From positions 2,790,001-2,854,000 of the forward strand of contig NZ_CP101456.1 of assembly GCF_024362485.1 (NCBI RefSeq): a stretch of DNA of 64,000 nt, in the 5' to 3' direction. Origin of the DNA: Natronobeatus ordinarius (GTDB lineage Archaea; Halobacteriota; Halobacteria; Halobacteriales; Natrialbaceae). The position numbers and the translations under genes were made by a program. Under the pieces are notes generated by a model. The model was not told the DNA's origin, made no database searches, and saw only the letters and a list, made by a program, of their open reading frames with translations. Below, piece after piece: positions 1 to 64,000 of the stretch (positions are counted from its first letter, which is position 1; every line of letters starts with the position of its first letter).

Positions 1-1950
1 GTCACCGAGGTCCTCGCCGGTGTAGGCGGCCTCGATGGCCCGGCGGATGATCTTGCCCGACTGGGTCTTCGGGAAGGCGTCGACGAAGAGGATCTCGCGC
101 GGGCGGAACGGTTTGCCGTGTTCTTCGCCGATCTGTTCGCGCAGTTCCTCGCGGAGGTCGTCCGACGCGTCCTCGCCGTCCTCGAGGATGACGTAGGCGA
201 CGACTGCGGTGCCGGTGGTATCGTCGGGGACGCCGACGGCGGCGGCCTGGTTGACCGCCTCGTGGTCGATCAGCACGCCTTCGATCTCGGCGGGGCCGAC
301 CTTCCGGCCGGCGACGTTCAGCGCGTCGTCGGCGCGACCGTGAAGGAACCAGAAGCCGTCCTCGTCTTTCTGAGCCCAGTCGCCGTGGTCCCACATGTCC
401 TCGAACGTCGACCAGTACTCCTCGAGGTAGCGTTCGTCGCCCGACCAGAGCGACTTGGTCATCGACGGACAGGAGTCCTTGGCGACGAGGAAGCCTCGCT
501 CGTGGTCGTCTTTGACCGACTCACCGGCGTGGTCGACGACGTCGATGTCCATCCCGAGGCCGGGGCCGCCGAGCGTGCAGGGTTTGAGTGGCTGGGTCGG
601 CATCGGCATCAGGAAGCAGCCACAGATCTCGGTCCCACCGGAGATGTTGACGATCGGAGCCTCGCCGCCGCCGACGTGCTCGTAGAACCACTCCCAGGAC
701 TCGGGATCCCACGGTTCGCCCGTCGAGCCGAGGATCCGCAGTGAGGAGAGGTCGTGGCCCTCGACCCACTCGTCGCCGTGCTTTCGCAGGGCCCGGATAG
801 CGGTGGGGGAGATGCCGAACTGCGTGATCGAGTGACGGTCGATCATTTCCCAGAACCGGTCGGGCTGGGGGTAGTCCGGCGCGCCCTCGTACATGAAGAT
901 CGTTCCGCCGAAGGTGTGGTTCCCGATGAGCGTCCACGGCCCCATCATCCAGCCGATGTCTGACACCCAGAAGAAGCGGTCGGCGGGTTTGACGTCGAAG
1001 CCGAAGTGCAGTTCCTTGGCACACTGCAACTGGACGCCCGCGTGAGTGTGCACGATTCCCTTCGGCTTGCCCGTCGTCCCCGAGGAGTAGAGCAGCATCG
1101 ACTCCTGGTCCGACGGCAGAGATTTCGTCTCGTAGGCGTCGTCGGCGGACTCGACGGCGTCGTCCCACCACTCGTCGCGCTCGTCGTTCCAGGGCACCGC
1201 CAGATCCGAGTGCTCGTCGCTTGCGCCGAGGCGGTCGAAGACGATCGTGTGCTCGACGTGACCCGCCTCCTCGATCGCCTCGTCGGCGGCGTCTTTGAGG
1301 GTGATGGGGCTGGCCCGGCGGTAGAAACCGTCGCCGGTAAAGAGGACCGAACACTCGCTGTCCTCGATCCGGGTCGCCGTCGCCTCGACGCCGAAGCCGG
1401 AGAAGATGGGAACGGCGATCGCGCCGACTTTGAAACAGCCGTAGAGGATCGAGACGACCTCGGGCACCATCGGCATGTAGAGCCCGACGGTGTCGCCGGT
1501 CCCGACGCCGCGCTCTTCCAGCGCGTTGGCCACCTTGTTCGCCTGGCGGTGCAGTTCGTGGTAGGTAACCTCTCGAACCTCGCCGTCTTCGCCCTCCCAG
1601 ATGGTGGCGACCGTGTTCCGCGTCGGGGACTCGAGGGCGGCGTGGCGATCGAGAACGTTGTGCGCGATGTTGAGCTCGCCGCCGGGGTACCAGTCGGTGA
1701 ACTGCGGTCCCTCGCTGTCGTCGCGTACCTCGTCGTAGGCTTCGTAGAACTCGATCTCGAGGTAGTCGACTAGTTCGTCCCAGAACCAGTCGACGCCGCT
1801 CTCGCCGTCCCCCAGCTCCGTCGTCGTCCGTTCGATCAACTCGTCGTAGTCGTCGATGCCGTGTGCTTCCATGAACGCGTAGACGTTCGTCGATTCCACG
1901 AACTCGCGCGACGGTTCGTGCACTACCCGATCAATCAGATCGTGCTCCAT
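1..1950 (-). CDS. AMP-forming acyl-CoA synthetase (acetyl/propionyl-CoA synthetase type), 3' end outside window
   Basis: This is an ANL-superfamily enzyme that activates a short carboxylic acid to acyl-AMP and then acyl-CoA. The frame reads from ATG at 1950 through base 1 without a stop, so 650 residues are present and only the extreme C-terminus is missing. The N-terminal helical cap typical of acetyl-CoA synthetases is present, followed by the AMP-binding signature SSGTTGKPKG, a later ISGGTEI motif, the WSTFEDMWDHGDWA stretch with the adenine/ribose-binding aspartate, and the C-terminal domain with the catalytic lysine motif KTQSGKI. These motifs are intact, so the enzyme should be active. 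The substrate cannot be fixed from the sequence: acetate, propionate or another small acid are all possible. No partner gene lies beside it inside the window. Confidence 0.9.
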   Translation of the reverse strand, partial: MEHDLIDRVVHEPSREFVESTNVYAFMEAHGIDDYDELIERTTTELGDGESGVDWFWDELVDYLEIEFYEAYDEVRDDSEGPQFTDWYPGGELNIAHNVLDRHAALESPTRNTVATIWEGEDGEVREVTYHELHRQANKVANALEERGVGTGDTVGLYMPMVPEVVSILYGCFKVGAIAVPIFSGFGVEATATRIEDSECSVLFTGDGFYRRASPITLKDAADEAIEEAGHVEHTIVFDRLGASDEHSDLAVPWNDERDEWWDDAVESADDAYETKSLPSDQESMLLYSSGTTGKPKGIVHTHAGVQLQCAKELHFGFDVKPADRFFWVSDIGWMMGPWTLIGNHTFGGTIFMYEGAPDYPQPDRFWEMIDRHSITQFGISPTAIRALRKHGDEWVEGHDLSSLRILGSTGEPWDPESWEWFYEHVGGGEAPIVNISGGTEICGCFLMPMPTQPLKPCTLGGPGLGMDIDVVDHAGESVKDDHERGFLVAKDSCPSMTKSLWSGDERYLEEYWSTFEDMWDHGDWAQKDEDGFWFLHGRADDALNVAGRKVGPAEIEGVLIDHEAVNQAAAVGVPDDTTGTAVVAYVILEDGEDASDDLREELREQIGEEHGKPFRPREILFVDAFPKTQSGKIIRRAIEAAYTGEDLGD

Positions 1951-2100
1951 GGTATACCACACCGTTTAACAGCCCGTGAGAAGTAAGTTATTGATTCCAT
2001 CTAGACGATCGACGGAACGGACGAGACGGCACACTCGAGCGGGCGAACGCTCGACGGCGGACACTCGAGAACCGGCCGGTCGGCGGCCGGAGGAGGTGAG

Positions 2101-2649
2101 TCAGTCCTTTCGTTTCACCACGTCGCCGAGCGTGTAGCTCCCGGTCGAGGAGCCCCCACTCCACTCGGCGTCGTCGTCGGCGCCAGCCCCGCCGGTGAGA
2201 CTCACGTCGAGGTGTCGCTCGAGTTTCGACTGGACACTGTCGCTCGGGAGCGTCTCGCCGCGCTCGAGTTTGCGGATGAGACTCGCTTTCTCGTTGAGTT
2301 CGTTGGCGAGGTCGGACTGGCTGAGCCCTTTCTTCTCGCGGGCGCGACGGATACGATCGTCGTAGTCCGGCGCGATCTCGTCCATCTCGTCGAACATGTC
2401 CCGCCGGCGCGAGCCGCCGGAACGCGAGGAACCGGTCGCTCCCCCACTCGAAGACGAGGATCCACTGGCGGCCGAGCCGCCGGAACTCGAGGACGTCGAG
2501 TACTTCGTGGACGTACTCGAGGTCGAACCCGGGGTCTTCACCTCGGTGCCGAATCCGGTACAGTTGGAACAGACCTGCAGCTTCGCACCTTCGACCTTGA
2601 TGGTCGTCGGGGACGACGTCTCCGCACCACACATCTCACACTGAACCAT
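2101..2649 (-). CDS. MBF1-type transcription factor, zinc ribbon plus Cro/C1 HTH
   Basis: The 182-residue protein has an N-terminal zinc ribbon (CEMC near residues 5-8 and CSNC near 27-30), a Ser/Gly-rich linker of about 50 residues, and an HTH_3 domain (about residues 85-145, DYDDRIRRAREKKGLSQSDL). This is the layout of archaeal multiprotein bridging factor 1 homologues, which link regulators to the TBP machinery in eukaryotes; the archaeal role is less clear. A short tail ends in basic residues (VVKRKD). The long Ser/Gly linker looks expanded and is low-complexity. The start ATG at 2649 places the first CxxC five residues in, as in relatives. It stands alone, divergent from nothing obvious. 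Confidence 0.88.
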   Translation of the reverse strand: MVQCEMCGAETSSPTTIKVEGAKLQVCSNCTGFGTEVKTPGSTSSTSTKYSTSSSSGGSAASGSSSSSGGATGSSRSGGSRRRDMFDEMDEIAPDYDDRIRRAREKKGLSQSDLANELNEKASLIRKLERGETLPSDSVQSKLERHLDVSLTGGAGADDDAEWSGGSSTGSYTLGDVVKRKD

Positions 2650-2782
2650 GTGCGACCCTATATCGTGACAGTTGATAAAGGATGCGGGGGTTCCAACTCA
2701 CTCGGCATCGGGACGGGCCGCTACTCGAGCGATTCGATCCGTTTCGGAGGTCGGCCCGATCGAGGACGTTCGAGAGACCGGC

Positions 2783-2980
2783 TCACTCGAGGATGTCGCC
2801 GACGCGCCGGGGTTCGCCGCGCAGGTCCGGCCCCTTCTCGACGATCTTCAGCACCTCGTGGTCGGTCACGTCGTGGTAGCGCTTGCCAGTCGCCTCCTCG
2901 ATAAGTTCCCGCTCGAGGCGAAACTCGGTTCCTTCGTACACGACGTCGACGCCGTCGTCGTCGAACGCGAGGGTCGTCAT
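2783..2980 (-). CDS. Small conserved haloarchaeal protein (65 aa), function unknown
   Basis: A 65-residue acidic protein starting MTTLAFDDDGVDVVYEGTEF. I recognise it as the kind of small conserved protein found across Halobacteria (I believe it belongs to the DUF5800 group, not verified). It has no transmembrane segment and no cysteine pair. The ATG at 2978-2980 was chosen because upstream residues in the open frame are arginine/proline-rich and unlike protein, while the chosen start gives a compact beta-alpha protein. It may be co-oriented with the MBF1 gene downstream but the gap is 133 nt, so an operon is not certain. Confidence 0.7.
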   Translation of the reverse strand: MTTLAFDDDGVDVVYEGTEFRLERELIEEATGKRYHDVTDHEVLKIVEKGPDLRGEPRRVGDILE

Positions 2981-3052
2981 GACTGGGCGTACGCATCGGC
3001 CGGTGAAAAACGGGACGGCTTCGATCGCTGGCGACGGGTCGGATCGTCGTCG

Positions 3053-3130
3053 GTCGAGGATGCGGTAAATCGGCGTTGGTCGAGGGCGCGACGAATCGGC
3101 GTTGGTCGAAGACACGGTGGATCGTCGTCA
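3053..3130. repeat. Three tandem 26-bp imperfect repeats
   Basis: Units begin at 3053, 3079 and 3105 and share GTCGA...CGGTAAATCGGCG-like sequence; the third copy has drifted most. They lie in the 218-nt spacer upstream of the bactofilin-like gene. Confidence 0.75.
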
Positions 3131-3198
3131 TTCGTCCGTCTGCCACCCGTCAGACGGTCGCGCGGGGTTTATTACGCGGGCGTCGTATCGATTCGAGT

Positions 3199-4059
3199 GT
3201 GGCGATCAGCAGGGATCCACTCGGTGAACTCGTCGTTCCGGCCGGCACCGAAGCGCAGGAACGCGACCTCGTGACCGACGGCGACGTCTTCGTCGGCGGT
3301 CGCTCGAGCGTCGAGTTCGGCGTGCGTGGCCGAAACGTCTTCGCGGGCGAGGGAGCACGCTTTGCGGGTGACATCGAAGCGGCGGGCGACTGTCGACTCG
3401 ACGTCCTGTGTGACGTCGACGGGAACGTCCTGGTCGGCGAGGACGCTTACATCGGCGAGCGAGTGCACGTCTCCGGCGAGTTGCGCGTGGCCGGCGACCT
3501 CGACATCGGCGACGACGTCGAGGTCGAGGAGGGATTCGAGGCCAACGGCTGGATCGTCATCCGAAATCCGATGCCGACGGTGATCTTCCTGTTCGTCTAC
3601 CTCAAACACTTACTGCTCGTTGGGGAGGACGACACCGCCCGGGAACTGCTCTCGGAAGTCCTCGAGGACGAGAACGAGGAGGAAGATGGGCCCGAGCCGC
3701 TCGTGATCCCGGCGAACGCGACGGTCACCGACGACGCCTGGCGCGTCTCGACCCCCGCCCGGATCGGCGACGTCTGTCGCCTCTACGGGAACGTCCGCGC
3801 CGAGACGATCGACGTCGGTTCAGCGTGCAACGTCTTCGGTAGCTTGCGCGCCCGTGGCGACGTGACGATCGGCGACGGAACGCGAATCCACGGCGACGTG
3901 ACGACGCGAGACGGCTCGGTCGTCCTCGGCGAGAGTGCCCGCGTCCTCGGGGACGTCTCCTGTGACGACCTCGAACTGGGCCCCGACGCCGAGGTGGACG
4001 GGACGATCAGGGCCGACGGCACGGTGACGATGCAGACGGGCGAACGCGACCTCGAGTGA
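3199..4059 (+). CDS. Bactofilin-like polymer-forming protein (left-handed beta-helix repeats)
   Basis: The 286-residue protein is built of short repeats such as VGEDAYIGERVHVSGELRVAG and GDVTIGDGTRIHGDVTTRDG, the signature of a right- or left-handed beta-helix of the bactofilin/polymer-forming family. There are two beta-helix halves (about residues 1-120 and 180-280) separated by a hydrophobic segment (PMPTVIFLFVYLKHLLLV, about 125-145) and an acidic linker. Bactofilins self-assemble into filaments; haloarchaeal relatives (halofilin A) act in cell-shape control, so a cytoskeletal role is a reasonable inference. The start is a GTG at 3199; the open frame extends upstream but there runs through the 26-bp repeats and is arginine-rich. 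The hydrophobic mid-segment could be a membrane anchor. No partner halofilin gene is adjacent. Confidence 0.75.
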   Translation: MAISRDPLGELVVPAGTEAQERDLVTDGDVFVGGRSSVEFGVRGRNVFAGEGARFAGDIEAAGDCRLDVLCDVDGNVLVGEDAYIGERVHVSGELRVAGDLDIGDDVEVEEGFEANGWIVIRNPMPTVIFLFVYLKHLLLVGEDDTARELLSEVLEDENEEEDGPEPLVIPANATVTDDAWRVSTPARIGDVCRLYGNVRAETIDVGSACNVFGSLRARGDVTIGDGTRIHGDVTTRDGSVVLGESARVLGDVSCDDLELGPDAEVDGTIRADGTVTMQTGERDLE

Positions 4060-4073
4060 GAGTTCGGGAGTCG

Positions 4074-4139
4074 CCGACGAGCCACACGGACCTCAAGCAG
4101 TTTCCTCCGACGAGCCACACGGGCCTCCGGCAGTTTCCA
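4074..4139. repeat. Tandem 33-bp direct repeat, two copies
   Basis: Copies at 4074-4106 and 4107-4139 share CCGACGAGCCACACGG and CAGTTTCC blocks. They sit right after the stop of the bactofilin-like gene and before the fix operon promoter. Confidence 0.8.
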
Positions 4140-4160
4140 CCGGCGATTTTCACCCACATA

Positions 4161-4168
4161 CTTAATAG
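4161..4168 (+). promoter_or_regulatory. Putative TATA box of the fixABC operon
   Basis: CTTAATAG lies about 32 nt before an ATG at 4196 that opens an 18-codon reading frame (4196-4252, stop TGA) overlapping the fixA start in another frame. The spacing fits a leaderless short upstream ORF, with fixA itself starting 38 nt further on behind a GGTGGAG ribosome-binding site. Confidence 0.45.
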
Positions 4169-4233
4169 TCACAGTTGCGATAGAGTGACACGATCATGGT
4201 GAAAGAGAGCACACTGCAAAGCCGGTGGAGGGT

Positions 4234-5097
4234 ATGCGCTCCGTCGTCCTGACGAAAGGCGTCCCCGACTTCTCAGAGGGGGCCGTCTCGTTCGACGAGG
4301 ACGGCCACTTAGAGCGGGGTAAGACGCCGACGGTGATGAATCCGAACGACGCGTTCGCGCTCGAGGCGGCCCTCCAGACGAGGGTCCGCCACGGCGGCCA
4401 CGTGAGCGTGATGAGCATGGGGCCGCCGGGCTACAAGTCGGTGCTCGGCGAGGCGATGGAGGCCGTGTACGCCGACGACCTCTACTTGCTCTCCGATCGC
4501 GAGTGTGCGGCCGCCGACACCTGGGCGACCGCGATCACGCTCAGTTCGGCCCTCGAAAAGTACGGAGATGAGATCGCCGACGTCGACCTGCTGTTCGCCG
4601 GCTTCAAGACGGCCGACGGCGAGACCGGCCAGACTGGGCCGCAGACGGCCTGGGGGCTCGAGTGGCCGATCGTCACGCACGTCATCGCCCTCGACGTCGA
4701 TCCCGAAGCACGTACGCTGCGTGCCAAACGGCTGGTGGAGGGCGACGTCGACGAGATCGAGACGGTCGAGGCGCCGTTGCCCTGCGCCGTCGTTCCCGAT
4801 CCGGAGTTCTCGCCCACCTACCGGAAGGCCTCCCACCGCCTCGAGCACAAGCGCCTGCGCGCGGAGACCCAGGAACGTGCCGAGGAGTACGAGGAGTACC
4901 TGACGTCGTGGGACCACGTCGATATGAACCTCGACCCCGACTACATCGGGCTCTCCGGCTCGCCGACGATCGTCTCGTCGGTCGATCCGATCCCGAAAGC
5001 GCCCTCCGAACGGGAGGCGACGATGGTCGATCCGACCGACGAGGAGGGGATGGCCGAGGTACTCGAGGAACTGCAGCCGTTCGCGGGGGGTGATTGA
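4234..5097 (+). CDS. fixA: Electron transfer flavoprotein beta subunit (FixA)
   Basis: FixA is the small subunit of an electron transfer flavoprotein; with FixB it binds FAD and an AMP or second FAD and passes electrons to FixC. The 287-residue length and the opening MRSVVLTKGVPDFSEG with the MNPNDAFALEAAL, GPPGYKSVLGEAM and GLEWPIVTHV blocks match the family. ATG 4234 is preferred to the in-frame GTG at 4225 because GGTGGAG sits just before it. fixB follows after 3 nt, then fixC overlaps fixB, so the three are one operon. Such FixABCX sets can drive flavin-based electron bifurcation from NADH to ferredoxin and quinone; whether this set bifurcates is inferred. Confidence 0.9.
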   Translation: MRSVVLTKGVPDFSEGAVSFDEDGHLERGKTPTVMNPNDAFALEAALQTRVRHGGHVSVMSMGPPGYKSVLGEAMEAVYADDLYLLSDRECAAADTWATAITLSSALEKYGDEIADVDLLFAGFKTADGETGQTGPQTAWGLEWPIVTHVIALDVDPEARTLRAKRLVEGDVDEIETVEAPLPCAVVPDPEFSPTYRKASHRLEHKRLRAETQERAEEYEEYLTSWDHVDMNLDPDYIGLSGSPTIVSSVDPIPKAPSEREATMVDPTDEEGMAEVLEELQPFAGGD

Positions 5098-5100
5098 ACC

Positions 5101-6690
5101 ATGGTAGATCCCGAAGCACACACGGTCGACGAACTGATCGAAGCGCTCGACACGATCGACGACGTGGACGAACTGAACTCGGTCCTCGAGGCCGAGCGGG
5201 CCGGTCAGGACCGCAAGACGGCCCGCGAGGCGATCGAGACGCGACTCGAGACGGTCCGCGAGGGAGACGGCGTCGAGGAGGGGACCGAGACAGAAGGTGA
5301 GTACGAGGAGACGCGTGAGGACGTCGGGGAGGAGGCGGAGGGTGACGAGGTCGACGAAGCGGAAGGAGTGGAAGCCGAAGACGAAGAGCCCGAGGAAGAT
5401 GAAGACGAGGAGGCAGAAGAAGCGGAGGAAGAAGACGAAGAAGCGGAGGAAGAAGACGACGGCCTCTCACATCCCACCCGCGACAAGAAGCACGTCCGTG
5501 CGCTCCAGGGCGGCCACTACGAGGACATGTGGGTCTACTGTGAGACTCAGCAGGGCGAGCTGCTCGATGTCTCGAAGGAGATGCTTGGGAAGGCCCGCGA
5601 GTTGATGGACGAGTACGCCACGGAGTTCGAGGAGGAGAACGTCGTGGCTGTCCTCGTCGGCGACGACATGGCGGAACTCGCCGAGGAGTGCATTGCGTAC
5701 GGGGCCGACGTGGCCGTCTACCACGACGACCCCCGACTCGAGCGATTCCTGCACGAGCCCTACACCGAGATCGTCGCGGCGATGGCCCGCGGGCAGGGCT
5801 CGGCCGAGAGCACCGACTGGCGCGAGTACGACGAGCCCCGCTACTTCCTCTACCCCGCGACGAACAACGGCCGGGACCTCTCCGCACAGGTACAGGCCGA
5901 ACTCGACTCCGGGCTCGCCTCGGACTGTTCGGGCCTGTTCATCCAAGAAGAGCGGGTCTCGAACCCCGTGAAGACGGGTGAGCCGGGCGTCAAGAAGACG
6001 TTCGAGCGCGTCCTGCACATGAAACGACCCGACTTCTCCGGGTTCGAGTACTCGACGATCCTCTGTCTGGACAACCCCGACCGGGACTTCCACCCGCAGG
6101 GCTGTTCGGTTATCCCGGGCAGTTTCGAGCCGATCGATCCCGACCCCGAGCGCGAGGGGCTCGTCGTCGAACACGACATGGACCTCGACGAGGAGTGGTT
6201 CCGCGTCGAGGTCACCGAGTGGGATCAACTCGAGGCGGGCGTCGACCTCACCGGACACGAGGTGATCGTCTGCCTCGGCCGGGGGATCGGCGACGACCCG
6301 ACCCTCGGGATGGAGCTTGGCCTGGATCTCGTCGACGCCTTCGAGGACGCCGAACTCGGCATCACTCGAGGGATCGTCACCTCCTCGTACCAGTTCGACG
6401 GCCACGTCGAGCGGTACTCGAAGGAGGAGCGCCAGATCGGCGAGACGGGACAGGTGGTCGCCCCGGACCTCTACATCGCCGCTGGCGTCTCCGGTGCGGT
6501 CCAGCACAAGGTCGGGATGGACGAGTCGGAGACGATCGTCGCGATCAACACCGACCCCGAGGCCCGGATCCGGGACTTCAGCGACTACTTCCTCGAGGGC
6601 GACCTCTTCGAGGTGCTCCCGCAGCTGACCGAGGCGGTCGAATCAGGGGAGATCGAACTCGAGGCCGTCGCCGACGGAGGTGACGACTGA
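5101..6690 (+). CDS. fixB: Electron transfer flavoprotein alpha subunit (FixB) with long acidic N-terminal extension
   Basis: The 529-residue protein is far longer than a usual ETF alpha subunit (about 310-330). Residues 1-60 form a short helical region, residues about 60-125 are almost pure Glu/Asp with Ala, and ETF alpha proper starts near KHVRALQGGHYEDMWVYCE. The C-terminal FAD-binding domain is clear: LGRGIGDD, GITRGIVTSSYQFDGH (variant of the GASR-type site), TGQVVAPDLYIAAGVSGAVQHKVGM and VAINTDPEA. The Gly-rich C-terminal motifs show FAD binding is kept. It overlaps fixC by one base (TGATG). The acidic block has gaagaagac/gaggaag-type simple sequence and may vary in length between strains. 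Confidence 0.9.
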   Translation: MVDPEAHTVDELIEALDTIDDVDELNSVLEAERAGQDRKTAREAIETRLETVREGDGVEEGTETEGEYEETREDVGEEAEGDEVDEAEGVEAEDEEPEEDEDEEAEEAEEEDEEAEEEDDGLSHPTRDKKHVRALQGGHYEDMWVYCETQQGELLDVSKEMLGKARELMDEYATEFEEENVVAVLVGDDMAELAEECIAYGADVAVYHDDPRLERFLHEPYTEIVAAMARGQGSAESTDWREYDEPRYFLYPATNNGRDLSAQVQAELDSGLASDCSGLFIQEERVSNPVKTGEPGVKKTFERVLHMKRPDFSGFEYSTILCLDNPDRDFHPQGCSVIPGSFEPIDPDPEREGLVVEHDMDLDEEWFRVEVTEWDQLEAGVDLTGHEVIVCLGRGIGDDPTLGMELGLDLVDAFEDAELGITRGIVTSSYQFDGHVERYSKEERQIGETGQVVAPDLYIAAGVSGAVQHKVGMDESETIVAINTDPEARIRDFSDYFLEGDLFEVLPQLTEAVESGEIELEAVADGGDD

Positions 6691-8384
6691 TGGCGGCGAC
6701 TCAGGCGGAAGGTGACGGTGAGTACGAACACTACGAGGCGATCGTCGTCGGCTGTGGCCCCGGCGGTGCGGCCGCTGCCGCGCGGCTGGCCGACCACGGC
6801 ATCGAGACGCTCGTGCTCGAGCGAGGCGTCGAGGCCGGCTCGAAGAACGTCTCCGGCGGGTTGATCTACGCCGAGAACTCGGCCCCATACACGATCGACG
6901 ACCTGTTTCCCGGCTTCCGCGAGGCGGCGGCCGAACGCCCGGTGACTGACTACTACATCCACAACGTCGCCGGGAACAAGGTCAAAACGTACGACCTCAC
7001 CGACCTCCACGAGCACGACACCGACTGGTGTGACGCCGTGCTTCGGCGGGAAATGGACGCCTGGCTCGAGGAGCGCGTCCACGAGAAGACGAGCGAGACC
7101 GGCGGCGGCGTCCTCACGAACGTTCGGGTGAACGGGCTTCTCCGGGAGAACGGCGAGATCGTCGGGGTGACCTGTGACGAACTGGATCCGATCACAGCGG
7201 ACCTCATCGTCGCCGCCGACGGCGTCAACTCCGAACTCGCCCGCGACGCCGGCCTGATGGACTGGGAAGAGCCCGAGGAGTGGTTCCAGGGCGTGAAGGC
7301 GGTCGTCGAGATGGACCCCGAGACGGTCAACGACCGCTTCTCGATCGGCGACGACGAGGGCGTCGCCCACCTGTTCTCGGGTGACCTCTTCCAGGACGTC
7401 CGCGGCGGGGGCTTTCTCTACACCAACGAGGAGTCACTGTCGATTGGGACGGTGTTTCACCTCGACAGCCTCGTCGAACAGCGGGCCGAGCCCCACGAAC
7501 TGCTTAACGCGCTGCTCACCCACCCGCTGCTCGCGGGCTGGCTCGGCGAGGAGTACGACGAACGCGAGTACGCCGCGAAGCTGGTGCCGGACTCGAAGAA
7601 GATCGCCCACCGCGAACCCTACCGCGATCGGCTCGTCCTCGTCGGCGACGCCGGCGGCCAGATGCAGGCGCAGGGACCGATCATCAAGGGGATGAATCAC
7701 GCGGTGACGGCGGGTGCCCTCGCCGCGGACGCCTTCGCCGTCACGCGCGGGAATGCCGACCCCGAAGCCGTCGGCCGCCGGTACGCGTCGATGCTCGAGG
7801 AGTCTGGGACGATGGGCAAACTCCGGCCACGACGGTACGAACTCGCCCGGACGGTGGGCGAACGCGATACCGTCACGAAGGTCGTCGAGGGCGTGTTGAA
7901 CTCTCCGATCGGGAGCGTCGCGATCGGCAATCCCGTCGCCGACTGGGCACTGAAGCGGGCGTACAACTCCCCCTTGCTCGTCTCGATGCTCCCCGATACG
8001 CGCACGGGCTACGTGACGGTTCCGTCGATCGTCGGCGAGAAACACGGCCGGACGATCCACTGGGAGAGCCCGGTAGAGCCGCCGGAGCTCGTCGATCGGA
8101 TCGGCGACCTCACCTACGACACCGACGTCGGCAACCCGCACATCCGGCTGCGCGACGAGTCGTTCGAGGCCAGCGGGGCGGCGGTCTACGCCTGCCCCGT
8201 CAGTGCCGAGGACTTCGGCGGCGGCTGCTACCGCGCTGAAACGGTCAAAACCAACGGCAGCGAGGAGACGCTCGTCAGCCTCGACACCCAACCCTGCGTC
8301 GAGTGTGGCACCTGCGCCATCGTCGCCGATACCGAGTGGGAACACCCCCGCGGCGGCAAAGGTGTCGAGTACCGAAGCGGCTGA
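6690..8384 (+). CDS. fixC: FixC-type FAD:quinone oxidoreductase fused to FixX ferredoxin
   Basis: The 564-residue protein starts with an FAD-binding Rossmann fold (VVGCGPGGAAAAARL, residues about 19-33), continues with the GDAGG motif of ETF-quinone oxidoreductases near residue 317, and ends in a ferredoxin-like domain of about 80 residues containing ACPVS and QPCVECGTC, the four cysteines of a FixX [4Fe-4S] cluster. FixX is a separate gene in many bacteria; here it is part of FixC, as in eukaryotic ETF-QO. The predicted role is moving electrons from the FixAB flavoprotein to quinone and perhaps ferredoxin. The ATG overlaps the fixB stop by one base. No other oxidoreductase follows in the operon. 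Confidence 0.9.
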   Translation: MAATQAEGDGEYEHYEAIVVGCGPGGAAAAARLADHGIETLVLERGVEAGSKNVSGGLIYAENSAPYTIDDLFPGFREAAAERPVTDYYIHNVAGNKVKTYDLTDLHEHDTDWCDAVLRREMDAWLEERVHEKTSETGGGVLTNVRVNGLLRENGEIVGVTCDELDPITADLIVAADGVNSELARDAGLMDWEEPEEWFQGVKAVVEMDPETVNDRFSIGDDEGVAHLFSGDLFQDVRGGGFLYTNEESLSIGTVFHLDSLVEQRAEPHELLNALLTHPLLAGWLGEEYDEREYAAKLVPDSKKIAHREPYRDRLVLVGDAGGQMQAQGPIIKGMNHAVTAGALAADAFAVTRGNADPEAVGRRYASMLEESGTMGKLRPRRYELARTVGERDTVTKVVEGVLNSPIGSVAIGNPVADWALKRAYNSPLLVSMLPDTRTGYVTVPSIVGEKHGRTIHWESPVEPPELVDRIGDLTYDTDVGNPHIRLRDESFEASGAAVYACPVSAEDFGGGCYRAETVKTNGSEETLVSLDTQPCVECGTCAIVADTEWEHPRGGKGVEYRSG

Positions 8385-8430
8385 TGTGGCTAGCCGACGT
8401 GGCGCACGTGAAGCCACAACAATCGAGTGT

Positions 8431-8814
8431 ATGAGCCGATACGGCCCGCGCATCGCCGCCCTCGAGCGTCGCGCCGAACGCGATCGTGCGTCGTTCGATG
8501 CCGATCTCGACAATGGGAAAGCGGCCGAACGCTACGACGATGGGGAAGCAGCCGAACGGTACCTCCGGGACGGGGCCGGCCAGGCGATCTGGCTCTACGT
8601 CGAGGCCCGGACCGGCGGCCGACTGGTTCCGTTCTCGGACGCCGAATTCGAGGCGCTCGAGGGCGCCATGAACACCTGGCTCGAGCTGTACGCGCGGAGT
8701 TACGGCGTCGACCTCGAGGCCGACTTCACGCTTCGGGAGGCGGCAGAGCTGTTGCTCGAGACGCGGAACGTCCACGATACGGCGCAGCTGCTCACCGGTA
8801 TTCCTGGCCGGTAA
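8431..8814 (+). CDS. Conserved haloarchaeal hypothetical protein (127 aa)
   Basis: A soluble, acidic, mostly helical protein starting MSRYGPRIAALERRAERDR. It has a short internal repeat, NGKAAERYDDGEAAERYL. The C-terminal 70 residues (IWLYVEARTGGRLVPFSDAE...) look like a compact conserved domain. I do not recognise a function. It starts 46 nt after fixC on the same strand and could be at the end of that operon, but it also borders the replication origin, so linkage to replication cannot be excluded. ATG 8431 was chosen; the frame is open upstream only because it overlaps fixC. Confidence 0.65.
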   Translation: MSRYGPRIAALERRAERDRASFDADLDNGKAAERYDDGEAAERYLRDGAGQAIWLYVEARTGGRLVPFSDAEFEALEGAMNTWLELYARSYGVDLEADFTLREAAELLLETRNVHDTAQLLTGIPGR

Positions 8815-8860
8815 CCCGTTCGAAATCTGGTGGCGGCCGTCGACGCGGCCGTGTCGTCAC

Positions 8861-8880
8861 ACCCCCTACGTTTCCGACGT
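8861..8880 (-). repeat. Origin recognition box-like repeat (minus orientation)
   Basis: Read on the minus strand it is ACGTCGGAAACGTAGGGGGT, matching the local consensus ACGTCGGAAACnnGGGGTGG. Confidence 0.75.
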
Positions 8881-8930
8881 TTCCAACGTTCTCGAGTGGA
8901 CGACGATGTTGGGGAACGCATATCAGTAGT

Positions 8931-8953
8931 CCCCCACCCCACGTTTCCGACGT
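8931..8953 (-). repeat. Origin recognition box-like repeat (minus orientation)
   Basis: Minus-strand reading gives ACGTCGGAAACGTGGGGTGG followed by more G, the closest match among the two inverted boxes left of the AT-rich segment. Confidence 0.8.
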
Positions 8954-9120
8954 AGTGGTGAGCGGGAGGGTGGGTGGAGTGGAAGGAGATCTCGACGGTG
9001 GATTTATTGAATGAGGGCGGTCGTATCATCGACCAGCCACCTGCTGATGAGTGATCGAACCGTCCGTCGAGGACGATCAACCGACCGACTCCAGAACGGG
9101 TTCGCTCGACCGCTCCTTTC

Positions 9121-9237
9121 GACTGGACCGTCAGTCCAAAACGAAGAAACACTTCGCTTTATTCACAAAACGAAGTGAGCTTAATGGGCGATACTCAGAT
9201 CAAGTACTTAACCTAACTGGTTCAAGAATATGAACCA
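9121..9237. other. AT-rich segment with nested inverted repeats, candidate duplex unwinding element
   Basis: Three perfect inverted repeats are packed here: GACTG/CAGTC (9121-9136), CACTTCG/CGAAGTG (9150-9177) and TGGTTCA-6nt-TGAACCA (9218-9237). The stretch is visibly richer in A and T than anything around it and lies between oppositely oriented boxes. Confidence 0.6.
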
Positions 9238-9282
9238 AAATCAGAGCGGACAGTGGAAATCAGGTTGATACGAGGGAGTTGA

Positions 9283-9303
9283 TACGACGGAAGTATGGGG
9301 TGT
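9283..9303 (+). repeat. Degenerate origin recognition box
   Basis: TACGACGGAAGTATGGGGTG keeps ACGACGGAA and GGGGTG of the consensus but has a changed centre. Confidence 0.5.
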
Positions 9304-9399
9304 CGACTGCCGTTTCCGTCCGGTTCTCGAGTATCTGGCCGATCCGATCGAATCACTGTCAGCAACTGCCCGGCGATCCACCAGAGATCCATCGGCAAT

Positions 9400-9421
9400 A
9401 CGTCGGAAATCCGGGGTGGGT
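9400..9421 (+). repeat. Origin recognition box-like repeat (plus orientation)
   Basis: ACGTCGGAAATCCGGGGTGG; one base from consensus in the core. Confidence 0.8.
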
Positions 9422-9629
9422 GCGCGATGATGCGGAGTGGGGCGCAATGAATTTCGGAGTGGGTAACGAGCGGTGCGGTGAGGGGGAAGTGACGAACCAG
9501 CGGTTGGGCCACCGAACTCGCTGCCACTAACGCGTCATTCGGAGGTGTCTGTACCTGTCTGCCGCCATATGTCTGGGACTGTTCGACCCCACGTCAGAGG
9601 CTGTTCGGCCCCATGTGTCTCGGGCACAT

Positions 9630-9650
9630 ACGTCGGAAATCAGGTTAACC
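9630..9650 (+). repeat. Partial origin recognition box
   Basis: ACGTCGGAAATCAGGTTAAC has the left half of the consensus but loses the GGGG tract. A related weaker copy (AGTGGAAATCAGGTT) is at about 9252. Confidence 0.5.
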
Positions 9651-9707
9651 TCAAACTGGTTTGATATCTGGGATACAGCCCTCTAGGTCCGGAGAAACAA
9701 GCGAATT

Positions 9708-9727
9708 ACGTCGGAAACATGGGGCGG
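9708..9727 (+). repeat. Origin recognition box next to the orc1 promoter
   Basis: ACGTCGGAAACATGGGGCGG ends 14 nt before the TATA box of orc1/cdc6, close enough for the initiator to affect its own transcription. Confidence 0.75.
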
Positions 9728-9740
9728 TCGAGGTCACCAG

Positions 9741-9748
9741 ATTTATAT
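9741..9748 (+). promoter_or_regulatory. TATA box of orc1/cdc6
   Basis: ATTTATAT lies 30-37 nt before the ATG at 9778, which implies a leaderless or nearly leaderless transcript. Confidence 0.7.
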
Positions 9749-9777
9749 CATCGGAGGCGAGAGACCCTGCACGCTAG

Positions 9778-11016
9778 ATGTCTCCCGATTCGTCGTCCGA
9801 CTCAGTTACCGACCCGCTCTTCGAGTCAGGTCACCGGATTTTTGCGAACAAGGATCTGCTCAAAATCGGTCACGTCCCGGAGGCAGATCGCATCGTCGGC
9901 CGGGACGACGAGATCGCCAAGCTCGCCAAGCGGCTGAACGGTGCCGTTCATGGCTACTCCCCCGAGAACGTCATGATCTACGGCAAGACCGGCGCCGGGA
10001 AGTCACTCGTCTCCCGGCACGTCTGCCAGCGTGCGAAAAATGCCGCTCGAGACGACGTCGAGATCGGGACAGCCTACATCGACTGTGCCGAGGACAACAC
10101 CGAGACGCAGGCGATCTCCTCGCTCGCGGCGAAATTGAACGACGAGGTCGCCACCGACGTCTCCGTCCCGTACACGGGATTGAGCACGTCGAAGTACTAC
10201 AAACTCCTCTGGGACGTCCTCGACGCACAGTTCGACTCCGTCATCATCATCCTCGACGAGATCGACCTGATGACCGACAACAACCTGCTGATGAAACTCT
10301 CGCGGGCGGAGGAAGCCGGCAAGATCGAGTGTAGCATTGGGATCATCGCGATCAGCAACAAGATTCAGTACGTCGACAACCTGAACGAACGGATCAAGAG
10401 CAGTTTTCAACATCAGGAGCTGCTGTTCAAACCGTACGACGCGAACCAGCTTCGCGAGATCATGTACAACCGCGAGGACGCCTTCCAGGAGGGTGTGCTT
10501 TCGGACGACGTGATCCCGCTGTCGGCTGCCTTCGCGGCCCAGGAACACGGCGACGCCCGGAAGGCGATCGACATTCTCCGCCACGCGGGCGAAGTCGCCT
10601 CCGAGGACGGGGCGGAGACGGTCCGAGAGGAACACGTCCGTCAGGCCCAACAACACGCCGAGAAAGATCGGTTTCGCGAACTCGTTCACGGGGCGCCCAC
10701 GCAGGCGAAAGCCGCACTGCTCGCGCTCACCGAACTCACGATCACCTCACAGGACGACGCCTTCCTCACGAGCAAAGTCTACGACCAGTACGAGCGCATC
10801 TGCGAGCACGTCGACATCGACGTCCTCTCCGTCCGACGGTTCCGGGATATCCTGAAAGAGCAGGCCTTTCTCGGCGTCGTCGAAATCGAGAAGATCAACA
10901 AAGGCAGCGCCGGCGGCATCCACCTCCAGAACCGACTGATCGAGGACCCGGACGTCGTTCGCGAGACGATCCTCGAGGATAACCGGATGGAAAACTGGGT
11001 CGACCGTTCTCGGTGA
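9778..11016 (+). CDS. Orc1/Cdc6-type replication initiator
   Basis: The 412-residue AAA+ ATPase binds origin recognition boxes and loads the MCM helicase. Walker A is GKTGAGKS (residues 69-76), Walker B ILDEID (about 158-163), sensor 1 is in IIAISNK, and the sensor 2 arginine lies in the GDARKAID block. The C-terminal winged helix (about residues 310-400) is complete. The N-terminal FANKDLLKIGHVPEADRIVGRDDEI block is typical of haloarchaeal family members. Box-like repeats lie on both sides, with one abutting its promoter. Haloarchaea carry many orc paralogues, each tied to its own origin, so I leave the paralogue number open. Confidence 0.93.
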   Translation: MSPDSSSDSVTDPLFESGHRIFANKDLLKIGHVPEADRIVGRDDEIAKLAKRLNGAVHGYSPENVMIYGKTGAGKSLVSRHVCQRAKNAARDDVEIGTAYIDCAEDNTETQAISSLAAKLNDEVATDVSVPYTGLSTSKYYKLLWDVLDAQFDSVIIILDEIDLMTDNNLLMKLSRAEEAGKIECSIGIIAISNKIQYVDNLNERIKSSFQHQELLFKPYDANQLREIMYNREDAFQEGVLSDDVIPLSAAFAAQEHGDARKAIDILRHAGEVASEDGAETVREEHVRQAQQHAEKDRFRELVHGAPTQAKAALLALTELTITSQDDAFLTSKVYDQYERICEHVDIDVLSVRRFRDILKEQAFLGVVEIEKINKGSAGGIHLQNRLIEDPDVVRETILEDNRMENWVDRSR

Positions 11017-11077
11017 ATTCAGGCCGATAGCGACTCAAGCAGAGACGATAGCGACTGGGACGATAGCGGCGGCGAAA

Positions 11078-11100
11078 ACGACGGAAACCCGGGGTGGGAC
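11078..11100 (+). repeat. Downstream origin recognition box 1
   Basis: ACGACGGAAACCCGGGGTGG, 61 nt after the orc1 stop. Confidence 0.8.
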
Positions 11101-11157
11101 TGTCCCGTTGGGAAGCCCACACTCGGCCGAACGCGGGTGGGCAATCGACCTCCCAGA

Positions 11158-11180
11158 ACGTCGGAAACCCGGGGTGGGCC
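11158..11180 (+). repeat. Downstream origin recognition box 2
   Basis: ACGTCGGAAACCCGGGGTGG, the best consensus copy in the window. Confidence 0.85.
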
Positions 11181-11190
11181 CATCCCGCCG

Positions 11191-11230
11191 CTATAGCAGT
11201 CGTTGAACGGCAGTGCACAGTCGATCACGA
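11191..11230 (+). mobile_element. Left-end fragment of the palindromic element
   Basis: CTATAGCAGTCGTTGAACGG and the following bases align with the left 40 nt of the complete element that starts at 11255; no right end follows. Confidence 0.55.
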
Positions 11231-11254
11231 ACGTCCGTACAGCCCACGTCCGCT

Positions 11255-11378
11255 CTATAGTAACCGTTGAAAGTCATCACACACCCGGTCACGACCGTCG
11301 GTGGTCAGCCTCGGCAACGAGGCCAAGGCTGACCGCTCGGCTGTGACCGGGTATAAATCGTTTCAACGAGTACCATAG
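11255..11378. mobile_element. Palindromic MITE-like element, copy 1 (124 bp)
   Basis: Left end CTATAGTAACCGTTGAAAGT and right end CGTTTCAACGAGTACCATAG are imperfect inverted repeats. Inside, CCCGGTCAC pairs with GTGACCGGG and GGTCAGCCT pairs with AGGCTGACC around a short loop, so the whole element can fold into one long hairpin. It has no open reading frame of note. It lies between origin boxes 2 and 3 downstream of orc1. A related element with different interior is at 15055. Confidence 0.75.
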
Positions 11379-11410
11379 CCCAACGAGGCCCTCCACAGAC
11401 GACGGACGAA

Positions 11411-11430
11411 ACGACGGAAACCAGGGGTGT
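11411..11430 (+). repeat. Downstream origin recognition box 3
   Basis: ACGACGGAAACCAGGGGTGT. Confidence 0.75.
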
Positions 11431-11472
11431 ACGCGCCGGGAACTGGAGACGTACAGCTGAAACTGCAGCCGT

Positions 11473-11490
11473 ACGACGGAAACGCGGGGT
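11473..11490 (+). repeat. Downstream origin recognition box 4
   Basis: ACGACGGAAACGCGGGGT; the last of the cluster, 120 nt before the next gene. Confidence 0.7.
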
Positions 11491-11613
11491 CAGGTGGTCA
11501 CGGCTGCCACAATTCGACTTTCGTGCTCATCCGGGTGTGACCGAGCAGCCTACGTTAATCCGCGAGTGGCCGTCGAGTCTCACGGTGAGTGAGCCAAACT
11601 GACTCGACGGGCG

Positions 11614-12054
11614 TCACGCTCGTGTGTTCGTCTCGTCATCCCGAGCCTCAGCCAGGATTCGGTGTGCGTAGAACGCGACCGAAAAATCCTGCGGGCTGGG
11701 GATCGCACAGGCGAGCCAGCCGGCGACCGCCAGCGTCACGACGAGGTCGTCGCTCGAGAGATAGCCACTGACGCCGAGTCCAAGGACCGGGAGCGCGAGC
11801 GTTAGTGGCATCAGCGCAGCGAGCCGAAGAACCCAGGGCGGCTCCCGGCCCGTCGGCTGTGGACGAACTCGCGCCCATCGCGTGCTCGCGAGGGCGCCGA
11901 CGACGCCGTCAGTTCGGTCGGGGAGGTACTCGAGAGCGTGGTCGACGTCGGCGACCGTGAGAACCAGCGCGTGAGACCACTCGTGTGCGACTAGCCCGAC
12001 CCCCACGGCGAAAACGACAGCGAATCCGGCGAGGACCACTTCGAGCTCGGTCAT
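11614..12054 (-). CDS. Small HExxH membrane protein, putative M50-like zinc metalloprotease
   Basis: The 146-residue protein has an N-terminal hydrophobic helix carrying HEWSH (residues 24-28), the zinc-binding motif of site-2 protease-like families, and two or three further membrane segments (about residues 75-95 and 100-125). PSPQDF near residue 118 is reminiscent of the aspartate-bearing motif that completes the zinc site in M50 peptidases. It is much shorter than full site-2 proteases, so it may be a minimal or non-classical member. It is transcribed toward the origin; the next gene is divergent. Confidence 0.6.
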   Translation of the reverse strand: MTELEVVLAGFAVVFAVGVGLVAHEWSHALVLTVADVDHALEYLPDRTDGVVGALASTRWARVRPQPTGREPPWVLRLAALMPLTLALPVLGLGVSGYLSSDDLVVTLAVAGWLACAIPSPQDFSVAFYAHRILAEARDDETNTRA

Positions 12055-12250
12055 CTCTCACTACTCGAGGTGTCGAACGCGGCTCACTAACGGCTCGTCC
12101 TTCACCCGTTGCGCTATTATGGTGGTCGTCGAAACGAGTTGTACTCGATCACAGCCGAGCGACCAGTCTCGGTGCCGGTGCCGTGGCTGACCGCGGCCGT
12201 TCGTGATCGGCTGTGGACCGCACGAATTCTCGAGAAGGGTGTCTACAACA

Positions 12251-12258
12251 GTTAAATA
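12251..12258 (+). promoter_or_regulatory. TATA box, leaderless promoter of the HTH-GNAT gene
   Basis: GTTAAATA lies 23-30 nt before ATG 12281. Confidence 0.55.
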
Positions 12259-12280
12259 CTGTGAGGTGCTATCATGGACC

Positions 12281-13012
12281 ATGTCCACGAGTGAGGAGCT
12301 CTCGTTCGGCCACGAGGACCGCAGGCGGATCTACGAGTACGTCGAGCGCCACGGGGCGGCCGACGCGGACGAGGTGAGAGACCGACTGCGGATCGATCCA
12401 GGTGGATTTCGTCACCACGTCGCGATTCTCAAACGCGACGGGCGACTTGAGGACGAAGATGGTTCACTTCGGGTGACGATCGACGCCGGAGCCAAGGAGG
12501 AGTACGTCACCGAGGACCTCGAGTTCCACATTCGCCCGGCCAGGCAGGAGGATCTCGGGGGGATCGTCGGCGCGATTCGTCAGGTTGCCGAAGAGAAAAC
12601 CTACATCGTCGCCGAGAGCGTCGCCGACGAGATCGATCACCAGGACGCCCTGTTGCGCAACAACGAACTCGAGTCACGGATGTTCTTCGTCGCCACGGTC
12701 GGTGACGAGGTCGTCGGCTGGGTCCATCTCCACTCGCCGGAACTCGACAAACTGAGCCACACCGCCGAACTCACCGTCGGCGTCATCGAGGAGTACCGCG
12801 GCCACGACATCGGCTCGCACCTCCTCTCGCGGGGCCTCGAGTGGGCCGGCTCGAACGGCTACGAGAAGGTGTACAACAGCGTCCCATCGACGAACGAGGA
12901 CGCGATCACCTTCCTCGAAAAACACGGCTGGGAGATCGAGGCCGTCCGCGAGGACCACTACAAGCTCAACGGCGACTACGTCGACGAAGTGATGATGGCA
13001 CTCGAGCTCTGA
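12281..13012 (+). CDS. Winged-helix domain fused to GNAT acetyltransferase
   Basis: The 243-residue protein joins an N-terminal helix-turn-helix (residues about 8-70; HEDRRRIYEYVERHGAADADEVRDRL then HHVAILKRDGRLE) to a GNAT acetyltransferase domain (about 85-243) with the acetyl-CoA pyrophosphate loop EYRGHDIGSHLL and the NEDAITFLEKHGW C-terminal motif. GNAT enzymes of this kind acetylate proteins or small molecules, and an HTH suggests DNA or nucleoid targeting. The TATA box right before ATG 12281 supports this start. The target is unknown. It precedes the YchF-like gene by 135 nt on the same strand. Confidence 0.8.
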   Translation: MSTSEELSFGHEDRRRIYEYVERHGAADADEVRDRLRIDPGGFRHHVAILKRDGRLEDEDGSLRVTIDAGAKEEYVTEDLEFHIRPARQEDLGGIVGAIRQVAEEKTYIVAESVADEIDHQDALLRNNELESRMFFVATVGDEVVGWVHLHSPELDKLSHTAELTVGVIEEYRGHDIGSHLLSRGLEWAGSNGYEKVYNSVPSTNEDAITFLEKHGWEIEAVREDHYKLNGDYVDEVMMALEL

Positions 13013-13147
13013 CCGGAGTTGCCTCGCCGTCGCGTGACGACCGCCACCGCCACGTGACTCGTCTTGGCGGTCGAACGCTGTGCGGTGTTGGATCCCCATA
13101 CCCCGCGAATCGAAAGACAGTTTTCCCAACGCGGGTTACCCCGTGGC

Positions 13148-14326
13148 ATGCTCTCGATTGCACTTGCCGGGAAGCCGAACGCCGGCAAGTCTACTCTTTA
13201 CACGGCGGCGACGATGGCCGAGGTCGACGTCGCGAACTACCCCTTTACGACCATCGACGCAAACCGCGGCGTGAGCTACGTCCGCACCGACTGCCCCTGC
13301 CTCGAGCGCGACGAACGCTGTACCAGCGAGAACTGCCGGGACGGCAAGCGGTACGTCCCCATCGAACTGCTCGACGTCGCCGGCCTCGTCCCCGGTGCCC
13401 ACGAGGGGAAGGGGCTGGGCAACCAGTTCCTCGACGAACTCACCAACGCCGACGTCATCGTCAACGTGATCGACGCCTCCGGTGGGACGAACGCGAAGGG
13501 CGAACCCGTCGAGCTCGGCGAGCACGACCCCCTCGAGGACGTCGACTTCGTCGAAGAAGAGATGGACCTCTGGCTCGCAGGCATCGTCGAGCGAAACTGG
13601 GAGTCCGTGGAGCGTAAGTCCCGTTCGCCCGACTTCGATCTCGACGACGTGCTCGCGGACATGCTCACCGGCTTCGGCGCGACGCCGGTCGACGTCGCGA
13701 CGATCCTCCGCGACCTCGAGTACCCCGACGATCCGATCCAGTGGGAGGACGAGCACCGCGAGGCGCTCGCCCGGGACGTCCGCCGGCGGACGAAGCCGAT
13801 CGTCGTCGCCGCGAACAAGATCGACGTCGCCCCCGCCGAAAACGTCGAGCGCCTGCTCGAGCTCGACAAACCCGTGATCCCGACCACCGCCGAGGGCGAG
13901 CTCGCGCTCCGACGGGCCGCGGAGGCCGACCTCGTGGACTACGACCCCGGCGACGCCGCCTTCGAGATCACGGGCGACGTCAGCGACGCCCAGCGCGAGG
14001 CGCTCGAGGGGCTCGGCGAGGCGATCGGCCAGTGGGACGGCACCGGCGTCCAGGCCGCCTTCGACCACGCCGTCTACGAGTTGCTCGAGTACGTCACCGT
14101 CTACCCCGTCGAGGACGCCTCGAAGTGGTCCGACGGCAGCGGGAACGTCCTCCCCGACGCCTTCCTCTTACCCGAGGGATCGACCCCGCGAGACCTCGCT
14201 TACGCCGTCCACTCCGACATCGGTGACGGCTACCTCCACGCCGTCGACGCGCGTTCGTCTCGAGAGATTTCGGACAGCTACGAACTCGAGGAGGGCGACG
14301 TGATCAAGATCGTGAGTACTAATTGA
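13148..14326 (+). CDS. YchF/Ygr210-like GTP-binding protein with TGS domain
   Basis: The 392-residue Obg-superfamily P-loop protein has G1 GKPNAGKST (residues 8-16), G3 DVAGLVPGAHEGKGLG, and G4 ANKID, followed by a long helical region and a C-terminal TGS domain (about 325-392; RDLAYAVHSDIGDGYLHAVD). YchF/OLA1 proteins of bacteria and eukaryotes have lost the canonical NKxD and use ATP; here NKID is kept, which suggests GTP. Cysteines CPCLERDERC near 60-75 form a possible metal site found in archaeal relatives. It binds ribosomes in the studied relatives. ATG 13148 puts the P-loop at the N-terminus as expected. Confidence 0.88.
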   Translation: MLSIALAGKPNAGKSTLYTAATMAEVDVANYPFTTIDANRGVSYVRTDCPCLERDERCTSENCRDGKRYVPIELLDVAGLVPGAHEGKGLGNQFLDELTNADVIVNVIDASGGTNAKGEPVELGEHDPLEDVDFVEEEMDLWLAGIVERNWESVERKSRSPDFDLDDVLADMLTGFGATPVDVATILRDLEYPDDPIQWEDEHREALARDVRRRTKPIVVAANKIDVAPAENVERLLELDKPVIPTTAEGELALRRAAEADLVDYDPGDAAFEITGDVSDAQREALEGLGEAIGQWDGTGVQAAFDHAVYELLEYVTVYPVEDASKWSDGSGNVLPDAFLLPEGSTPRDLAYAVHSDIGDGYLHAVDARSSREISDSYELEEGDVIKIVSTN

Positions 14327-14389
14327 AAAACACTGTCACAGAAGACCTCATACTGTTTGGAGCACCCTGATAGACGAGCGTACTTCGAC

Positions 14390-14857
14390 TCATTCTAGTG
14401 GCTGTGCGTAATCGACTTGCTTCGGCTGGAAGTCCGTATCGCGGTAGAAACGGCGTGCGCCCTCGTTTTGCCACTCGCAGGAGACTTTGAGATGATCACA
14501 TCCCCGCTCGCGAGCGAGTTCTTTCACACGCTCGATAACCGCCGTGCCGTGGCCTCGACTCCGGTCGTCTTCGTCGATAGCGATGTTCACGATGCGAAGG
14601 TACTTCGAGTACTGCCGGGAGGGGTGGCGACCCTCGCAAAGCGTGAGGAAGCCGATCGTCTCGCCCTCGTGAACGATGAGGTAGTCCGTGACGTCCTCGT
14701 CGTCGAGGTGAGCGCGGAAGCCGTCGTCGGAGACCTCGTGAACGTCCGCGTAGACGAGTTCGTTCAACTCGGAGTACTCCTCCATCCTCTTTGCGAGGTC
14801 GTACCAGCGTTCGACGAGCGCATCGAGGTCGTCTGCGGTGGCTTCCACGAGTTCCAT
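14390..14857 (-). CDS. GNAT family N-acetyltransferase
   Basis: The 155-residue protein is a single GNAT domain: beta strand DYLIVHEGETIGFLTL, then IVNIAIDEDDRSRGHGTAVIERVKELA with the acetyl-CoA-binding R/Q-x-x-G-x-G/A variant, and the C-terminal NEGARRFYRDTDFQ. It would acetylate an amine on an unknown small molecule or peptide. ATG 14857 (MELVEAT) is preferred to an upstream TTG. It is convergent with the YchF-like gene and separated by 63 nt. Confidence 0.85.
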   Translation of the reverse strand: MELVEATADDLDALVERWYDLAKRMEEYSELNELVYADVHEVSDDGFRAHLDDEDVTDYLIVHEGETIGFLTLCEGRHPSRQYSKYLRIVNIAIDEDDRSRGHGTAVIERVKELARERGCDHLKVSCEWQNEGARRFYRDTDFQPKQVDYAQPLE

Positions 14858-15054
14858 ACGGTGATTCCTCAACGCTCGTTTGTTAGGCTTCGGTCAGTGT
14901 GTTGTATTATGACACGCGCCTCCGCTGCTCTATGAGAGAGTCGGAAGAACACAGTGATTCGATGGGGTCGTTTCGTCGACGGTTGTCTGATCGGCACAGA
15001 ACTGCCTGACAGTGTGTGCATCGAGCTACCGAGAGACGAAGCAGGTGACGCGGT

Positions 15055-15179
15055 GTATAGTAGCCACTGAAAGTCAGTGCACACCTGCTCGCGACTCAGC
15101 GGCCAGTACTGGCGAGATTCCGTCAGTACTGGCCGCTCTGCTGCGAGCAGTGTGTAAATCGTTTCAGTTGTTACTATAG
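15055..15179. mobile_element. Palindromic MITE-like element, copy 2 (125 bp)
   Basis: Ends TATAGTAGCCACTGAAAGTC and CGTTTCAGTTGTTACTATAG match those of the 11255 element, including GTGTGTAAATCGTTTCA near the right end. The centre is different: GCGGCCAGTACTG pairs perfectly with CAGTACTGGCCGC, and GCTCGC with GCGAGC. It fills most of the 338-nt gene-free stretch 14858-15195; the rest shows no other feature. Confidence 0.75.
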
Positions 15180-15195
15180 CGTTCGTCCCTTCGCC

Positions 15196-16284
15196 CTACT
15201 CCCCTTCCACACCGTCTACCGACCAGATCCCCTGTTCACGATCGAGCATCGAGACCACGACGACGTGTGGCAGGGTCAACAGCGCGATACCGACGAGGTA
15301 GAGCCCGACCACGTCGGGAAGCGTCGCCGGCGTCCGCGGTACAGCGAGCGCGACCACGCCGACGACGACGAGCGCACCCGCCGTCAGCGGGGCCGCGTCT
15401 CGAGCGAAGCGCAGCCACGCGGCTCCCGGCGCACCACGCTCGAGCGCCTGGCGTGCGACATCGTCGACCAGCATCGTTCGCAGGATGTGCCGGACGGAGT
15501 GCCAGAAGGTGAAGTAGAGTCCGATGGCGAGGATCGGCGGGACGAGCGCGAAAAACGCGAGGAGACCGAGCGTCTCGCCGGCGTCGACCAGCCACGGGCC
15601 GCGCGACGTCGCCCGGAGGTACCCGAGTCCGAGCGTTACGGCCACCAGTGTACCGAAGCCGACGGCGACGGCAGTCCGGACCGACGGCTCGAAGACGGGC
15701 TCGAGCGTGGCTGCGGCGGCGGGATCGAACAGTGAAACGAGTGTGCCCGCGACGAAGGCGTACTGGTCGGGGAAGGCTACGAGCGGCACGAGCATCGGTA
15801 CCCCGCCGCGGACAACGAGGGTGAGGACGCGGCTCGTTCGGGTCTCGAGGTGGTCGGCACCGGCGAATTCGACGATCGCGTACACGTCGCCCTGCCCCCA
15901 GTGGACCAGGGTGAGGAGGATGAACAGGGCGAACGCGAGTGCAGGCGAGACGACCCAGACGACGGCGTAGGCACCACCGACGACGAGATAGAGCAGGCCG
16001 ACGGCCGCGAGCGCCCGTCGGGTGACCGGTTCGCCCCGGGCGCGTGGCAACACGAGGTGGTCGACGGCACCGTGGGGCACCCCGAAGACGAGGACGCTGA
16101 ACGCGAGCGGAACGTACTGGACGGCCATCGTCGGCGAGCCGAACACCGCGACCGTCGCCAGCCCGAGGACGATGGCGAACGCGCCCAAACCGAGGCTCAT
16201 CCGAGCTGCTCGTCTGCGCGCGGCGTCGGCTGCTGACGGCCAGTGGTTCACCGGGCGGTCCACGGCGTGGTGTTCACCCGACAT
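15196..16284 (-). CDS. brp: Brp/Blh family beta-carotene 15,15'-monooxygenase-type protein
   Basis: This membrane protein cleaves beta-carotene to retinal, the chromophore of rhodopsins. The 362 residues hold about eight hydrophobic segments and the family's histidine motifs: FGVPHGAVDH (about 68-77), LVHWGQGD (about 126-133) and FTFWHSVRH (about 258-266), which are the expected iron ligands. The N-terminal 30 residues are polar and may be cytoplasmic. It overlaps the upstream lycopene cyclase gene by 11 nt and forms a block with halorhodopsin, giving a full supply line from lycopene to a pigment pump. Confidence 0.9.
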   Translation of the reverse strand: MSGEHHAVDRPVNHWPSAADAARRRAARMSLGLGAFAIVLGLATVAVFGSPTMAVQYVPLAFSVLVFGVPHGAVDHLVLPRARGEPVTRRALAAVGLLYLVVGGAYAVVWVVSPALAFALFILLTLVHWGQGDVYAIVEFAGADHLETRTSRVLTLVVRGGVPMLVPLVAFPDQYAFVAGTLVSLFDPAAAATLEPVFEPSVRTAVAVGFGTLVAVTLGLGYLRATSRGPWLVDAGETLGLLAFFALVPPILAIGLYFTFWHSVRHILRTMLVDDVARQALERGAPGAAWLRFARDAAPLTAGALVVVGVVALAVPRTPATLPDVVGLYLVGIALLTLPHVVVVSMLDREQGIWSVDGVEGE

Positions 16285-17056
16285 CGACGTCCCTCCCGAA
16301 CCAGCCGGCCGCCTGCTCGAGCGTCGGCAGTTCGTGGCGTCGCTCGAGGACCCACACGTAGAGGACGAGCGCCTGGACGACGAAGACGTTCGTCACGAGG
16401 AAAAACAGCGCCTCCTCGATCGGCAATCCGACGAGGGTGTAGCCGGTCGTGTGCGCCGGCGAGATGATCCAGATCCCGAGCCGGATGGCGATCCAGTCGG
16501 CGATCCAGAGGTAACACGTCGGGACGGCGATCGCCAGGACCGTGAGTCGGCGGACGCGCCAGAGGTAGGTGAGCCCGAACGCCCACTGAATCGCCAGGAT
16601 CGGGCCCGCCCAGAACAAGATCGCGCCGAGGTAGAACGTCGTGGTCGTCTGGAGGAGGCCGAACCCGACGAGGCTCACCGTTATCCCGGCGAGCGCGCCG
16701 ATCACGCGGTGGCGCGTCGGAATGTGCAGCGAGACGTCCGCGACCTCGAGAAACTGGGCGAGCCACAGCGCCGTCAGGATCGGCTGGAGGACGAAAAAGA
16801 GGTACTCCTCGATGGGGGCGTGCCAGATCGTCGCGACGGTCGCTCTTTCCCCGTACCACCAGACGCCCTCGGCGATCAGCAGGTTGTCCCACGGCGTGGT
16901 GTAGACCAGCGCGAGCGCGATCACGATCGCCAGCCCAGAGCCCACGCGACGGTCCCACCAGGCTTCCGACCGGTGAACGGCCAGCCAGGCCAGTAGGAGG
17001 ATCGGCGGAACGACGAACACGGCGTGGAACTCGAGGTACGTGAGTGGTGGCGTCAT
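16274..17056 (-). CDS. crtY: Lycopene beta-cyclase (CrtY, archaeal membrane type)
   Basis: The 260-residue membrane protein has two homologous halves of about 110 residues, each with three or more membrane helices and a PIEE motif: HAPIEEYLFF (about 79-88) and GLPIEEALFF (about 208-217), the mark of the CrtYcd-type cyclases. It closes both ends of lycopene to give beta-carotene, the substrate of Brp downstream. The gene overlaps brp by 11 nt, so translation is probably coupled. The halorhodopsin stop codon is 34 nt upstream. Confidence 0.9.
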   Translation of the reverse strand: MTPPLTYLEFHAVFVVPPILLLAWLAVHRSEAWWDRRVGSGLAIVIALALVYTTPWDNLLIAEGVWWYGERATVATIWHAPIEEYLFFVLQPILTALWLAQFLEVADVSLHIPTRHRVIGALAGITVSLVGFGLLQTTTTFYLGAILFWAGPILAIQWAFGLTYLWRVRRLTVLAIAVPTCYLWIADWIAIRLGIWIISPAHTTGYTLVGLPIEEALFFLVTNVFVVQALVLYVWVLERRHELPTLEQAAGWFGRDVDVG

Positions 17057-17090
17057 GGCGTTCGGGAACCGCGTCGGTCGCCGCCGTGGC

Positions 17091-17942
17091 TCAGTCGTCG
17101 GCCGGCGTGAACTCGGGGAGGCTCGAGCCGTACTCCGCGCCGGCGACGATCTCCTCGGGTTCCCTGGCGACGTAGAGCATGATCAACACCGTCACGACGT
17201 ACTTGCTCACGATGTCGAGGATGCTGTAGCCCCAGGAGGTGTAGGCGACCTCGAGCAGCGCGATTCCCTCGACGCCGAGGAACCACAGGATCGGGTAGCC
17301 GAACCAGCTGACGACCGTCAGGATCTTCAGCGTGTTGAACAGTCCCGAGGTTCCCGTCTCCTTTGCGTCGGCGTCCCACTCGACGAGGATGATGTAGACG
17401 ATCACCAGGAAAAACGCCGAACTGATCACGAACCACCACCAGCGCAGGAGGTGACTCGAGGTGGTCAGGGCGGCGGCGAGGCCGGTGACGCACATGGCGA
17501 TGGTGAACGCCGAGGCGGTCAGAATCTTCGTCAGGTTCGAGCCGGCGATCATCCCGAGAGCGATCAGGATGAACGGCGTCGAGAACGCCCAGGTGAGGTA
17601 TCGACCCCACATCGTGAGGACCTCCTCACCCGCCCGTGCGTGCCCCGCCGGCATCTCCAAGAAGCTGATGGTCAACCCGGTCGTGAGGCCGGTGTAACTC
17701 GAGATCGAGACGACGGAGATGAGCATCACCGAGACGGCGATGAGCTTCGATCGCGGATCGGTGAGGTTTCGTCCGAGGTAGACGATGCCGAGGATGGTCA
17801 AGCCGGCCAGCGCGATGTTGAGCACGAATGACCACGCGAGCAGGGGATCGTCGAACACGTACTCGAAGACCTCTCGCTGGGTTTCGGGGGCCTGTAAGAC
17901 AGTATCCCAGGCGGACCACGTCGCGCCGTCAGTTGAAACCAT
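17091..17942 (-). CDS. hop: Halorhodopsin, light-driven chloride pump
   Basis: The 283-residue seven-helix opsin carries the chloride-pump triad in helix C: RYLTWAFSTP with Thr117 and Ser121, and Ala128, at the positions of Asp85, Thr89 and Asp96 of the proton pump bacteriorhodopsin. The retinal Schiff-base lysine is Lys247 in SWGYSILDIVSKYV. Other halorhodopsin hallmarks are CVTGLAAALTTSSHLLRWWW and LFNTLKILTV. It pumps chloride inward under light. Start ATG 17942 leaves about 30 residues before helix A. crtY and brp follow on the same strand, so retinal synthesis is coordinated with the opsin. Confidence 0.95.
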   Translation of the reverse strand: MVSTDGATWSAWDTVLQAPETQREVFEYVFDDPLLAWSFVLNIALAGLTILGIVYLGRNLTDPRSKLIAVSVMLISVVSISSYTGLTTGLTISFLEMPAGHARAGEEVLTMWGRYLTWAFSTPFILIALGMIAGSNLTKILTASAFTIAMCVTGLAAALTTSSHLLRWWWFVISSAFFLVIVYIILVEWDADAKETGTSGLFNTLKILTVVSWFGYPILWFLGVEGIALLEVAYTSWGYSILDIVSKYVVTVLIMLYVAREPEEIVAGAEYGSSLPEFTPADD

Positions 17943-17961
17943 TGTCTATTGAAGACGTAGG

Positions 17962-17974
17962 ATCTGTGTCAGAT
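17962..17974. promoter_or_regulatory. Inverted repeat upstream of hop
   Basis: ATCTG-TGT-CAGAT lies 19-31 nt before the hop ATG. It may be an operator near the transcription start; the promoter itself is not clear, with no strong TATA box. Confidence 0.35.
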
Positions 17975-18098
17975 ACGAGTGTAGCCATACTGGTAAGGGG
18001 GTCTGGCGTAGGGTTCTGACTGACTCGGAGGGTGCAAGGGGAGCCGTCTCTAGACGGATCGTCCGGTCGACAGCCCGTTCCGGTCATCGGTGGTCGAG

Positions 18099-19421
18099 TC
18101 ATTCCCCCGGGCCCCAGTTGTGCAGTGAGTCGCGGAAGATCGCGACCACGTCCTCTTTCGTGACCGGGCGCGGATTGCACCGCAACAGTCGCTGCTGGTT
18201 CTCGACCGTCTGCGTGGCGAGCCAGTCGATCTCTTCCTCGGTGACGTCGGCCAGATCGGCGAGCCCGCTCGGGAGGACGTTCAGATCCCGCTGCAGGCGG
18301 ACGAACTCCTGTCGGGCCTCGTCGGCCGCCTCGCGAGCGCTCTTTCCCGCCGTATCGGCGCCGAGCAGTGCTGCCACTTCGACGAATCGCTCGGGATCGC
18401 TGGCGACGTTGTAGCCGAGCGTGCTCGCTGGGGTGAGCACCGCGATGGTCTCACCGTGGTACGTGTGATACCGGTTTCCGACGGGGTAGGCCATCGCGTG
18501 ACAGAGGCTCGCCCCCGCGGTCAGCCCCGAGATGGCTCCGAACAGCGCCCCCTTGAGCATGTTCGACCGCGCCTCGAGGTCGTCGCCGTTGTTGACGACC
18601 CGGCGGACGTTTCCGGAGAGGAGTTCGATCGCTCGCTCCGAAAACATCTCGGTGAGGTCCGTTCGGCCGGCGTACACCGGCCGTTCGCGCGGCTCGGTCG
18701 CCCGCAAGAGGTCGTCGAACCGGTGGGTGGTGTAGCCCTCGATCGCGTGCCCGAGAGCGTCCATCGCCGTCTCCGCGGTCAGTTTCGGGGGGAGCGTCGT
18801 CGTGAACGTCGGATCGAGGACCGCCGCGTCGGCGCGGATGTAGTTACTCGAGATGCCCTCTTTGGTCTCTTTCTCCTCGACCGCGAAGATGGCCACCGGC
18901 GAGATCTCCGAACCCGTGCCGGCCGTCGTCGGCATGAGGATCAGCGGCGGGCCCGGTTCGGTCAGCGCCTCGCCTTCGCCGGTGGGTTCGGCGATGTAAT
19001 CGAGAACCTCCCCACCGTTCGCGATAATCGCCCGGGTCCCCTTCGCGACGTCGAGGCAGCTCCCGCCGCCGAAGCCGACGTAGAAGTCGTAGCCGTCCTC
19101 GCCCTCGTGCTCGCGAACGAACGAGAGACAGTCGTCGACGACCTCGATCGAGGGCTCACGTTCCGTGCTATCCCAGACGGTGACGTCGTACCCCGATTCC
19201 TCGAGGTGGTCTTCGACGCGACCCACGTGGCCGATCTCGACGAGGCGCTCGTCGGTGACGAGCAGGCCGTGGGCCCCGTCCTCGACGCCGAGATCGGCGA
19301 GCTGGTAGCCAAGCTCCTCGACGGCGTGGGGGCCAAAGCGCAGCTGTGGCATCTGGATATTCCAGACGGTCTCGGGTGTCAGCGCGTGGGCGTCGGCCGA
19401 GACGGATCGCTCGTAGCTCAC
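18099..19421 (-). CDS. Iron-containing alcohol dehydrogenase family protein
   Basis: The 440-residue protein is a group III (Fe-dependent) alcohol dehydrogenase. The NAD(P)-binding motif is FYVGFGGGSCLDVAKG, followed by PTTAGTGSEISPVAIF and the metal-binding set in AMDALGHAIEGYT, SLCHAMAYPVG and YHTYHGETI. Length is slightly above the usual 380-400 because of inserts near residues 235-255. The GTG start at 19421 overlaps the stop of the upstream metallo-hydrolase by one base (TAGTG), so the two are translationally coupled. The pairing suggests that one enzyme makes or opens a substrate that the other oxidises or reduces; the substrate is unknown. Confidence 0.88.
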   Translation of the reverse strand: MSYERSVSADAHALTPETVWNIQMPQLRFGPHAVEELGYQLADLGVEDGAHGLLVTDERLVEIGHVGRVEDHLEESGYDVTVWDSTEREPSIEVVDDCLSFVREHEGEDGYDFYVGFGGGSCLDVAKGTRAIIANGGEVLDYIAEPTGEGEALTEPGPPLILMPTTAGTGSEISPVAIFAVEEKETKEGISSNYIRADAAVLDPTFTTTLPPKLTAETAMDALGHAIEGYTTHRFDDLLRATEPRERPVYAGRTDLTEMFSERAIELLSGNVRRVVNNGDDLEARSNMLKGALFGAISGLTAGASLCHAMAYPVGNRYHTYHGETIAVLTPASTLGYNVASDPERFVEVAALLGADTAGKSAREAADEARQEFVRLQRDLNVLPSGLADLADVTEEEIDWLATQTVENQQRLLRCNPRPVTKEDVVAIFRDSLHNWGPGE

Positions 19422-20251
19422 TATCCCCACCCCCCACGGATCTCCTCGAACTGGTCGTAGTCGTGACCGAGCACGACCTCGGCGTCGTGGCGGCGCTCGA
19501 GTGCGCGGATCAGCTCGAGGCTCTCGCGCCACTGGGTCTTGCCCCACACCAGCGGCCCGCCGAGGGGGATTCCCTCCTCGTAGTTGGGCAGCTGGTAGAG
19601 CTGGTCGCCGGTGAAGACGATCGTGCCCTCGTCGTCGAGGTGGATCATCGTCCCCGTCAGCCCAGGTGTGTGCCCCGGGAAGTGAATGAACTCGACGTCC
19701 TCGAAGTGCTGTTCGCGCTCCCGTTTGAGAACGTGCCAGTTCAGGTCGTGGTCGAAGTCCTCGAGGACGTACGCCGCACTTCCTTCGTCGCTCTTGGCGC
19801 TGTAGTAGGCGAATTTGAGCTCTTCTTCGTGGACGAACACGGGAACGTCGGTGCCGTCGAAGAACTCGAGGCCGCCGGCGTGATCGAGGTGTAAGTGCGT
19901 CTGGAAAACGTAGTCGATGTCCTCGATGCCGTAGCCGGCCGCCTCCAGGTCGTCGTCCAGTCGATGCTCGTGGGCGTCGTACGGATAGAACGCCTGGGAC
20001 AGCCCCTCGGGCCAGTGGCCCTCGAGCGCCTCGTGGTGTGAGCCAGTGTCCCAGAGGATCGTCCCCTGGGGGTGGTCGATGACGAGACTCCAGACGGGTA
20101 TCTCGCCGTAGTCGGTGTCGGGGTTGGGCTCGTCGTGCGTGCCGAACACCTTCCCCTCGACCATGTAATTCTGGTCGCACTCGAGTGCTCCACGGTACAG
20201 AACGTCGATCGTTGCGTCTACCATCTGTCGTGCCTCCGACCGCTCGTACAT
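19421..20251 (-). CDS. Metallo-beta-lactamase fold hydrolase (AHL-lactonase-like group)
   Basis: The 276-residue protein has the dinuclear zinc motif THLHLDHAGG and further ligands in FPGHTPG, FTGDQLY and LGHDYDQF, in the arrangement of N-acyl homoserine lactonases and related lactone hydrolases. A glyoxalase-II or other esterase role is equally open; in Archaea quorum lactonase activity is only a hypothesis. ATG 20251 (MYERSEARQ) was chosen; GTG 20287 and ATG 20224 are alternatives. It is coupled to the iron alcohol dehydrogenase by a one-base overlap. Confidence 0.82.
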   Translation of the reverse strand: MYERSEARQMVDATIDVLYRGALECDQNYMVEGKVFGTHDEPNPDTDYGEIPVWSLVIDHPQGTILWDTGSHHEALEGHWPEGLSQAFYPYDAHEHRLDDDLEAAGYGIEDIDYVFQTHLHLDHAGGLEFFDGTDVPVFVHEEELKFAYYSAKSDEGSAAYVLEDFDHDLNWHVLKREREQHFEDVEFIHFPGHTPGLTGTMIHLDDEGTIVFTGDQLYQLPNYEEGIPLGGPLVWGKTQWRESLELIRALERRHDAEVVLGHDYDQFEEIRGGWG

Positions 20252-20311
20252 CGATCCCCGCAAAAAGCGTTTGCGTGTGTTTGACACTCGAGTGGTCGGG
20301 CGTCTCCTCGA

Positions 20312-21133
20312 TCAGCTCGAACGCGTCGTCGGCTCGTGATAGACGATCTCCATCGGCAATCCGTGCCGGTCCCGCGGAACTTCGGGAGCCGCCGATTCGG
20401 ACGGCAACCGTCGAAGGTCGCCCGCGAACGCCGTCACCGCGAGGGCGAACGCATCGAGTAAGTCGTCACGATCCGAGCCGTGGATCCGGCGCTCGTGGGG
20501 CTCGAGGTCGGTCACGTGCTCGGCCTCGAGCGCCTCGTACCGCTCGTCGAGCCCGACTGCCCAGTCGTAGTGGTCGCCGAGTGTGGCGAGTGCCTCGAGT
20601 CGAGCCTGTCGCCCCTCGTCGGTCGTTTTCGACGCCGCGATTGGGCCGTCGCCGAGGGCCGCGAAACAGACCTCGGGATGGGCCTCGCGAACGACCTCCC
20701 TCGCGTCGTCGAACTCCCGAAGAAGCGCCTCGACCTCGAGGATCCGCGGCGTGATGGCCCACGCCTGGATCGTCAGTCCACGACCGGCGCGCTCGCGGTT
20801 TCGCGCGTTCGCCGCGCCGAACGTCGGCTGTCTCGCGGCCTCCCGACAGGGGACGTCGAAGACGCTCGAGCGCCGGTCGGGTCCGAGAAGCTCCCGTGCC
20901 GCCGCGTCACATTCGCGGACGATCGGCCCCTCGTCCTCGAGGTCGTCGGTTCCGGCGGGCAGCCCGATCGGGATGTCGACGAGGATCGTCTCCGCGTCGT
21001 CGCGCCACGCCCGCCAGACGGTCAGCATCGACGGGAAAAACGCTGCGTCGAACTCGAGGCTGTCGGGGCCGCCGGTGGCGACGACGGCGATCCAGCCGCG
21101 TCCGCCCCAGTCGAGGCCGAGTGTGGTTGTCAT
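20312..21133 (-). CDS. DUF429 family protein, predicted RNase H-like nuclease
   Basis: The 273-residue protein opens with GLDWGGRGWIAVV, the first strand and aspartate of a ribonuclease H-like fold, continues with ILVDIPIGLPAG, and has HPEVCFAALG and DRDDLLDAFALAVTA blocks that hold the remaining conserved acidic residues. This is the DUF429 pattern; family members are predicted nucleases of unknown substrate. It stands alone between the hydrolase pair and the ribosomal operon. Confidence 0.8.
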   Translation of the reverse strand: MTTTLGLDWGGRGWIAVVATGGPDSLEFDAAFFPSMLTVWRAWRDDAETILVDIPIGLPAGTDDLEDEGPIVRECDAAARELLGPDRRSSVFDVPCREAARQPTFGAANARNRERAGRGLTIQAWAITPRILEVEALLREFDDAREVVREAHPEVCFAALGDGPIAASKTTDEGRQARLEALATLGDHYDWAVGLDERYEALEAEHVTDLEPHERRIHGSDRDDLLDAFALAVTAFAGDLRRLPSESAAPEVPRDRHGLPMEIVYHEPTTRSS

Positions 21134-21248
21134 ACCGAACCCGCGAACGGCTGGCTAATAACTGTTGGTGTACTGACTCGACGGCGCCGTCGCTCCTCGG
21201 CGCGTCGGTCGAAAGAAAATCGTGGTTTCCGGGTCGTCGTTGGGCGAC

Positions 21249-21584
21249 TTAGCCGAAGAGCTGACCGAGGCCCTCGCCGCTGGCGTCGTCCTCCTCGTCG
21301 TCTTCGTCCTCGTCTTCGTCGACGGTGTCGGGGACGTCGCTGGTCTCTTCGTCGTCGGCGGCTTCGTCGGCGGCCGCGCCACCGGCAGCGGCGCCGGCGG
21401 CGGGGACGGCGGCTGCCTCGGCGACAGCCTCGTCGATGTCGACGTCCTCGAGCGCGGCGACGAGCGCCTTCACGCGGGACTCCTCGACGTCGACACCGGC
21501 GGCCTCGAGGACGCCGGTCAGGTTCTCTTCGTTGATCTCTTCGTCGGTCTCGTTCAGGATGAGTGCAGCGTATACGTATTCCAT
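21249..21584 (-). CDS. rpl12: Ribosomal protein P1/L12 (archaeal stalk)
   Basis: The 111-residue stalk protein begins [21 protein letters not shown], the dimerisation domain, then an Ala/Gly hinge, an acidic hinge and the conserved C-terminal tail GEGLGQLFG. The tail recruits translation factors and is nearly shared with the L10 tail (GLGAMFG). It is the last gene of the L1-L10-L12 set, 22 nt after rpl10, with GGAGGAACACGACA before the ATG. Confidence 0.96.
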
Positions 21585-21606
21585 TGTCGTGTTCCTCCGT
21601 TAGTGG

Positions 21607-22635
21607 TTATCCGAACATCGCGCCGAGGCCGGCTGCGCCGTCGCCGTCATCTTCGTCGTCTTCGTCGTCGTCGGCGGCCTCCTCGGGCTCGTCGTGGTCG
21701 TCGGCCGATTCGTCCTCGTCGGGCGTCGCCGCGGGGGCGGGTGCCTCGACGTCCTGGAGTTCCTCAGGCAGTGCCTCCTCGTCGTCGATCTGTGCAGCGA
21801 TCGCCCGCAGCTGGGCGTCTGCTTTGCGCACGAGATCGGGCATGAGCTCTTCGTCCTCGATCGCGGCGTGCAGACCGAGGCTCTTGGCCTCGCCCGTCGC
21901 CTTGGCGATGAGCGTCGGCACCGTCGCGGCGGTCGGGAAGCTCGCGTTGACCGCGAGGTTCCGGGCGCGCGCGGCGGCCGTCGCCACGTCGCTCTCGTAG
22001 GCCTCGACGTCGATGTCGAGGTCCTCGGGGTCGAAGAGTACGCCCTCCGAATAGACGGCGCGGAGGTCGAGGCCGACCTCCTTGGGCTCGATGCCGAGTT
22101 CGTTGAGGACGTTCGCGAGGTCCGCGGAGACCTCCTCGCCGGCGTCGAGCACCTGCGAGTCCTCCATGACCTTGATCGAACCCTCGTCGATCCGGGCGTT
22201 CGCGCCGACCTGCTGGAGTTCGCCGACGAACGGCCCCGGATCGATCCCGGTGTCACCCTCGGGGATGACGATGTCGTTCGGGGCGACCTCGCCCTCGTTG
22301 ATCGGCGCGGGCGTCTTCGACGCCTCGAGCTCCTTGTAGAGCGCGAACGGGTTGTCGTTCGTCGCGATGAGGCCGACCTGACCGTCGACGTGCTCGAGCA
22401 GGTCGTCGAGGTCGGCCGCCTCGAGCGCGCGCTCGGTGAGCGTGTTTCGGCTCACGCGCAGGACGGCGGTGCCGTGGAGGCCCCGTCGCATGTCCTGGAG
22501 CTGCTTCGAGGGGATGCCGGCGATGCCGACGACGCCGATACTCTCGTAGCTCTCGACGAGCTCGGAGAGGGCGTCGACCTCCTCTTTCTTCCACTGGGGA
22601 AGGTTCTCAGTTTTGCGTTCTGCTTCGGCGCTCAT
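21607..22635 (-). CDS. rpl10: Ribosomal protein L10 (P0)
   Basis: The 342-residue stalk base protein starts [20 protein letters not shown]. It has the rRNA-binding N-terminal domain ([18 protein letters not shown]), the archaeal/eukaryal insertion domain, a helical spine for L12 dimers, and an acidic tail ending GLGAMFG. It starts one nucleotide after the rpl1 stop and precedes rpl12. Confidence 0.96.
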
Positions 22636-22636
22636 C

Positions 22637-23269
22637 TCAGGCCACCTCCACGGATGGGCCCATCGTCGTCTTCACGTAGACGGAGTCGATGTTCTGGGGG
22701 CCTTTCTCGAGGTCGGCGTGCAGGCGACGGAGGATCACGTCGATGTTGTCGGCGATCTCCGCTGCGCTCATGTCCTCGGCGCCGACGAGCGTGTGGAACG
22801 TGCGTCGGTCACGCGAGCGAAGCTGCACGGTGTTCTTGAGTCGGTTGACCGTCTCGACCACGTCCTCGTCGGGCGAGAGCGGGTCGGGCATCTTCCCCCG
22901 GGGACCCAGGATGGTACCAAGGTACCGGGCGATGTCTTGCATCATCGCCTCCTCGGCGATGAAGAAGTCGGTCTCGTCGGCGAGGTCTTTGGCCTCGTCG
23001 TCGTCCAGATCGGCCACGTCGTCTTCCGAAAGGACCTGGTCCGCGACCTCCTCGGCGCGGACGGCGGTCTCACCTTCGGCGATGACGACGATCTGAGTTT
23101 CCTGGCCGGTTCCGGACGGCAGGACGATCGACTCGTCTACACGGTTCGACGGTTCGTTGAGGTCAAGGTCGCGCAAGTTGATCGCGAGGTCTACCGTCTC
23201 GGTAAAGTTCCGGTCCGGCGACTCCTCGAGTGCGCGAGCCACTGCTTGTTCGATTTCCGAATCTGCCAT
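22637..23269 (-). CDS. rpl1: Ribosomal protein L1
   Basis: The 210-residue protein opens [20 protein letters not shown] and contains the two-domain L1 fold with [14 protein letters not shown] and ends [10 protein letters not shown]1 binds the mobile stalk of 23S rRNA and in several archaea represses its own mRNA. The ATG is preceded by GGAGGTGAACG, a strong ribosome-binding site, in a leader of about 60 nt with hairpins. The usual archaeal partner L11 is not directly upstream; a membrane protein gene is. Confidence 0.96.
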
Positions 23270-23275
23270 CGTTCA

Positions 23276-23364
23276 CCTCCGTAGTACGCAGGGTGTGCTC
23301 CTACGGGTCAGTGAAACAGGCGAAGCCTGTCTCTGTCGAAGAGAGTGCCATGGACAACTTAAAC
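23276..23364 (-). promoter_or_regulatory. rpl1 leader: TATA box, hairpins and sequestered ribosome-binding site
   Basis: The minus strand holds GTTTAAGT (23364-23357) as TATA box, then near the predicted start ACAGG-CTTCG-CCTGT (23330-23316), and next CCGTAG pairing with CTACGG (23306-23301 with 23284-23279). The second stem overlaps the first bases of the GGAGG ribosome-binding site (23280-23276). L1 autoregulation through a leader structure is known in archaea; its use here is inferred. Confidence 0.55.
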
Positions 23365-23494
23365 CCGTCGAACCGAGCGCCCGAAATTCGCGTGAACAGG
23401 TCGTTCGGTGGCCACCTGATCACGCTCGCGACGGACGCAACGGCGCGGTCACTCTCCCCGATGAGGTGTGGCTACCATCACCAACGGGATGCAT

Positions 23495-24721
23495 TCACCA
23501 CCGTCGGTCGTCGTCGTTGTCGTCCCAGTCGCTCGAGGTGTTCCACTCGTCTGACTCGTCGTCCCAGCCATCGTCGTCGTTGTCGTTGTTATTCCAGCCG
23601 TCATCGTCGTTATTCCAGCCGTCATCGTCGTCTCCGTCGTCGGCCCGTTCATCGTCCTCCTCGAGCTGGCGCTCGTCCTCGTCGGTCCGCCATCGACCGT
23701 CCTCGTCCCGGCCACCGTCTCCACGAACGGCCGCGCGCTGTTCGGGGATCAGGTCGAGTTCGCGGTCCGTGTCGCCGAGCAGTAACAGGGCATAGTACCG
23801 AAGGTAGGAGTAGATGGGAACCTCGATGAGGGTGATGTAGACCAGAAACAGGACGAACGCGGCGAGGAGGGTTACCGCCGCGAGGACGAGACCGATCGGA
23901 CCGAGCAGTGCGGCGAAGATCACGGCGAGGATACCGAAGGGGAGCCCGATCAGGAGGACGCCGAAGAACGCGAGGAACGCGATGGCGATGCCGACGAGCA
24001 CCCAGATGATCCACACCAGGACCAGGTAGACGACGTACTCCGTCCAGTTCGCGGTGAACGTCGGCCAGAACCGTTTCCAGCCGCCGAGGACGGTCCGTTC
24101 CTCGAGCAGCATGATCGGGACGACGAAGACGGTGGTAAACCGCATCACGATCGCGTAGAGGAGATAGATCGGAATCGCCAGCAACGCGAGCAACGCGAGA
24201 GAAGCGAACGCCACTTCCTCGAGCGCGTCCGCGGTGAAGACGACGACGAAGAAGCCGAGTACGAGGGGACCGAACGCGAGCAGGCCAACGATCACCCGGA
24301 AGAGAAACAGTCGCCCCGCTCGCCCGAGATTCTCGCGTGCGTAGCGTCTGACGTGGACGTTACTCGAACGGAGACTTTCGACGAAGACGAAGTCCATGAT
24401 CGCCCGGAGGATCGAGAACACCAGCCAGATGACGAAGCCGACGAGTAGCAGTACGACGCCAACCAACAGGAGTTCCTCCAGTGGGAAGTCGGCTTCGGGA
24501 TCGATCGGCTCGCCGGTCGGGTCGGTCGGTTCTTCGACCGGGACCGTCGGCCCGTCGGCGACCATTCCGATATCGCCGACCGGTGGCGTCCCGCCGCCAA
24601 TCCCAGCCCCGCTGATGAAAAAGACCACGAGCACGAGCCTGAGCCACATCCCCGCCCGTATCGGAGTCAAAAACTCCCTCGTTACGTCGATCGCATCACT
24701 CAGGTCGTCGACGGCGTACAT
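23495..24721 (-). CDS. Polytopic membrane protein with acidic repeat tail, function unknown
   Basis: The 408-residue protein has about six to eight hydrophobic segments between residues 20 and 320, with an extended loop rich in Pro, Asp and Glu near 45-80. The layout resembles the glycerophosphoryl diester phosphodiesterase membrane-domain/DUF4013-type proteins common in haloarchaea, but no catalytic motif is seen. The last 80 residues are soluble and acidic with DDDGWNN-type tandem repeats. ATG 24721 (MYAVDDLSDAIDVTREFL) was chosen because the frame upstream is arginine-rich. It reads toward rpl1. Confidence 0.65.
   Translation of the reverse strand: MYAVDDLSDAIDVTREFLTPIRAGMWLRLVLVVFFISGAGIGGGTPPVGDIGMVADGPTVPVEEPTDPTGEPIDPEADFPLEELLLVGVVLLLVGFVIWLVFSILRAIMDFVFVESLRSSNVHVRRYARENLGRAGRLFLFRVIVGLLAFGPLVLGFFVVVFTADALEEVAFASLALLALLAIPIYLLYAIVMRFTTVFVVPIMLLEERTVLGGWKRFWPTFTANWTEYVVYLVLVWIIWVLVGIAIAFLAFFGVLLIGLPFGILAVIFAALLGPIGLVLAAVTLLAAFVLFLVYITLIEVPIYSYLRYYALLLLGDTDRELDLIPEQRAAVRGDGGRDEDGRWRTDEDERQLEEDDERADDGDDDDGWNNDDDGWNNNDNDDDGWDDESDEWNTSSDWDDNDDDRRW
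23591..23632. repeat. Two perfect 21-bp tandem repeats in the membrane protein tail
   Basis: ATTCCAGCCGTCATCGTCGT plus T at 23591-23611 and again at 23612-23632, with a degenerate third unit upstream; they encode the GWNNDDD-type peptide repeats. Confidence 0.7.
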
Positions 24722-24823
24722 TCTGATCGCCCTCACGTTCGACCTCGCGGAGTAAAATTCTACTGATACGTTCAGTCGGCGACGACGCCTCCGGCACGCG
24801 GATTCGAATCCATCACCGGGACG

Positions 24824-24831
24824 CATTTAAC
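24824..24831 (+). promoter_or_regulatory. TATA box of the RIO-like kinase gene
   Basis: CATTTAAC lies 22-29 nt before ATG 24853, giving a leaderless transcript. Confidence 0.55.
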
Positions 24832-24852
24832 GATCGCATTCCATCGACACGT

Positions 24853-25662
24853 ATGGACATCCGCCAGCTCGCTCGGGGGACCGTCGAGTGGGACCGCCTC
24901 GAGCGCGTCTTCCACACGCTGGTGGACCGATACGATCGCGAGGTCGTTCGGGTACAGTTTCTCGAGGCGGACAACTGGCTCTCGACGCCGTGTGTCGTCG
25001 ACGACGAGTTCTTCGTCAAGATCGTCACCCGGCAGAACGCGCTCGTCCACGCGGTGCTCACCACGGGCCGGAACGTCGGCGCGTTCTCCTCGGGCACCGA
25101 GGGCTTTTTCGACCGGTTCGACACTCCGCTCGAGATGGTCGAACACGAGTACGAGGCCACCAGGCGGATGCGCGAGAGCGGCCTCAACGCACCCCGTCCC
25201 ATCGAGGCGTTCGAGGCCAACGGGCTCGGCGTCCTCGTCCTCGAGTACCTGCCCGAATTCGAGACGCTCGAGGAGCTTTCGCCGGAGGAGGTGGCCGACC
25301 TCGCGCCCGAACTCTACGCGATGCTCTCGACGCTCCACGAACACGGGCTGGCCCACGGCGACCTCCGCGCGGAGAACATCCTGCTGAGCGACGGCGACCT
25401 CTACTTCATCGACGCAACGCGGATGCGCGAGGACCGCTCCGCGGAGACGGCTGCGTACGACCTCGCGTGTGCGATGGCCGTCCTCGAGCCGCAGATCGGT
25501 GGTCGAGAGACCGTCCGTGCGGCGGCGACGGTGTACACACCAGCTGAGCTCCTCGCGGCACGGGAGTTCCTCGACTTCGTGCGCCTCCGTCCGGATCACG
25601 AGTTCGACACGACGCAACTGCGAAGCGAGGTGGAGAAAGCCGCCGATCTGGGCAGCCGGTGA
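24853..25662 (+). CDS. RIO/Bud32-like serine/threonine protein kinase
   Basis: The 269-residue protein is a compact protein kinase: nucleotide-binding lysine in EFFVKIVT (about residues 52-59), a glutamate in EYEATRRMRESG, hinge LVLEYLPEF, catalytic loop HGDLRAENILL and metal-binding aspartate in LYFIDATR. The short C-lobe without a substrate-binding activation segment is typical of RIO and Bud32 kinases. The N-terminal 45 residues may form a small DNA/ribosome-binding helix domain as in RIO2, but this is less clear. Its target is unknown. It is transcribed alone from a leaderless promoter. Confidence 0.8.
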   Translation: MDIRQLARGTVEWDRLERVFHTLVDRYDREVVRVQFLEADNWLSTPCVVDDEFFVKIVTRQNALVHAVLTTGRNVGAFSSGTEGFFDRFDTPLEMVEHEYEATRRMRESGLNAPRPIEAFEANGLGVLVLEYLPEFETLEELSPEEVADLAPELYAMLSTLHEHGLAHGDLRAENILLSDGDLYFIDATRMREDRSAETAAYDLACAMAVLEPQIGGRETVRAAATVYTPAELLAAREFLDFVRLRPDHEFDTTQLRSEVEKAADLGSR

Positions 25663-25733
25663 CGGCGCCACCACCAGTTTGTCGGCCCAGGTAGCCGGTC
25701 ACGAACGCACCAGCCGATTCGACGGTCACGAAA

Positions 25734-25743
25734 ATCTATATGC
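25734..25743 (+). promoter_or_regulatory. TATA box of the sugar ABC transporter operon
   Basis: AATCTATATG lies about 50 nt before ATG 25790, so this operon should have a short untranslated leader of about 25 nt, unlike most neighbours. Confidence 0.45.
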
Positions 25744-25789
25744 TGCAACGTCAGGAATTAAGGGTGCGCGCGGACTTTCCTTAGGGGCA

Positions 25790-27238
25790 ATGGGTCGATA
25801 CGGCCTCTCTCGCCGGGCGTTCGTCGTCGGATCGTCGACGGCGTCGGTGGGAGCGGTTTCCATCACCGGCTGTCTCGGCCGGACGCGCGATGACCAGACC
25901 GTCGTGATGTCCGGTGACACCGACTTCGAGGACATCATGCACGCGGACGGGGACGAGCCGTCGGTCCAGGAAGCGCTGTGGGACGCAGGGCTCGACGAGG
26001 ACATCACGGTCGAGGTACAAGCGAGCGTCGACGACTCCGCCCAGCGGATGCAGGCGTACCAGTCCGCGCTCCAGGCCGGACGCTCCCCGCCGGACATCTT
26101 CATGATGGACAGTGGGTGGACCATCCCCTTTATCCTCAGAGAACAGACGACGAACCTGACGGAGGCACTCCCGGACGACGTCGTAGCGCGCGTCGAGGGG
26201 GAGTACCTCGAGGCAGCACTCGAGACTGCGTACCACCCAGAGACGGACGACCTGCACGCAGTGCCGCTGTTTCCCGACTTCGGCACGATGCTGTACCGAC
26301 GAGACCTCGTCGAGGAGGCCGGACACGACACCGACGGCTGGGACGAAGACCCGCCCTCGTGGGAGGAGTTCTCCGAGGTCGTCGCCGATACTCGAGACGA
26401 CGCCGGCCTCGACTTCGGCTTCACCACGCAGGCGGCGGCCTACGAGGGACTTGCCTGCTGTACGTTCACCGAGGCGATGTCGACGTGGGGCGGGGGCTAC
26501 TTTGGCGGCACCGAGAACCTGTTCACCGCCGGCGACCGGCCCATCACCGTCGACGACGAGCCCGTCCTCGACGCGATCCGCATGATGCGGGCGTTCATCC
26601 ACGGCGACGGCGACGAGCACGCGCTGGACGGCTACCAGCAGATCTGTCCGTCGGCGATCGTCCAGTGGTCAGAGGAGGAGTCCCTCGGCCCCTTCGAGGG
26701 TGGCAGCGCCGTCGCCCACCGAAACTGGCCGTTCGCGATCGCCGCGACCGGCGACGAGGAGGTCTTTGGCGAGGGTCTCGGCGTCATGGCGATGCCGTAC
26801 GCCGTCTCAGAAGCGGAGGCCGAACACGAGGGCGTCGGCGGCACGGCCGCCGGACTCGGCGGCTGGCACCTCACGCTCAACCCCAACACCGACCGCGCCG
26901 AGGAGGCGTTGCAGGTCATCGAGGCGTTCACCCACGACGAGGTCATGCTCACCATCTTCGAACTCCAGGGCTTCCTCCCGCCGGTCTTAGAGCTCGTCGA
27001 GGAAGCGGACCCCGACGAGATCGGGCCGGTTGCGAGGTACACAGAACAGATCCAGATCGCCGGCGAGAACGCGGTGCCGCGACCGGTGACCGACGTCTGG
27101 CCGGAGCAGTCGGCGCTCATCTTCCAGGAGGTTCACGCGGCCTACCGTGGCGTGAAGTCACCGGAGGCCGCGATGGGCGACTTATCGGCGCGACTCGAGC
27201 GAAGCGAAGCGGACGTGGAGGACCAGCATGGCGACTGA
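25790..27238 (+). CDS. Sugar ABC transporter substrate-binding lipoprotein (CUT1 family)
   Basis: The 482-residue protein has a twin-arginine signal (LSRRAFVVGSSTASVGAVSI) with the lipobox ITGC, so it is exported folded by Tat and anchored by Cys28. The rest is a family-1 extracellular solute-binding protein (DIFMMDSGWTIPFILREQ, PLFPDFGTMLYRRDL, GWHLTLNPNTD). It delivers a sugar or oligosaccharide to the permeases encoded next; its stop overlaps the first permease gene by 11 nt. Trehalose, maltose or glucosyl-glycerol type compounds are possible; the sequence does not decide. Confidence 0.9.
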   Translation: MGRYGLSRRAFVVGSSTASVGAVSITGCLGRTRDDQTVVMSGDTDFEDIMHADGDEPSVQEALWDAGLDEDITVEVQASVDDSAQRMQAYQSALQAGRSPPDIFMMDSGWTIPFILREQTTNLTEALPDDVVARVEGEYLEAALETAYHPETDDLHAVPLFPDFGTMLYRRDLVEEAGHDTDGWDEDPPSWEEFSEVVADTRDDAGLDFGFTTQAAAYEGLACCTFTEAMSTWGGGYFGGTENLFTAGDRPITVDDEPVLDAIRMMRAFIHGDGDEHALDGYQQICPSAIVQWSEEESLGPFEGGSAVAHRNWPFAIAATGDEEVFGEGLGVMAMPYAVSEAEAEHEGVGGTAAGLGGWHLTLNPNTDRAEEALQVIEAFTHDEVMLTIFELQGFLPPVLELVEEADPDEIGPVARYTEQIQIAGENAVPRPVTDVWPEQSALIFQEVHAAYRGVKSPEAAMGDLSARLERSEADVEDQHGD

Positions 27239-28256
27239 CACCGACGGGCTGACCCGCGGCGAGACGGGCGAACGCGACCGGACGGGCAACGTGGTCGTCA
27301 ACTGGATGGAGAACCTGAGCGAGGCGGCCTACGCCTACCTGCTGTTGATCCCGGCGTTCGCGCTACTGGCGTTCATCGCGTTCTACCCGCTGCTCATGAC
27401 GTTTATCATGTCGTTGCGCGCCGACGAGACGCGAGGTGCGGAACCCCTCGGCGGGTTCGTCGGGGCCGAGAACTACGTCGACATCCTCACCGGGAACGCC
27501 CGGCTCGCCCGGCAGTTCCTCGACGTCGGGGTGTCTGCGTCGTTCCCGTTCGTCGAGTTCGGGACGCCGTTCCTCCAGCAGGCGCTGTTCGTGACGCTCG
27601 CGTTCGCGATTATCAGCGTCTTCTTCGAGACGGTGATCGGCTTCGGGCAGGCGTACGTCTTAGATCAGGACTTCCGCGGCCGGCGGTGGGTGCGCGTCGC
27701 GATCATCCTGCCGTGGGCCGTCCCGATCGTCATCCAGGGGATGATCTTCTTCCTGCTCTTTCAGCCGGAGGTCGGCTTCGGCAGCGACCTCATGCAGTGG
27801 CTCGGGATCTTCGGTCCCGATCCGCTGGCGGACAGCCAGGATGCGTTCGTGATCATCCTCGTCGCCGACATCTGGAAGTCCGCGGCGTTCATGGCGCTGT
27901 TGATCCTCGCCGGCCTCCAGAGCGTCGACCGGAGCCTCTACGAGGTCGCCCGCGTCGCCGGCGCGTCGCCGTGGCAGCGCTTTAAGTTCATCACCCTGCC
28001 GCTCGTGTTGCCGGCGTTGCTCGTCGCCATGTTGTTCCGGACGATGGACGCCATGCGCGTCTACGGGCTGATCGAGTCGACCGCCGGCTGTACGACCGTC
28101 CCCTCGCTGACGTGTCTCGTCGTCGAGGCCATGTTCGGCGGCACCCGCATCTTCGCGACGGCCGCGGCCGTGGCCTTCACGACCGCCCTCGTCATCGGCC
28201 TCATCATCTCGGTGTACGTCGCGTTCTTCCGCGACACCGAGGGAGGGATCTACTGA
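27228..28256 (+). CDS. Sugar ABC transporter permease, MalF-like
   Basis: The 342-residue membrane protein has six main helices and a polar N-terminal 25 residues. The EAA loop that docks the ATPase is EVARVAGASPWQRFKFITLPLVLP. Overlap with the substrate-binding gene (11 nt) and with the second permease gene (one base, TGATG) shows a tightly coupled operon. Confidence 0.92.
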   Translation: MATDTDGLTRGETGERDRTGNVVVNWMENLSEAAYAYLLLIPAFALLAFIAFYPLLMTFIMSLRADETRGAEPLGGFVGAENYVDILTGNARLARQFLDVGVSASFPFVEFGTPFLQQALFVTLAFAIISVFFETVIGFGQAYVLDQDFRGRRWVRVAIILPWAVPIVIQGMIFFLLFQPEVGFGSDLMQWLGIFGPDPLADSQDAFVIILVADIWKSAAFMALLILAGLQSVDRSLYEVARVAGASPWQRFKFITLPLVLPALLVAMLFRTMDAMRVYGLIESTAGCTTVPSLTCLVVEAMFGGTRIFATAAAVAFTTALVIGLIISVYVAFFRDTEGGIY

Positions 28257-29245
28257 TGGACGACCGTTCCGACGTCGACCGGTCGGAGCGCCACCGCGCC
28301 GACGGCGGCACAATCTTCGGGGAGCGCGAGGAGGCCGAACTCGACCGCGGCCCGTTCCAGCAGTGGGTCGCGGACTCGATCTCAGATCCCGAACGTGCCT
28401 ATCGGTCGATGTTCTACGTCGCGACGATCTTCTTCCTGTTCACGACGCTCTTTCCGTTCTACTGGCTGCTCATGGTCGCGCTGACTCCCGAAGGCAGACA
28501 GCAGGACATCATCCTCACGCCGAACGGGTTCAACCCCGGCGCGTTCGTCGAGGTGTTCGAGGTCATCCCCTTCCACTGGTACATGTTCAACAGCTTCGTG
28601 ATCGCGACGGCGTCGACGATCATCGTCCTCGTCGTCGCGAGCCTCGCGGGGTACGCGTTCGGCCGGCTCGAGTTCCCCGGCAAAGTGCCGATGATGTTGC
28701 TCGTGCTCGTCGTGTCCTTTTTCCCGCCGGCGGCCTTCTTCATCCCGCTGAACGACCTGTTCAACCTCCAGTTCGCCGTCCTCGAGCCGGTCACGGGCGA
28801 CGGCAGCCTCTACAACACCCCCGGCGCGATGGTGATGCCGCTGTCGGCGCTGTTCATGCCGCTGGCCATCTTCATCCTCACGACCTTCTACTCACAGATC
28901 CCCGACGGCTTAGAGGACGCCGCCCGCGTCGAGGGGACGACCCGACTCGGTGCGCTGTTTCGCGTCATCATCCCGCTGTCGGCCCCCGGCGTGGCGACTG
29001 CGGGCGTGTTGACGTTCATCGCCGTCTACAACGAGTTCTTCTTCTCGTTCCTGATGACCGACGGCCAGCCCGAGAACTGGGCGCCGATCCTCGAGGGCAT
29101 CCTGGGCTACCAGGGCCAGTACGAGGTGCTGTACCACCTCATGGCCGCCGCGAGCATCATCGGCGTCATCCCGGTCGCGATCCTCGTGATCGTGGCCCAG
29201 GAGAAGATCGTCAGCGGCCTCACTGCCGGCGCACTCAAGGAGTGA
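28256..29245 (+). CDS. Sugar ABC transporter permease, MalG-like
   Basis: The 329-residue membrane protein has a 50-residue acidic N-terminus and six helices. The EAA loop is EDAARVEGTTRLGALFRVIIPLSAPG. It pairs with the MalF-like subunit to form the channel. The ATPase gene follows after 7 nt. Confidence 0.92.
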   Translation: MDDRSDVDRSERHRADGGTIFGEREEAELDRGPFQQWVADSISDPERAYRSMFYVATIFFLFTTLFPFYWLLMVALTPEGRQQDIILTPNGFNPGAFVEVFEVIPFHWYMFNSFVIATASTIIVLVVASLAGYAFGRLEFPGKVPMMLLVLVVSFFPPAAFFIPLNDLFNLQFAVLEPVTGDGSLYNTPGAMVMPLSALFMPLAIFILTTFYSQIPDGLEDAARVEGTTRLGALFRVIIPLSAPGVATAGVLTFIAVYNEFFFSFLMTDGQPENWAPILEGILGYQGQYEVLYHLMAAASIIGVIPVAILVIVAQEKIVSGLTAGALKE

Positions 29246-29252
29246 TTCACCA

Positions 29253-30446
29253 ATGGCACGAGTACGACTCGAGAACGTCACGAAACGCTACGAAGACATT
29301 ACCGCGGTCGACGACGTGAGCCTCGAGGTCGAGGACGGCGAGTTCGTCACCTTCGTCGGTCCCTCGGGGTGTGGCAAGTCGACCACGATGGAGACCGTCG
29401 CGGGGCTGACGAAGCCGAGCGATGGGCAGGTGTACATCGGCGACGACGACGTCACCACCCTCGCCCCCAAGGACAGAGGCGTCGCGATGGTCTTCCAGAA
29501 CATCGCGCTGTTCCCGCACATGGACGTCTACGAGAACATCTCCTTCGGCCTCCGGCTGCGCAAGTACGACGACGAGGAAGTCAGGCGTCGCGTCGAGCGA
29601 GCGGCCGAGATCGTCCAGCTCGAGGGAATGCTCGAGCGGATGCCGGACGAGCTCTCGGGCGGCCAACGCCAGCGGGTGGCGATCGCCAGGGCGATCGTCC
29701 GCGACCCGGACGTCTTCCTGATGGACGAGCCGCTGGCGAATCTGGACGCGAAGCTGCGCGTCCACATGCGAACCGAGCTCCAGCGGCTCCACCGCGAGCT
29801 CGGGACGACGATCATCTACGTCACGCACGACCAGGCCGAGGCGATGACGATGTCGAACCGGATCGCGGTGTTGAACAAGGGGAAGCTCCAGCAGATCGCC
29901 CCGCCGCTTACGTGCTACAACGAGCCGACCAACCTGTTCGTCGCGGGCTTCATCGGTTCGCCGTCGATGAACTTCGTCGAGGGCGAGGTCGTCGAGGACG
30001 GCTTAGAGACGAAGAACTTCGACGTCGCGCTCGAGCCTGACGTGATTCCCGGCGCGAGCGTGGGTGACGCGGTCACCCTCGGGGTCCGCCCCGAGGACGT
30101 TCACCTGGCGGAGTTCGCCGACACGCTCGCCGATCCGACCGACCTGATCGACGCCCGGACCGACGTGATCGAGCCGATGGGCGACGAGATCTTCGTCTAC
30201 CTCATGCTCGCCGAGGACGAGACGCGGACGATGGACGAGGACGTGACGACCTCGCCCGACCAGCTGTTGATGAGCGTCACCTCCGACACCGACCTCGAGG
30301 CCGACCAGTCCGTCGACGTCGTGCTCGACCGGTCGAACGTCCACCTGTTCGATACCGAATCCGGCGACGCCCTCGTCCACGGACTCGTCGACCTCGAGCG
30401 AACCGAACCGGACACTGGGCGGACCCAGACCGAGGCGGATAGCTAG
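29253..30446 (+). CDS. Sugar ABC transporter ATP-binding protein (MalK/UgpC type)
   Basis: The 397-residue ATPase has Walker A GPSGCGKST (residues about 36-44), signature LSGGQRQR, Walker B VFLMDEPLANLD and the H-loop histidine in YVTHDQAEA. After residue 240 comes an OB-fold/TOBE regulatory domain, longer than in minimal ATPases and rich in acidic residues (DETRTMDEDVTTSPDQL). It powers the two permeases upstream. Confidence 0.95.
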   Translation: MARVRLENVTKRYEDITAVDDVSLEVEDGEFVTFVGPSGCGKSTTMETVAGLTKPSDGQVYIGDDDVTTLAPKDRGVAMVFQNIALFPHMDVYENISFGLRLRKYDDEEVRRRVERAAEIVQLEGMLERMPDELSGGQRQRVAIARAIVRDPDVFLMDEPLANLDAKLRVHMRTELQRLHRELGTTIIYVTHDQAEAMTMSNRIAVLNKGKLQQIAPPLTCYNEPTNLFVAGFIGSPSMNFVEGEVVEDGLETKNFDVALEPDVIPGASVGDAVTLGVRPEDVHLAEFADTLADPTDLIDARTDVIEPMGDEIFVYLMLAEDETRTMDEDVTTSPDQLLMSVTSDTDLEADQSVDVVLDRSNVHLFDTESGDALVHGLVDLERTEPDTGRTQTEADS

Positions 30447-30602
30447 ACGAGCCGTTCGAACCCGTTTTCGCCCCGCCAGCGAGCCGCGTTCGCCGATGGA
30501 ACGAAGCCCCTCGAGCCCGTAGGATCGACGTATTCACTCCGACCGTCACGTCACCCCGCCGAACCGCCTCGAGACCACCGCCACGACACCTCGCTACGCC
30601 AG

Positions 30603-31673
30603 ATGACGAGAGATCGAACCGACGTCAGAACCGGCATCGTTGGCCTCGGAAATATCGGCCAGTACCACGCCGAACGCCTCCTCGACCTCGGCGTGGAGCT
30701 GGTCGGTGGCATGGACGTCGCCGACGACGCCCGACGCTCCTTCGCCAGACGGTACGGCGTCGACGTCTACGACGACCACGACGAGCTGTACGACGACGTC
30801 GACGCCGTCATCGTCACGACGCCGAACCGGTTCCACGAGGAGTACGCCGTCGACGCCTTCGACCGCGACCTCCACGTCCTGCTCGAGAAACCGCTCGCCC
30901 ACGACCTCGAGAGCGCCGAACGGATCGCTGCCGCGGCGGCGGCGTCGGACGCCACCTGCATGGTCGGCTTCAACAACCGCTTTTCCAACGCCGTCCGAAT
31001 CGTCAGGAACCGGATCCAGCGTGGTGACCTCGGCCGCGTAACGCACCTCGAGGCCAACTACGTCCGCCGGCGAGGCGTCCCCGGCCGCGGCTCGTGGTTC
31101 ACCCGCCGGGCGATCGCCGGCGGCGGCGCCCTCATCGACCTGGGCGTCCACGCGATCGACCTCGCGCTCTACTTACTCGAGTATCCCGACGTCCTCGAGG
31201 TCGCCGGCGTCACGCGCTCTGAGTTCGGCCCTCGCGAGAACTACGCCTACCTCGAGATGTGGGGCGAGGACGCCGGGCCGGAAGGGTTCGACGTCGACGA
31301 CTCCGCGAGCGCGTTCGTCCGCTGTGCCGGCAACCGGTCGATCTCGCTCGAGGTCGCCTGGGCGACTAACCGCCCATCGAACCACGAGTTCGTCGTCCAC
31401 GGCACCGAGGCCGCTGCCCGCTTCGACCTGCTCGAGAACGACCTCACGATCCACGCCGCCGGGACGGGTGGATCCGACCACCTCGAGGACACGACGGTGA
31501 CGACCCGCCAGAACGACACCCACTCGGACGAACAGCGGGCCTTCTTCGACGCCATCGTGGCCGGCCGCGACGTCGGCGAGAGCGTCGAGCACGCGCTGGC
31601 CGTCCAGCGAATCATCGACGCGATCTATCGCTCGAGCGACGCGGAACGAACCGTTTCACTCACCGACGAGTGA
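30603..31673 (+). CDS. Gfo/Idh/MocA family NAD(P)-dependent oxidoreductase
   Basis: The 356-residue protein has an N-terminal Rossmann fold (GIVGLGNIGQYHAERL), the VTTPNRFHEEY block, the catalytic lysine motif EKPLAHD, and a C-terminal sheet domain with GGGALIDLGVHAIDLALYLL. Family members oxidise or reduce sugars and cyclitols. It follows the sugar importer on the same strand after 156 nt, so it probably acts on the imported sugar. Its stop abuts, with no gap, the stop of the convergent stress-protein gene. Confidence 0.9.
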   Translation: MTRDRTDVRTGIVGLGNIGQYHAERLLDLGVELVGGMDVADDARRSFARRYGVDVYDDHDELYDDVDAVIVTTPNRFHEEYAVDAFDRDLHVLLEKPLAHDLESAERIAAAAAASDATCMVGFNNRFSNAVRIVRNRIQRGDLGRVTHLEANYVRRRGVPGRGSWFTRRAIAGGGALIDLGVHAIDLALYLLEYPDVLEVAGVTRSEFGPRENYAYLEMWGEDAGPEGFDVDDSASAFVRCAGNRSISLEVAWATNRPSNHEFVVHGTEAAARFDLLENDLTIHAAGTGGSDHLEDTTVTTRQNDTHSDEQRAFFDAIVAGRDVGESVEHALAVQRIIDAIYRSSDAERTVSLTDE

Positions 31674-32123
31674 CTACGCGCCGGCGGCCGTCTGCTCGCC
31701 GATCTCGAGTTGCCGGACGGTCAGCACCGGGACGGGAGCGGTTCGGACCACTTTTTCGGCGACGCTGCCCAGTAAGAGCCGGTTCTCGCCGTGGCGACCC
31801 CGGGTGCCGGTGACGACGAGGTCGGCGTCGACCTCGCGGGCGTACGCACAGATCTCGGGGGCAGGGTGCCCCTCACGCACCGCGGTCGTGATCCCCGCGC
31901 CGGTTCGCTCCCGGACCGTTGCCAGGGCGCTCTCGGCGTTGGTCTCGAGGGCGACCTCGAGTTCGTCGCGGAGCTGTTCGGGTGAGGCGTCGACTTCGCC
32001 GGCGTCGACGACCGAGAGCGCGTGCACGTCGGCGTCGAATCGGGAGGCGAGGTCGAGGCCGACGTCGACGGCCCGGCTAACGCTCTTCGAACCGTCAGTT
32101 GCGACGACGACCGTATCGAACAT
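31674..32123 (-). CDS. Universal stress protein (UspA family)
   Basis: The 149-residue single Usp domain has the opening VVVATDGSKSVSRAVDVGLDLA and the ATP-binding VVTGTRGRHGENRLLLGSVAEKVVRTAPVPVL (G-2x-G-9x-G-S/T). ATP binding is therefore predicted. It is divergent from a second, more diverged Usp gene 104 nt away. Confidence 0.93.
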   Translation of the reverse strand: MFDTVVVATDGSKSVSRAVDVGLDLASRFDADVHALSVVDAGEVDASPEQLRDELEVALETNAESALATVRERTGAGITTAVREGHPAPEICAYAREVDADLVVTGTRGRHGENRLLLGSVAEKVVRTAPVPVLTVRQLEIGEQTAAGA

Positions 32124-32227
32124 GGCCGGAGGTTGCGCGCGAGACGGCATAAACACCCCCGAAAGTTCGGCCCGTCGGTCGCGTCTCGGGAGGTGCTTTT
32201 TTGACGACTGCGCACACACCACCGAAC

Positions 32228-32683
32228 ATGGACGTCAGCGAGCCGTTTACGGTCGACATGGTTCTCGCGCCGGTCGACGGGAGCGAGGAGTCCGCCACCG
32301 CAGTCGAGTACGCCGTCGCCGTCGCCGAGCGCTACGACGCGTCGGTCCACGCGCTGTACGTCCTCGGACGCGGCGTCGTCAAAGGAATGAACGCGGGGAC
32401 CGTCGACGAGAACGACGTCGCCGAAACCGCCCGGGAGTTCCTCGGCGACGTCGAGGCCGTCACGACCGAGGCGGACGTCCCGCTATCGACCTCGATGACC
32501 CAGGGCTTCTCGGAGACGCGCAAGACCCGCCACCCCGGAAGCGTCGTCCTCGACGCCGCCGAATCCATCGGCGCCGACTTCATCGTGCTCCCGCGAGAGC
32601 CGGACGACACCTCGCCGGACGTGCTCGAGCACGCCGCCGAGTACGTCCTCGCGTACGCGAGCCAGCCGGTTCTCTCGGTATAG
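32228..32683 (+). CDS. UspA-like protein, diverged nucleotide site
   Basis: The 151-residue protein keeps the Usp core (MVLAPVDGSEESATAVEYAVAVAERY and DFIVLPRE near the end), but the G-2x-G-9x-G motif of ATP-binding Usps is replaced by PREPDDTSPDVLEHAAEYVLAYASQPVL. It therefore probably does not bind ATP, or binds it differently. ATG 32228 was chosen; the ATG at 32258 before VLAPVDG is possible. Its stop is one base from the stop of the P-type ATPase gene, which is convergent. Confidence 0.82.
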   Translation: MDVSEPFTVDMVLAPVDGSEESATAVEYAVAVAERYDASVHALYVLGRGVVKGMNAGTVDENDVAETAREFLGDVEAVTTEADVPLSTSMTQGFSETRKTRHPGSVVLDAAESIGADFIVLPREPDDTSPDVLEHAAEYVLAYASQPVLSV

Positions 32684-32684
32684 A

Positions 32685-35522
32685 TCAGTACCGGTCGAAG
32701 TACCGATCCTGCACCTTCACGAAGATCGCCATCAGCAGGGCGAACGCGACCGCGGCGACGCCGATCTGGGCCCAGTGGACGACCTCGAGCGGTTCGACGT
32801 CGAACAGCAGCTGGCCCGTCGGCGTGTAGAGCACGAGCAGCTGGAGCGTGACCGCGACGGCGACGGCGGTCACGAGCCACGGATTCGAGAAGAGACCGAG
32901 GCCGTATCGGAACCGGATCGCCTGAATACGGACGATCTCGAAGACGACGAATCCCGTGAACACCATCGTCTGGGCGAGCTCCCGGCTCGGCTCGTAGGCG
33001 GGTTCCCAGCCGAGTACCGCGCCCGTGACGTCGTACCCCGGGAGCACCTCGCCGTAGAAGTTGAGGGTGAACAGCGGGAGCAGGCAAATCGTCATGAAGA
33101 TCGCGATGCCGACGATGGAGGCCACGATCCGTTTCGTGATCACGCCCTCCCCGGGTGGTCGTGGATCGCGGTCCATGACGTCCTCGGCTGCGGGATCGAC
33201 GCCCATCGTGAGCGCGGGGATGCCGTCGGTGACGACGTTGATCCAGAGGATCTGAATCGGCGTGATGACGAGCCCGAGGCCGGCCATCGTCCCCGTGAAG
33301 ATCATCGTCACCTCGCCACCGTTCCCCGACAGGAGGTAGTTGACGAACTTGCGGACGTTGTCGAAGATCCGCCGGCCGCCGTGAACCGCGTCGCGGATCG
33401 TGGCGAAGTTGTCGTCGAGTAAGACGATGTCCGAGGCCTGTTCGGTGACGTCGGTCCCGCGAATCCCCATCGCGACGCCGACGTCGGCGTTCTTTACGGC
33501 GGGCGCGTCGTTCACCCCGTCGCCGGTCATCGCCACCGTGTGTCCTTTCGCCTGGAGCATCTGGAGGATCCGCGTCTTGTGTTCGGGCGAGGTGCGGGCG
33601 AAGACGTCCACCTCCTCGACGACGTCGGCGAGCTCCTCGTCGCTCATCTCCTCGAGTTCGGGTCCCGTCACCACCCGCGGCGAGTCGATGCCGACCTCGC
33701 GGCCGATCGCCCGGGCGGTGACGGCGTTGTCGCCGGTGATCATGACGACGTCGATGCCGGCGCGGTGGCAGGCCTCGATCGCCCCTGGAACCTCGGGACG
33801 GGGCGGGTCGAGCATCCCCTGAAGGCCGATGAACACCATCTCTTCTTCGAGCTCCTCGGTCGCTTCGTCGGGCGCGTCGGGCCGGTAGGCGAAGCCCATC
33901 ACCCGGAGGGCGTTCTCGGCGAACGACTCGTTCTGGGCGTAGATCTCCTCGCGGCGTTCGTCGGTCAGCTCGCTGATCTCGCCGTCGACGAGCTCCCGGT
34001 CACAGCGCTCGACGACGACCTCGGGCGCGCCTTTCATGTACGCGACCCGGTCGCCGTCGGGCGTCTCGTGGAGCGTCGTCATCCGCTTTCGGTCGGAGGT
34101 AAAGTCGACCTCGCCGATCCGGGGGTACGCCTCGTCGAGTTCCTCGTGGTCGAAGCCACCTTTCTGCGCGGCGACGAACAGCGCGATCTCGGTGGGGTCG
34201 CCGAGGTAGGTCCGCTCGGCCTCGCCGCTTTCATCCTCGTCGTCTCGTTCACGCGTCCCGATGTCGACGTTGTTACACAGCATCCCACAGCGCAGCAGTT
34301 CGGCCACGCGATCGTCGTCGACCGGCTCGCCGTCGGCGAGGAACTCGCCGTCGGTTTCGTAGCCGGTGCCGGTCACCTCGTAGCTCTCGCGGTTGGCGAA
34401 CACGCGCGTGACGGTCATCTCCTCTTCGGTGAGCGTCCCGGTCTTGTCGGTGCAGATGACGTCAACCGAGCCCAGCGCCTCGACGATCGGCAGCCGGCGT
34501 ACCAGCGCGTTCTTCTCGGCCATCCGCCGCGCGCCGAGCGCGAGCGAGAGCGTGACGACCGCGGGCAGGCCCTCGGGAACGGCGGAGACGGCGATGCCGA
34601 CCGCCGTCAGAAAGACCTGCAGCGCCGGCGTGTCGCCGACGACGTACTCGGTGAGCGCGATCACCGAGACGATGCCGATCACACCCAGCGCGATGAGCTT
34701 GCCGAGGCGGTCCATCTCCGCCTGGAACGGGGTGTCACGCTCTTCGGCTTCCTCGAGCGCGGTCGCGATCTGGCCGATCTCGCTTTCGGGGCCGGTCTCA
34801 ACGACGATCGCGGTGCCGGAGCCGCGCTCGACGACCGTGTCCTTGTAGAGCATGTTCGTCCGCTCGGCCAGCGACGTCTCCGCGTCGACGACGCCGACGT
34901 CCTTCGAGACGCCGACACTCTCGCCCGTCAGGGCTGCCTCGTCGGTTCGCAGGTTCGACTCTTCGATGATCCGGGCGTCGGCGGGAACGATGTCACCCGA
35001 CTCGACGAAAATGACGTCGCCGGGAACGACCGTTCTGGCGTCGATCTCCGTCTTCTCGCCGTCGCGCCTGACGAGCGCGTAGGTCGTCGACATCTCTTTG
35101 AGCGCCTGAATGCTCTGCTCGGCGCGGTAGTCCTGGAGAAAGCCGAATACGGTGATGAACACGACCACGCCCGCGATGACGCCGGCGTCGATCGTGTGGC
35201 CGACGGCGGCCATCACCACCGCGGCCACGATCAGCACCCAGATGAGCGCGGGCTTGTACTGGTCGATGAAGATCGAAAGCGGCGAAATTCCCTCCTCGGC
35301 TTCGATCTCGTTCGGGCCGTCGCGCTCGAGGCGCGCGCGTGCGTCGTCCGTCTCGAGCCCGTCCGCCGAGGCGTCGAGTTCCTCGTAGACGTCCTCGACC
35401 TCTCTGGCGTGCCAGTTATCGGTCGTCGACGGCTCGGCGTCGGGCCGCGCGGACGCGTCTGTCCTCGACACAGGAGCTACGTCTCGCCCCTCGGTTGTAA
35501 ACTCCTGGTGAGAATTTATCAC
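32685..35522 (-). CDS. P2-type cation-transporting ATPase (Ca2+/monovalent cation)
   Basis: The 945-residue ion pump has the N-terminal actuator with TGES (199-202), the membrane motif VPEGLP (315-320), the phosphorylated Asp359 in DKTGTLT, nucleotide-binding KGAPE, hinge [10 protein letters not shown] and a C-terminal four-helix module. VPEGLP is found in Ca2+ and Na+/K+-type P2 pumps. The ion is not fixed by the sequence. The start is uncertain: GTG 35522 gives the longest product, but ATAAATTC at about 35511-35518 resembles a TATA box, which would favour GTG 35471; the conserved part begins near [16 protein letters not shown]. Confidence 0.9.
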
Positions 35523-35671
35523 ATACTATCAACGATCGCGACGGTTCCCGAACACGCCTCGAGCCTCCCGTCCGCGGCGACGGGCGTCGATCGGCTCGAA
35601 CGGGGTCGTCTCCCAACCCGACCGGTTCGAAAGCCGAAAAGTCCTATGTCCAGGCCCCCGAAGCGGCCGCC

Positions 35672-37399
35672 ATGACGGGATCGACGGACCTCGAGGACCT
35701 CCGCGGTGCCGAGATGACCGACGCCGAGATCGACGCCTTCCTCACCGAGCAGGGGACGGGCGTGCTCTCGCTCGCCGACGGTGGCCACGCCTACGCCGTT
35801 CCGATTTCGTTCGGCTACGAGACCGGCCGTGCCGTCTTCTCGTTCTGGCAGTTCGGCGCCGACAGTCGAAAGCTCGCCTTCGCCGAGGCGACGGAGACGG
35901 CCTGTCTCGCCGTCTACGACGTCGAGTCTCGGTCGCGGTGGCGAAGCGTCCTCGCGTTCGGCGAACTCGAGGAACTCCCCACCGACCGGTGGACGGACCT
36001 CGGCGAACTGCTCGAGGCGAACGCGTGGTCCCCCGACGTGACGCCGATCGGCGCCCGGCAGCTGTCGATCGTCGGCTACGAACTCGAGATCGAAGCCGCG
36101 AGCGGTCTCCGGGGAAGCGACGACGATTCCCCCACGACGTGGGAACGACCCCAAAGGGAATTAACCTGCGACCGCCAACGATCTCACATGAAAGTCACCG
36201 AGGTCATCGACGAGGGGTTCGAGACGGTCGACGACGCCACGCCGGTCTCGAAGCTCCGCAGCGCGTTCGAGGACACCGACCGAAAAGCGCTGCTGATCAC
36301 GAGCGATGGCGAGTTCGACGGGATCGTCACCCGACGTGACGTCCTCTCCTCGCACCAGCCGTCTCAGCGGAAGGCGAAGTCGCTCGTCCGTCCCGTTCCG
36401 ACGATCGACCGCCACGAGGACCTCCGCGAGGCCGCCCGGCTCATGGTCGGCGGTGACACCCGCATCCTCCCCGTCCTCGAGGGCGACGACCTGACCGGCG
36501 TCGTCAGGGCCGACGACCTCCTCGAGCACGTCCAGTCGTACCTGTCGGTGCTCTCGGCGGCGGACGTCGCCAGCACGGACGTCGTCTCGGTCGACCCCGA
36601 GACCAGCCTCGGGAAGGCGCTCGCGACGTTCCGCACCGAACGCATCGAGCACCTTCCCGTCGTCGCCGCCGAGGACGGCGAGAACGTCGTCGGCATCGTC
36701 AGCCTCTACGACGTCCTCGAGTTCGTCACCCGAGAGCTCCAGCGCTCCCAGGGTGGCGACCCCAGCGAGGACATGGACGCGAGCACGGGCGGCCACCACG
36801 GCGGCCTCGGCGCCCGGGAGGGCGAGAGCGAGGCCATGCTCGAGCTCCCGGTCCGAAACGTGATGGTCGACGCGGTCGGGACGACGACCGCCGACGCCGA
36901 CCTCAACGACGTGCTCGAGGGGATGTTCGAGTTCGGGGCCTCCTCGGCGGTCGTCGTCGACGACGACGGCGCGCTCGAAGGGATCGTCACCAAGACCGAC
37001 CTGCTCGAGTCGCTCACCTGGACCGACGAAGGGCACCTCCCCGTCCAGGTGTTCGGCGTCGACCTGATGGAGGAGCTGACCCGCGAGGAGATCGCCCAGC
37101 GCATCGAGAACGCCGCCCGGAAGTACCGCGACATGCGGGTTCTCGAGGCGAAGGTCCACTTCCACGAACACGACGAGACCCTGCGCGGGATGGCGCTGGT
37201 GCTCGCCCGGATTCGGCTCTACACGGACAAGGGGCTGTTCGTCGCCTCCGGCGAGGGCTACGGCGACCGCCACGCGTTCTCGCTCGCGCTGAACGCGGTC
37301 GAACGCCAGGTCCTCGAGGGCAAGACCTACGGTCAGAGCAAGAAGACGGCCGACGGCGAGGAACTCGCGAAGATCTACGGCTGGTGGCTGAGCGAGTGA
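35672..37399 (+). CDS. PPOX-like domain fused to CBS-domain protein with HPF-like C-terminus
   Basis: One uninterrupted 575-codon frame. Residues 1-150 are a pyridoxamine 5'-phosphate-oxidase-like split-barrel (flavin-binding; AYAVPISFGYETGRAVFSFW, SVLAFGELEEL). Residues about 173-480 hold four CBS motifs (two adenosyl-binding Bateman modules). The last 90 residues (RVLEAKVHFHEHDE...LNAVERQVLEGKTYGQ) look like the hibernation-factor/S30AE-type domain seen in haloarchaeal CBS proteins. The linker (about 150-172) is poor in conserved sequence and contains a TATA-like AATTAACC 22-29 nt before an internal ATG at 36188. I think these are two genes, usually separate in relatives, now in one frame; whether the long product exists is open. 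Confidence 0.72.
   Translation: MTGSTDLEDLRGAEMTDAEIDAFLTEQGTGVLSLADGGHAYAVPISFGYETGRAVFSFWQFGADSRKLAFAEATETACLAVYDVESRSRWRSVLAFGELEELPTDRWTDLGELLEANAWSPDVTPIGARQLSIVGYELEIEAASGLRGSDDDSPTTWERPQRELTCDRQRSHMKVTEVIDEGFETVDDATPVSKLRSAFEDTDRKALLITSDGEFDGIVTRRDVLSSHQPSQRKAKSLVRPVPTIDRHEDLREAARLMVGGDTRILPVLEGDDLTGVVRADDLLEHVQSYLSVLSAADVASTDVVSVDPETSLGKALATFRTERIEHLPVVAAEDGENVVGIVSLYDVLEFVTRELQRSQGGDPSEDMDASTGGHHGGLGAREGESEAMLELPVRNVMVDAVGTTTADADLNDVLEGMFEFGASSAVVVDDDGALEGIVTKTDLLESLTWTDEGHLPVQVFGVDLMEELTREEIAQRIENAARKYRDMRVLEAKVHFHEHDETLRGMALVLARIRLYTDKGLFVASGEGYGDRHAFSLALNAVERQVLEGKTYGQSKKTADGEELAKIYGWWLSE
36159..36190 (+). promoter_or_regulatory. Apparent internal leaderless promoter and alternative start of the CBS gene
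   Basis: AATTAACC (36159-36166) precedes ATG 36188, giving a separate 403-residue CBS/HPF-like protein MKVTEVIDEGFETVDD. This suggests that the CBS part can be made on its own even though no stop separates it from the PPOX part. Confidence 0.55.
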
Positions 37400-37527
37400 T
37401 CGCGTCCGGGACGTGACGCGTCGTCCGCACACCCCGCGTGGCGACGGACGATCCGGATCCCGGTTCGATCCGCCTTCGTCATGATCACCGGCATCTATTA
37501 TCCGGTAGCTCCTCAGCGGGGACAGCT

Positions 37528-38019
37528 ATGGACATCCGTCCGCTCCCTGCCGAGGAGCGCGCCGTTCGCCGCTACGTCGAAGCGCTCTGGCTCCCCTACC
37601 ACCGCGAACTCGAGGCGGTCGTCGACCGCCACTCGCTCGCCGAGGACGTCGACCTCGTCGCACTGGAGGTCGAGTTCCGGCTCGACCAGCTCGACTCGGA
37701 GCGTCACGAGATCTGGATTGCGATCGACGGCGACGGCGAATTCGCCGGCTTCGTCACGATCGAGGTCGACGAATCGCCGCCCGTCTTCGACGGCCCCGAC
37801 GAACTGCTCGTCGGTGACGTCTACGTTCGCGAGCCGTACCGCGCCACCGGTCTCGCCCGCGAGCTGATCGATCGGGCCGGGGACCGGGCACGCGAACTGG
37901 GGTGTGCGGCGCTCACCCTCGAGGTCGACGCCGACAACGACCGTGCCTTCGGCTTCTACGACAAACTCGGCTTCGAGCCGTCCCGTCACCGGCTGGTGGC
38001 CCCCCTGGACGACCCGTGA
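37528..38019 (+). CDS. GNAT family N-acetyltransferase
   Basis: The 163-residue GNAT protein has strand EIWIAIDGDGEFAGFVTIEV, the motif VGDVYVREPYRATGLARELIDRAGDRARELG for acetyl-CoA binding and DADNDRAFGFYDKLGFEPS at the end. Its substrate is unknown. ATG 37528 gives the standard length. Confidence 0.88.
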   Translation: MDIRPLPAEERAVRRYVEALWLPYHRELEAVVDRHSLAEDVDLVALEVEFRLDQLDSERHEIWIAIDGDGEFAGFVTIEVDESPPVFDGPDELLVGDVYVREPYRATGLARELIDRAGDRARELGCAALTLEVDADNDRAFGFYDKLGFEPSRHRLVAPLDDP

Positions 38020-38100
38020 TCACGTCCGGGTCCGGATCGACGCGAGCGCGGCGAGCCGGTGACGAAGGAGCTAAGGGGCCGACGCCGACACTGTGGAGCC

Positions 38101-39147
38101 ATGGAGACGTCCCACCGCGTCATCGTCGGCGACTCGAGGGAGCTTGAGGCGGTCGCCGACGACTCGGTCGAACTCGTCGTCACGTCGCCGCCGTACCCGA
38201 TGATCGACCTGTGGGACAACCTCTTCGTCGAGCTCGATCCCGCCGTCGGCGACGCGCTCGAGGCCGGCGACGGACGGACGGCGTTCGAGGCGATGCACGC
38301 CCAGCTCGATCGCGTCTGGGACGAGGTCGCCCGGGTCCTCGTCGATGGCGGCATCGCCTGTATCAACGTGGGCGACGCGACACGGAGCGTCGGCGGGAGC
38401 TTCCGCGTCTACCCGAACCACGCCCGGATCGTCGACGCGTTCGAGCGCCGGGGCTTCGACCCGCTGCCGGACGTCCTCTGGCGCAAACCCGCCAACAGCG
38501 CCGCGAAGTTCATGGGCAGCGGGATGATCCCGCCGAACGCCTACGTCACTTTAGAGCACGAGTACATCCTCGTCTTTCGCAACGGCGGGACGTCTCGGCA
38601 GTTCGAGGCCGGCGCGGACTGCCGGTACGAGGCGGCGTACTTCTGGGAGGAGCGCAACCGCTGGTTCACGGACGTCTGGACCGACGTGCAGGGCGAACTC
38701 CAGGCGCTCGAGGGAGACGATCTCCGGGAACGCTCGGCGGCGTACCCGCTCGAGATTCCCTACCGGCTCACCTGCATGTACTCAGTGTACGGCGACACCG
38801 TGCTCGACCCGTTCTGGGGGACCGGGACGACCACGCTCGCGGCGATGTGCGCCGGCCGGAACTCGGTGGGCTGTGAACTCACCGAGGAGTTCGTTTCGGT
38901 GTTCGACGACCGCGTCGCGGAACTCGAGGCGCTCTCGAACCGGATCGCCGACACGAGACTCACGGATCATCGGGAATTCGTGGCTCGACGCCGAGAGCGC
39001 GGGAAGGAGCTCCGCTATACGGCCGAACACTACGACGTCCCCGTCGTGACGAAGATGGAGCGCCAGCTTCGGCTCTACGCCGTCGACGCCGTCTCCCCCC
39101 TCGAAACTGGGGACGGCTACCGACTCGAGCACGTGCCCGTCAAATAG
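38101..39147 (+). CDS. Orphan beta-class DNA methyltransferase (N4-cytosine or N6-adenine)
   Basis: The 348-residue enzyme has the catalytic TSPPY (28-32) before the SAM-binding DPFWGTGTT (236-244), the order of beta-class amino-methyltransferases. SPPY motifs are common in N4-cytosine enzymes. No restriction endonuclease is nearby, so it looks like a solitary methylase. Halobacteria carry a widely conserved orphan methylase for CTAG (Zim); this could be it, but I cannot prove the site. It is transcribed alone, 81 nt after an acetyltransferase. Confidence 0.87.
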   Translation: METSHRVIVGDSRELEAVADDSVELVVTSPPYPMIDLWDNLFVELDPAVGDALEAGDGRTAFEAMHAQLDRVWDEVARVLVDGGIACINVGDATRSVGGSFRVYPNHARIVDAFERRGFDPLPDVLWRKPANSAAKFMGSGMIPPNAYVTLEHEYILVFRNGGTSRQFEAGADCRYEAAYFWEERNRWFTDVWTDVQGELQALEGDDLRERSAAYPLEIPYRLTCMYSVYGDTVLDPFWGTGTTTLAAMCAGRNSVGCELTEEFVSVFDDRVAELEALSNRIADTRLTDHREFVARRRERGKELRYTAEHYDVPVVTKMERQLRLYAVDAVSPLETGDGYRLEHVPVK

Positions 39148-39245
39148 CCGCTCTTGAGGGTCGGCAGTCGAACGACCGTGAGTGTAGCACACGCAAGCCC
39201 AACGGCCACACAGGCGTACGTCCTATGCTCGAGTGGTTTTAGCAC

Positions 39246-40181
39246 ATGGGATCGAGATCGAACGATCGCACCGACGACGAACGTGTCGATTCCGGCCGAG
39301 TGGAACGTCGTGACGACCCGTTCGGCGAGGGATCGACAACCTCGCAACAACTTGTTACCGACGGCGGCGAGGACGACGAAGGTGGCAACGAGAACGAATC
39401 GGAGGAAGCAGCGAGTGACGAAACGGAAGCAGAAGAAGATGAAGCTGAGGCCGAGGAAGCAGAAGAAGATGAAGCTGAGGCCGAGGAAGCAGAAGAAGAT
39501 GAAGCTGAGGCCGAGGAAGCAGAAGAAGATGAAGCTGAGGCCGAGGAAGCAGAAAAAGAAGAAGAAGCGGTCGAAACTGAAGGCGAAGAGGCCGAGGAAG
39601 CAGACGAAAGTGAGGAGGAGATCGAAGCTGAAGGTGAAGAAGCGGAAGCCGAAGAATCCGAACTTGTCCACCTCGACCTCGAGGGGCTGTTTCTCAACGT
39701 TCTGGGGCTTGAGGTTGACCTGAACGAGGTCGTCCTAGACGTGTCGGCGCGTCCGGGATCGAATCGGCTCCTCGGCAACCTGCTGTCGGCGGTGTCCGGC
39801 CTGCTCGACAGCGGGCCCGGGTCGCTTCTGAGTAGTCTCGGGAGCGGCATCAGCGGCACCCTCAATCGCGTCCTGGGGAGCGTCAAGACGGCGCTGACGA
39901 CCGTCGTGCCGTTCGTCGGCGGCGGTGCAGACGCCGAGGATGACGCGGACGCAGACGCCGACGACGACAGTGGGGGGTACCTCCCCTCGATCGGCGGCTG
40001 GATCCGCAGCGGGGTGACGCGCCTGCTCGCGGCCCTCCCGCTCGAGCAGGTGATCGCGCAGATCGTGCGAACGACGCTCGAGGTGTTACTCGAGCGAACC
40101 GAGAAGGAGCCGGAGGACGTCCCGGGCGTGGACGAGGCCCTGCCCGAGGAAGCCGGCGCGCAAGCGGAGGCCCAGTCATGA
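39246..40181 (+). CDS. Acidic tandem-repeat protein with conserved hydrophobic domain, gene 1 of acidic operon
   Basis: The 311-residue protein starts with a polar region, then Glu/Ala repeats including EDEAEAEEAE four times (about residues 62-101), then the stretch VHLDLEGLFLNVLGLEVDLN and LDVSARPGSNRLLGNLLSAV (about 139-190). The last is a domain I have seen in uncharacterised bacterial and haloarchaeal proteins (leucine-rich, LGLxVDLxxVxLDVxAxPGxxxLLGNLL). A second hydrophobic part (RSGVTRLLAALPLEQVIAQIV) follows. No signal peptide is visible. The stop overlaps gene 2 (ATGA at 40178). Function unknown. Confidence 0.75.
   Translation: MGSRSNDRTDDERVDSGRVERRDDPFGEGSTTSQQLVTDGGEDDEGGNENESEEAASDETEAEEDEAEAEEAEEDEAEAEEAEEDEAEAEEAEEDEAEAEEAEKEEEAVETEGEEAEEADESEEEIEAEGEEAEAEESELVHLDLEGLFLNVLGLEVDLNEVVLDVSARPGSNRLLGNLLSAVSGLLDSGPGSLLSSLGSGISGTLNRVLGSVKTALTTVVPFVGGGADAEDDADADADDDSGGYLPSIGGWIRSGVTRLLAALPLEQVIAQIVRTTLEVLLERTEKEPEDVPGVDEALPEEAGAQAEAQS
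39431..39550. repeat. Four perfect tandem 30-bp repeats inside the acidic gene
   Basis: The units start at 39431, 39461, 39491 and 39521 and read AGAAGAAGATGAAGCTGAGG CCGAGGAAGC. They are identical at DNA level, not just protein level, so they are recent or kept identical by recombination. They are contiguous and in frame, so not a CRISPR array. Confidence 0.9.
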
Positions 40182-40645
40182 GCGAGGAGTCGCTCGTCCA
40201 GCGGATCGACTACGAGGAGATCGCCGACAACGTCGACGTCGACGAGCTACTCGAGGGCACCCAGTGGGAAGGCAAGTTCGAGGACGACGGCCACCTCGGG
40301 GCGACGATCGGCGGCATCGTCGGCGAGGTCGTCGGTCGGGCGATCGGCGAGGCAATCGGGCAGACGGTCGGCGATCTGCTGATCGAGGAGCTCTTCGGCG
40401 ACGAAGCCGACGAGGAGGAAGCGGAGGAAGAAGCGGAGGAGGACGCCGAAGACGAGGCCGACGCGGAGGAGGCCGAAACGGACGAGGACGAAGGCGACGA
40501 AGCCGACGAGGAGGAAGCCGAGGACGCGGCGGCCGAGGAAACCGACGACGGCGACTCGAGCGAGGAGGAGGAGACTGAATCGAGCGACGGGGGGAACGGC
40601 GAGAGCGAAGAGACGGCCGACGACGAAGCCGACGGTTCGGGGTGA
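40178..40645 (+). CDS. Acidic glycine-zipper protein, gene 2 of acidic operon
   Basis: The 155-residue protein has an N-terminal ordered part, a glycine-zipper helix (GATIGGIVGEVVGRAIGEAI then GQTVGDLLIEELF, about residues 42-74), and a C-terminal half that is almost wholly Asp, Glu and Ala. Glycine zippers pack helices against each other or into membranes. The ATG lies in the stop of gene 1 (ATGA overlap). No homologue is recognised. Confidence 0.72.
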   Translation: MSEESLVQRIDYEEIADNVDVDELLEGTQWEGKFEDDGHLGATIGGIVGEVVGRAIGEAIGQTVGDLLIEELFGDEADEEEAEEEAEEDAEDEADAEEAETDEDEGDEADEEEAEDAAAEETDDGDSSEEEETESSDGGNGESEETADDEADGSG

Positions 40646-40649
40646 CACG

Positions 40650-40703
40650 ATGGTCGGACTCCCGAACGCCGATCGGCTCGACGGCTCGAGGTGGGGCGCG
40701 TGA
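40650..40703 (+). CDS. Possible 17-aa mini-ORF between genes 2 and 3
   Basis: ATG 40650 opens MVGLPNADRLDGSRWGA and stops with TGA at 40701-40703, which overlaps GTG 40700 as GTGA. It starts 5 nt after the gene 2 stop. The exact junction suggests translational relay into gene 3 rather than a functional peptide. Confidence 0.3.
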   Translation: MVGLPNADRLDGSRWGA

Positions 40704-41434
40704 GCGACGACGCCGGTCTGTCCGGGACCGTCGTCGAGGCGGTGAACGACCAGCTCGACGTCGAGGAGTTGCTCGGAGACGGCAGTCTCGAGGACCAGCT
40801 CGACGCGCAGGCGATCGGGGCGGCCGTCGGTCGCGAGTTCGGCGCCTCCGTCGGCCGACAGCTGGGAGAGACGATCGGTCGGGAAGTCCACGAGACCGTC
40901 TCAGAGGGGATCGAACGGGGGAAGGACCTTCGCGAGATCGGCGACGACGTGAAGACGGCGACGGCCGGCGCGGTGGTGACCGGACTCGCCGACCTCGACG
41001 GTCGCGATTCGCTCGTCTCCCTGCTCCGGTCGGTCGGGGACGAGGGCGGAGTCGGCGACCGGCTGGCCGACGCGATTCCGTCCGAACCGCTCGAGGACGA
41101 GGAGGGCGCGGAGGTGTCCGAAGGCGAGGACGAGGACGAGGATGCGGTGGAAGCCGAGGAAGACGAGGCTGCACCCGAGGAGGACGAGGAACCGGAAGCC
41201 GAAGCCGACGAAGAACCGGACGTCGAGGCGGTCGACGCCGGGAACGGAGCCGGTGACGTGGAAGTCGAAGAACTCGAGGAACTCCGCCGGGAGACACTCG
41301 AGGACTTCCTCGAACTGATGTCCTACCGCGACCTGCAGTCGGTGGCCAAGGACGTGGGCGTGAAGGCGAATCTCAGCCGCGAGGAGATGACCGATCGAAT
41401 CGTCGAGCAGGTGTCGACGGGCGAGGCGACGTGA
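40700..41434 (+). CDS. Glycine-zipper and SAP-like motif protein, gene 3 of acidic operon
   Basis: The 244-residue protein begins VSDDAGLSGTVVEAVNDQLD, then a second glycine-spaced helix (AIGAAVGREFGASVGRQLGE, about residues 35-55), a middle acidic region, and a C-terminal SAP-like helix-extension-helix (LEDFLELMSYRDLQSVAKDV then NLSREEMTDRIVEQ). SAP motifs bind nucleic acid; the match here is by shape. GTG 40700 is favoured because it overlaps the mini-ORF stop; GTG 40691 is an alternative. Confidence 0.7.
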   Translation: MSDDAGLSGTVVEAVNDQLDVEELLGDGSLEDQLDAQAIGAAVGREFGASVGRQLGETIGREVHETVSEGIERGKDLREIGDDVKTATAGAVVTGLADLDGRDSLVSLLRSVGDEGGVGDRLADAIPSEPLEDEEGAEVSEGEDEDEDAVEAEEDEAAPEEDEEPEAEADEEPDVEAVDAGNGAGDVEVEELEELRRETLEDFLELMSYRDLQSVAKDVGVKANLSREEMTDRIVEQVSTGEAT

Positions 41435-41447
41435 GCTCGAGGTGACC

Positions 41448-42341
41448 ATGACCGAGAAACTCCACGACCGCGTGACCGAACTGCTCGAGGCAGCCGACCG
41501 TGGCGTCGACTCGCTGCCGCCGCTCGAGGAGACGTCCGAAGGAGACGGCTACGACGCACTGGAAGCGGCGGACGGCATTCCGGAGGCGGCCGAAGACGCC
41601 AGGGCACTGCTCTCGACGACGGATTCTCGTGAGCTGCTCGAGGCGCTCGGCCTCGCAGAGCTGCCGGACGGGAGCGAGTCGGGGACGATCCCCGAAGCGA
41701 TCGCGGGCGGCGATCCGGAGCACGTCGCCGACCTCCGGGTCCTCCTGAAACTCGCCCGTGTGGCCGAGGCCGACCACGACGGCCAGGACCTCGAGGCGGC
41801 GCTCGAGTCGCTCCGGGACGTCGTCGAGTCCCGCGACGAGGCGGCGGATCGAGGTGACGGCGACCGAACCGGGGCCGACGCGGAAACGGCCGAGGACGCC
41901 GACGAGCGGGCGGAAGACGAAGCGGCGGGAGACGAGACCGATGCCGAGACGGACGTCGAGTCGGAAGACGAATCGGCGGACGAATCCGACGACGACGGTC
42001 TCGAGTCGGAGCTCCGCTCGACGGTCGGTGACGCGCTCGAGGGGTTCGGGGACGACGTCCGGGACGTCCGAGATCGGCTCGAGGCGGCGACGGCCGACGA
42101 GGGCGAAGGTGAAGACGAGGGGGCGGTCGGGGAGGAAGAGGAGACGGCCGGCGAAGACGAGGACGCGGGAGACGAGACCGACGAATCGGCGGACGAAGAC
42201 GACGAATCGATGTTGGACGCGTTCGACTCCGGCGACACCGCCTCGGGGCCGCCGACGATGTACTCGACGATGGCGCCGCCGCCGTCGGAGCGGGCGGACA
42301 TGCGACGCCGGACCGGCTACTCGACGATGCCGGACCGGTAG
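41448..42341 (+). CDS. Acidic helical protein, gene 4 of acidic operon
   Basis: The 297-residue protein has an ordered N-terminal part (about residues 1-125: MTEKLHDRVTELLEAADRGVDS, LLEALGLAELPDGSE, VADLRVLLKLARVAEAD), a long acidic middle with little order, one amphipathic segment (LRSTVGDALEGFGDDVRDVR), and a short basic C-terminal tail (PTMYSTMAPPPSERADMRRR). The tail breaks the acidic pattern and looks like a localisation or binding peptide. ATG 41448 lies 13 nt after the gene 3 stop. Convergent with purM, 10 nt apart. Confidence 0.7.
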   Translation: MTEKLHDRVTELLEAADRGVDSLPPLEETSEGDGYDALEAADGIPEAAEDARALLSTTDSRELLEALGLAELPDGSESGTIPEAIAGGDPEHVADLRVLLKLARVAEADHDGQDLEAALESLRDVVESRDEAADRGDGDRTGADAETAEDADERAEDEAAGDETDAETDVESEDESADESDDDGLESELRSTVGDALEGFGDDVRDVRDRLEAATADEGEGEDEGAVGEEEETAGEDEDAGDETDESADEDDESMLDAFDSGDTASGPPTMYSTMAPPPSERADMRRRTGYSTMPDR

Positions 42342-42351
42342 GCGGGCACCG

Positions 42352-43350
42352 TCAGGACAGCGAGAGCCCGCGAATCTCGACCGAGTCACCCTCCTCGACG
42401 CGGCCGATCACCTGCCCGTCGACGTCGGTGGCGAACGCCTCGGCCCGGTCGGCGGGGAGGGCGACCACGAAGCCGGTGCCCATGTTGAACGTCCGGTGCA
42501 TCTCCTCGTCGGAGACGTTCCCCTCCTCCTGGATAAACTCGAAGATCGGGTGGGCTGGCAGCGGATCGTCGATCACGTAGTGGCGCTCGCCCATCCGGAG
42601 CAGGTTCGTGAAGCCGCCGCCCGTGACGTGGGCCGCGGCGTGAACGCCGTGGTCGCGCATCGGCTCGAGCAGGGCCGTGTAGATCCGCGTCGGCGCGAGC
42701 AGTTCCTCGCCGATCGTGCGCTCGGGGTTGAGCGGGAACGGATCGGTGTACTCGTGATTTTGCGTCGCGGCCTCGCGGGCCAGCGTCAGTCCGTTCGAGT
42801 GGATGCCGTTCGAGGGGACGCCGACGAGGGCGTCGCCGACTTCGGCCTCGCCGTCGATCAACTCGTCTTTCTCGGCGAGTCCCGCACAGGTCCCCGCCAG
42901 GTCGAAGCCGTTGATGACCTCGGGCATGACCGCCGTCTCTCCGCCGAGGAGCGTGAGGTCGGCCTGCTCGAGTCCCACGGCCAGCCCCTCGCCGATCTCG
43001 GCAGTGAGGTCGTCGTCGGGTTCGTCGATCGCGAGGTAGTCGACGAACGCGACCGGAGTGACGCCGGCGGCGACGAGGTCGTTGACGTTCATCGCGATGC
43101 AGTCGATGCCGATCGTCGAGAAGTCCGAAATCGCCTCGGCGACGAGGAGTTTGGTCCCGACGCCGTCGGTCGCCAATGCGAGGTAGCGATCGCCGATGTC
43201 GAGCAGCCCGGCGTACTCCGTCGTGAGGCCGCTGCCGAACGCCTCGAGCAGTGCTGCTGTGGCGTCCTCGCTGGCCTCGATGTCCACGCCCGTCTCGGCG
43301 TAGGTGAGTCCCTCCGACTCGTCGGTCGCCTCCTCCGCGTTCTCGGTCAT
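42352..43350 (-). CDS. purM: Phosphoribosylformylglycinamidine cyclo-ligase (AIR synthetase)
   Basis: PurM closes the imidazole ring in purine synthesis. The 332 residues carry YAETGVDIEASEDA, TDGVGTKLLVAEA, NDLVAAGVTPVAFVDYLA, GGETAVMPEVI and AHVTGGGFTNLLRM, all standard. The ATG at 43350 gives the usual length. No other purine gene is adjacent. Confidence 0.95.
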   Translation of the reverse strand: MTENAEEATDESEGLTYAETGVDIEASEDATAALLEAFGSGLTTEYAGLLDIGDRYLALATDGVGTKLLVAEAISDFSTIGIDCIAMNVNDLVAAGVTPVAFVDYLAIDEPDDDLTAEIGEGLAVGLEQADLTLLGGETAVMPEVINGFDLAGTCAGLAEKDELIDGEAEVGDALVGVPSNGIHSNGLTLAREAATQNHEYTDPFPLNPERTIGEELLAPTRIYTALLEPMRDHGVHAAAHVTGGGFTNLLRMGERHYVIDDPLPAHPIFEFIQEEGNVSDEEMHRTFNMGTGFVVALPADRAEAFATDVDGQVIGRVEEGDSVEIRGLSLS

Positions 43351-43446
43351 GTCTGAACGACCAGTCGGGGCGAGCAAAAGGACACCGGTCCGTACTCGAG
43401 TCGGTCCGCCACCGCACTCCCGTTCCCATCGACGCGACGTCGGTTG

Positions 43447-44297
43447 ATGGGAACGGGAACCGACGGCCCGACCGTCGGACTCGTCGTCAACCCGGACGGC
43501 GGCGCGAGCGTCAGCGACAACTACGCGAAGCGCCGGACCGGCGAGTGCGTCCTCGCGGGCCCCGAACTCGCCGCCGATCCCGTCGAGGCGCTCGTGATGC
43601 CCGACCGGGCCTCGATCGGCCAGCGGCTCGCGTCGGCGCTCGAGGACGAGCCCGAGCGTCCTGTGGGCGTGCTTGAGCAGCCGGTGACGGGAACGGCCGA
43701 CGACACGGTCGCCGGGGCCGCGGCGGCGCTGCTCGCCACGGGGGCGGTCGATCCGACCGAGACGACCGTCCGCCACGGGACGGTCCGGGCGACGATCGGG
43801 TCGGGTGCATAAACGGAGACGATGACCGGACTGGCGACGATGGGGATCCTCGACCGGCCGTTCATCGGCACCCGGGCGATCCTCGACGCGAGCGAGTTCG
43901 TCGGCGCCGCCGTCTCGCGGGCGTTCCCGGCAGAGAGCAGTCTCTCGGGCGTCGCCGGCGGCCTCCTCCCGACCCGGCCGGACGACCCCGGCGGCGTCGG
44001 CCTCCGGTTCGGCCCCCGGGCGAGTGCGACCGTCGGGTCCGGGCGATAACGGTCCCTGGCGTCGTCTCCGAACTCGGGGTCGACGAGGGGCGACGGCTCG
44101 AGGCCGGCGACTCCTTCCCGTTCGAGGTCGAGCGGGGCGTCATCACCGCCGACGGCGAGCGCGAACGGGAGGTCTCGAACGCGACGGTCACGTTCGAGGT
44201 CCGCGACGAAGGGCCGCGGATCGTGGACGTCGAGGCCGTCTTCGAGGCGGCGGCCGACGCGAACGTCGTCGCCGCGGACCGGTCTCGGCCCCGTTAG
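43447..44297 (+). pseudogene. Decayed AcoX-type ATP-NAD kinase-like gene
   Basis: Three pieces of one family remain in order. Piece 1 (43447-43812) has GLVVNPDGGASVSDNYAKRR, VLAGPELAADPVEALVMPDR and LLATGAVDPTETTVRH, with a gap where the GGDGT catalytic block should be. Piece 2 (43822-44049) has ILDRPFIGTRAILDASEF and PDDPGGVGLRFG. Piece 3, in another frame up to TAG 44295-44297, has VPGVVSELGVDEGRRLEAGD and DGEREREVSNATVTFEV. Two stops and one frame change separate them. The gene cannot make an active enzyme. It lies between purM and a TnpB element. Confidence 0.8.
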
Positions 44298-44431
44298 AAC
44301 AGTTGCGTAACGGTCACAGCGTACACCGATTCACAGCTCGGACAGACGACGTGGCCGTTCGACTCGTTCTCGGCGTCGCTGTGCGATAGTCGTTCTCCAC
44401 AGTCACACTCGAGTCGGATTTCCAGACACAT
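44294..44431 (-). CDS. Small zinc-ribbon protein (45 aa)
   Basis: MCLEIRLECDCGERLSHSDA then NESNGHVVCPSCESVYAVTV has two cysteine pairs (CDCG and CPSC) and is a one-domain zinc ribbon. Small proteins with two CPxCG-like motifs are frequent and often functional in haloarchaea. ATG 44431 gives the shortest sensible protein. The last bases overlap the end of the pseudogene on the other strand. Confidence 0.6.
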   Translation of the reverse strand: MCLEIRLECDCGERLSHSDAENESNGHVVCPSCESVYAVTVTQLF

Positions 44432-44514
44432 GTGTTTCTCTGACTTGCCACCCCCCGGCGTGGCGAGGGAACGTCGTGGGATACTCAAAGTCTATCAGCG
44501 GTCAAGGCAGAGTA

Positions 44515-44536
44515 CCACGGGTCACCTGACCCGTGG
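44515..44536. repeat. Left hairpin of the TnpB element
   Basis: CCACGGGTCA-CC-TGACCCGTGG, a perfect 10-bp stem, 53 nt before the tnpB ATG. The same stem recurs on the other side. Confidence 0.8.
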
Positions 44537-44589
44537 GTGAATGCCGACAAATCACTACACTTACAACGATTCACGACAATTTATTGACG

Positions 44590-45930
44590 ATGCAAGATGC
44601 AGGACTGACCCAGACGCTTTCTTTTGGATTAACCATCCAAACGGGTAGTCCTGACAACTTGTACGAAGGGTGTCTCGAAGCCCGACGAGTTCGCAACGAA
44701 GTCAACCGCCTCGACCGTGAGGGATGGGACTGGGACGACATCCACGACACCGTAGTGGATAACGCCAACCTCGTGAAAAACACGACTCAACTCCTCGTCC
44801 AGAAAGCACTGGGTGAGATAGAGACGTACCACGACCACAAAGACAACGAGTGGGGCCGACCGTTTCCCTACATTGACGAGACGTATCCAATGCGGATGAA
44901 TCACAACGAAGGATACGCCCTCACTGTAGATGATTCGGGAGATGTTCGCTTCAGAGTCAGTTACAAACCGTACAACCACGTCAAAGGCGTACTTCGCGGT
45001 AGTCCCAACCACCTCGAACGAGTCAAGAACGCTCTTAACTCTGACTCGTGGAGAGTGGGCGTAGCTGAACTCGTGTATAAACACGACGAATGGCGAGTAC
45101 ACGTCACAGTCACCCACAAGACACGCACCGTAGCGTCTCCAGACTACGCAGAGACAGTAGTTGGTGTGGACATTAACGAGGACTGCGTGGCACTCACCGC
45201 GCTGAATAGAGCTACTGGTGACGTACTCGATTCAGTCGTCATCGAGTACCCCGACATCAAACGAGTTCGCCACGAGTTTTTCACCAAACGGAAGCGGATG
45301 CAGAAAGTCGGACAATCCGCGTTCGAGAACGTGGTCCAAACCGAAGAACAAGACTTCGTTCACGACCAACTCCATAAAGTATCGCGCGACGTAACACGAT
45401 GGGTTTCGCAATTCAACGAACCGGTAATCGTCTTTGAAGACCTCAAAGACATGCGAGACTCAATCGATTACGGCACGCGAATGAACCGGCGCTTGCACTC
45501 CTTGCCGTTCGCCGCACTCCGAGATATGGTGACGTACAAAGCCGCTTGGGGTGGAATCCCCTCAGACGATGTTGACCCGGCGTACACGAGTCAACGCTGT
45601 CCGCGAACGGAATGCTTGCACACCGAGCGAGCGAATCGGCGTTGGAAGCGGTTCAAATGTATGGAGTGCGACTTCCAAGACCACGCTGACCGGAAAGCAG
45701 CGGTTTGTGTGGCGCAAGAATGGTTCCACGAGCAGAATGAGAATGTGCCGTCTCTCGAAACCCTTCCAAGTGTTCGGAAGGTGAGACGGACGGCATCGGG
45801 CCTGTGTGAAGAGGCCGACTCTCACGGAGCAGTTTTCGCTTCGGGTGTTTACCGACACGGAAAGTCGGCGCGAGACTCGCAGAGTCAAGCGCGAGAGGAA
45901 TTAAAGACCGTTGCCCCGACTACAGGGTAG
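44590..45930 (+). CDS. tnpB: RNA-guided endonuclease TnpB-family protein (IS1341-type)
   Basis: The 446-residue protein has the split RuvC nuclease: Asp194 in GVDINED, Glu283 in VFEDLKDM and Asp367 in HADRKAAVCVA, with the zinc finger CPRTEC (337-342) and CMEC (357-360) between the last two. All three acids and the four cysteines are present, so it could be active; the asparagine usual after the third Asp (DxNAA) is lysine here. TnpB uses a guide RNA encoded over the 3' end of its own gene. ATG 44590 is preferred to the upstream start at 44533, which lies in the hairpin region. Confidence 0.9.
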   Translation: MQDAGLTQTLSFGLTIQTGSPDNLYEGCLEARRVRNEVNRLDREGWDWDDIHDTVVDNANLVKNTTQLLVQKALGEIETYHDHKDNEWGRPFPYIDETYPMRMNHNEGYALTVDDSGDVRFRVSYKPYNHVKGVLRGSPNHLERVKNALNSDSWRVGVAELVYKHDEWRVHVTVTHKTRTVASPDYAETVVGVDINEDCVALTALNRATGDVLDSVVIEYPDIKRVRHEFFTKRKRMQKVGQSAFENVVQTEEQDFVHDQLHKVSRDVTRWVSQFNEPVIVFEDLKDMRDSIDYGTRMNRRLHSLPFAALRDMVTYKAAWGGIPSDDVDPAYTSQRCPRTECLHTERANRRWKRFKCMECDFQDHADRKAAVCVAQEWFHEQNENVPSLETLPSVRKVRRTASGLCEEADSHGAVFASGVYRHGKSARDSQSQAREELKTVAPTTG

Positions 45931-45975
45931 ACACGGACGCCACGGGTCACCCGACCCGTGGTACTTCACGTACAC
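45800..45975 (+). ncRNA. Candidate omega (guide) RNA at the tnpB 3' end
   Basis: By analogy with characterised TnpB loci and with overlapping transcripts known at haloarchaeal IS1341 genes, the scaffold RNA should cover the last part of tnpB and end near the right hairpin (45940-45961), with guide sequence following it. The hairpin is visible; transcription is inferred and the boundaries are rough. Confidence 0.4.
45940..45961. repeat. Right hairpin of the TnpB element
   Basis: CCACGGGTC-ACCC-GACCCGTGG, a perfect 9-bp stem almost identical to the left hairpin. Confidence 0.8.
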
Positions 45976-46014
45976 CCTGGGCGAACGTTCCCCTGCCCCC
46001 ACTCGGGGAGTTAT

Positions 46015-46054
46015 CACGGAGGAACTGTGCTTTGGACGGGACGGTTCCTCCGTG
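46015..46054. terminator. Inverted repeat between tnpB and the P450 gene
   Basis: CACGGAGGAAC (46015-46025) pairs perfectly with GTTCCTCCGTG (46044-46054) over an 18-nt loop. It lies between two convergent genes, so it may end transcription of one or both, or be an old mobile-element end. Confidence 0.4.
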
Positions 46055-46127
46055 TGCACACTTCGTCGTGTGCGACTGTCGGTTCTACTGACTGGATAAT
46101 CAAGATTCGGATCAACGTGCCTCTCGA

Positions 46128-47441
46128 TCACCGACCAACGCGTAGCCACACGGGGCCGTCGGGACGACACGTGAGCGCGGGCGTCGGCGTCAACTCCGTC
46201 TCGGGCGTCGCCTCGAGTCGGACCGACCGAAGGATCGTCGCGACGGCGAGTCGAAGCTCGAGCAGCGCGAACCGGCGGCCGATACACTGGCGCTCCCCGC
46301 CGCCGAACGGGAAGTAGGCGAACGCCGGTCGGTCCTCGCGTCGCTCGGGTTCGAACCGCTCGGGTCGGAACGCGAGCGGGTCGTCGTAGTAGCGGTCGCT
46401 GCGGTGGATCGACCACTGGGGGAGGACGACGCGGGTGTCCGCGGGCACCTCGTAGCCGGCGACCGTATCGGGCTCGACCGTTCGCCGGTGGAGCATGTAC
46501 GCCGGCGGGTAGAGCCGGAGCGCCTCGCTGATCGCGCGGTCGGTGTGTGGCAGGGCCGTCCCCGGCGTGAGCTCGGCCGGCTCGCGAACCTCCGCCACTA
46601 CCCGATCCAGTTCGTCGGGGTGGGTCGCGAGGAGTCCAAGCGTGTACGTCAGGGCGATCGCGGTCGTCTCGTGGCCGGCCAGCAGCATGGTCACGAGGTG
46701 ATCGCGGACCTCGCGATCGGTGATTGATCCGGCCTCCCCGGCCGACAGCAGCGCCGAACACAGGTCGGGTCGATCGCCGTCGCTCGCGTCTCCGGACCGT
46801 CGCCGGCGGAGGATCGCCCCGACGACGTCGTCGAGTTCGCCGATCGCGCGCCGGTACCGCCGGTTTGCCGGCGTCGGCACCCACAGCGGGAGCTCCATCG
46901 GCACGCTCGAGGGCTCGAACCGCCGCGCGATGGCCGTCGCGGCGCCGGCGATCACCCCCGTCTCCTCGACGTCGTCGACGCCGAACATCGTCTTCGCGAC
47001 GATCGAGAGCGTGAGCCGGGTCGCCGCCTCGTGGACGTCGATCCGTTCACCGTCCGTCCAGCCCTCGACCAGCCGCCGGCTCCGCTCGAGCATGACCTGT
47101 GCGTACGCCTCGAGTCGCCCCGGGTAGAACGCGGGCTGGACGTGCTCGCGCCCCCGTTCCCAGGTGTCGCCGTGGGACGTGAGCAGGCCGTCCCCGAGCA
47201 GTTCCCCGAGGACGTCGCGTTCGCGGGGGTCCTTTCGGTATCGGTCCGATCGATCGACCAGCGCCCGTTCGACCAGGTCGGCGTCGGCGTAACAGACGAA
47301 CGAGAGCCCGGGGATCGAGACGCGGAACACCGGACCGTGGGTCTTCGGCGCCTCCTCCATGAACCGAAACGGGTCGCGTCGAACCTCGAGCGCGCTGCCG
47401 AGCAGGGGGAGTCGATCCGTGGTTGGAACGTTCCCAGCCAT
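46128..47441 (-). CDS. Cytochrome P450
   Basis: The 437-residue heme monooxygenase has the I-helix motif AGHETT (255-260), ExxR as EALR (306-309), the PERF block and the heme-binding FPFGGGERQCIGRRF with Cys386. Everything needed for heme binding and oxygen activation is present. The substrate is unknown; haloarchaeal P450s of this type are often near carotenoid or fatty-acid genes but none is here. It is divergent from an HTH-10 regulator with 90 nt between. Confidence 0.95.
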   Translation of the reverse strand: MAGNVPTTDRLPLLGSALEVRRDPFRFMEEAPKTHGPVFRVSIPGLSFVCYADADLVERALVDRSDRYRKDPRERDVLGELLGDGLLTSHGDTWERGREHVQPAFYPGRLEAYAQVMLERSRRLVEGWTDGERIDVHEAATRLTLSIVAKTMFGVDDVEETGVIAGAATAIARRFEPSSVPMELPLWVPTPANRRYRRAIGELDDVVGAILRRRRSGDASDGDRPDLCSALLSAGEAGSITDREVRDHLVTMLLAGHETTAIALTYTLGLLATHPDELDRVVAEVREPAELTPGTALPHTDRAISEALRLYPPAYMLHRRTVEPDTVAGYEVPADTRVVLPQWSIHRSDRYYDDPLAFRPERFEPERREDRPAFAYFPFGGGERQCIGRRFALLELRLAVATILRSVRLEATPETELTPTPALTCRPDGPVWLRVGR

Positions 47442-47492
47442 GTCTCCACGTACGCCCGAGCCACGACTGGTTCTGCTGCCGGTCTGGACCGG

Positions 47493-47501
47493 CGATTTAA
47501 C
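47493..47501 (+). promoter_or_regulatory. TATA box in the P450/regulator spacer
   Basis: CGATTTAAC precedes ATG 47532 by about 31-39 nt. The spacer is shared with the P450 promoter on the other strand. Confidence 0.4.
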
Positions 47502-47531
47502 TTCTATCCCGACGAAATCGGTCGCGACGAG

Positions 47532-48173
47532 ATGGAGTACGCCAGGCTCCGAATCGAACTACCGTCCGTCGAGACGCCGGTCACGACGCTCGCCGCGACC
47601 GACGGCGTCGGGGCGATCTACCTGCTGGCGGGTGGGGTCGCAGACACCGACACGCCGACGTACACGCTCTCGATCGAGGCCCCGGCCGAGACCGTCCGGG
47701 AGGTGCTCGAGGCCGACCCCGACGTCCGCTCGTGGGAGCTCTCGAGCGTCGAGTCGGGCGTCGTCTACGCCTACGTCCGGTTTCGAGCCCCGCCGGGGAT
47801 CGCCGAGATCCGAGAGCGGTTCACCCGGGACAGCCTCGTGGTGGTGCTCCCCGCGACGTTTCGCGCCGACGGCGTCGAGCTCACCGTCGTCGGGACGGGG
47901 TCGGATCTCTCGCGGGCCGTCGAGTCGCTTCCACCGTCTCTCGAGATCACCGTCCTCGAGATCGGTACCTACCGCGACGGCGTCCACCGCGGGCGCTCAC
48001 TGACCGACCGTCAGCGGGAGGTCCTCGCCGTCGCCCACGAACTGGGCTACTACGAGCAGCCGAGCGAGACGAGCCACGAGGAGATCGCCGACGTCCTCGA
48101 CTGTGCCCCCAGCACGGTCGGCGAACACCTGCGGAAGGCCGAGAAACGGCTGGTGAGCGACGTGTTCGACTGA
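47532..48173 (+). CDS. HTH-10 (Bat-like) transcriptional regulator
   Basis: The 213-residue protein has an N-terminal mixed domain (about 1-150) and a C-terminal HTH-10 DNA-binding domain (LTDRQREVLAVAHELGYYEQ then DCAPSTVGEHLRKAEKRLV), the type first seen in bacterio-opsin activator. These regulators sense small molecules or redox state by the N-terminal part. The divergent P450 is the obvious candidate target. ATG 47532 follows the TATA box. Confidence 0.85.
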   Translation: MEYARLRIELPSVETPVTTLAATDGVGAIYLLAGGVADTDTPTYTLSIEAPAETVREVLEADPDVRSWELSSVESGVVYAYVRFRAPPGIAEIRERFTRDSLVVVLPATFRADGVELTVVGTGSDLSRAVESLPPSLEITVLEIGTYRDGVHRGRSLTDRQREVLAVAHELGYYEQPSETSHEEIADVLDCAPSTVGEHLRKAEKRLVSDVFD

Positions 48174-48199
48174 TCGCTCGGGGTCGTCGAGTGACCCGC

Positions 48200-48757
48200 T
48201 TACGAGGACCGCTCCACGGCCAGTTCGGTTTTCACCGGAACCTCGTTCGCGACGATATCGATCAGCGGGGAGGTCGCCTCGACCCGTTCTTTGAGTTCGT
48301 CGAGTTGGTCCTCGGAGGCGTCCGTCTCGAGGTGCGTGGTGCACGTCACCTCGTTGTAGCCGGGGCGGGTGTCCTCGTCGATTCCGAGGAAGCCCCGGAG
48401 ATCGACGTCGCCTTCCAGTTCGAACCGGAGGTCGTCGAGCTCGATGTCCATCGCCGCGGCGTGTGCCGCGTAACCGACGCTCAGACACGATCCGAGCGCC
48501 GCGAGCAGCAGTTCGACGGCGTTCGGTGCGGTTCGCTCGCCGAGGATCTGCTCCGGTTCGTCGCCCTCGACGCGGAACTCCTCCGTTCGAATTCGCTCCC
48601 CGGCCTGGTCGAACTCGTCGATCGAGGTTACGCACTTCAGCCCGTCGGTCCACTCGGTTTCGGCGAAAAACCGGAACTGACCGACGTCCGGGTTCTCCGT
48701 GATCGCGTCGATCGCGTCGCCCAGCTGCTGTACGTCTACGCCGTTTTTCACTGACAT
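48200..48757 (-). CDS. OsmC family protein (single conserved cysteine)
   Basis: The 185-residue OsmC/Ohr-fold protein has APNAVELLLAALGSCLSVGY with Cys91 at the first peroxidatic position, and CTTHLETDASEDQLDELKER. The second cysteine of classical Ohr/OsmC peroxidases is missing (TSPLIDIVANEVPV at that place). It may use a different resolving thiol or act as a thiol-binding protein. Next gene upstream on the same strand is an E2-OsmC fusion, 168 nt away. Confidence 0.85.
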   Translation of the reverse strand: MSVKNGVDVQQLGDAIDAITENPDVGQFRFFAETEWTDGLKCVTSIDEFDQAGERIRTEEFRVEGDEPEQILGERTAPNAVELLLAALGSCLSVGYAAHAAAMDIELDDLRFELEGDVDLRGFLGIDEDTRPGYNEVTCTTHLETDASEDQLDELKERVEATSPLIDIVANEVPVKTELAVERSS

Positions 48758-48924
48758 GATAGGTTCCTCCGGCGAACGTCGGACGAACGCACACTCGGCG
48801 TCCGCTCTGGGGTTCGCCAGCCCGTCAGTCGGTACGTCCGCCAAAGCCATGGATGCAACCAGTGACGGGTGCTCGGTGACTGAACGAGTTGCAGGTGGTG
48901 AACGCTCCTCGATCGGCTCGCATC

Positions 48925-50736
48925 CTACGTCCGCGACCAGGCGAGATTCATCTCGAGGTCCTCACGCAACAGCTCCGCGACGTGGCAGGTCCGCTCGCCG
49001 CCGGCGACGATCCGCTCGAGCGCGTCGTCGTCGACGTCGTCTTCGACGTCGAGACGGACGTCGATCGTGATCGCCTCGACGGACTCGTTTCCGTCTGCGG
49101 GCGCCCCGACGACTCCGACGTCGATCCCGCTGAAGTCGACGTCGCGCATGTCCGCCTGAATGCCGATGCTGGCGGCGAGGCAGGCCGAGAGGGCGCCGAG
49201 GAAGTAGTCCACGGGCGTCGGCGCGCGGCCGCCGCCCCACTCGGGCGTGACGTCGAAGGGCCACTCGGCGCTCCCGGCGGCGACGCTCCCCGAGAGGTCC
49301 GGCCGGACGTGCGCCGTCACGTCGCGCTCCGGGAGTTCTGCGACGGCCGCAGCGGCTCCATCGTCGCGCCAGTGCACGTCGGACGGGACGTCCGCGGGCG
49401 TCACGCCCTCGAGCAGCGGCCAGGGTTCCTCGAGGTGGCCGACGAGCGTCTCGAGGAAGCGTGCGGCGTCGGCGCCGTCGACGAGCCGGTGGTCGAACGA
49501 GAGGGAAAGCGGGAGCGTCCGCCGAACGACGACCTCGCCGTTCCGGGCGACGGGCCGTTCGTCGAGGGCGTTGACGCCCAGAATGGCGACCTGGGGCGGG
49601 TTGATCACGGGGTCGAACGACTCGACGCCGAGCAGGCCGAGGTTCGAGATCGTGAACGTCCCGCCACGCAGGTCGTCCATCGTGTACTGCCCCGAGAGCG
49701 CCCGGTCGGTCATCGTCGCGCGCTTTCTCGCCAGTTCGTCGATCTCGAGGTCGTCGACGCCGCGGATCACCGGCGCGAGGAGCCCGTCCTCGACGTCGAC
49801 GGCGACACAGAGGTTGTGCTCGCCGTGGAGGCGGTGGACGTCCTCCTCGAACGTCGCGTTGAACGCGGGATGGTCCTCGAGCGCCGCCGAGATGGCGGCC
49901 AGCAGCACGTCGGTGACCGTGACCGACTCGTCGTGGACGGCGGCCGCGGCCTTCGCGGCGGCCCGCAGCGCCTCGGCGTCCGCCACCCGGTGTTCGGTGA
50001 CGTGGACCGCCTCGCGATAGCTCTGGCCCAGCCGAGAGGCGATCGTCCGTCGCATGCCGTCGAGGGGGCGTTCCTCGATGCCCTCGATTCTGTCCTCGGC
50101 CGCGGCCTCGACGTCCGCTTCCGTGATCGACCCCTTTGGTCCCGTCCCGTCGACCGACGCGAGGTCGACACCGAGCTCGTCGGCGCGCTTGCGGGCTCGC
50201 GGTGACGCCTTCACGTCTTCGATCGTCTCACCCTCTGTCTCGGCCGCGGCCTCGACGTCTTCCTCCGTGATCGATCCCTGCGGCCCCGTTCCGTCGACCG
50301 ACGCGAGGTCGACGCCGAGTTCGTCGGCACGTTTGCGGGCTCGCGGTGACGCCTTCACGTCTTCGCTCGAGGCCGCCGCCTCCGTCGTCGCCTCGGCGTC
50401 CGGCGTCGGAGCTTCGACGCCTGCAGCTGCCTCGGTCGCCGCCTCAGCGTCCGGCACCTCGCCCTCGAGCGACGCCTCGAGATCGGAAATGTCTGCGTCC
50501 GCCTCGGCGACGATCCCCATCGGCGCGCCCGGCTCGGCGGACTCGCCCTCCTCGAGAAGCCGGCGTCGCAACACCCCGTTCTCCCGGGCTTCCACCTTTC
50601 CGGTGGTCTTCTCGGATTCGATCTCCGCGATCACGTCGCCCGCCTCGACCGCCTCGCCCTCCTCGACGAACCAGGCCGTGACCGTCCCCGAATCCATCTC
50701 GAGCCCGAGTTTGGGGATCTTGACTACGTATCCCAT
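48925..50736 (-). CDS. Dihydrolipoamide acyltransferase (E2) fused to an OsmC peroxidase domain
   Basis: The 603-residue protein has, in order: a lipoyl domain (1-78, Lys43 in ESEKTTG); two near-identical peripheral-subunit-binding domains (about 125-163 and 174-212); the E2 catalytic domain (222-445) with the active His416 in HRLVDG; and an OsmC domain (about 465-603) with Cys519 (GALSACLAASIGI) and Cys584 (GERTCHVAELL), both positions needed for a two-cysteine peroxidase. No E1 or E3 gene is adjacent. Ohr/OsmC enzymes are known to be reduced by dihydrolipoamide, so the fusion would put the peroxidase on the same chain as its electron donor. ATG 50736 is 25-33 nt after a TATA box. Confidence 0.9.
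   Translation of the reverse strand: MGYVVKIPKLGLEMDSGTVTAWFVEEGEAVEAGDVIAEIESEKTTGKVEARENGVLRRRLLEEGESAEPGAPMGIVAEADADISDLEASLEGEVPDAEAATEAAAGVEAPTPDAEATTEAAASSEDVKASPRARKRADELGVDLASVDGTGPQGSITEEDVEAAAETEGETIEDVKASPRARKRADELGVDLASVDGTGPKGSITEADVEAAAEDRIEGIEERPLDGMRRTIASRLGQSYREAVHVTEHRVADAEALRAAAKAAAAVHDESVTVTDVLLAAISAALEDHPAFNATFEEDVHRLHGEHNLCVAVDVEDGLLAPVIRGVDDLEIDELARKRATMTDRALSGQYTMDDLRGGTFTISNLGLLGVESFDPVINPPQVAILGVNALDERPVARNGEVVVRRTLPLSLSFDHRLVDGADAARFLETLVGHLEEPWPLLEGVTPADVPSDVHWRDDGAAAAVAELPERDVTAHVRPDLSGSVAAGSAEWPFDVTPEWGGGRAPTPVDYFLGALSACLAASIGIQADMRDVDFSGIDVGVVGAPADGNESVEAITIDVRLDVEDDVDDDALERIVAGGERTCHVAELLREDLEMNLAWSRT
50100..50365. repeat. Tandem duplication of the E3-binding domain (144-bp period)
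   Basis: Two copies of about 122 nt (50100-50221 and 50244-50365) encode the KASPRARKRADELGVDLASV domain; they differ at few bases, so the duplication looks recent or homogenised. Confidence 0.85.
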
Positions 50737-50760
50737 GTGTGGATACGACACGGCAGAGTC

Positions 50761-50769
50761 GTATAAAGG
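50761..50769 (-). promoter_or_regulatory. TATA box of the E2-OsmC gene
   Basis: On the minus strand CCTTTATAC lies 25-33 nt before ATG 50736, which implies a leaderless transcript. Confidence 0.6.
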
Positions 50770-50840
50770 CGCTGAGCGGCGTGAGCCCTCGACGAGGGGT
50801 GAGGAGAGCATTATGCGTGTCGGTGGCGAAGGCTAGCGCT

Positions 50841-52175
50841 ATGGCCGACGATGCCGACGGCCCGGTCTACTACGTGATCAGCGACCTCCACATCGGCGGC
50901 GACGACCAACTCGGCGACGTCGGCTTCCTCGAGGAGCTACTCGCGTTTCTCGAGCGTCTCGAGTCGATCGACGAGGACGCGGAGTTGATCGTCAACGGCG
51001 ACGCGTTCGGACTGTGGGAGTTCACCGAACTCGAGGGACTGGCGAAGTTCGACGCCTTGCTCGAGCGCTATCCCGACCTGTTCGAGCAGTTGCGCGCGAC
51101 TGGCGAGTCGCTGCCGATCACCCTCCTGCCGGGTAACCACGACCACGAGCTCGCCGCGTACGAGGAGTACGTCGATCGGTTAGCCGAGTACAACGTCGAC
51201 CTCGTCCAGGCCGAATCGATCACGCGCCCGGTCGGTGACCGAACGATCTGGTTCGAACACGGCCACCAGCGAGATTCTAACAACCGGTTCGAGGACTTCG
51301 GCAACCCGTACGAGACGCCGATGGGGTACTTCTACAACACCCAGGTGACGAGCCGGGCGGGGAAGCTGTCCGATCGGGGGCGGTACAACTGGTTGAAGGA
51401 CGTCCAGGCGATCACGCCGACCGAACGGGTGCCTCGCTGGCTCCTCTCGAAGTACTTCTACCGCGAGATGAACCCCGTCTTGCGGTATGCATCGATCCCG
51501 TTTTTGCTCCTCCTCAACGTCAGCCTCGTCCTCGCCGTGCTGGCGGGGCTCGACGTGGCCGGCGTCTGGACCATGCCGGTCGACGTGGTGGACGCGCTCC
51601 TCGATCGACTGGGTCTGGTCGGCGAGGCCGTCCATTTCCTTCTCGTCGTCAACGCGGCGGTCGCCGGCCTGCTGATCCTCGTGGGAATCCCGACCTCCCT
51701 CATCGTCCGCGACGTCGGCGAGACCGTCGACCGGTTCGGCATTCGAGAGACCGATCTCACGGTCGACCCCGACGAACCGTACGTGGAGGCCGCCCGCGAG
51801 GTGTTCGCCGACCGGCCGGAGACGGCGATTTTCTGCTACGGCCACACCCACCGACCGGGGGTGACGGCGGTCGAGGACAGGTTGCTCGTCAACACCGGGA
51901 CGTGGCTGAAACGGCTCCATCGACGGAACGTCGTCACTGGCGTGCTCCCGGCCGTCTTCTACCCGTCGTACCAGCTGTGCGTCGTCCGTATCGCTCCAGA
52001 TCCGGACGGCGTGGCGGTCGAGTTCGAGGCAATCGAAAAATCGAGCCCGACGGCGGCAGAGCTCACGCGCACCGAGCGCCTCCTCACGCTCGGTCGAGAG
52101 CCGAATCCGGAACTTCCGGACCGAAGGGTCGTCCCACGACGGGTTCGGGAAGCGACGCCGGAGACGAGCGACTGA
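50841..52175 (+). CDS. Membrane-linked calcineurin-like metallophosphoesterase
   Basis: The 444-residue protein has the di-metal motifs SDLHIGGD, VNGDAFG, GNHDHE and YGHTHRPG, the set for calcineurin-like phosphoesterases. Between the third and fourth motifs (about residues 215-290) there are two hydrophobic segments (PFLLLLNVSLVLAVLAGLDV and AVHFLLVVNAAVAGLLILVG), so it is membrane-anchored. The substrate (nucleotide sugar, phospholipid or protein) is unknown. It is divergent from the E2-OsmC gene. Confidence 0.88.
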   Translation: MADDADGPVYYVISDLHIGGDDQLGDVGFLEELLAFLERLESIDEDAELIVNGDAFGLWEFTELEGLAKFDALLERYPDLFEQLRATGESLPITLLPGNHDHELAAYEEYVDRLAEYNVDLVQAESITRPVGDRTIWFEHGHQRDSNNRFEDFGNPYETPMGYFYNTQVTSRAGKLSDRGRYNWLKDVQAITPTERVPRWLLSKYFYREMNPVLRYASIPFLLLLNVSLVLAVLAGLDVAGVWTMPVDVVDALLDRLGLVGEAVHFLLVVNAAVAGLLILVGIPTSLIVRDVGETVDRFGIRETDLTVDPDEPYVEAAREVFADRPETAIFCYGHTHRPGVTAVEDRLLVNTGTWLKRLHRRNVVTGVLPAVFYPSYQLCVVRIAPDPDGVAVEFEAIEKSSPTAAELTRTERLLTLGREPNPELPDRRVVPRRVREATPETSD

Positions 52176-52337
52176 GCGCGGACGATGCCTGGCTAATTCG
52201 GATGAACCGATGCTCAGTGCCCTCAAAGCGTGGACGTGCGCGCTCACTGGATGAGTCTCGGTCAGTCCCTGCAGGTTCGTCACGAGGTGACTCTATGTGT
52301 GATTTTCACATGGATGGGGCCGGGGAGAGCCTACCCT

Positions 52338-53240
52338 ATGACAAACGCCAGCGATCAGTTCGAGACGGATGCGAAACGGCTGAACGAAGGTTCATCCGGA
52401 AGCGATCGCGCCGAACTGCCGGAGATGGAACCCCTCGACGTCGACGGGGCCGAACTGGAGGTGTACGACAGCGGCTCGGGCGAGCCCGTCGTGTTCGTCC
52501 ACGGCGGCGGCGGGGACGAGTGCTTCGCCGTCCTCCAGGAACCCGCGCTCGCCGAGCGCTACCGGCTCATTCACTATCATCGCCGCGGCTGGGGTGACAG
52601 TGCGAGTACCGGCCTCCCACTCAGCATCGAAGAACAGGCAGCAGACTGTCACGCGGTCATGCAACATGTGGGGATCGATCGGGCCCACGTAGCTGGCCTG
52701 TCCTACGGCGGGATAATCGTCCTGCAGTTCGCCGTCGACTTCCCCGACGCCGTGCAGACCCTCGCCCTGATGGAACCCGCAGTACCCCAGGTGCTCGACG
52801 AGTCGCCGGAATACCACGAGTGGAAGACGACGGCGGCGCCCCTGTTGGAAGACGGGGAGATGGCCGCGGGGCTCGACACGTTCTTCCAAGGCATCTGCGG
52901 TCGAGAGTACGCCGCGGCCTTCGATCGGACGCTGCCGGCCGGCTGGTTCGAGCGGTGGGTCGACGATTCGGACACGCTCTTTCAGTACGACGCTCCCGCG
53001 ATGGACGCCTGGGAGTTCACTGAAGCGGACGCGGCCCAGATCGACGCACCTGTGTTAAACGTGACGGCGGCCGACACCGCAGCTCCGTTCAAAGAGATCC
53101 ACGAAACGGTGCAGTCGTGGCTCCCGCACGCCGAGCGCGCCGTCGTCCCGGATGCGACCCACTGCATGCTCGAGATCAACCCGACGGGCAGCGCCGAGGC
53201 CCTGTCCGAGTTCTTCTCCCAGCATCCGATGGATCGCTGA
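52338..53240 (+). CDS. Alpha/beta-hydrolase fold protein
   Basis: The 300-residue hydrolase has VVFVHGGGGDE (oxyanion hole), the RRGWGDS block, the nucleophile elbow GLSYGG, and the catalytic histidine in ATHCML; the acid is probably in an aspartate of the ADTAAP loop. It would hydrolyse an ester or lactone or act on a halogenated compound. ATG 52338 (MTNASDQFETD) was chosen; the upstream frame is not protein-like. Confidence 0.87.
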   Translation: MTNASDQFETDAKRLNEGSSGSDRAELPEMEPLDVDGAELEVYDSGSGEPVVFVHGGGGDECFAVLQEPALAERYRLIHYHRRGWGDSASTGLPLSIEEQAADCHAVMQHVGIDRAHVAGLSYGGIIVLQFAVDFPDAVQTLALMEPAVPQVLDESPEYHEWKTTAAPLLEDGEMAAGLDTFFQGICGREYAAAFDRTLPAGWFERWVDDSDTLFQYDAPAMDAWEFTEADAAQIDAPVLNVTAADTAAPFKEIHETVQSWLPHAERAVVPDATHCMLEINPTGSAEALSEFFSQHPMDR

Positions 53241-53334
53241 CGGTCGCCACCTCCACACCAGACGACTCGCAGACGGCAGAAACGGCGTCTCCAGTGTCGT
53301 CGTGTGAAATTTCAAAAGCGATTCGAAGCGACGC

Positions 53335-54240
53335 TCAAAGCGGACTCGAGAGGTACGCCTTCGGCACCGCGTTTCGCACGGTGACCAGCGGATCGACCAC
53401 CTGGCTGATCTCGAGGCCGCCGACGAGACTCGAGAACAGGTACGCCTGCGTCGTATCGAAGTCGTGTTCGGCCGCCAGCAGCCCGATGGCGTCGCGGTTA
53501 GCCAGCTCGCAGGCCTCCTCGAGCGTCTCCGCGCTCGCCACGGTCTTCCAGGCGTCGGCCGTCTCGATCAGCGGGCGCTCGAGGTCGATCGCCGGCTCCT
53601 CGAGCAACTCGAGGGAGAGGTCGATCTCGGTGGCGATCTCCGAGCCGGTGCCGCACATCTCGCCGTCGGCCATCGCGGCCTTGCAGTCGCCCATCGCGAG
53701 CATCGCGCCGTCCTGGAAGACGGGGAAGTAAACGGTGTTCCCGGCGGTGATGTCGGTCGTGTCGAGGTTGCCGCCGTGGTCGTGGGGGACGAGCGTGGTG
53801 TAGGCGTCCTCGGCGGGGGCGACCCCGATCGTCCCGATCACTGGCGAGACGGGTACCTCGAGGTCGCGGAATCGGATGGCTTCGCCGTCGACGGGCGTCA
53901 TCTCGGTCCGGGGCGCGTCGATCCCCTCGTGGCCGTCGAGCAGGCCGAAGCCCTCGATCGTGATCACGCGGCCGGTCGCTTCGGTGAGGCGAATCTCCTC
54001 GACCTCGACGGCCAGGACGGCGCCCGGCTCGGCCCCCTCGACCCCGATCGGCCCCGTCGCTGCGTTGACCTCCTCGGGAACCGTCGCGAGCAGGTCGTCC
54101 TCGGACTGGACTGCACCCTCTAAGCTGTCGACCGTCTCGACGGTGAGGCTCGCGCCGGACTCGACGGTTTCGATGGGCTCGAGGTCCGGGGTGAACTCGT
54201 AGACGACGCCGTCCTCGGGAGTGATCACGGTCCGTGACAT
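53335..54240 (-). CDS. Acetamidase/formamidase family protein
   Basis: The 301-residue protein shows the FmdA_AmdA pattern: GAVLAVEVEEI, PVIGTIGVAPAE, PHDHGGNLDTTDI, YFPVFQDGAMLAMGDCKAAM and GTGSEIATEI. It hydrolyses formamide or acetamide to ammonia and acid. No substrate-specific evidence is present. Confidence 0.92.
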   Translation of the reverse strand: MSRTVITPEDGVVYEFTPDLEPIETVESGASLTVETVDSLEGAVQSEDDLLATVPEEVNAATGPIGVEGAEPGAVLAVEVEEIRLTEATGRVITIEGFGLLDGHEGIDAPRTEMTPVDGEAIRFRDLEVPVSPVIGTIGVAPAEDAYTTLVPHDHGGNLDTTDITAGNTVYFPVFQDGAMLAMGDCKAAMADGEMCGTGSEIATEIDLSLELLEEPAIDLERPLIETADAWKTVASAETLEEACELANRDAIGLLAAEHDFDTTQAYLFSSLVGGLEISQVVDPLVTVRNAVPKAYLSSPL

Positions 54241-54484
54241 TGGGATGACGTACCGAACCGAGGGTAGTAAATGGTGGGTTCGACGAGACAGCCGCCGACC
54301 TCGGTCGACCGGTTCCAGGTCCTCGCCGACGCCGACCGGTGATATTTATTACCCCGACATACACTGGCCAACGCTCATATTCGCCATGTGGGTATTTAAC
54401 AGCAACCATGAGTTACTGTGGCGAGCTGGGGCGGCGGCAGGGAGCGAGCGAACTGGAGACGGCTCACGGCGAGGGTGTCGATCG

Positions 54485-55738
54485 ATGACCGACTCGTACG
54501 ACGTAGCGGTCGTCGGCGGTGGTTGCATCGGCGTCACGATCGCGCGGGAGCTCTCGGCCGACCACGACGTCGTCCTCCTCGAGAAAGGACAAATTGCGGG
54601 GGAGACGACCGGTCACGCGTCCGGGATCATCCAGCCCCAGTATCAGTTCCCCCACCTGCCGAAGGCGGGGCGGCTGTCGTTTCGGTTCTTCGAGGGTCTC
54701 GACGGCCACCGGAACTACAAGTACACCGAACGCGAACTGATCAACCTCCACGGCCCGGAGCGGACCGAGGTCGCACGGGAGTACACCGAACTCGTCTCCG
54801 CGAACGGCGGCTACGACGCGACCTGGCTCGACGCCGACGAGATCGCCGACCGGTATCCGGGCGTCTTCGACACGAGCGAGGGGAGTCCGATCGCCGGCGG
54901 CATGCTGTACCGACGGATGGGCTGGGTCGATCCGTACACGTTCGCGACGACGATGGGAGAGGACGCGGTCGACCGCGGCGCGACGATCGAGACCGGCGTC
55001 GAGGTGACCGACGTCCTCGTCGAGGACGGCGAGGTGCGAGGCATCGACACCGACGACGGCGAGATCCGGGCCTCGAGCGTGGTCGTCGCCGCCGGTCGGT
55101 GGTCGCGGGCGTTGCTCGAGGACGTCCTCGAGGTGCCGATCCAGCCCGAACGGTTCTGGCACGTGAATCTGGACGAGGACGCCGACCGCAACGACCGCGT
55201 GAGCGAGGCGTACCCGCAGTGGTACATGGACCTCGACTTCGGCGACGACCTCCCCGAAGAGCTCGGCCTCGACGGCTACATGGCGACGTTCTGGCGCCCC
55301 GAGCACAACGGCGAGCTCCACGTGGCCGGGATCGAGGGGCTGCTGGGGCCACAGCCGTCGGTCAAACACAACGTGGACGAGGCGTTTCACCTCCTGCTGG
55401 CCGAACGGCTCGACGAACTCCTCGAGGAGTACGGCGAGGCCCGCATCGTGAGCGACGGCTGCTGTCCGACCGGCGACGCCATGTCGCCGGACTGGCTGCC
55501 GATCATCGACGCCCCCGACGACGCGCCCGACGGGCTGGTGGTCGCGACGGGGTTCAGCGGCCTCGGACTGAGCGCATCGCCCATCGCCGCCGCGGCGGTG
55601 CGCCAGTTGCTGTGTGGCTACGGGGCCCCGTTCTCGCTCGAGTCGCTCTCGATCGATCGGTTCGAGTCCCGATCGGACGACTTCCCCGAGCCGCCGTTCG
55701 AGATCTACGACCTGGGCGTGTTCGAGGGCGCGGACTAG
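54485..55738 (+). CDS. FAD-dependent D-amino acid/glycine oxidase-like oxidoreductase
   Basis: The 417-residue DAO-family enzyme has the dinucleotide fold VAVVGGGCIGVTIAREL, ATG-H/ASGI motif TTGHASGIIQPQYQF, and the C-terminal FAD-binding VVATGFSGLGLSASPIA. Sarcosine, glycine or D-amino-acid oxidation are possible. The 244-nt spacer before it holds two TATA-like sequences (about 54343 and 54391). It is convergent with the S2P gene, 15 nt away. Confidence 0.88.
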   Translation: MTDSYDVAVVGGGCIGVTIARELSADHDVVLLEKGQIAGETTGHASGIIQPQYQFPHLPKAGRLSFRFFEGLDGHRNYKYTERELINLHGPERTEVAREYTELVSANGGYDATWLDADEIADRYPGVFDTSEGSPIAGGMLYRRMGWVDPYTFATTMGEDAVDRGATIETGVEVTDVLVEDGEVRGIDTDDGEIRASSVVVAAGRWSRALLEDVLEVPIQPERFWHVNLDEDADRNDRVSEAYPQWYMDLDFGDDLPEELGLDGYMATFWRPEHNGELHVAGIEGLLGPQPSVKHNVDEAFHLLLAERLDELLEEYGEARIVSDGCCPTGDAMSPDWLPIIDAPDDAPDGLVVATGFSGLGLSASPIAAAAVRQLLCGYGAPFSLESLSIDRFESRSDDFPEPPFEIYDLGVFEGAD

Positions 55739-55753
55739 CTTTCCCGGAGCCCG

Positions 55754-56380
55754 TCACCAGAACCCGTAGGTCAGGAAGAACCCGACCAGCAGCGCGACGC
55801 TCGGGACGAAGACGGCGGCGAAGACGCCTGTGTTCCAGTCCCAGACGGACTTGCCGTCGAGCGGGCCGAAGGGGATCATGTTGAACGCGGCCAGAAAGAG
55901 GTTGATGAGTACCCCCATGTGGCCGATGGTCCCGATCGGGCCGAGGACGAACGTGAACGGGAAGAAAAAGAGGGCGAGGGCGTGGTTGGTGAGCGGGCCG
56001 GCGAGGGCGATCATCGCGTTCTCGCGGACGGTGATGCGGCCGGCGTGGTAGACGGCCCCCGGGGCGGCGAAGATGAAGCCGATCAGCGCGGTCATGATCG
56101 CCAGGAACAGCATCTGGTAGTCGGCCCGGAATTCGGCGACCTGCCCGTAATGGATCGCGACGACCTTGTGGGCGAGTTCGTGGGCTAAAAAGCCGACGCC
56201 GACGGTGAAGAAGCTCAGCACCGCCATCGTGAGGAAAAAGCCGATCGAGAACCGACCCGCCGCGGGTGCGTTCAGGAACAGGGCGAACGCGACGCTGAGG
56301 GTGATCCAGGCGACTGCGAGGTCGAACAGCTCCCGGTCGCTGAACGACAGCTGGGGCTCCCCTCGAGTGCGATAGCTCAC
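55754..56380 (-). CDS. Site-2 protease family membrane metalloprotease (M50)
   Basis: The 208-residue membrane protein has about six hydrophobic segments, the zinc motif HELAH (67-71) and the third-ligand motif NMIPFGPLDGKSVWDW, which completes a site-2 protease active site. It would cut membrane-bound substrates inside the bilayer. GTG 56380 overlaps the stop of the TraB-like gene by four bases (GTGA), so the two are translated together. Confidence 0.85.
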   Translation of the reverse strand: MSYRTRGEPQLSFSDRELFDLAVAWITLSVAFALFLNAPAAGRFSIGFFLTMAVLSFFTVGVGFLAHELAHKVVAIHYGQVAEFRADYQMLFLAIMTALIGFIFAAPGAVYHAGRITVRENAMIALAGPLTNHALALFFFPFTFVLGPIGTIGHMGVLINLFLAAFNMIPFGPLDGKSVWDWNTGVFAAVFVPSVALLVGFFLTYGFW

Positions 56381-58149
56381 GCGATCACCCCTCGAATGAG
56401 CTCGAGGCTGTTCTCCGCGCCGCGGAGGAGTTCGGCCATCAGCGCGTCGACGCCGCCGATCTCGGGAGCGAGCCAGGGGATCACGACGATGAAAAACAGG
56501 AACGACGCGAGCATGCTTCCGATGTTCGTCATCGCGACGATCATGATGAGTCGAAACAGCGGCACGTCGAACATCTCCTCGAACGCCTCGCCCATCGGCA
56601 GGTCGGTGTTTCCGATGATGTCGTTGAGCGTCTGGATGTCGCCGACGTTCACCGGCCGGTGACGGAGTTCGACGTAGCCGGCGAACCAGCCCGGTGCGAG
56701 CAGTGGGTTGATGCTCGTCAGCCAGGCGACCGCACCACCGACGCCCGCGCTCGTCCAGCGGGCGCCAGCGAGGCGGGCGAGGGTGAACGCGAAGATTCCG
56801 TTGAAGAGGAACCACGCGAGGAAGACCTGCAGGAGGAACGTGTTCTGGACGCCCGCCATGAGCAACAGGAAGAAAAAGGCCAGAAAGCCGATCATGACGA
56901 GGTAGCTGAGGATCTTCAGCGGTGAGAACCGCCGCCCGGAGTCGGTGCCAGAGATCGACGCCATCGGCGGCAGGGAGTCGGGATCGGCGAGGTAGCGGTC
57001 GATCCCCGCCTTGTGGCCGGCGCCGACGACGGCGACGACGTCGTAGCCCTGTTCGCGAAGCGCGTGGAGCTTGTGGGCGATGTAGGCGTCACGTTCGTCT
57101 ATCAGCGCGTTCGCCCCGCGCGGGCTGAACCGGCGGAACTCCTCCATCATCGCCGCGACGACGTCGCCGTCAGTCAACTCCTCGATGTCGATCTCGTCTA
57201 ACTCCTCGACGTCGGCCGTGAGTGCGTCGAGGACGATACCGACGACGCCACCGACGAGGACGCCGAGTCCGAGTCCAGCGACGACGCCGACGCCGCCGCG
57301 GATCGTCAGGCTCCCCGCGCTCTCGAACGTTCCGGCGTCGAGCGGCCCGACGAACGTGCCCGTCGAGACGAGCGCGAGCGCGCCGACGACGCCGATGGCG
57401 GCCCCCGAGAGGAGCCGCGCCGAGAAGCCGTTCAACAGCCCGCCGGTGTACCGGGCGGCGCCCTCGAGCGACGGGACGAAGAGCAATCCGAGCAAGAGCC
57501 CGCCGACGAGGCCGATGCCAGTCGCGCCGACGAACTGGAGCGTCGATGCCTCGGTGATCCCGAGAGAGAGGGTCTCACCGAGCCCGAGCAGGGGAGCGAC
57601 GAACGCGGCGAAGACGACGCCGAAGAAGATCCCGAGACCGGCGCCAAAGGAGAGGCCGATCGTCCGCGGATCGGTAACCCCGAGTGCGAGTCCGCCGACC
57701 ATCTTGAGCTTCTCGGTGACCGAAAGTCGGGCCCAGAAGCGCTGGATCGTCACCTGGATGTCCCGATCGACGAGGGCGACGCCGTGACCGTTGCGTTCGG
57801 CGGCTTCGATCGCGGCTTTCATGTCCGCTCCGGGTTCGATGTCGAAGCGCTCGCCCAGCCGCGACTGGACGTACGAGAGCATCCAGTAGGCGAGGAACTG
57901 AAACACCGTGTTACCGCTCAGGAGATCGCTTGCCTCGATGTCCTCGGGCGCACCGCCTCGCATCTGGCGGAAGCGACTCTCGTCGAGTTCGACGGCGACG
58001 ACGTCCGGTCGCTCGCGGTCGACCGTCTCGTTGACCGCATCGACGCTGGCCTGTGAGACGTGAGCCGTCCCGAGGACGTGGACGTCGCCACGCTCACGAT
58101 CCGGTGGCTCGGAGGGCTCCGGAACGCTCGCGTCGCCTGCATCACTCAT
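56377..58149 (-). CDS. TraB/PrgY family membrane protein
   Basis: The 590-residue protein has an N-terminal TraB domain with GTAHVSQASVDAV, VAVELDESRFRQM, VALVDRDI and, later, VVAVVGAGHKAGIDRYL, the motifs shared with the Tiki/EreA/ChaN-like superfamily. Unusually, about 150 residues of hydrophobic helices sit between these motifs (about 155-320), and more membrane segments form the C-terminus. Enterococcal relatives control pheromone activity; the archaeal role is unknown. Its stop overlaps a site-2 protease start, so they may act on the same membrane substrate. ATG 58149. Confidence 0.85.
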   Translation of the reverse strand: MSDAGDASVPEPSEPPDRERGDVHVLGTAHVSQASVDAVNETVDRERPDVVAVELDESRFRQMRGGAPEDIEASDLLSGNTVFQFLAYWMLSYVQSRLGERFDIEPGADMKAAIEAAERNGHGVALVDRDIQVTIQRFWARLSVTEKLKMVGGLALGVTDPRTIGLSFGAGLGIFFGVVFAAFVAPLLGLGETLSLGITEASTLQFVGATGIGLVGGLLLGLLFVPSLEGAARYTGGLLNGFSARLLSGAAIGVVGALALVSTGTFVGPLDAGTFESAGSLTIRGGVGVVAGLGLGVLVGGVVGIVLDALTADVEELDEIDIEELTDGDVVAAMMEEFRRFSPRGANALIDERDAYIAHKLHALREQGYDVVAVVGAGHKAGIDRYLADPDSLPPMASISGTDSGRRFSPLKILSYLVMIGFLAFFFLLLMAGVQNTFLLQVFLAWFLFNGIFAFTLARLAGARWTSAGVGGAVAWLTSINPLLAPGWFAGYVELRHRPVNVGDIQTLNDIIGNTDLPMGEAFEEMFDVPLFRLIMIVAMTNIGSMLASFLFFIVVIPWLAPEIGGVDALMAELLRGAENSLELIRGVIA

Positions 58150-58276
58150 TAGCGTCTGTAACAGGGCCCCGACTTTTACCAGTATCGAACGCCGAACGCC
58201 CACCGAAACGTGATCGTCTGTGACTCGAGCAAATACGTTCGTCGGCGGCCGTGGGCCGAGCGCTGGTGGCCTCGCA

Positions 58277-58340
58277 AACCGATGGGTTCGGCGGTGTGGC
58301 GAACCGATGGGTTTGGTGGCATCGAGAACCGATCGTCGCG
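58277..58340. repeat. Short 25-bp tandem repeats upstream of the thioesterase gene
   Basis: AACCGATGGGTTCGGCGGTG and AACCGATGGGTTTGGTGGCA begin at 58277 and 58302, with a third partial AACCGATCG at 58327. Confidence 0.65.
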
Positions 58341-58412
58341 CCGAGCGTTCCGCCGCACTCGTTTCCCGCGAATCGAAGGACACTGGTCCCCACCGTTCCG
58401 AAGGGACTGACG

Positions 58413-58859
58413 ATGACCGATCTACTGGAGACCTACATCGAGAACCGCGAGATGGTCCAGCCGAACCACACGAACATGCTCGGAACGACTCACGGCGGGA
58501 CCGTGATGAAGTGGATGGACGAGATCGGCGCGATGTCGGCGATGCGCTTTTCGGGGCAAACCTGCGTCACTGCCTGGGTCAACCAGATGAACTTCGAGCG
58601 GCCGATCCACCTCGGCGACACCGCCTTCATCACCTCCTACGTCTACGACGCCGGCGAGACGAGCGTCAAGGTCCGGCTGCGCGTCTACCGGGAGAACCTC
58701 CGGACCGGCGAACGGGAGAAGACCACCGAATCGTACTTCGTCTTCGTCGCGATCGACGAAGAGTACCGACCGACGACGGTTCCCGAACTCACCGTGAGCA
58801 GCGAGGAAGGCGAGCAGCTCAGACGGGAGGCACTCGAGGGGGAAAACGGCGGCCGCTAG
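58413..58859 (+). CDS. Hot-dog fold acyl-CoA thioesterase
   Basis: The 148-residue protein has MVQPNHTNMLGTTHGGTVMKWMDEIGAMSA, the HGG-type motif and acidic residue of hotdog acyl-CoA thioesterases (YciA/Acot type), and MNFERPIHLGDTAFITSYV. It would hydrolyse acyl-CoA to free acid. ATG 58413 gives the standard start MTDLLETYIENREM. Confidence 0.92.
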   Translation: MTDLLETYIENREMVQPNHTNMLGTTHGGTVMKWMDEIGAMSAMRFSGQTCVTAWVNQMNFERPIHLGDTAFITSYVYDAGETSVKVRLRVYRENLRTGEREKTTESYFVFVAIDEEYRPTTVPELTVSSEEGEQLRREALEGENGGR

Positions 58860-58889
58860 CCCTACTGGTTTCGCCGCTCTCGGCTGCCC

Positions 58890-59942
58890 TCAGTCGAACG
58901 CGACCGTCTCCGTACCGGGATCGATCTCGACACGGCCGCCGATCGGGATCGGAATCGTCGGGTACGTGTGTCCGAAGTCCACGTCGAGGACCACCGGCGC
59001 GTCGGGGTTGTACTCAGCGACCACGCTCGAGATCACCTCCCGCTGGCGGTCGCGATACGCCTTGCGCCACTCGGGCGGCCGATCTTCGAGGTGTGAGCGC
59101 GCCGGCGGGCGACCGACGAGCACGCCGGCGAAGCGCTCGAGCAGCCCGCGCTCGCCGAGCGCCCTGAGGACGCCCGCGACCCAGGCCGGGTCCGGAATCT
59201 CCTCGGAGGTTTCGAACGCGAGGATCGTCCCCTCGAGGTCGTCGTCCGGCGGCGCGAACCGATCGGCGAGAAACAGTTGGTCGAGGATCTCGAGACAGCC
59301 CCCCCAGATCCGTCCCTCGACGGGGCCGTCGCCGCCGGTCCACGTCCAGCCCGGGTTCGGCTCCGTCTCGCGGGGCTGCTCCAAGGCGTCCGGGTCCGCC
59401 CAGTCGCCTGGTTCGTCGGTGAACGCCTCGGCAGGCCGAAGTTCGCCCAGCGAGTCGTCGAAAAAGGCCCGCTCGACGTACTCGACGGTCAACTCGAACA
59501 TCTGACTGTCCATCGCCAGTTCCGTCATCACCGACGGACCGGCGAAGGAGACGATCCCGAGGTTCCAGAGGTACGACGCGAGGTGGGCGTTGTCGCTGTA
59601 GCCGTAGAACCGCGTCGGGTGCTCCCGCAAGACGTCGGGCTCGAGGTGCTCGAGGATCCGGACCTGGTCGTTGCCGCCGATAACGGTCACGACGCCCCGG
59701 ATCTCGGGGTCCTCGAAGGCGTCCATCACGTCCTGTGCGCGCTCTTCGGGGTGGTCGTAGAGGTACTTCCGTCCCTTCGACACCGTCGGGAACTCGACGG
59801 GTTCGAGGTCGAAGACGGTCTCGAGGCGCCCGAGTCCCCGTTCGTAGACGTGTGGGAACTCCAGGGCAGAGTTCGACGCGGGCGCGACGATCGCGACCCG
59901 GTCGCCTCGCTCGAGCGGTGGTGGCGTGACGGGTGCTCGCAT
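58890..59942 (-). CDS. S66 family peptidase (LD-carboxypeptidase/microcin immunity MccF-like)
   Basis: The 350-residue protein carries the Ser-Glu-His triad region: FYGYSDNAHL (Ser), FETSEEIPD (Glu) and DVDFGHTYPTIPIPIG (His). Archaea have no murein, so it is unlikely to be a cell-wall LD-carboxypeptidase; MccF-like detoxification of peptide-adenylates is more plausible. The N-terminal VAIVAPAS is typical of the family. Confidence 0.9.
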   Translation of the reverse strand: MRAPVTPPPLERGDRVAIVAPASNSALEFPHVYERGLGRLETVFDLEPVEFPTVSKGRKYLYDHPEERAQDVMDAFEDPEIRGVVTVIGGNDQVRILEHLEPDVLREHPTRFYGYSDNAHLASYLWNLGIVSFAGPSVMTELAMDSQMFELTVEYVERAFFDDSLGELRPAEAFTDEPGDWADPDALEQPRETEPNPGWTWTGGDGPVEGRIWGGCLEILDQLFLADRFAPPDDDLEGTILAFETSEEIPDPAWVAGVLRALGERGLLERFAGVLVGRPPARSHLEDRPPEWRKAYRDRQREVISSVVAEYNPDAPVVLDVDFGHTYPTIPIPIGGRVEIDPGTETVAFD

Positions 59943-60097
59943 ACCGATGGTGTTTCGAGAGACGACCCAAGTATGCTCGGGTCGACTGACACACAGTCAC
60001 ATGAGATTCGTCCGCGACGACCTCGTCGACCCTGCCGTCCGAACGACGCTGAATCGCCGACTCGAGTTCGGCGATCTCTCGCGACGTGGCTCGGGGA

Positions 60098-60907
60098 ATG
60101 GAAACACTCAACACGAATCCAGCACATCACTACGCGATGATTGATCGGGACGGTCGACCGAACGCGTGGGATGCCGACGTCTACGACGATTCCCACGCGT
60201 TCGTCTACGAGTACGGCGCAGATCTCCTCGAAGTGCTCTCGCCGGCCGACGACGAACGGATCCTCGACCTGGGGTGTGGGACGGGCCACCTGACGGCCGA
60301 GATTGCGGCCGCCGGCGCCGACGTCGTCGGCCTCGACAGCGCCGAGGCGATGGTCGAGCAGGCGCGTTCCTCCTACCCCGACCTCGCGTTCGTCTGTGCC
60401 GACGCGCGGTCGATGACGTTCGACGAGCCGTTCGACGCGATCTTCTCGAACGCGGCGCTGCACTGGATCCACGACCAGGACGCTGTCCTCGGCGCCGTTC
60501 GTGACGCCATAGAGCCCGGTGGCCGGTTCGTCGGCGAACTCGGCGGGCACGGCAACGTCGAAGCGATCGTCTCGGCGACGGTCGACGAACTCGAGCGCCG
60601 GGGCTACGAGGGTGCGAATCCGTGGTACTTCCCGTCGATCGGCGAGTACGCAGCCCGGCTCGAGTCTCACGACCTCGAAGTCCGGTACGCGCGGCTGTTC
60701 GACCGGCCGACGGAACTCGACGACGGCGAGGACGGGCTTCGGCGCTGGCTCGAGCAGTTCGGCGACGGCCTCCTCGAGTCGGTTCCCTCGGGCGACCGCG
60801 ATGCCGTCCTCGAGGCCGTCGAGGATCGACTTCGGCCGGAGCTGTTCGCCGACGGGACGTGGACGGCCGACTATCGGCGACTTCGCTTCGTCGCGGTCAG
60901 GACGTGA
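60098..60907 (+). CDS. Class I SAM-dependent methyltransferase
   Basis: The 269-residue enzyme has motif I ILDLGCGTGHLTAEIA, motif II VVGLDSAEAMVEQA, and IFSNAALHWIHDQDAVL and GGRFVGELGG, typical of small-molecule methyltransferases (trans-aconitate/biotin-synthesis-like). ATG 60098 is the first in a clear frame; ATG 60137 (MIDRDGRPNAWDAD) is possible. Confidence 0.85.
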   Translation: METLNTNPAHHYAMIDRDGRPNAWDADVYDDSHAFVYEYGADLLEVLSPADDERILDLGCGTGHLTAEIAAAGADVVGLDSAEAMVEQARSSYPDLAFVCADARSMTFDEPFDAIFSNAALHWIHDQDAVLGAVRDAIEPGGRFVGELGGHGNVEAIVSATVDELERRGYEGANPWYFPSIGEYAARLESHDLEVRYARLFDRPTELDDGEDGLRRWLEQFGDGLLESVPSGDRDAVLEAVEDRLRPELFADGTWTADYRRLRFVAVRT

Positions 60908-61021
60908 TACGGTCTATTGTGATTCGTTACCGGTGATCGCTGACCCGTTCGAGCGATCACCGATAAAACGTTACAATGATCCGTACGAGTTCGCAGACCA
61001 CGACCGTCACGACGAATAAGT

Positions 61022-61029
61022 GCAATTAA
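61022..61029 (+). promoter_or_regulatory. TATA box of the small membrane protein gene
   Basis: GCAATTAA precedes ATG 61055 by about 26-33 nt. Confidence 0.45.
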
Positions 61030-61054
61030 GACCACCCCCCAACAACGTCGTCAC

Positions 61055-61240
61055 ATGGCACACGCAACGGAGACGGGCACGGACAAGGGTCTCGGACTCG
61101 CACTCATCTTCAGCCTGATCGCTACGCTCGGGGCCGCCGGGATGTTCGTCGGCGCGCCGGACGAACTCGCAGCGTGGGGCTTTGCCGCTGCGGTCGTCTT
61201 CGGCTCGCTGGCAGTCGTCGCGATCCACGTCTGGGACTGA
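61055..61240 (+). CDS. Small two-helix membrane protein (61 aa)
   Basis: MAHATETGTDKGLGLALIFS continues into two hydrophobic helices (about residues 12-32 and 40-59) with a short polar turn (GAPDELAAWG). It is too small for a known enzyme; similar 60-aa membrane proteins are conserved in Halobacteria. Leaderless promoter upstream. Confidence 0.72.
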   Translation: MAHATETGTDKGLGLALIFSLIATLGAAGMFVGAPDELAAWGFAAAVVFGSLAVVAIHVWD

Positions 61241-61318
61241 TTTCTGCCCCCGTAATCCACCCACAGCGGACGGCTCGAGAGCCGCCCGGCTCGCCAGTCG
61301 CTCGCTGACTCCGGCCGA

Positions 61319-62098
61319 CTACCCCTCCAGAACCTCGTACGCCACGTCGGCGTCACGAAGCGTGTCGGTGATCCGACCCACGAGGTCGGTCGTCGCCACG
61401 ACGGCGACCTCGAGGCCACGCTCGGCGGCGCTGGCGGCGACGTCTCCGACGGCGAGCGTGACTGCGGGCTCGACGTCGAGTTCACGCAGGGCCACGACCG
61501 CCTCGACCCCACTCGCGAGAACCAGATCTGAGGCGACACAGCCGTCGGTGATCGCCTCGCCGGCGGCGGCCCGACTGCCACCCGCCCGCACTGGCGGCAC
61601 CTGCCACACCGTCACCGAACCGGGCTCGAGGTCGATGACGCCCTCGAAGCTCGTGACGCCGACGTCGGTACCGGCGGCCGCGTCGGTGGTCGCGATTCCC
61701 GTCGCCGGCCCTTCGGTTCCGGGGCTCGCGTGGAGGAGGCCGTCCTCGATCGACAGCGAGACGGCGTCGCCTTCCTCGAGGTCGTCGGTCGCGATGGCGG
61801 CGTCTTCACCCATCGCCCCGAGGACGTCCTCGGTGACGTGATCGGCAAAGCGGCGGACGTCGCCGGCGGCCGAAAAGAGCCAGTCGACGCCCTCTTTCGT
61901 GACGCGATACCGTGAGCGCCCTTCCTTCTCGACGAGGCCGTCGTCGACGAGCGCGCGGATGTACTCGCTGACCGCCTGGCTCGTCACGCCCACCTCGTCG
62001 GCGATCTCACCCTGGCTTACCGCCGGTTGGCGCTCGGCGATCTCGACGAGGATTCGAAACCGCGTCGCGGCCCGTTTGTTGTCGAGGACGTCGACCAT
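61319..62098 (-). CDS. Winged-helix transcriptional regulator with C-terminal sensor-like domain
   Basis: The 259-residue protein begins with a winged HTH (MVDVLDNKRAATRFRILVEI, QGEIADEVGVTSQAVSEYIR, VDDGLVEKEGRSRYRVTKEG), followed by a 170-residue alpha/beta domain rich in Ala, Val and Gly that may bind a ligand. It is typical of a family conserved in haloarchaea. ATG 62098 starts at the HTH. It is divergent from the VOC gene. Confidence 0.82.
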   Translation of the reverse strand: MVDVLDNKRAATRFRILVEIAERQPAVSQGEIADEVGVTSQAVSEYIRALVDDGLVEKEGRSRYRVTKEGVDWLFSAAGDVRRFADHVTEDVLGAMGEDAAIATDDLEEGDAVSLSIEDGLLHASPGTEGPATGIATTDAAAGTDVGVTSFEGVIDLEPGSVTVWQVPPVRAGGSRAAAGEAITDGCVASDLVLASGVEAVVALRELDVEPAVTLAVGDVAASAAERGLEVAVVATTDLVGRITDTLRDADVAYEVLEG

Positions 62099-62297
62099 GC
62101 GCCCTACTTGCGCCGAGGTGACCAAAAAGGTACGCGGTCGCCGTCCACACACGCGAACTCGAGGTGAACGGGGCTGGCACACGAGTCAACGAGGCCAACC
62201 TGCGCGACAAACGGGCCCGGTGCACGCGGGATCGATACACGGCACCCGGCACCGAAGCACCGATGCGTTTTTCCTCCCGGCAGTTGCGACGTCTTCC

Positions 62298-62720
62298 ATG
62301 TCACCGCCCACCGTCCACCACGTCGGGATCACCGTCGAAGCCCTCGATCGAACGCTCCCCTTCTACCGGGACGTCCTCGGCCTCGAGGTACTCGACCGCT
62401 TTTCGGTCTCCGGTGCGGCGTTCGCCGACGCTGTCGACGTCCCCGGGGCGACCGGGCGGTTCGCCCACCTCGAGGCCGGGAGCGTTCGCCTCGAGCTCGT
62501 CGAGTACGACCCCGAAGCCGACTCGCGAACGCCGCCGGCGCTCAACCAGCCGGGTGCGACCCACGTCGGGCTCGCGGTCGAGGACCTCGACGCCCGGTTC
62601 GAGGCGTTGCCCGAGGACGTCGAGGCGCTGTGTGAGCCCCGGACGACCGAGAGCGGGACGCGAATCTGCTTCCTCCGCGATCCGGAGGGGAATCTCGTCG
62701 AGTTACTCGAGGTCGAGTGA
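62298..62720 (+). CDS. VOC family protein (glyoxalase/methylmalonyl-CoA epimerase-like)
   Basis: The 140-residue protein has two beta-alpha-beta-beta-beta units. Metal ligands are His (VHHVGITV), Glu (RLELVEYD), His (THVGLAVED) and Glu (GNLVELLEV), the set of a metal-dependent VOC enzyme. Glyoxalase I, methylmalonyl-CoA epimerase and dioxygenases share this fold; the reaction is not fixed. ATG 62298. Confidence 0.88.
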
Positions 62721-62831
62721 GGCCGCTGAGACAGCCACGACAGACGGAAGCGCCGATCGGAAAGCGGTCGCCGTCGGCGCTCGATTTTCTGTCCCCGTGT
62801 CGGACACTCCTCGGCTCGGACGCAAAGCTTG

Positions 62832-62839
62832 GCTTTATC
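62832..62839 (+). promoter_or_regulatory. TATA box of the prefoldin beta gene
   Basis: GCTTTATC lies 25-32 nt before ATG 62864, a leaderless arrangement. Confidence 0.55.
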
Positions 62840-62863
62840 AGTGCGGAGGCCGAGGGTCGACGT

Positions 62864-63262
62864 ATGCAAGGAAATCTGCCGCCGGAAGCACAGGAAAAGA
62901 TCGAAGAGCTACAGGGACTGCAGGAGACGGCCCAGACCGTCGCCGTCCAGAAGCAGGAAGCCGAGTCGACGCTGAACGAGTCCAAAACCGCCCTCGAGCA
63001 GCTCGAGGAGATGGACGAGGACACCCAGATGTACCGCCAGGTCGGCGAGCTCCTCGTCGAGACCACGTACGACGAAGCCGAGGAGGACCTCGAGGAGAAA
63101 GTCGACACCCTCGAGATCCGCCTCGAGACGCTCGAGAAACAGGAAGATCGCATCCAGCAGCAGTTCGAGCGCCTCCAGGAGGACCTAGAGCAGCTACTCG
63201 GTGGCGGCGCGATGGGTGGCGGTCCGATGGGGCCCGGCGGCCCGGGCGCCGGCGGCGCGTAA
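62864..63262 (+). CDS. pfdB: Prefoldin subunit beta
   Basis: The 132-residue protein is an all-helical coiled coil with the beta-hairpin core ([29 protein letters not shown]) of prefoldin beta; six subunits with alpha deliver unfolded proteins to the thermosome. The glycine/methionine tail ([14 protein letters not shown]) is typical of haloarchaeal copies. The DUF3194 gene follows at once. Confidence 0.94.
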
Positions 63263-63511
63263 ATGTCGACCGAGGAACCGTCCGACGAGACGGTCGTCGA
63301 AACCGCCGCGGACGCCGCCGAGGACGTGATCTTCTCGCGGTACAAGCAGTCCGCGGTCCGTGACTTCGACGTCACCGTCAGGTTCGAGGAGGGGATGCTC
63401 GAGGTAGACGTCTACCTCAACGCTCCCGAAGACGACCGCGACCTCGAGCAGGTCGCCGACGACGCCGCGCTCGCCGCGCGACGGGCCGTCGACGACCTGT
63501 TCGGGGAGTGA
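63263..63511 (+). CDS. DUF3194 family protein
   Basis: The 82-residue protein (MSTEEPSDETVVETAADAAE, FSRYKQSAVRDFDVTVRFEE) starts directly after the prefoldin beta stop (TAAATG). DUF3194 proteins are conserved in euryarchaea beside prefoldin beta; their function is unknown, perhaps in protein folding. Confidence 0.88.
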   Translation: MSTEEPSDETVVETAADAAEDVIFSRYKQSAVRDFDVTVRFEEGMLEVDVYLNAPEDDRDLEQVADDAALAARRAVDDLFGE

Positions 63512-63568
63512 CGCGACGCCGCTGGCGCCCACCCGAAGCGACTTCTGCTGGCGTCCACCGAACGCGGC

Positions 63569-64000
63569 TCACCCCACGAGAGACGTTTCGGCGAGCGTCT
63601 CGAGCAGCTTCCGTTCGGCCTGTCTACGATGTTCGTCAGCCGTTCGACGATCGATACCCACCTCGGCGGCGAGTTCGGCCATCGTGATCTCGCGTGGAAT
63701 CTCGTAGTAGCCTCGCTCGAGGGCGAGCGTGAACACCTGTCGCTGTCGCCGGCTCAGCGTCGGCGTCGACCCCTGCAACCGGTCCGACGGGCGGTTCGAG
63801 ACGCCCTCGAGTTCTCGCTTCGCGCCGACGTCGACGTCGAACGACTCGAGCAGCGAGCGATACAGGCCGGTCAGCCGGTCGGCCTCGAGCGCGAGCACCC
63901 GGCAGTGGCGCATCCCGTCGGCGTACCGCAGCGGCGGAACCAGCAGGCAGCCGTGTTCCTCGAGATGAGAATCGACGGCGGGTGCGTCGCCCGCCCGCGC
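63569..64000 (-). CDS. HTH-10 (Bat-like) regulator, N-terminus outside window
   Basis: The open frame enters at base 64000 and ends at 63569, giving 143 residues. The C-terminal HTH-10 domain is complete (LSRRQRQVFTLALERGYYEI then EVGIDRRTADEHRRQAERKL), preceded by part of a sensory domain (CLLVPPLRYADGMRHCRVLALEAD). The N-terminus lies beyond the window, so I cannot tell its sensor type or its target. Confidence 0.85.
   Translation of the reverse strand, partial: ARAGDAPAVDSHLEEHGCLLVPPLRYADGMRHCRVLALEADRLTGLYRSLLESFDVDVGAKRELEGVSNRPSDRLQGSTPTLSRRQRQVFTLALERGYYEIPREITMAELAAEVGIDRRTADEHRRQAERKLLETLAETSLVG

Follow-up and report, generated by a model that had tools for sequence, protein, structure and literature searches.

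The window, a 64,000-nucleotide stretch of the Natronobeatus ordinarius genome (NZ_CP101456.1, positions 2,790,001 to 2,854,000), carries on its reverse strand a single frame that joins an E2 acyltransferase to a C-terminal OsmC domain. The frame runs from an ATG at 50736 to a TAG at 48927-48925, with an in-frame ATG at 50811 as an alternative, longer start. The sequence TTTATA upstream and the ATG at 50736 would fit a leaderless haloarchaeal transcript. The genes and domains of the locus are:

42352-43431, reverse strand: purM-like gene (Pfam AIRS); borders the E1 operon in the relative G223 and marks the point at which E1-alpha and E1-beta were deleted
43444-44282, forward strand: AcoX-like (ATP-NAD-kinase family) pseudogene directly after the purM-like gene; remnant of the lost E1-alpha, E1-beta, AcoX operon
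44533-45930, forward strand: TnpB-like protein (Cas12f1-like TNB domain), encoded where the operon once lay
46128-47441, reverse strand, and 47031-48173, forward strand: cytochrome P450 gene and HTH_10 (HVO_0513-type) regulator, on the stretch that separates the fusion from the AcoX remnant
48200-48757, reverse strand: free-standing OsmC gene on the strand of the fusion, which it follows downstream; second cysteine absent
48925-50736, reverse strand: E2-OsmC fusion gene, 603 aa, one intact frame
50497-50736, reverse strand: lipoyl domain, residues 1-80 (Pfam Biotin_lipoyl 5-74, 1.1e-13); Lys43 codon at 50608-50610
50095-50358, reverse strand: a near-identical pair of peripheral-subunit (E3/E1)-binding domains, at residues about 127-166 and 175-214 (Pfam E3_binding twice, 4.7e-31); the repeat is seen in the sequence
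49402-50091, reverse strand: acyltransferase core, residues 216-445 (Pfam 2-oxoacid_dh 221-442, 1.1e-69); motif DHRLVDG, His416 codon at 49489-49491; matches E2-core folds
48928-49266, reverse strand: OsmC domain, residues about 491-603 (Pfam OsmC 501-597, 2.3e-14); Cys519 codon at 49180-49182, Cys584 codon at 48985-48987
50762-50767, reverse strand: putative TATA-like box TTTATA, read in the sequence, 28 nt before the ATG at 50736

All Pfam matches of the fusion protein exceed the curated cut-offs. Together with the intact 603-residue frame they bear out the initial annotation, which had read lipoyl, double binding, E2 core and OsmC domains in one frame and had placed Lys43, His416, Cys519 and Cys584 correctly. 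Three features of a 2-oxoacid dehydrogenase E2 are present: a predicted lipoylatable lysine (motif ESEK43T), a peripheral-subunit-binding domain and the DHRxxDG histidine. The relative placement of the domains is unsure in the predicted full-length model (pTM 0.53). The free-standing OsmC gene looks like a member of another OsmC subfamily and not a copy of the fused domain.

The genomic setting of the fusion is best appreciated in relatives. In 14-kb neighbourhoods of 34 fused loci, E1-alpha and/or E1-beta genes lie near 32 (about 5 kb off at L068), the two others being those of G029 and G175, and E1 genes are found near all full-length fusions at named loci. The E1 genes are mostly convergent with the fused gene and usually accompanied by a third gene, of the ATP-NAD-kinase family, which we call AcoX-like on the strength of family and position (the intact gene matches Pfam NAD_kinase). 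The E1-alpha of these relatives matches PF00676 and the E1-beta matches transketolase domains. Nearly all of the main fused group has the AcoX-like gene, which was not found in a divergent fused group (G108, G119, G308, G312, G175 and G232). The initial annotation had noted that no E1 or E3 gene adjoins the fusion, which holds for the window and not for the relatives; its conclusion that the partners act in trans fails as a general statement, since E1 is encoded next door in relatives and has been deleted here.

Other E2 loci show further arrangements. Beside the E1 genes at L073:5798-7312, L076:5142-6446, L077:5492-6838 and L082:5784-7280 stands an E2 in which the DHRxxDG histidine is replaced (YDTR, YDAR) and the lipoyl lysine kept; these proteins are apparently dead acyltransferases. 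L082 and its kin (L210-L212) have OsmC as a separate 195-residue frame beside the E1 operon. A pair of 2-oxoacid:ferredoxin oxidoreductase-like genes adjoins the E2 gene at ten loci of the window's family (L037-L040, L042, L043, L047, L050, L051 and L082), and others (L040, L057) have glyoxalase-like and GST-like genes as neighbours. At L075:5880-7673, L083:4712-6571, L084:5061-6815 and L085:4258-6144 the E2 has a different C-terminal extension (around YAACRESxYxDxI) and adjoins acyl-CoA dehydrogenase-like and acyl-CoA ligase-like genes.

In the closest relative that has the cluster (G223), the gene order is purM, E1-alpha, E1-beta, AcoX, E2-OsmC. No remnant of E1-alpha or E1-beta was found in the window, and a dedicated E1 is absent from the genome, where the best E1-alpha elsewhere has only 45% identity. 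The AcoX pseudogene, interrupted by a TAA, a frameshift and deletions, survives in pieces 64-80% identical to the intact G223 gene (78-80% in the longer pieces). Loss of both E1 genes, together with the decay of AcoX, thus marks the window gene as the orphaned E2 of an acetoin/PDH-type complex. Since the longer pieces of the remnant are still so similar, the E1 loss looks recent, and the intact E2-OsmC frame proves little on its own.

The frame could accordingly be a relic in this organism that has merely not yet decayed, as the missing E1 genes, the AcoX pseudogene and the TnpB-type and other genes now lying in between would suggest; G029, with the same losses, has an eroded lipoyl part. We consider this distinctly unlikely, however, because the 603 codons contain no stop or frameshift, a TATA-like box precedes the ATG and the OsmC domain outlives the complex repeatedly elsewhere (see below). 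Moreover, domain by domain, the window protein is as far from ten outgroups as is the protein of E1-bearing G223 (OsmC identity, for example, 0.570 versus 0.567), giving no sign yet of relaxed constraint. We also considered the E1 loss as a sign of E1-independent function in the window genome, and set this aside as weak given that the loss looks recent and the rates equal those of G223. The genome does encode a lipoate/biotin ligase family protein and, next to PDH genes, an E3, so that reduction of the lipoyl arm without a cognate E1 is possible.

A search for the same domain order in other Halobacteria, proposed in the initial annotation, found it widely. Whole-protein and OsmC-domain searches of 391 Halobacteria genomes, one per species, identified 51 fused E2-OsmC proteins in 50 genomes from about 23 genera (genera and fusions were counted by hand from the OsmC-domain search table, and the 51 include G029, which is without the lipoyl part). 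Named carriers include Halalkalirubrum salinum, Natronocalculus amylovorans, Natribaculum breve, Halogranum rubrum and Halorubrum salsamenti. In a phylum-wide sample, matches came only from Halobacteria genomes already in hand; a plasmid search gave no OsmC fusion among the matches listed, mostly E2 parts being matched, and bacteria were scanned by exact motif patterns only. The identical domain order, at full length and free of stops in many other genomes, shows that the fusion is not a frameshift or assembly artefact. In an alignment of 50 rows, representing 48 distinct fused proteins because two genomes were fetched twice, Cys519, Cys584 and His416 are present in 50/50 and Lys43 in 49/50, the sole exception being the G029 row. 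Judged by these sequences, the E2-OsmC fusion is real and conserved across haloarchaea.

The OsmC domain is predicted to fold as OsmC (AlphaFold2 pLDDT 86.7), and Foldseek matched its model to OsmC, Ohr and YhfA structures (1ml8, 1nye and 1lql), with E values down to 3.9e-8 and TM scores up to 0.76. The lowest-r.m.s.d. solved fold is YhfA (1ml8, 1.7 Å), and the best sequence match is Thermoplasma Ta0195 (2onf). In Ohr, an arginine and a glutamate activate the peroxidatic cysteine, the R19A and E51A variants keeping only residual dihydrolipoamide-dependent activity (PMC5962072). In a gapless alignment, the position of XfOhr Glu51 is occupied by Val509 in the window protein, and the adjacent position, Asp510, is acidic in 50/50 rows. 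The position of XfOhr Arg19, judged by eye, has no conserved arginine; elsewhere Arg471 is found in 45/50 rows and Arg582 in 48/50. Two cysteines without the Arg/Glu pair form a pattern that fits YhfA proteins, which likewise have both cysteines, are without the arginine and glutamate and have no known activity (PMC8945050, PMC5962072).

Since the Ohr pair does not appear to be conserved, the chemistry of the domain may not be peroxide reduction at all. The OsmC domain might instead have another YhfA-type thiol function, such as disulfide exchange, the handling of reactive E1/E2 by-products or assembly through OsmC dimerization. The 1ml8 fold, the shared residue pattern and Val509 in place of Glu51 all point this way. 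For a purely structural role, however, the invariance of both cysteines would be unnecessary, and the acidic Asp510 and the Arg582 near Cys584 could serve as activating residues. We give this account a minority share of our confidence, and peroxide reduction by the fused domain is no more than a reasonable guess. The initial annotation's idea of a lipoyl-dependent peroxidase is thus only partly sustained: the fusion has all the residues needed for a lipoyl-reduced two-cysteine enzyme, but the Ohr glutamate is replaced and no conserved arginine is seen at the Ohr position.

That annotation had gone further, proposing that the swinging lipoyl arm reduces the fused OsmC domain directly. Were OsmC dependent on the arm in cis, one would expect every protein that keeps a fused OsmC domain to keep the lipoyl lysine too. 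Shortened relatives bear on this prediction. The 391 genomes encode 15 short, intact proteins that belong to this OsmC family, ten of which, along with one protein from a metagenome-assembled genome, consist of a lipoyl-like domain and OsmC without the E2 core (L204-L209, L213-L216 and L142). In these core-less forms the lipoyl lysine is found in 0/11 and both cysteines in 11/11. Pfam still recognizes the lipoyl-like domain in 7/7 tested, with one match falling short of the curated cut-off, and simple Nei-Gojobori estimates for four core-less pairs (dN/dS 0.20-0.43 for OsmC, 0.24-0.57 for the lipoyl-like part) indicate purifying selection. Of the ten genomes with a core-less form, only G317 encodes a full E2-OsmC as well; the other nine have neither AcoX nor a full-length E2 of this type. 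G029 keeps the core and an OsmC domain that is not accelerated; its lipoyl part is eroded, its lysine lost, and E1 and AcoX are gone as well. G297 has a second OsmC-domain copy, which is broken and contains one TAG (L217:6593-6982, reverse strand).

In an OsmC tree the family forms one clade (100/100) in which the short forms are scattered, requiring nine changes, at least five of them forced by well-supported branches; as the tree covers a single domain of 133 columns with many forks open, these counts hold only under it. The family probably shrank, then, in at least five separate changes. Loss has also run in the other direction. Thirteen Haloferax-type E2s, mostly encoded next to E1 and AcoX genes, have no OsmC domain, and they are nested among the fused proteins in the core tree (SH-aLRT support only), suggesting one loss of OsmC. 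Hence OsmC is not essential to the complex.

Because the lysine is absent from the 11 core-less forms and G029 while both cysteines stay, the lysine appears to follow the E2 reaction and the cysteines to follow OsmC. The ordinary E1/E2 reaction accounts for Lys43 being conserved in intact fusions, and we rejected this conservation as support for coupling between arm and OsmC. Comparison across the family shows that loss of the E2 core, the lipoyl lysine and the complex leaves the OsmC unit in place, its two cysteines included. These results weaken the proposal of a self-reducing peroxidase, in which the protein's own arm is the dedicated reductant of Cys519-Cys584, so that the complex hands electrons from substrate or NADH directly to peroxide, with or without bypass of E3. 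The proposal draws on the presence of all parts in one chain, conserved together in the 48 distinct proteins, on the ligase and PDH-linked E3 genes and on the retention of Lys43 in the window gene, without acceleration, after E1 was lost. It also has precedent: Lpd/SucB reduce free Ohr in Corynebacterium glutamicum (PMC4486171), and lipoylated proteins reduce XfOhr (PMC8945050), in line with the background given in the initial annotation. Given the lysine-less relatives, the alternative explanation for Lys43, the apparent lack of the Arg/Glu pair and the survival of the complex without OsmC throughout the Haloferax-type clade, we nonetheless judge it unlikely.

We favour, at a probability of about one half, the reading that the protein is the E2 of an acetoin/PDH-type complex, orphaned here, that carries a YhfA-like two-cysteine OsmC domain acting as a dithiol oxidant-clearing enzyme for which the arm in cis is not required. 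Cys519 would be oxidized by a hydroperoxide or related oxidant, form a disulfide with Cys584 and be reduced again by a dithiol, so removing oxidants where the complex is. The nearest dithiol in an intact complex would be the dihydrolipoyl arms, which could probably reduce OsmC; own or foreign arms and other nearby dithiols may all serve, donors in trans included. A plausible benefit is the clearing of peroxides or peracids that arise when the thiamine intermediate of E1 meets oxygen. OsmC would then be a dithiol enzyme that rides on an E2 yet can be separated from it, with reduction by the cis arm possible but dispensable. In the window organism OsmC is most likely still a thiol enzyme, with the lipoyl arm available and E1 gone. 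More doubtful is an extended version, in which E2-OsmC passes electrons to peroxide on the spot and haloarchaea repeatedly derived from it a stand-alone, lysine-less lipoyl-like-OsmC protein, the former arm domain being repurposed, for example, to dock OsmC to E1, E3 or foreign lipoyl domains.

The protein resembles several known systems without coinciding with any. With the E2s of acetoin/PDH-type complexes (the haloarchaeal oadh3-like cluster and bacterial acoABCX) it shares the lipoyl and peripheral-subunit-binding domains and the DHRxxDG core, and genes for E1-alpha, E1-beta and an AcoX-like protein accompany those of its relatives; it differs in its extra C-terminal OsmC domain and in having no partner E1 in the genome. 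Haloferax oadhAB3 (HVO_0669/0668) is 54%/47% identical to the Bacillus subtilis acetoin E1 (PMC8305020) and probably represents the same cluster as the fusion-associated E1 genes. With Ohr/OsmC hydroperoxide reductases the fused domain has the fold and two-cysteine pattern in common, whereas it has valine at the Glu51 position, no conserved arginine at the Arg position and is fused rather than free. It shares two cysteines, the apparent absence of the Arg/Glu pair and the closest fold with the YhfA subfamily, but finds its best sequence match in Ta0195 and is joined to an E2. In the 400-residue protein 9wo1, too, OsmC (278-390) forms the C-terminal portion of a longer chain, with no E2; its N-terminal part we take to be an alpha/beta hydrolase. 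In Trichomonas, an OsmC protein occurs alongside a glycine decarboxylase complex that is incomplete (Nyvltova 2016, cited in PMC10332631), tying OsmC to the lipoyl proteins of a partial complex much as in the orphaned window case; as far as the title of that study tells, the proteins are separate there, whereas here they are one polypeptide.

We found no paper in the literature on an E2-OsmC fusion. Reduction of Ohr/OsmC by lipoylated E2 is known between separate proteins; here, both are one polypeptide in dozens of haloarchaea. The natural variants, in which the arm, the core or OsmC is lost or the gene is split, form a ready-made deletion series for the role of the arm in OsmC function, and the same series could reveal the reaction catalysed by a YhfA-type domain that has no Arg/Glu pair.
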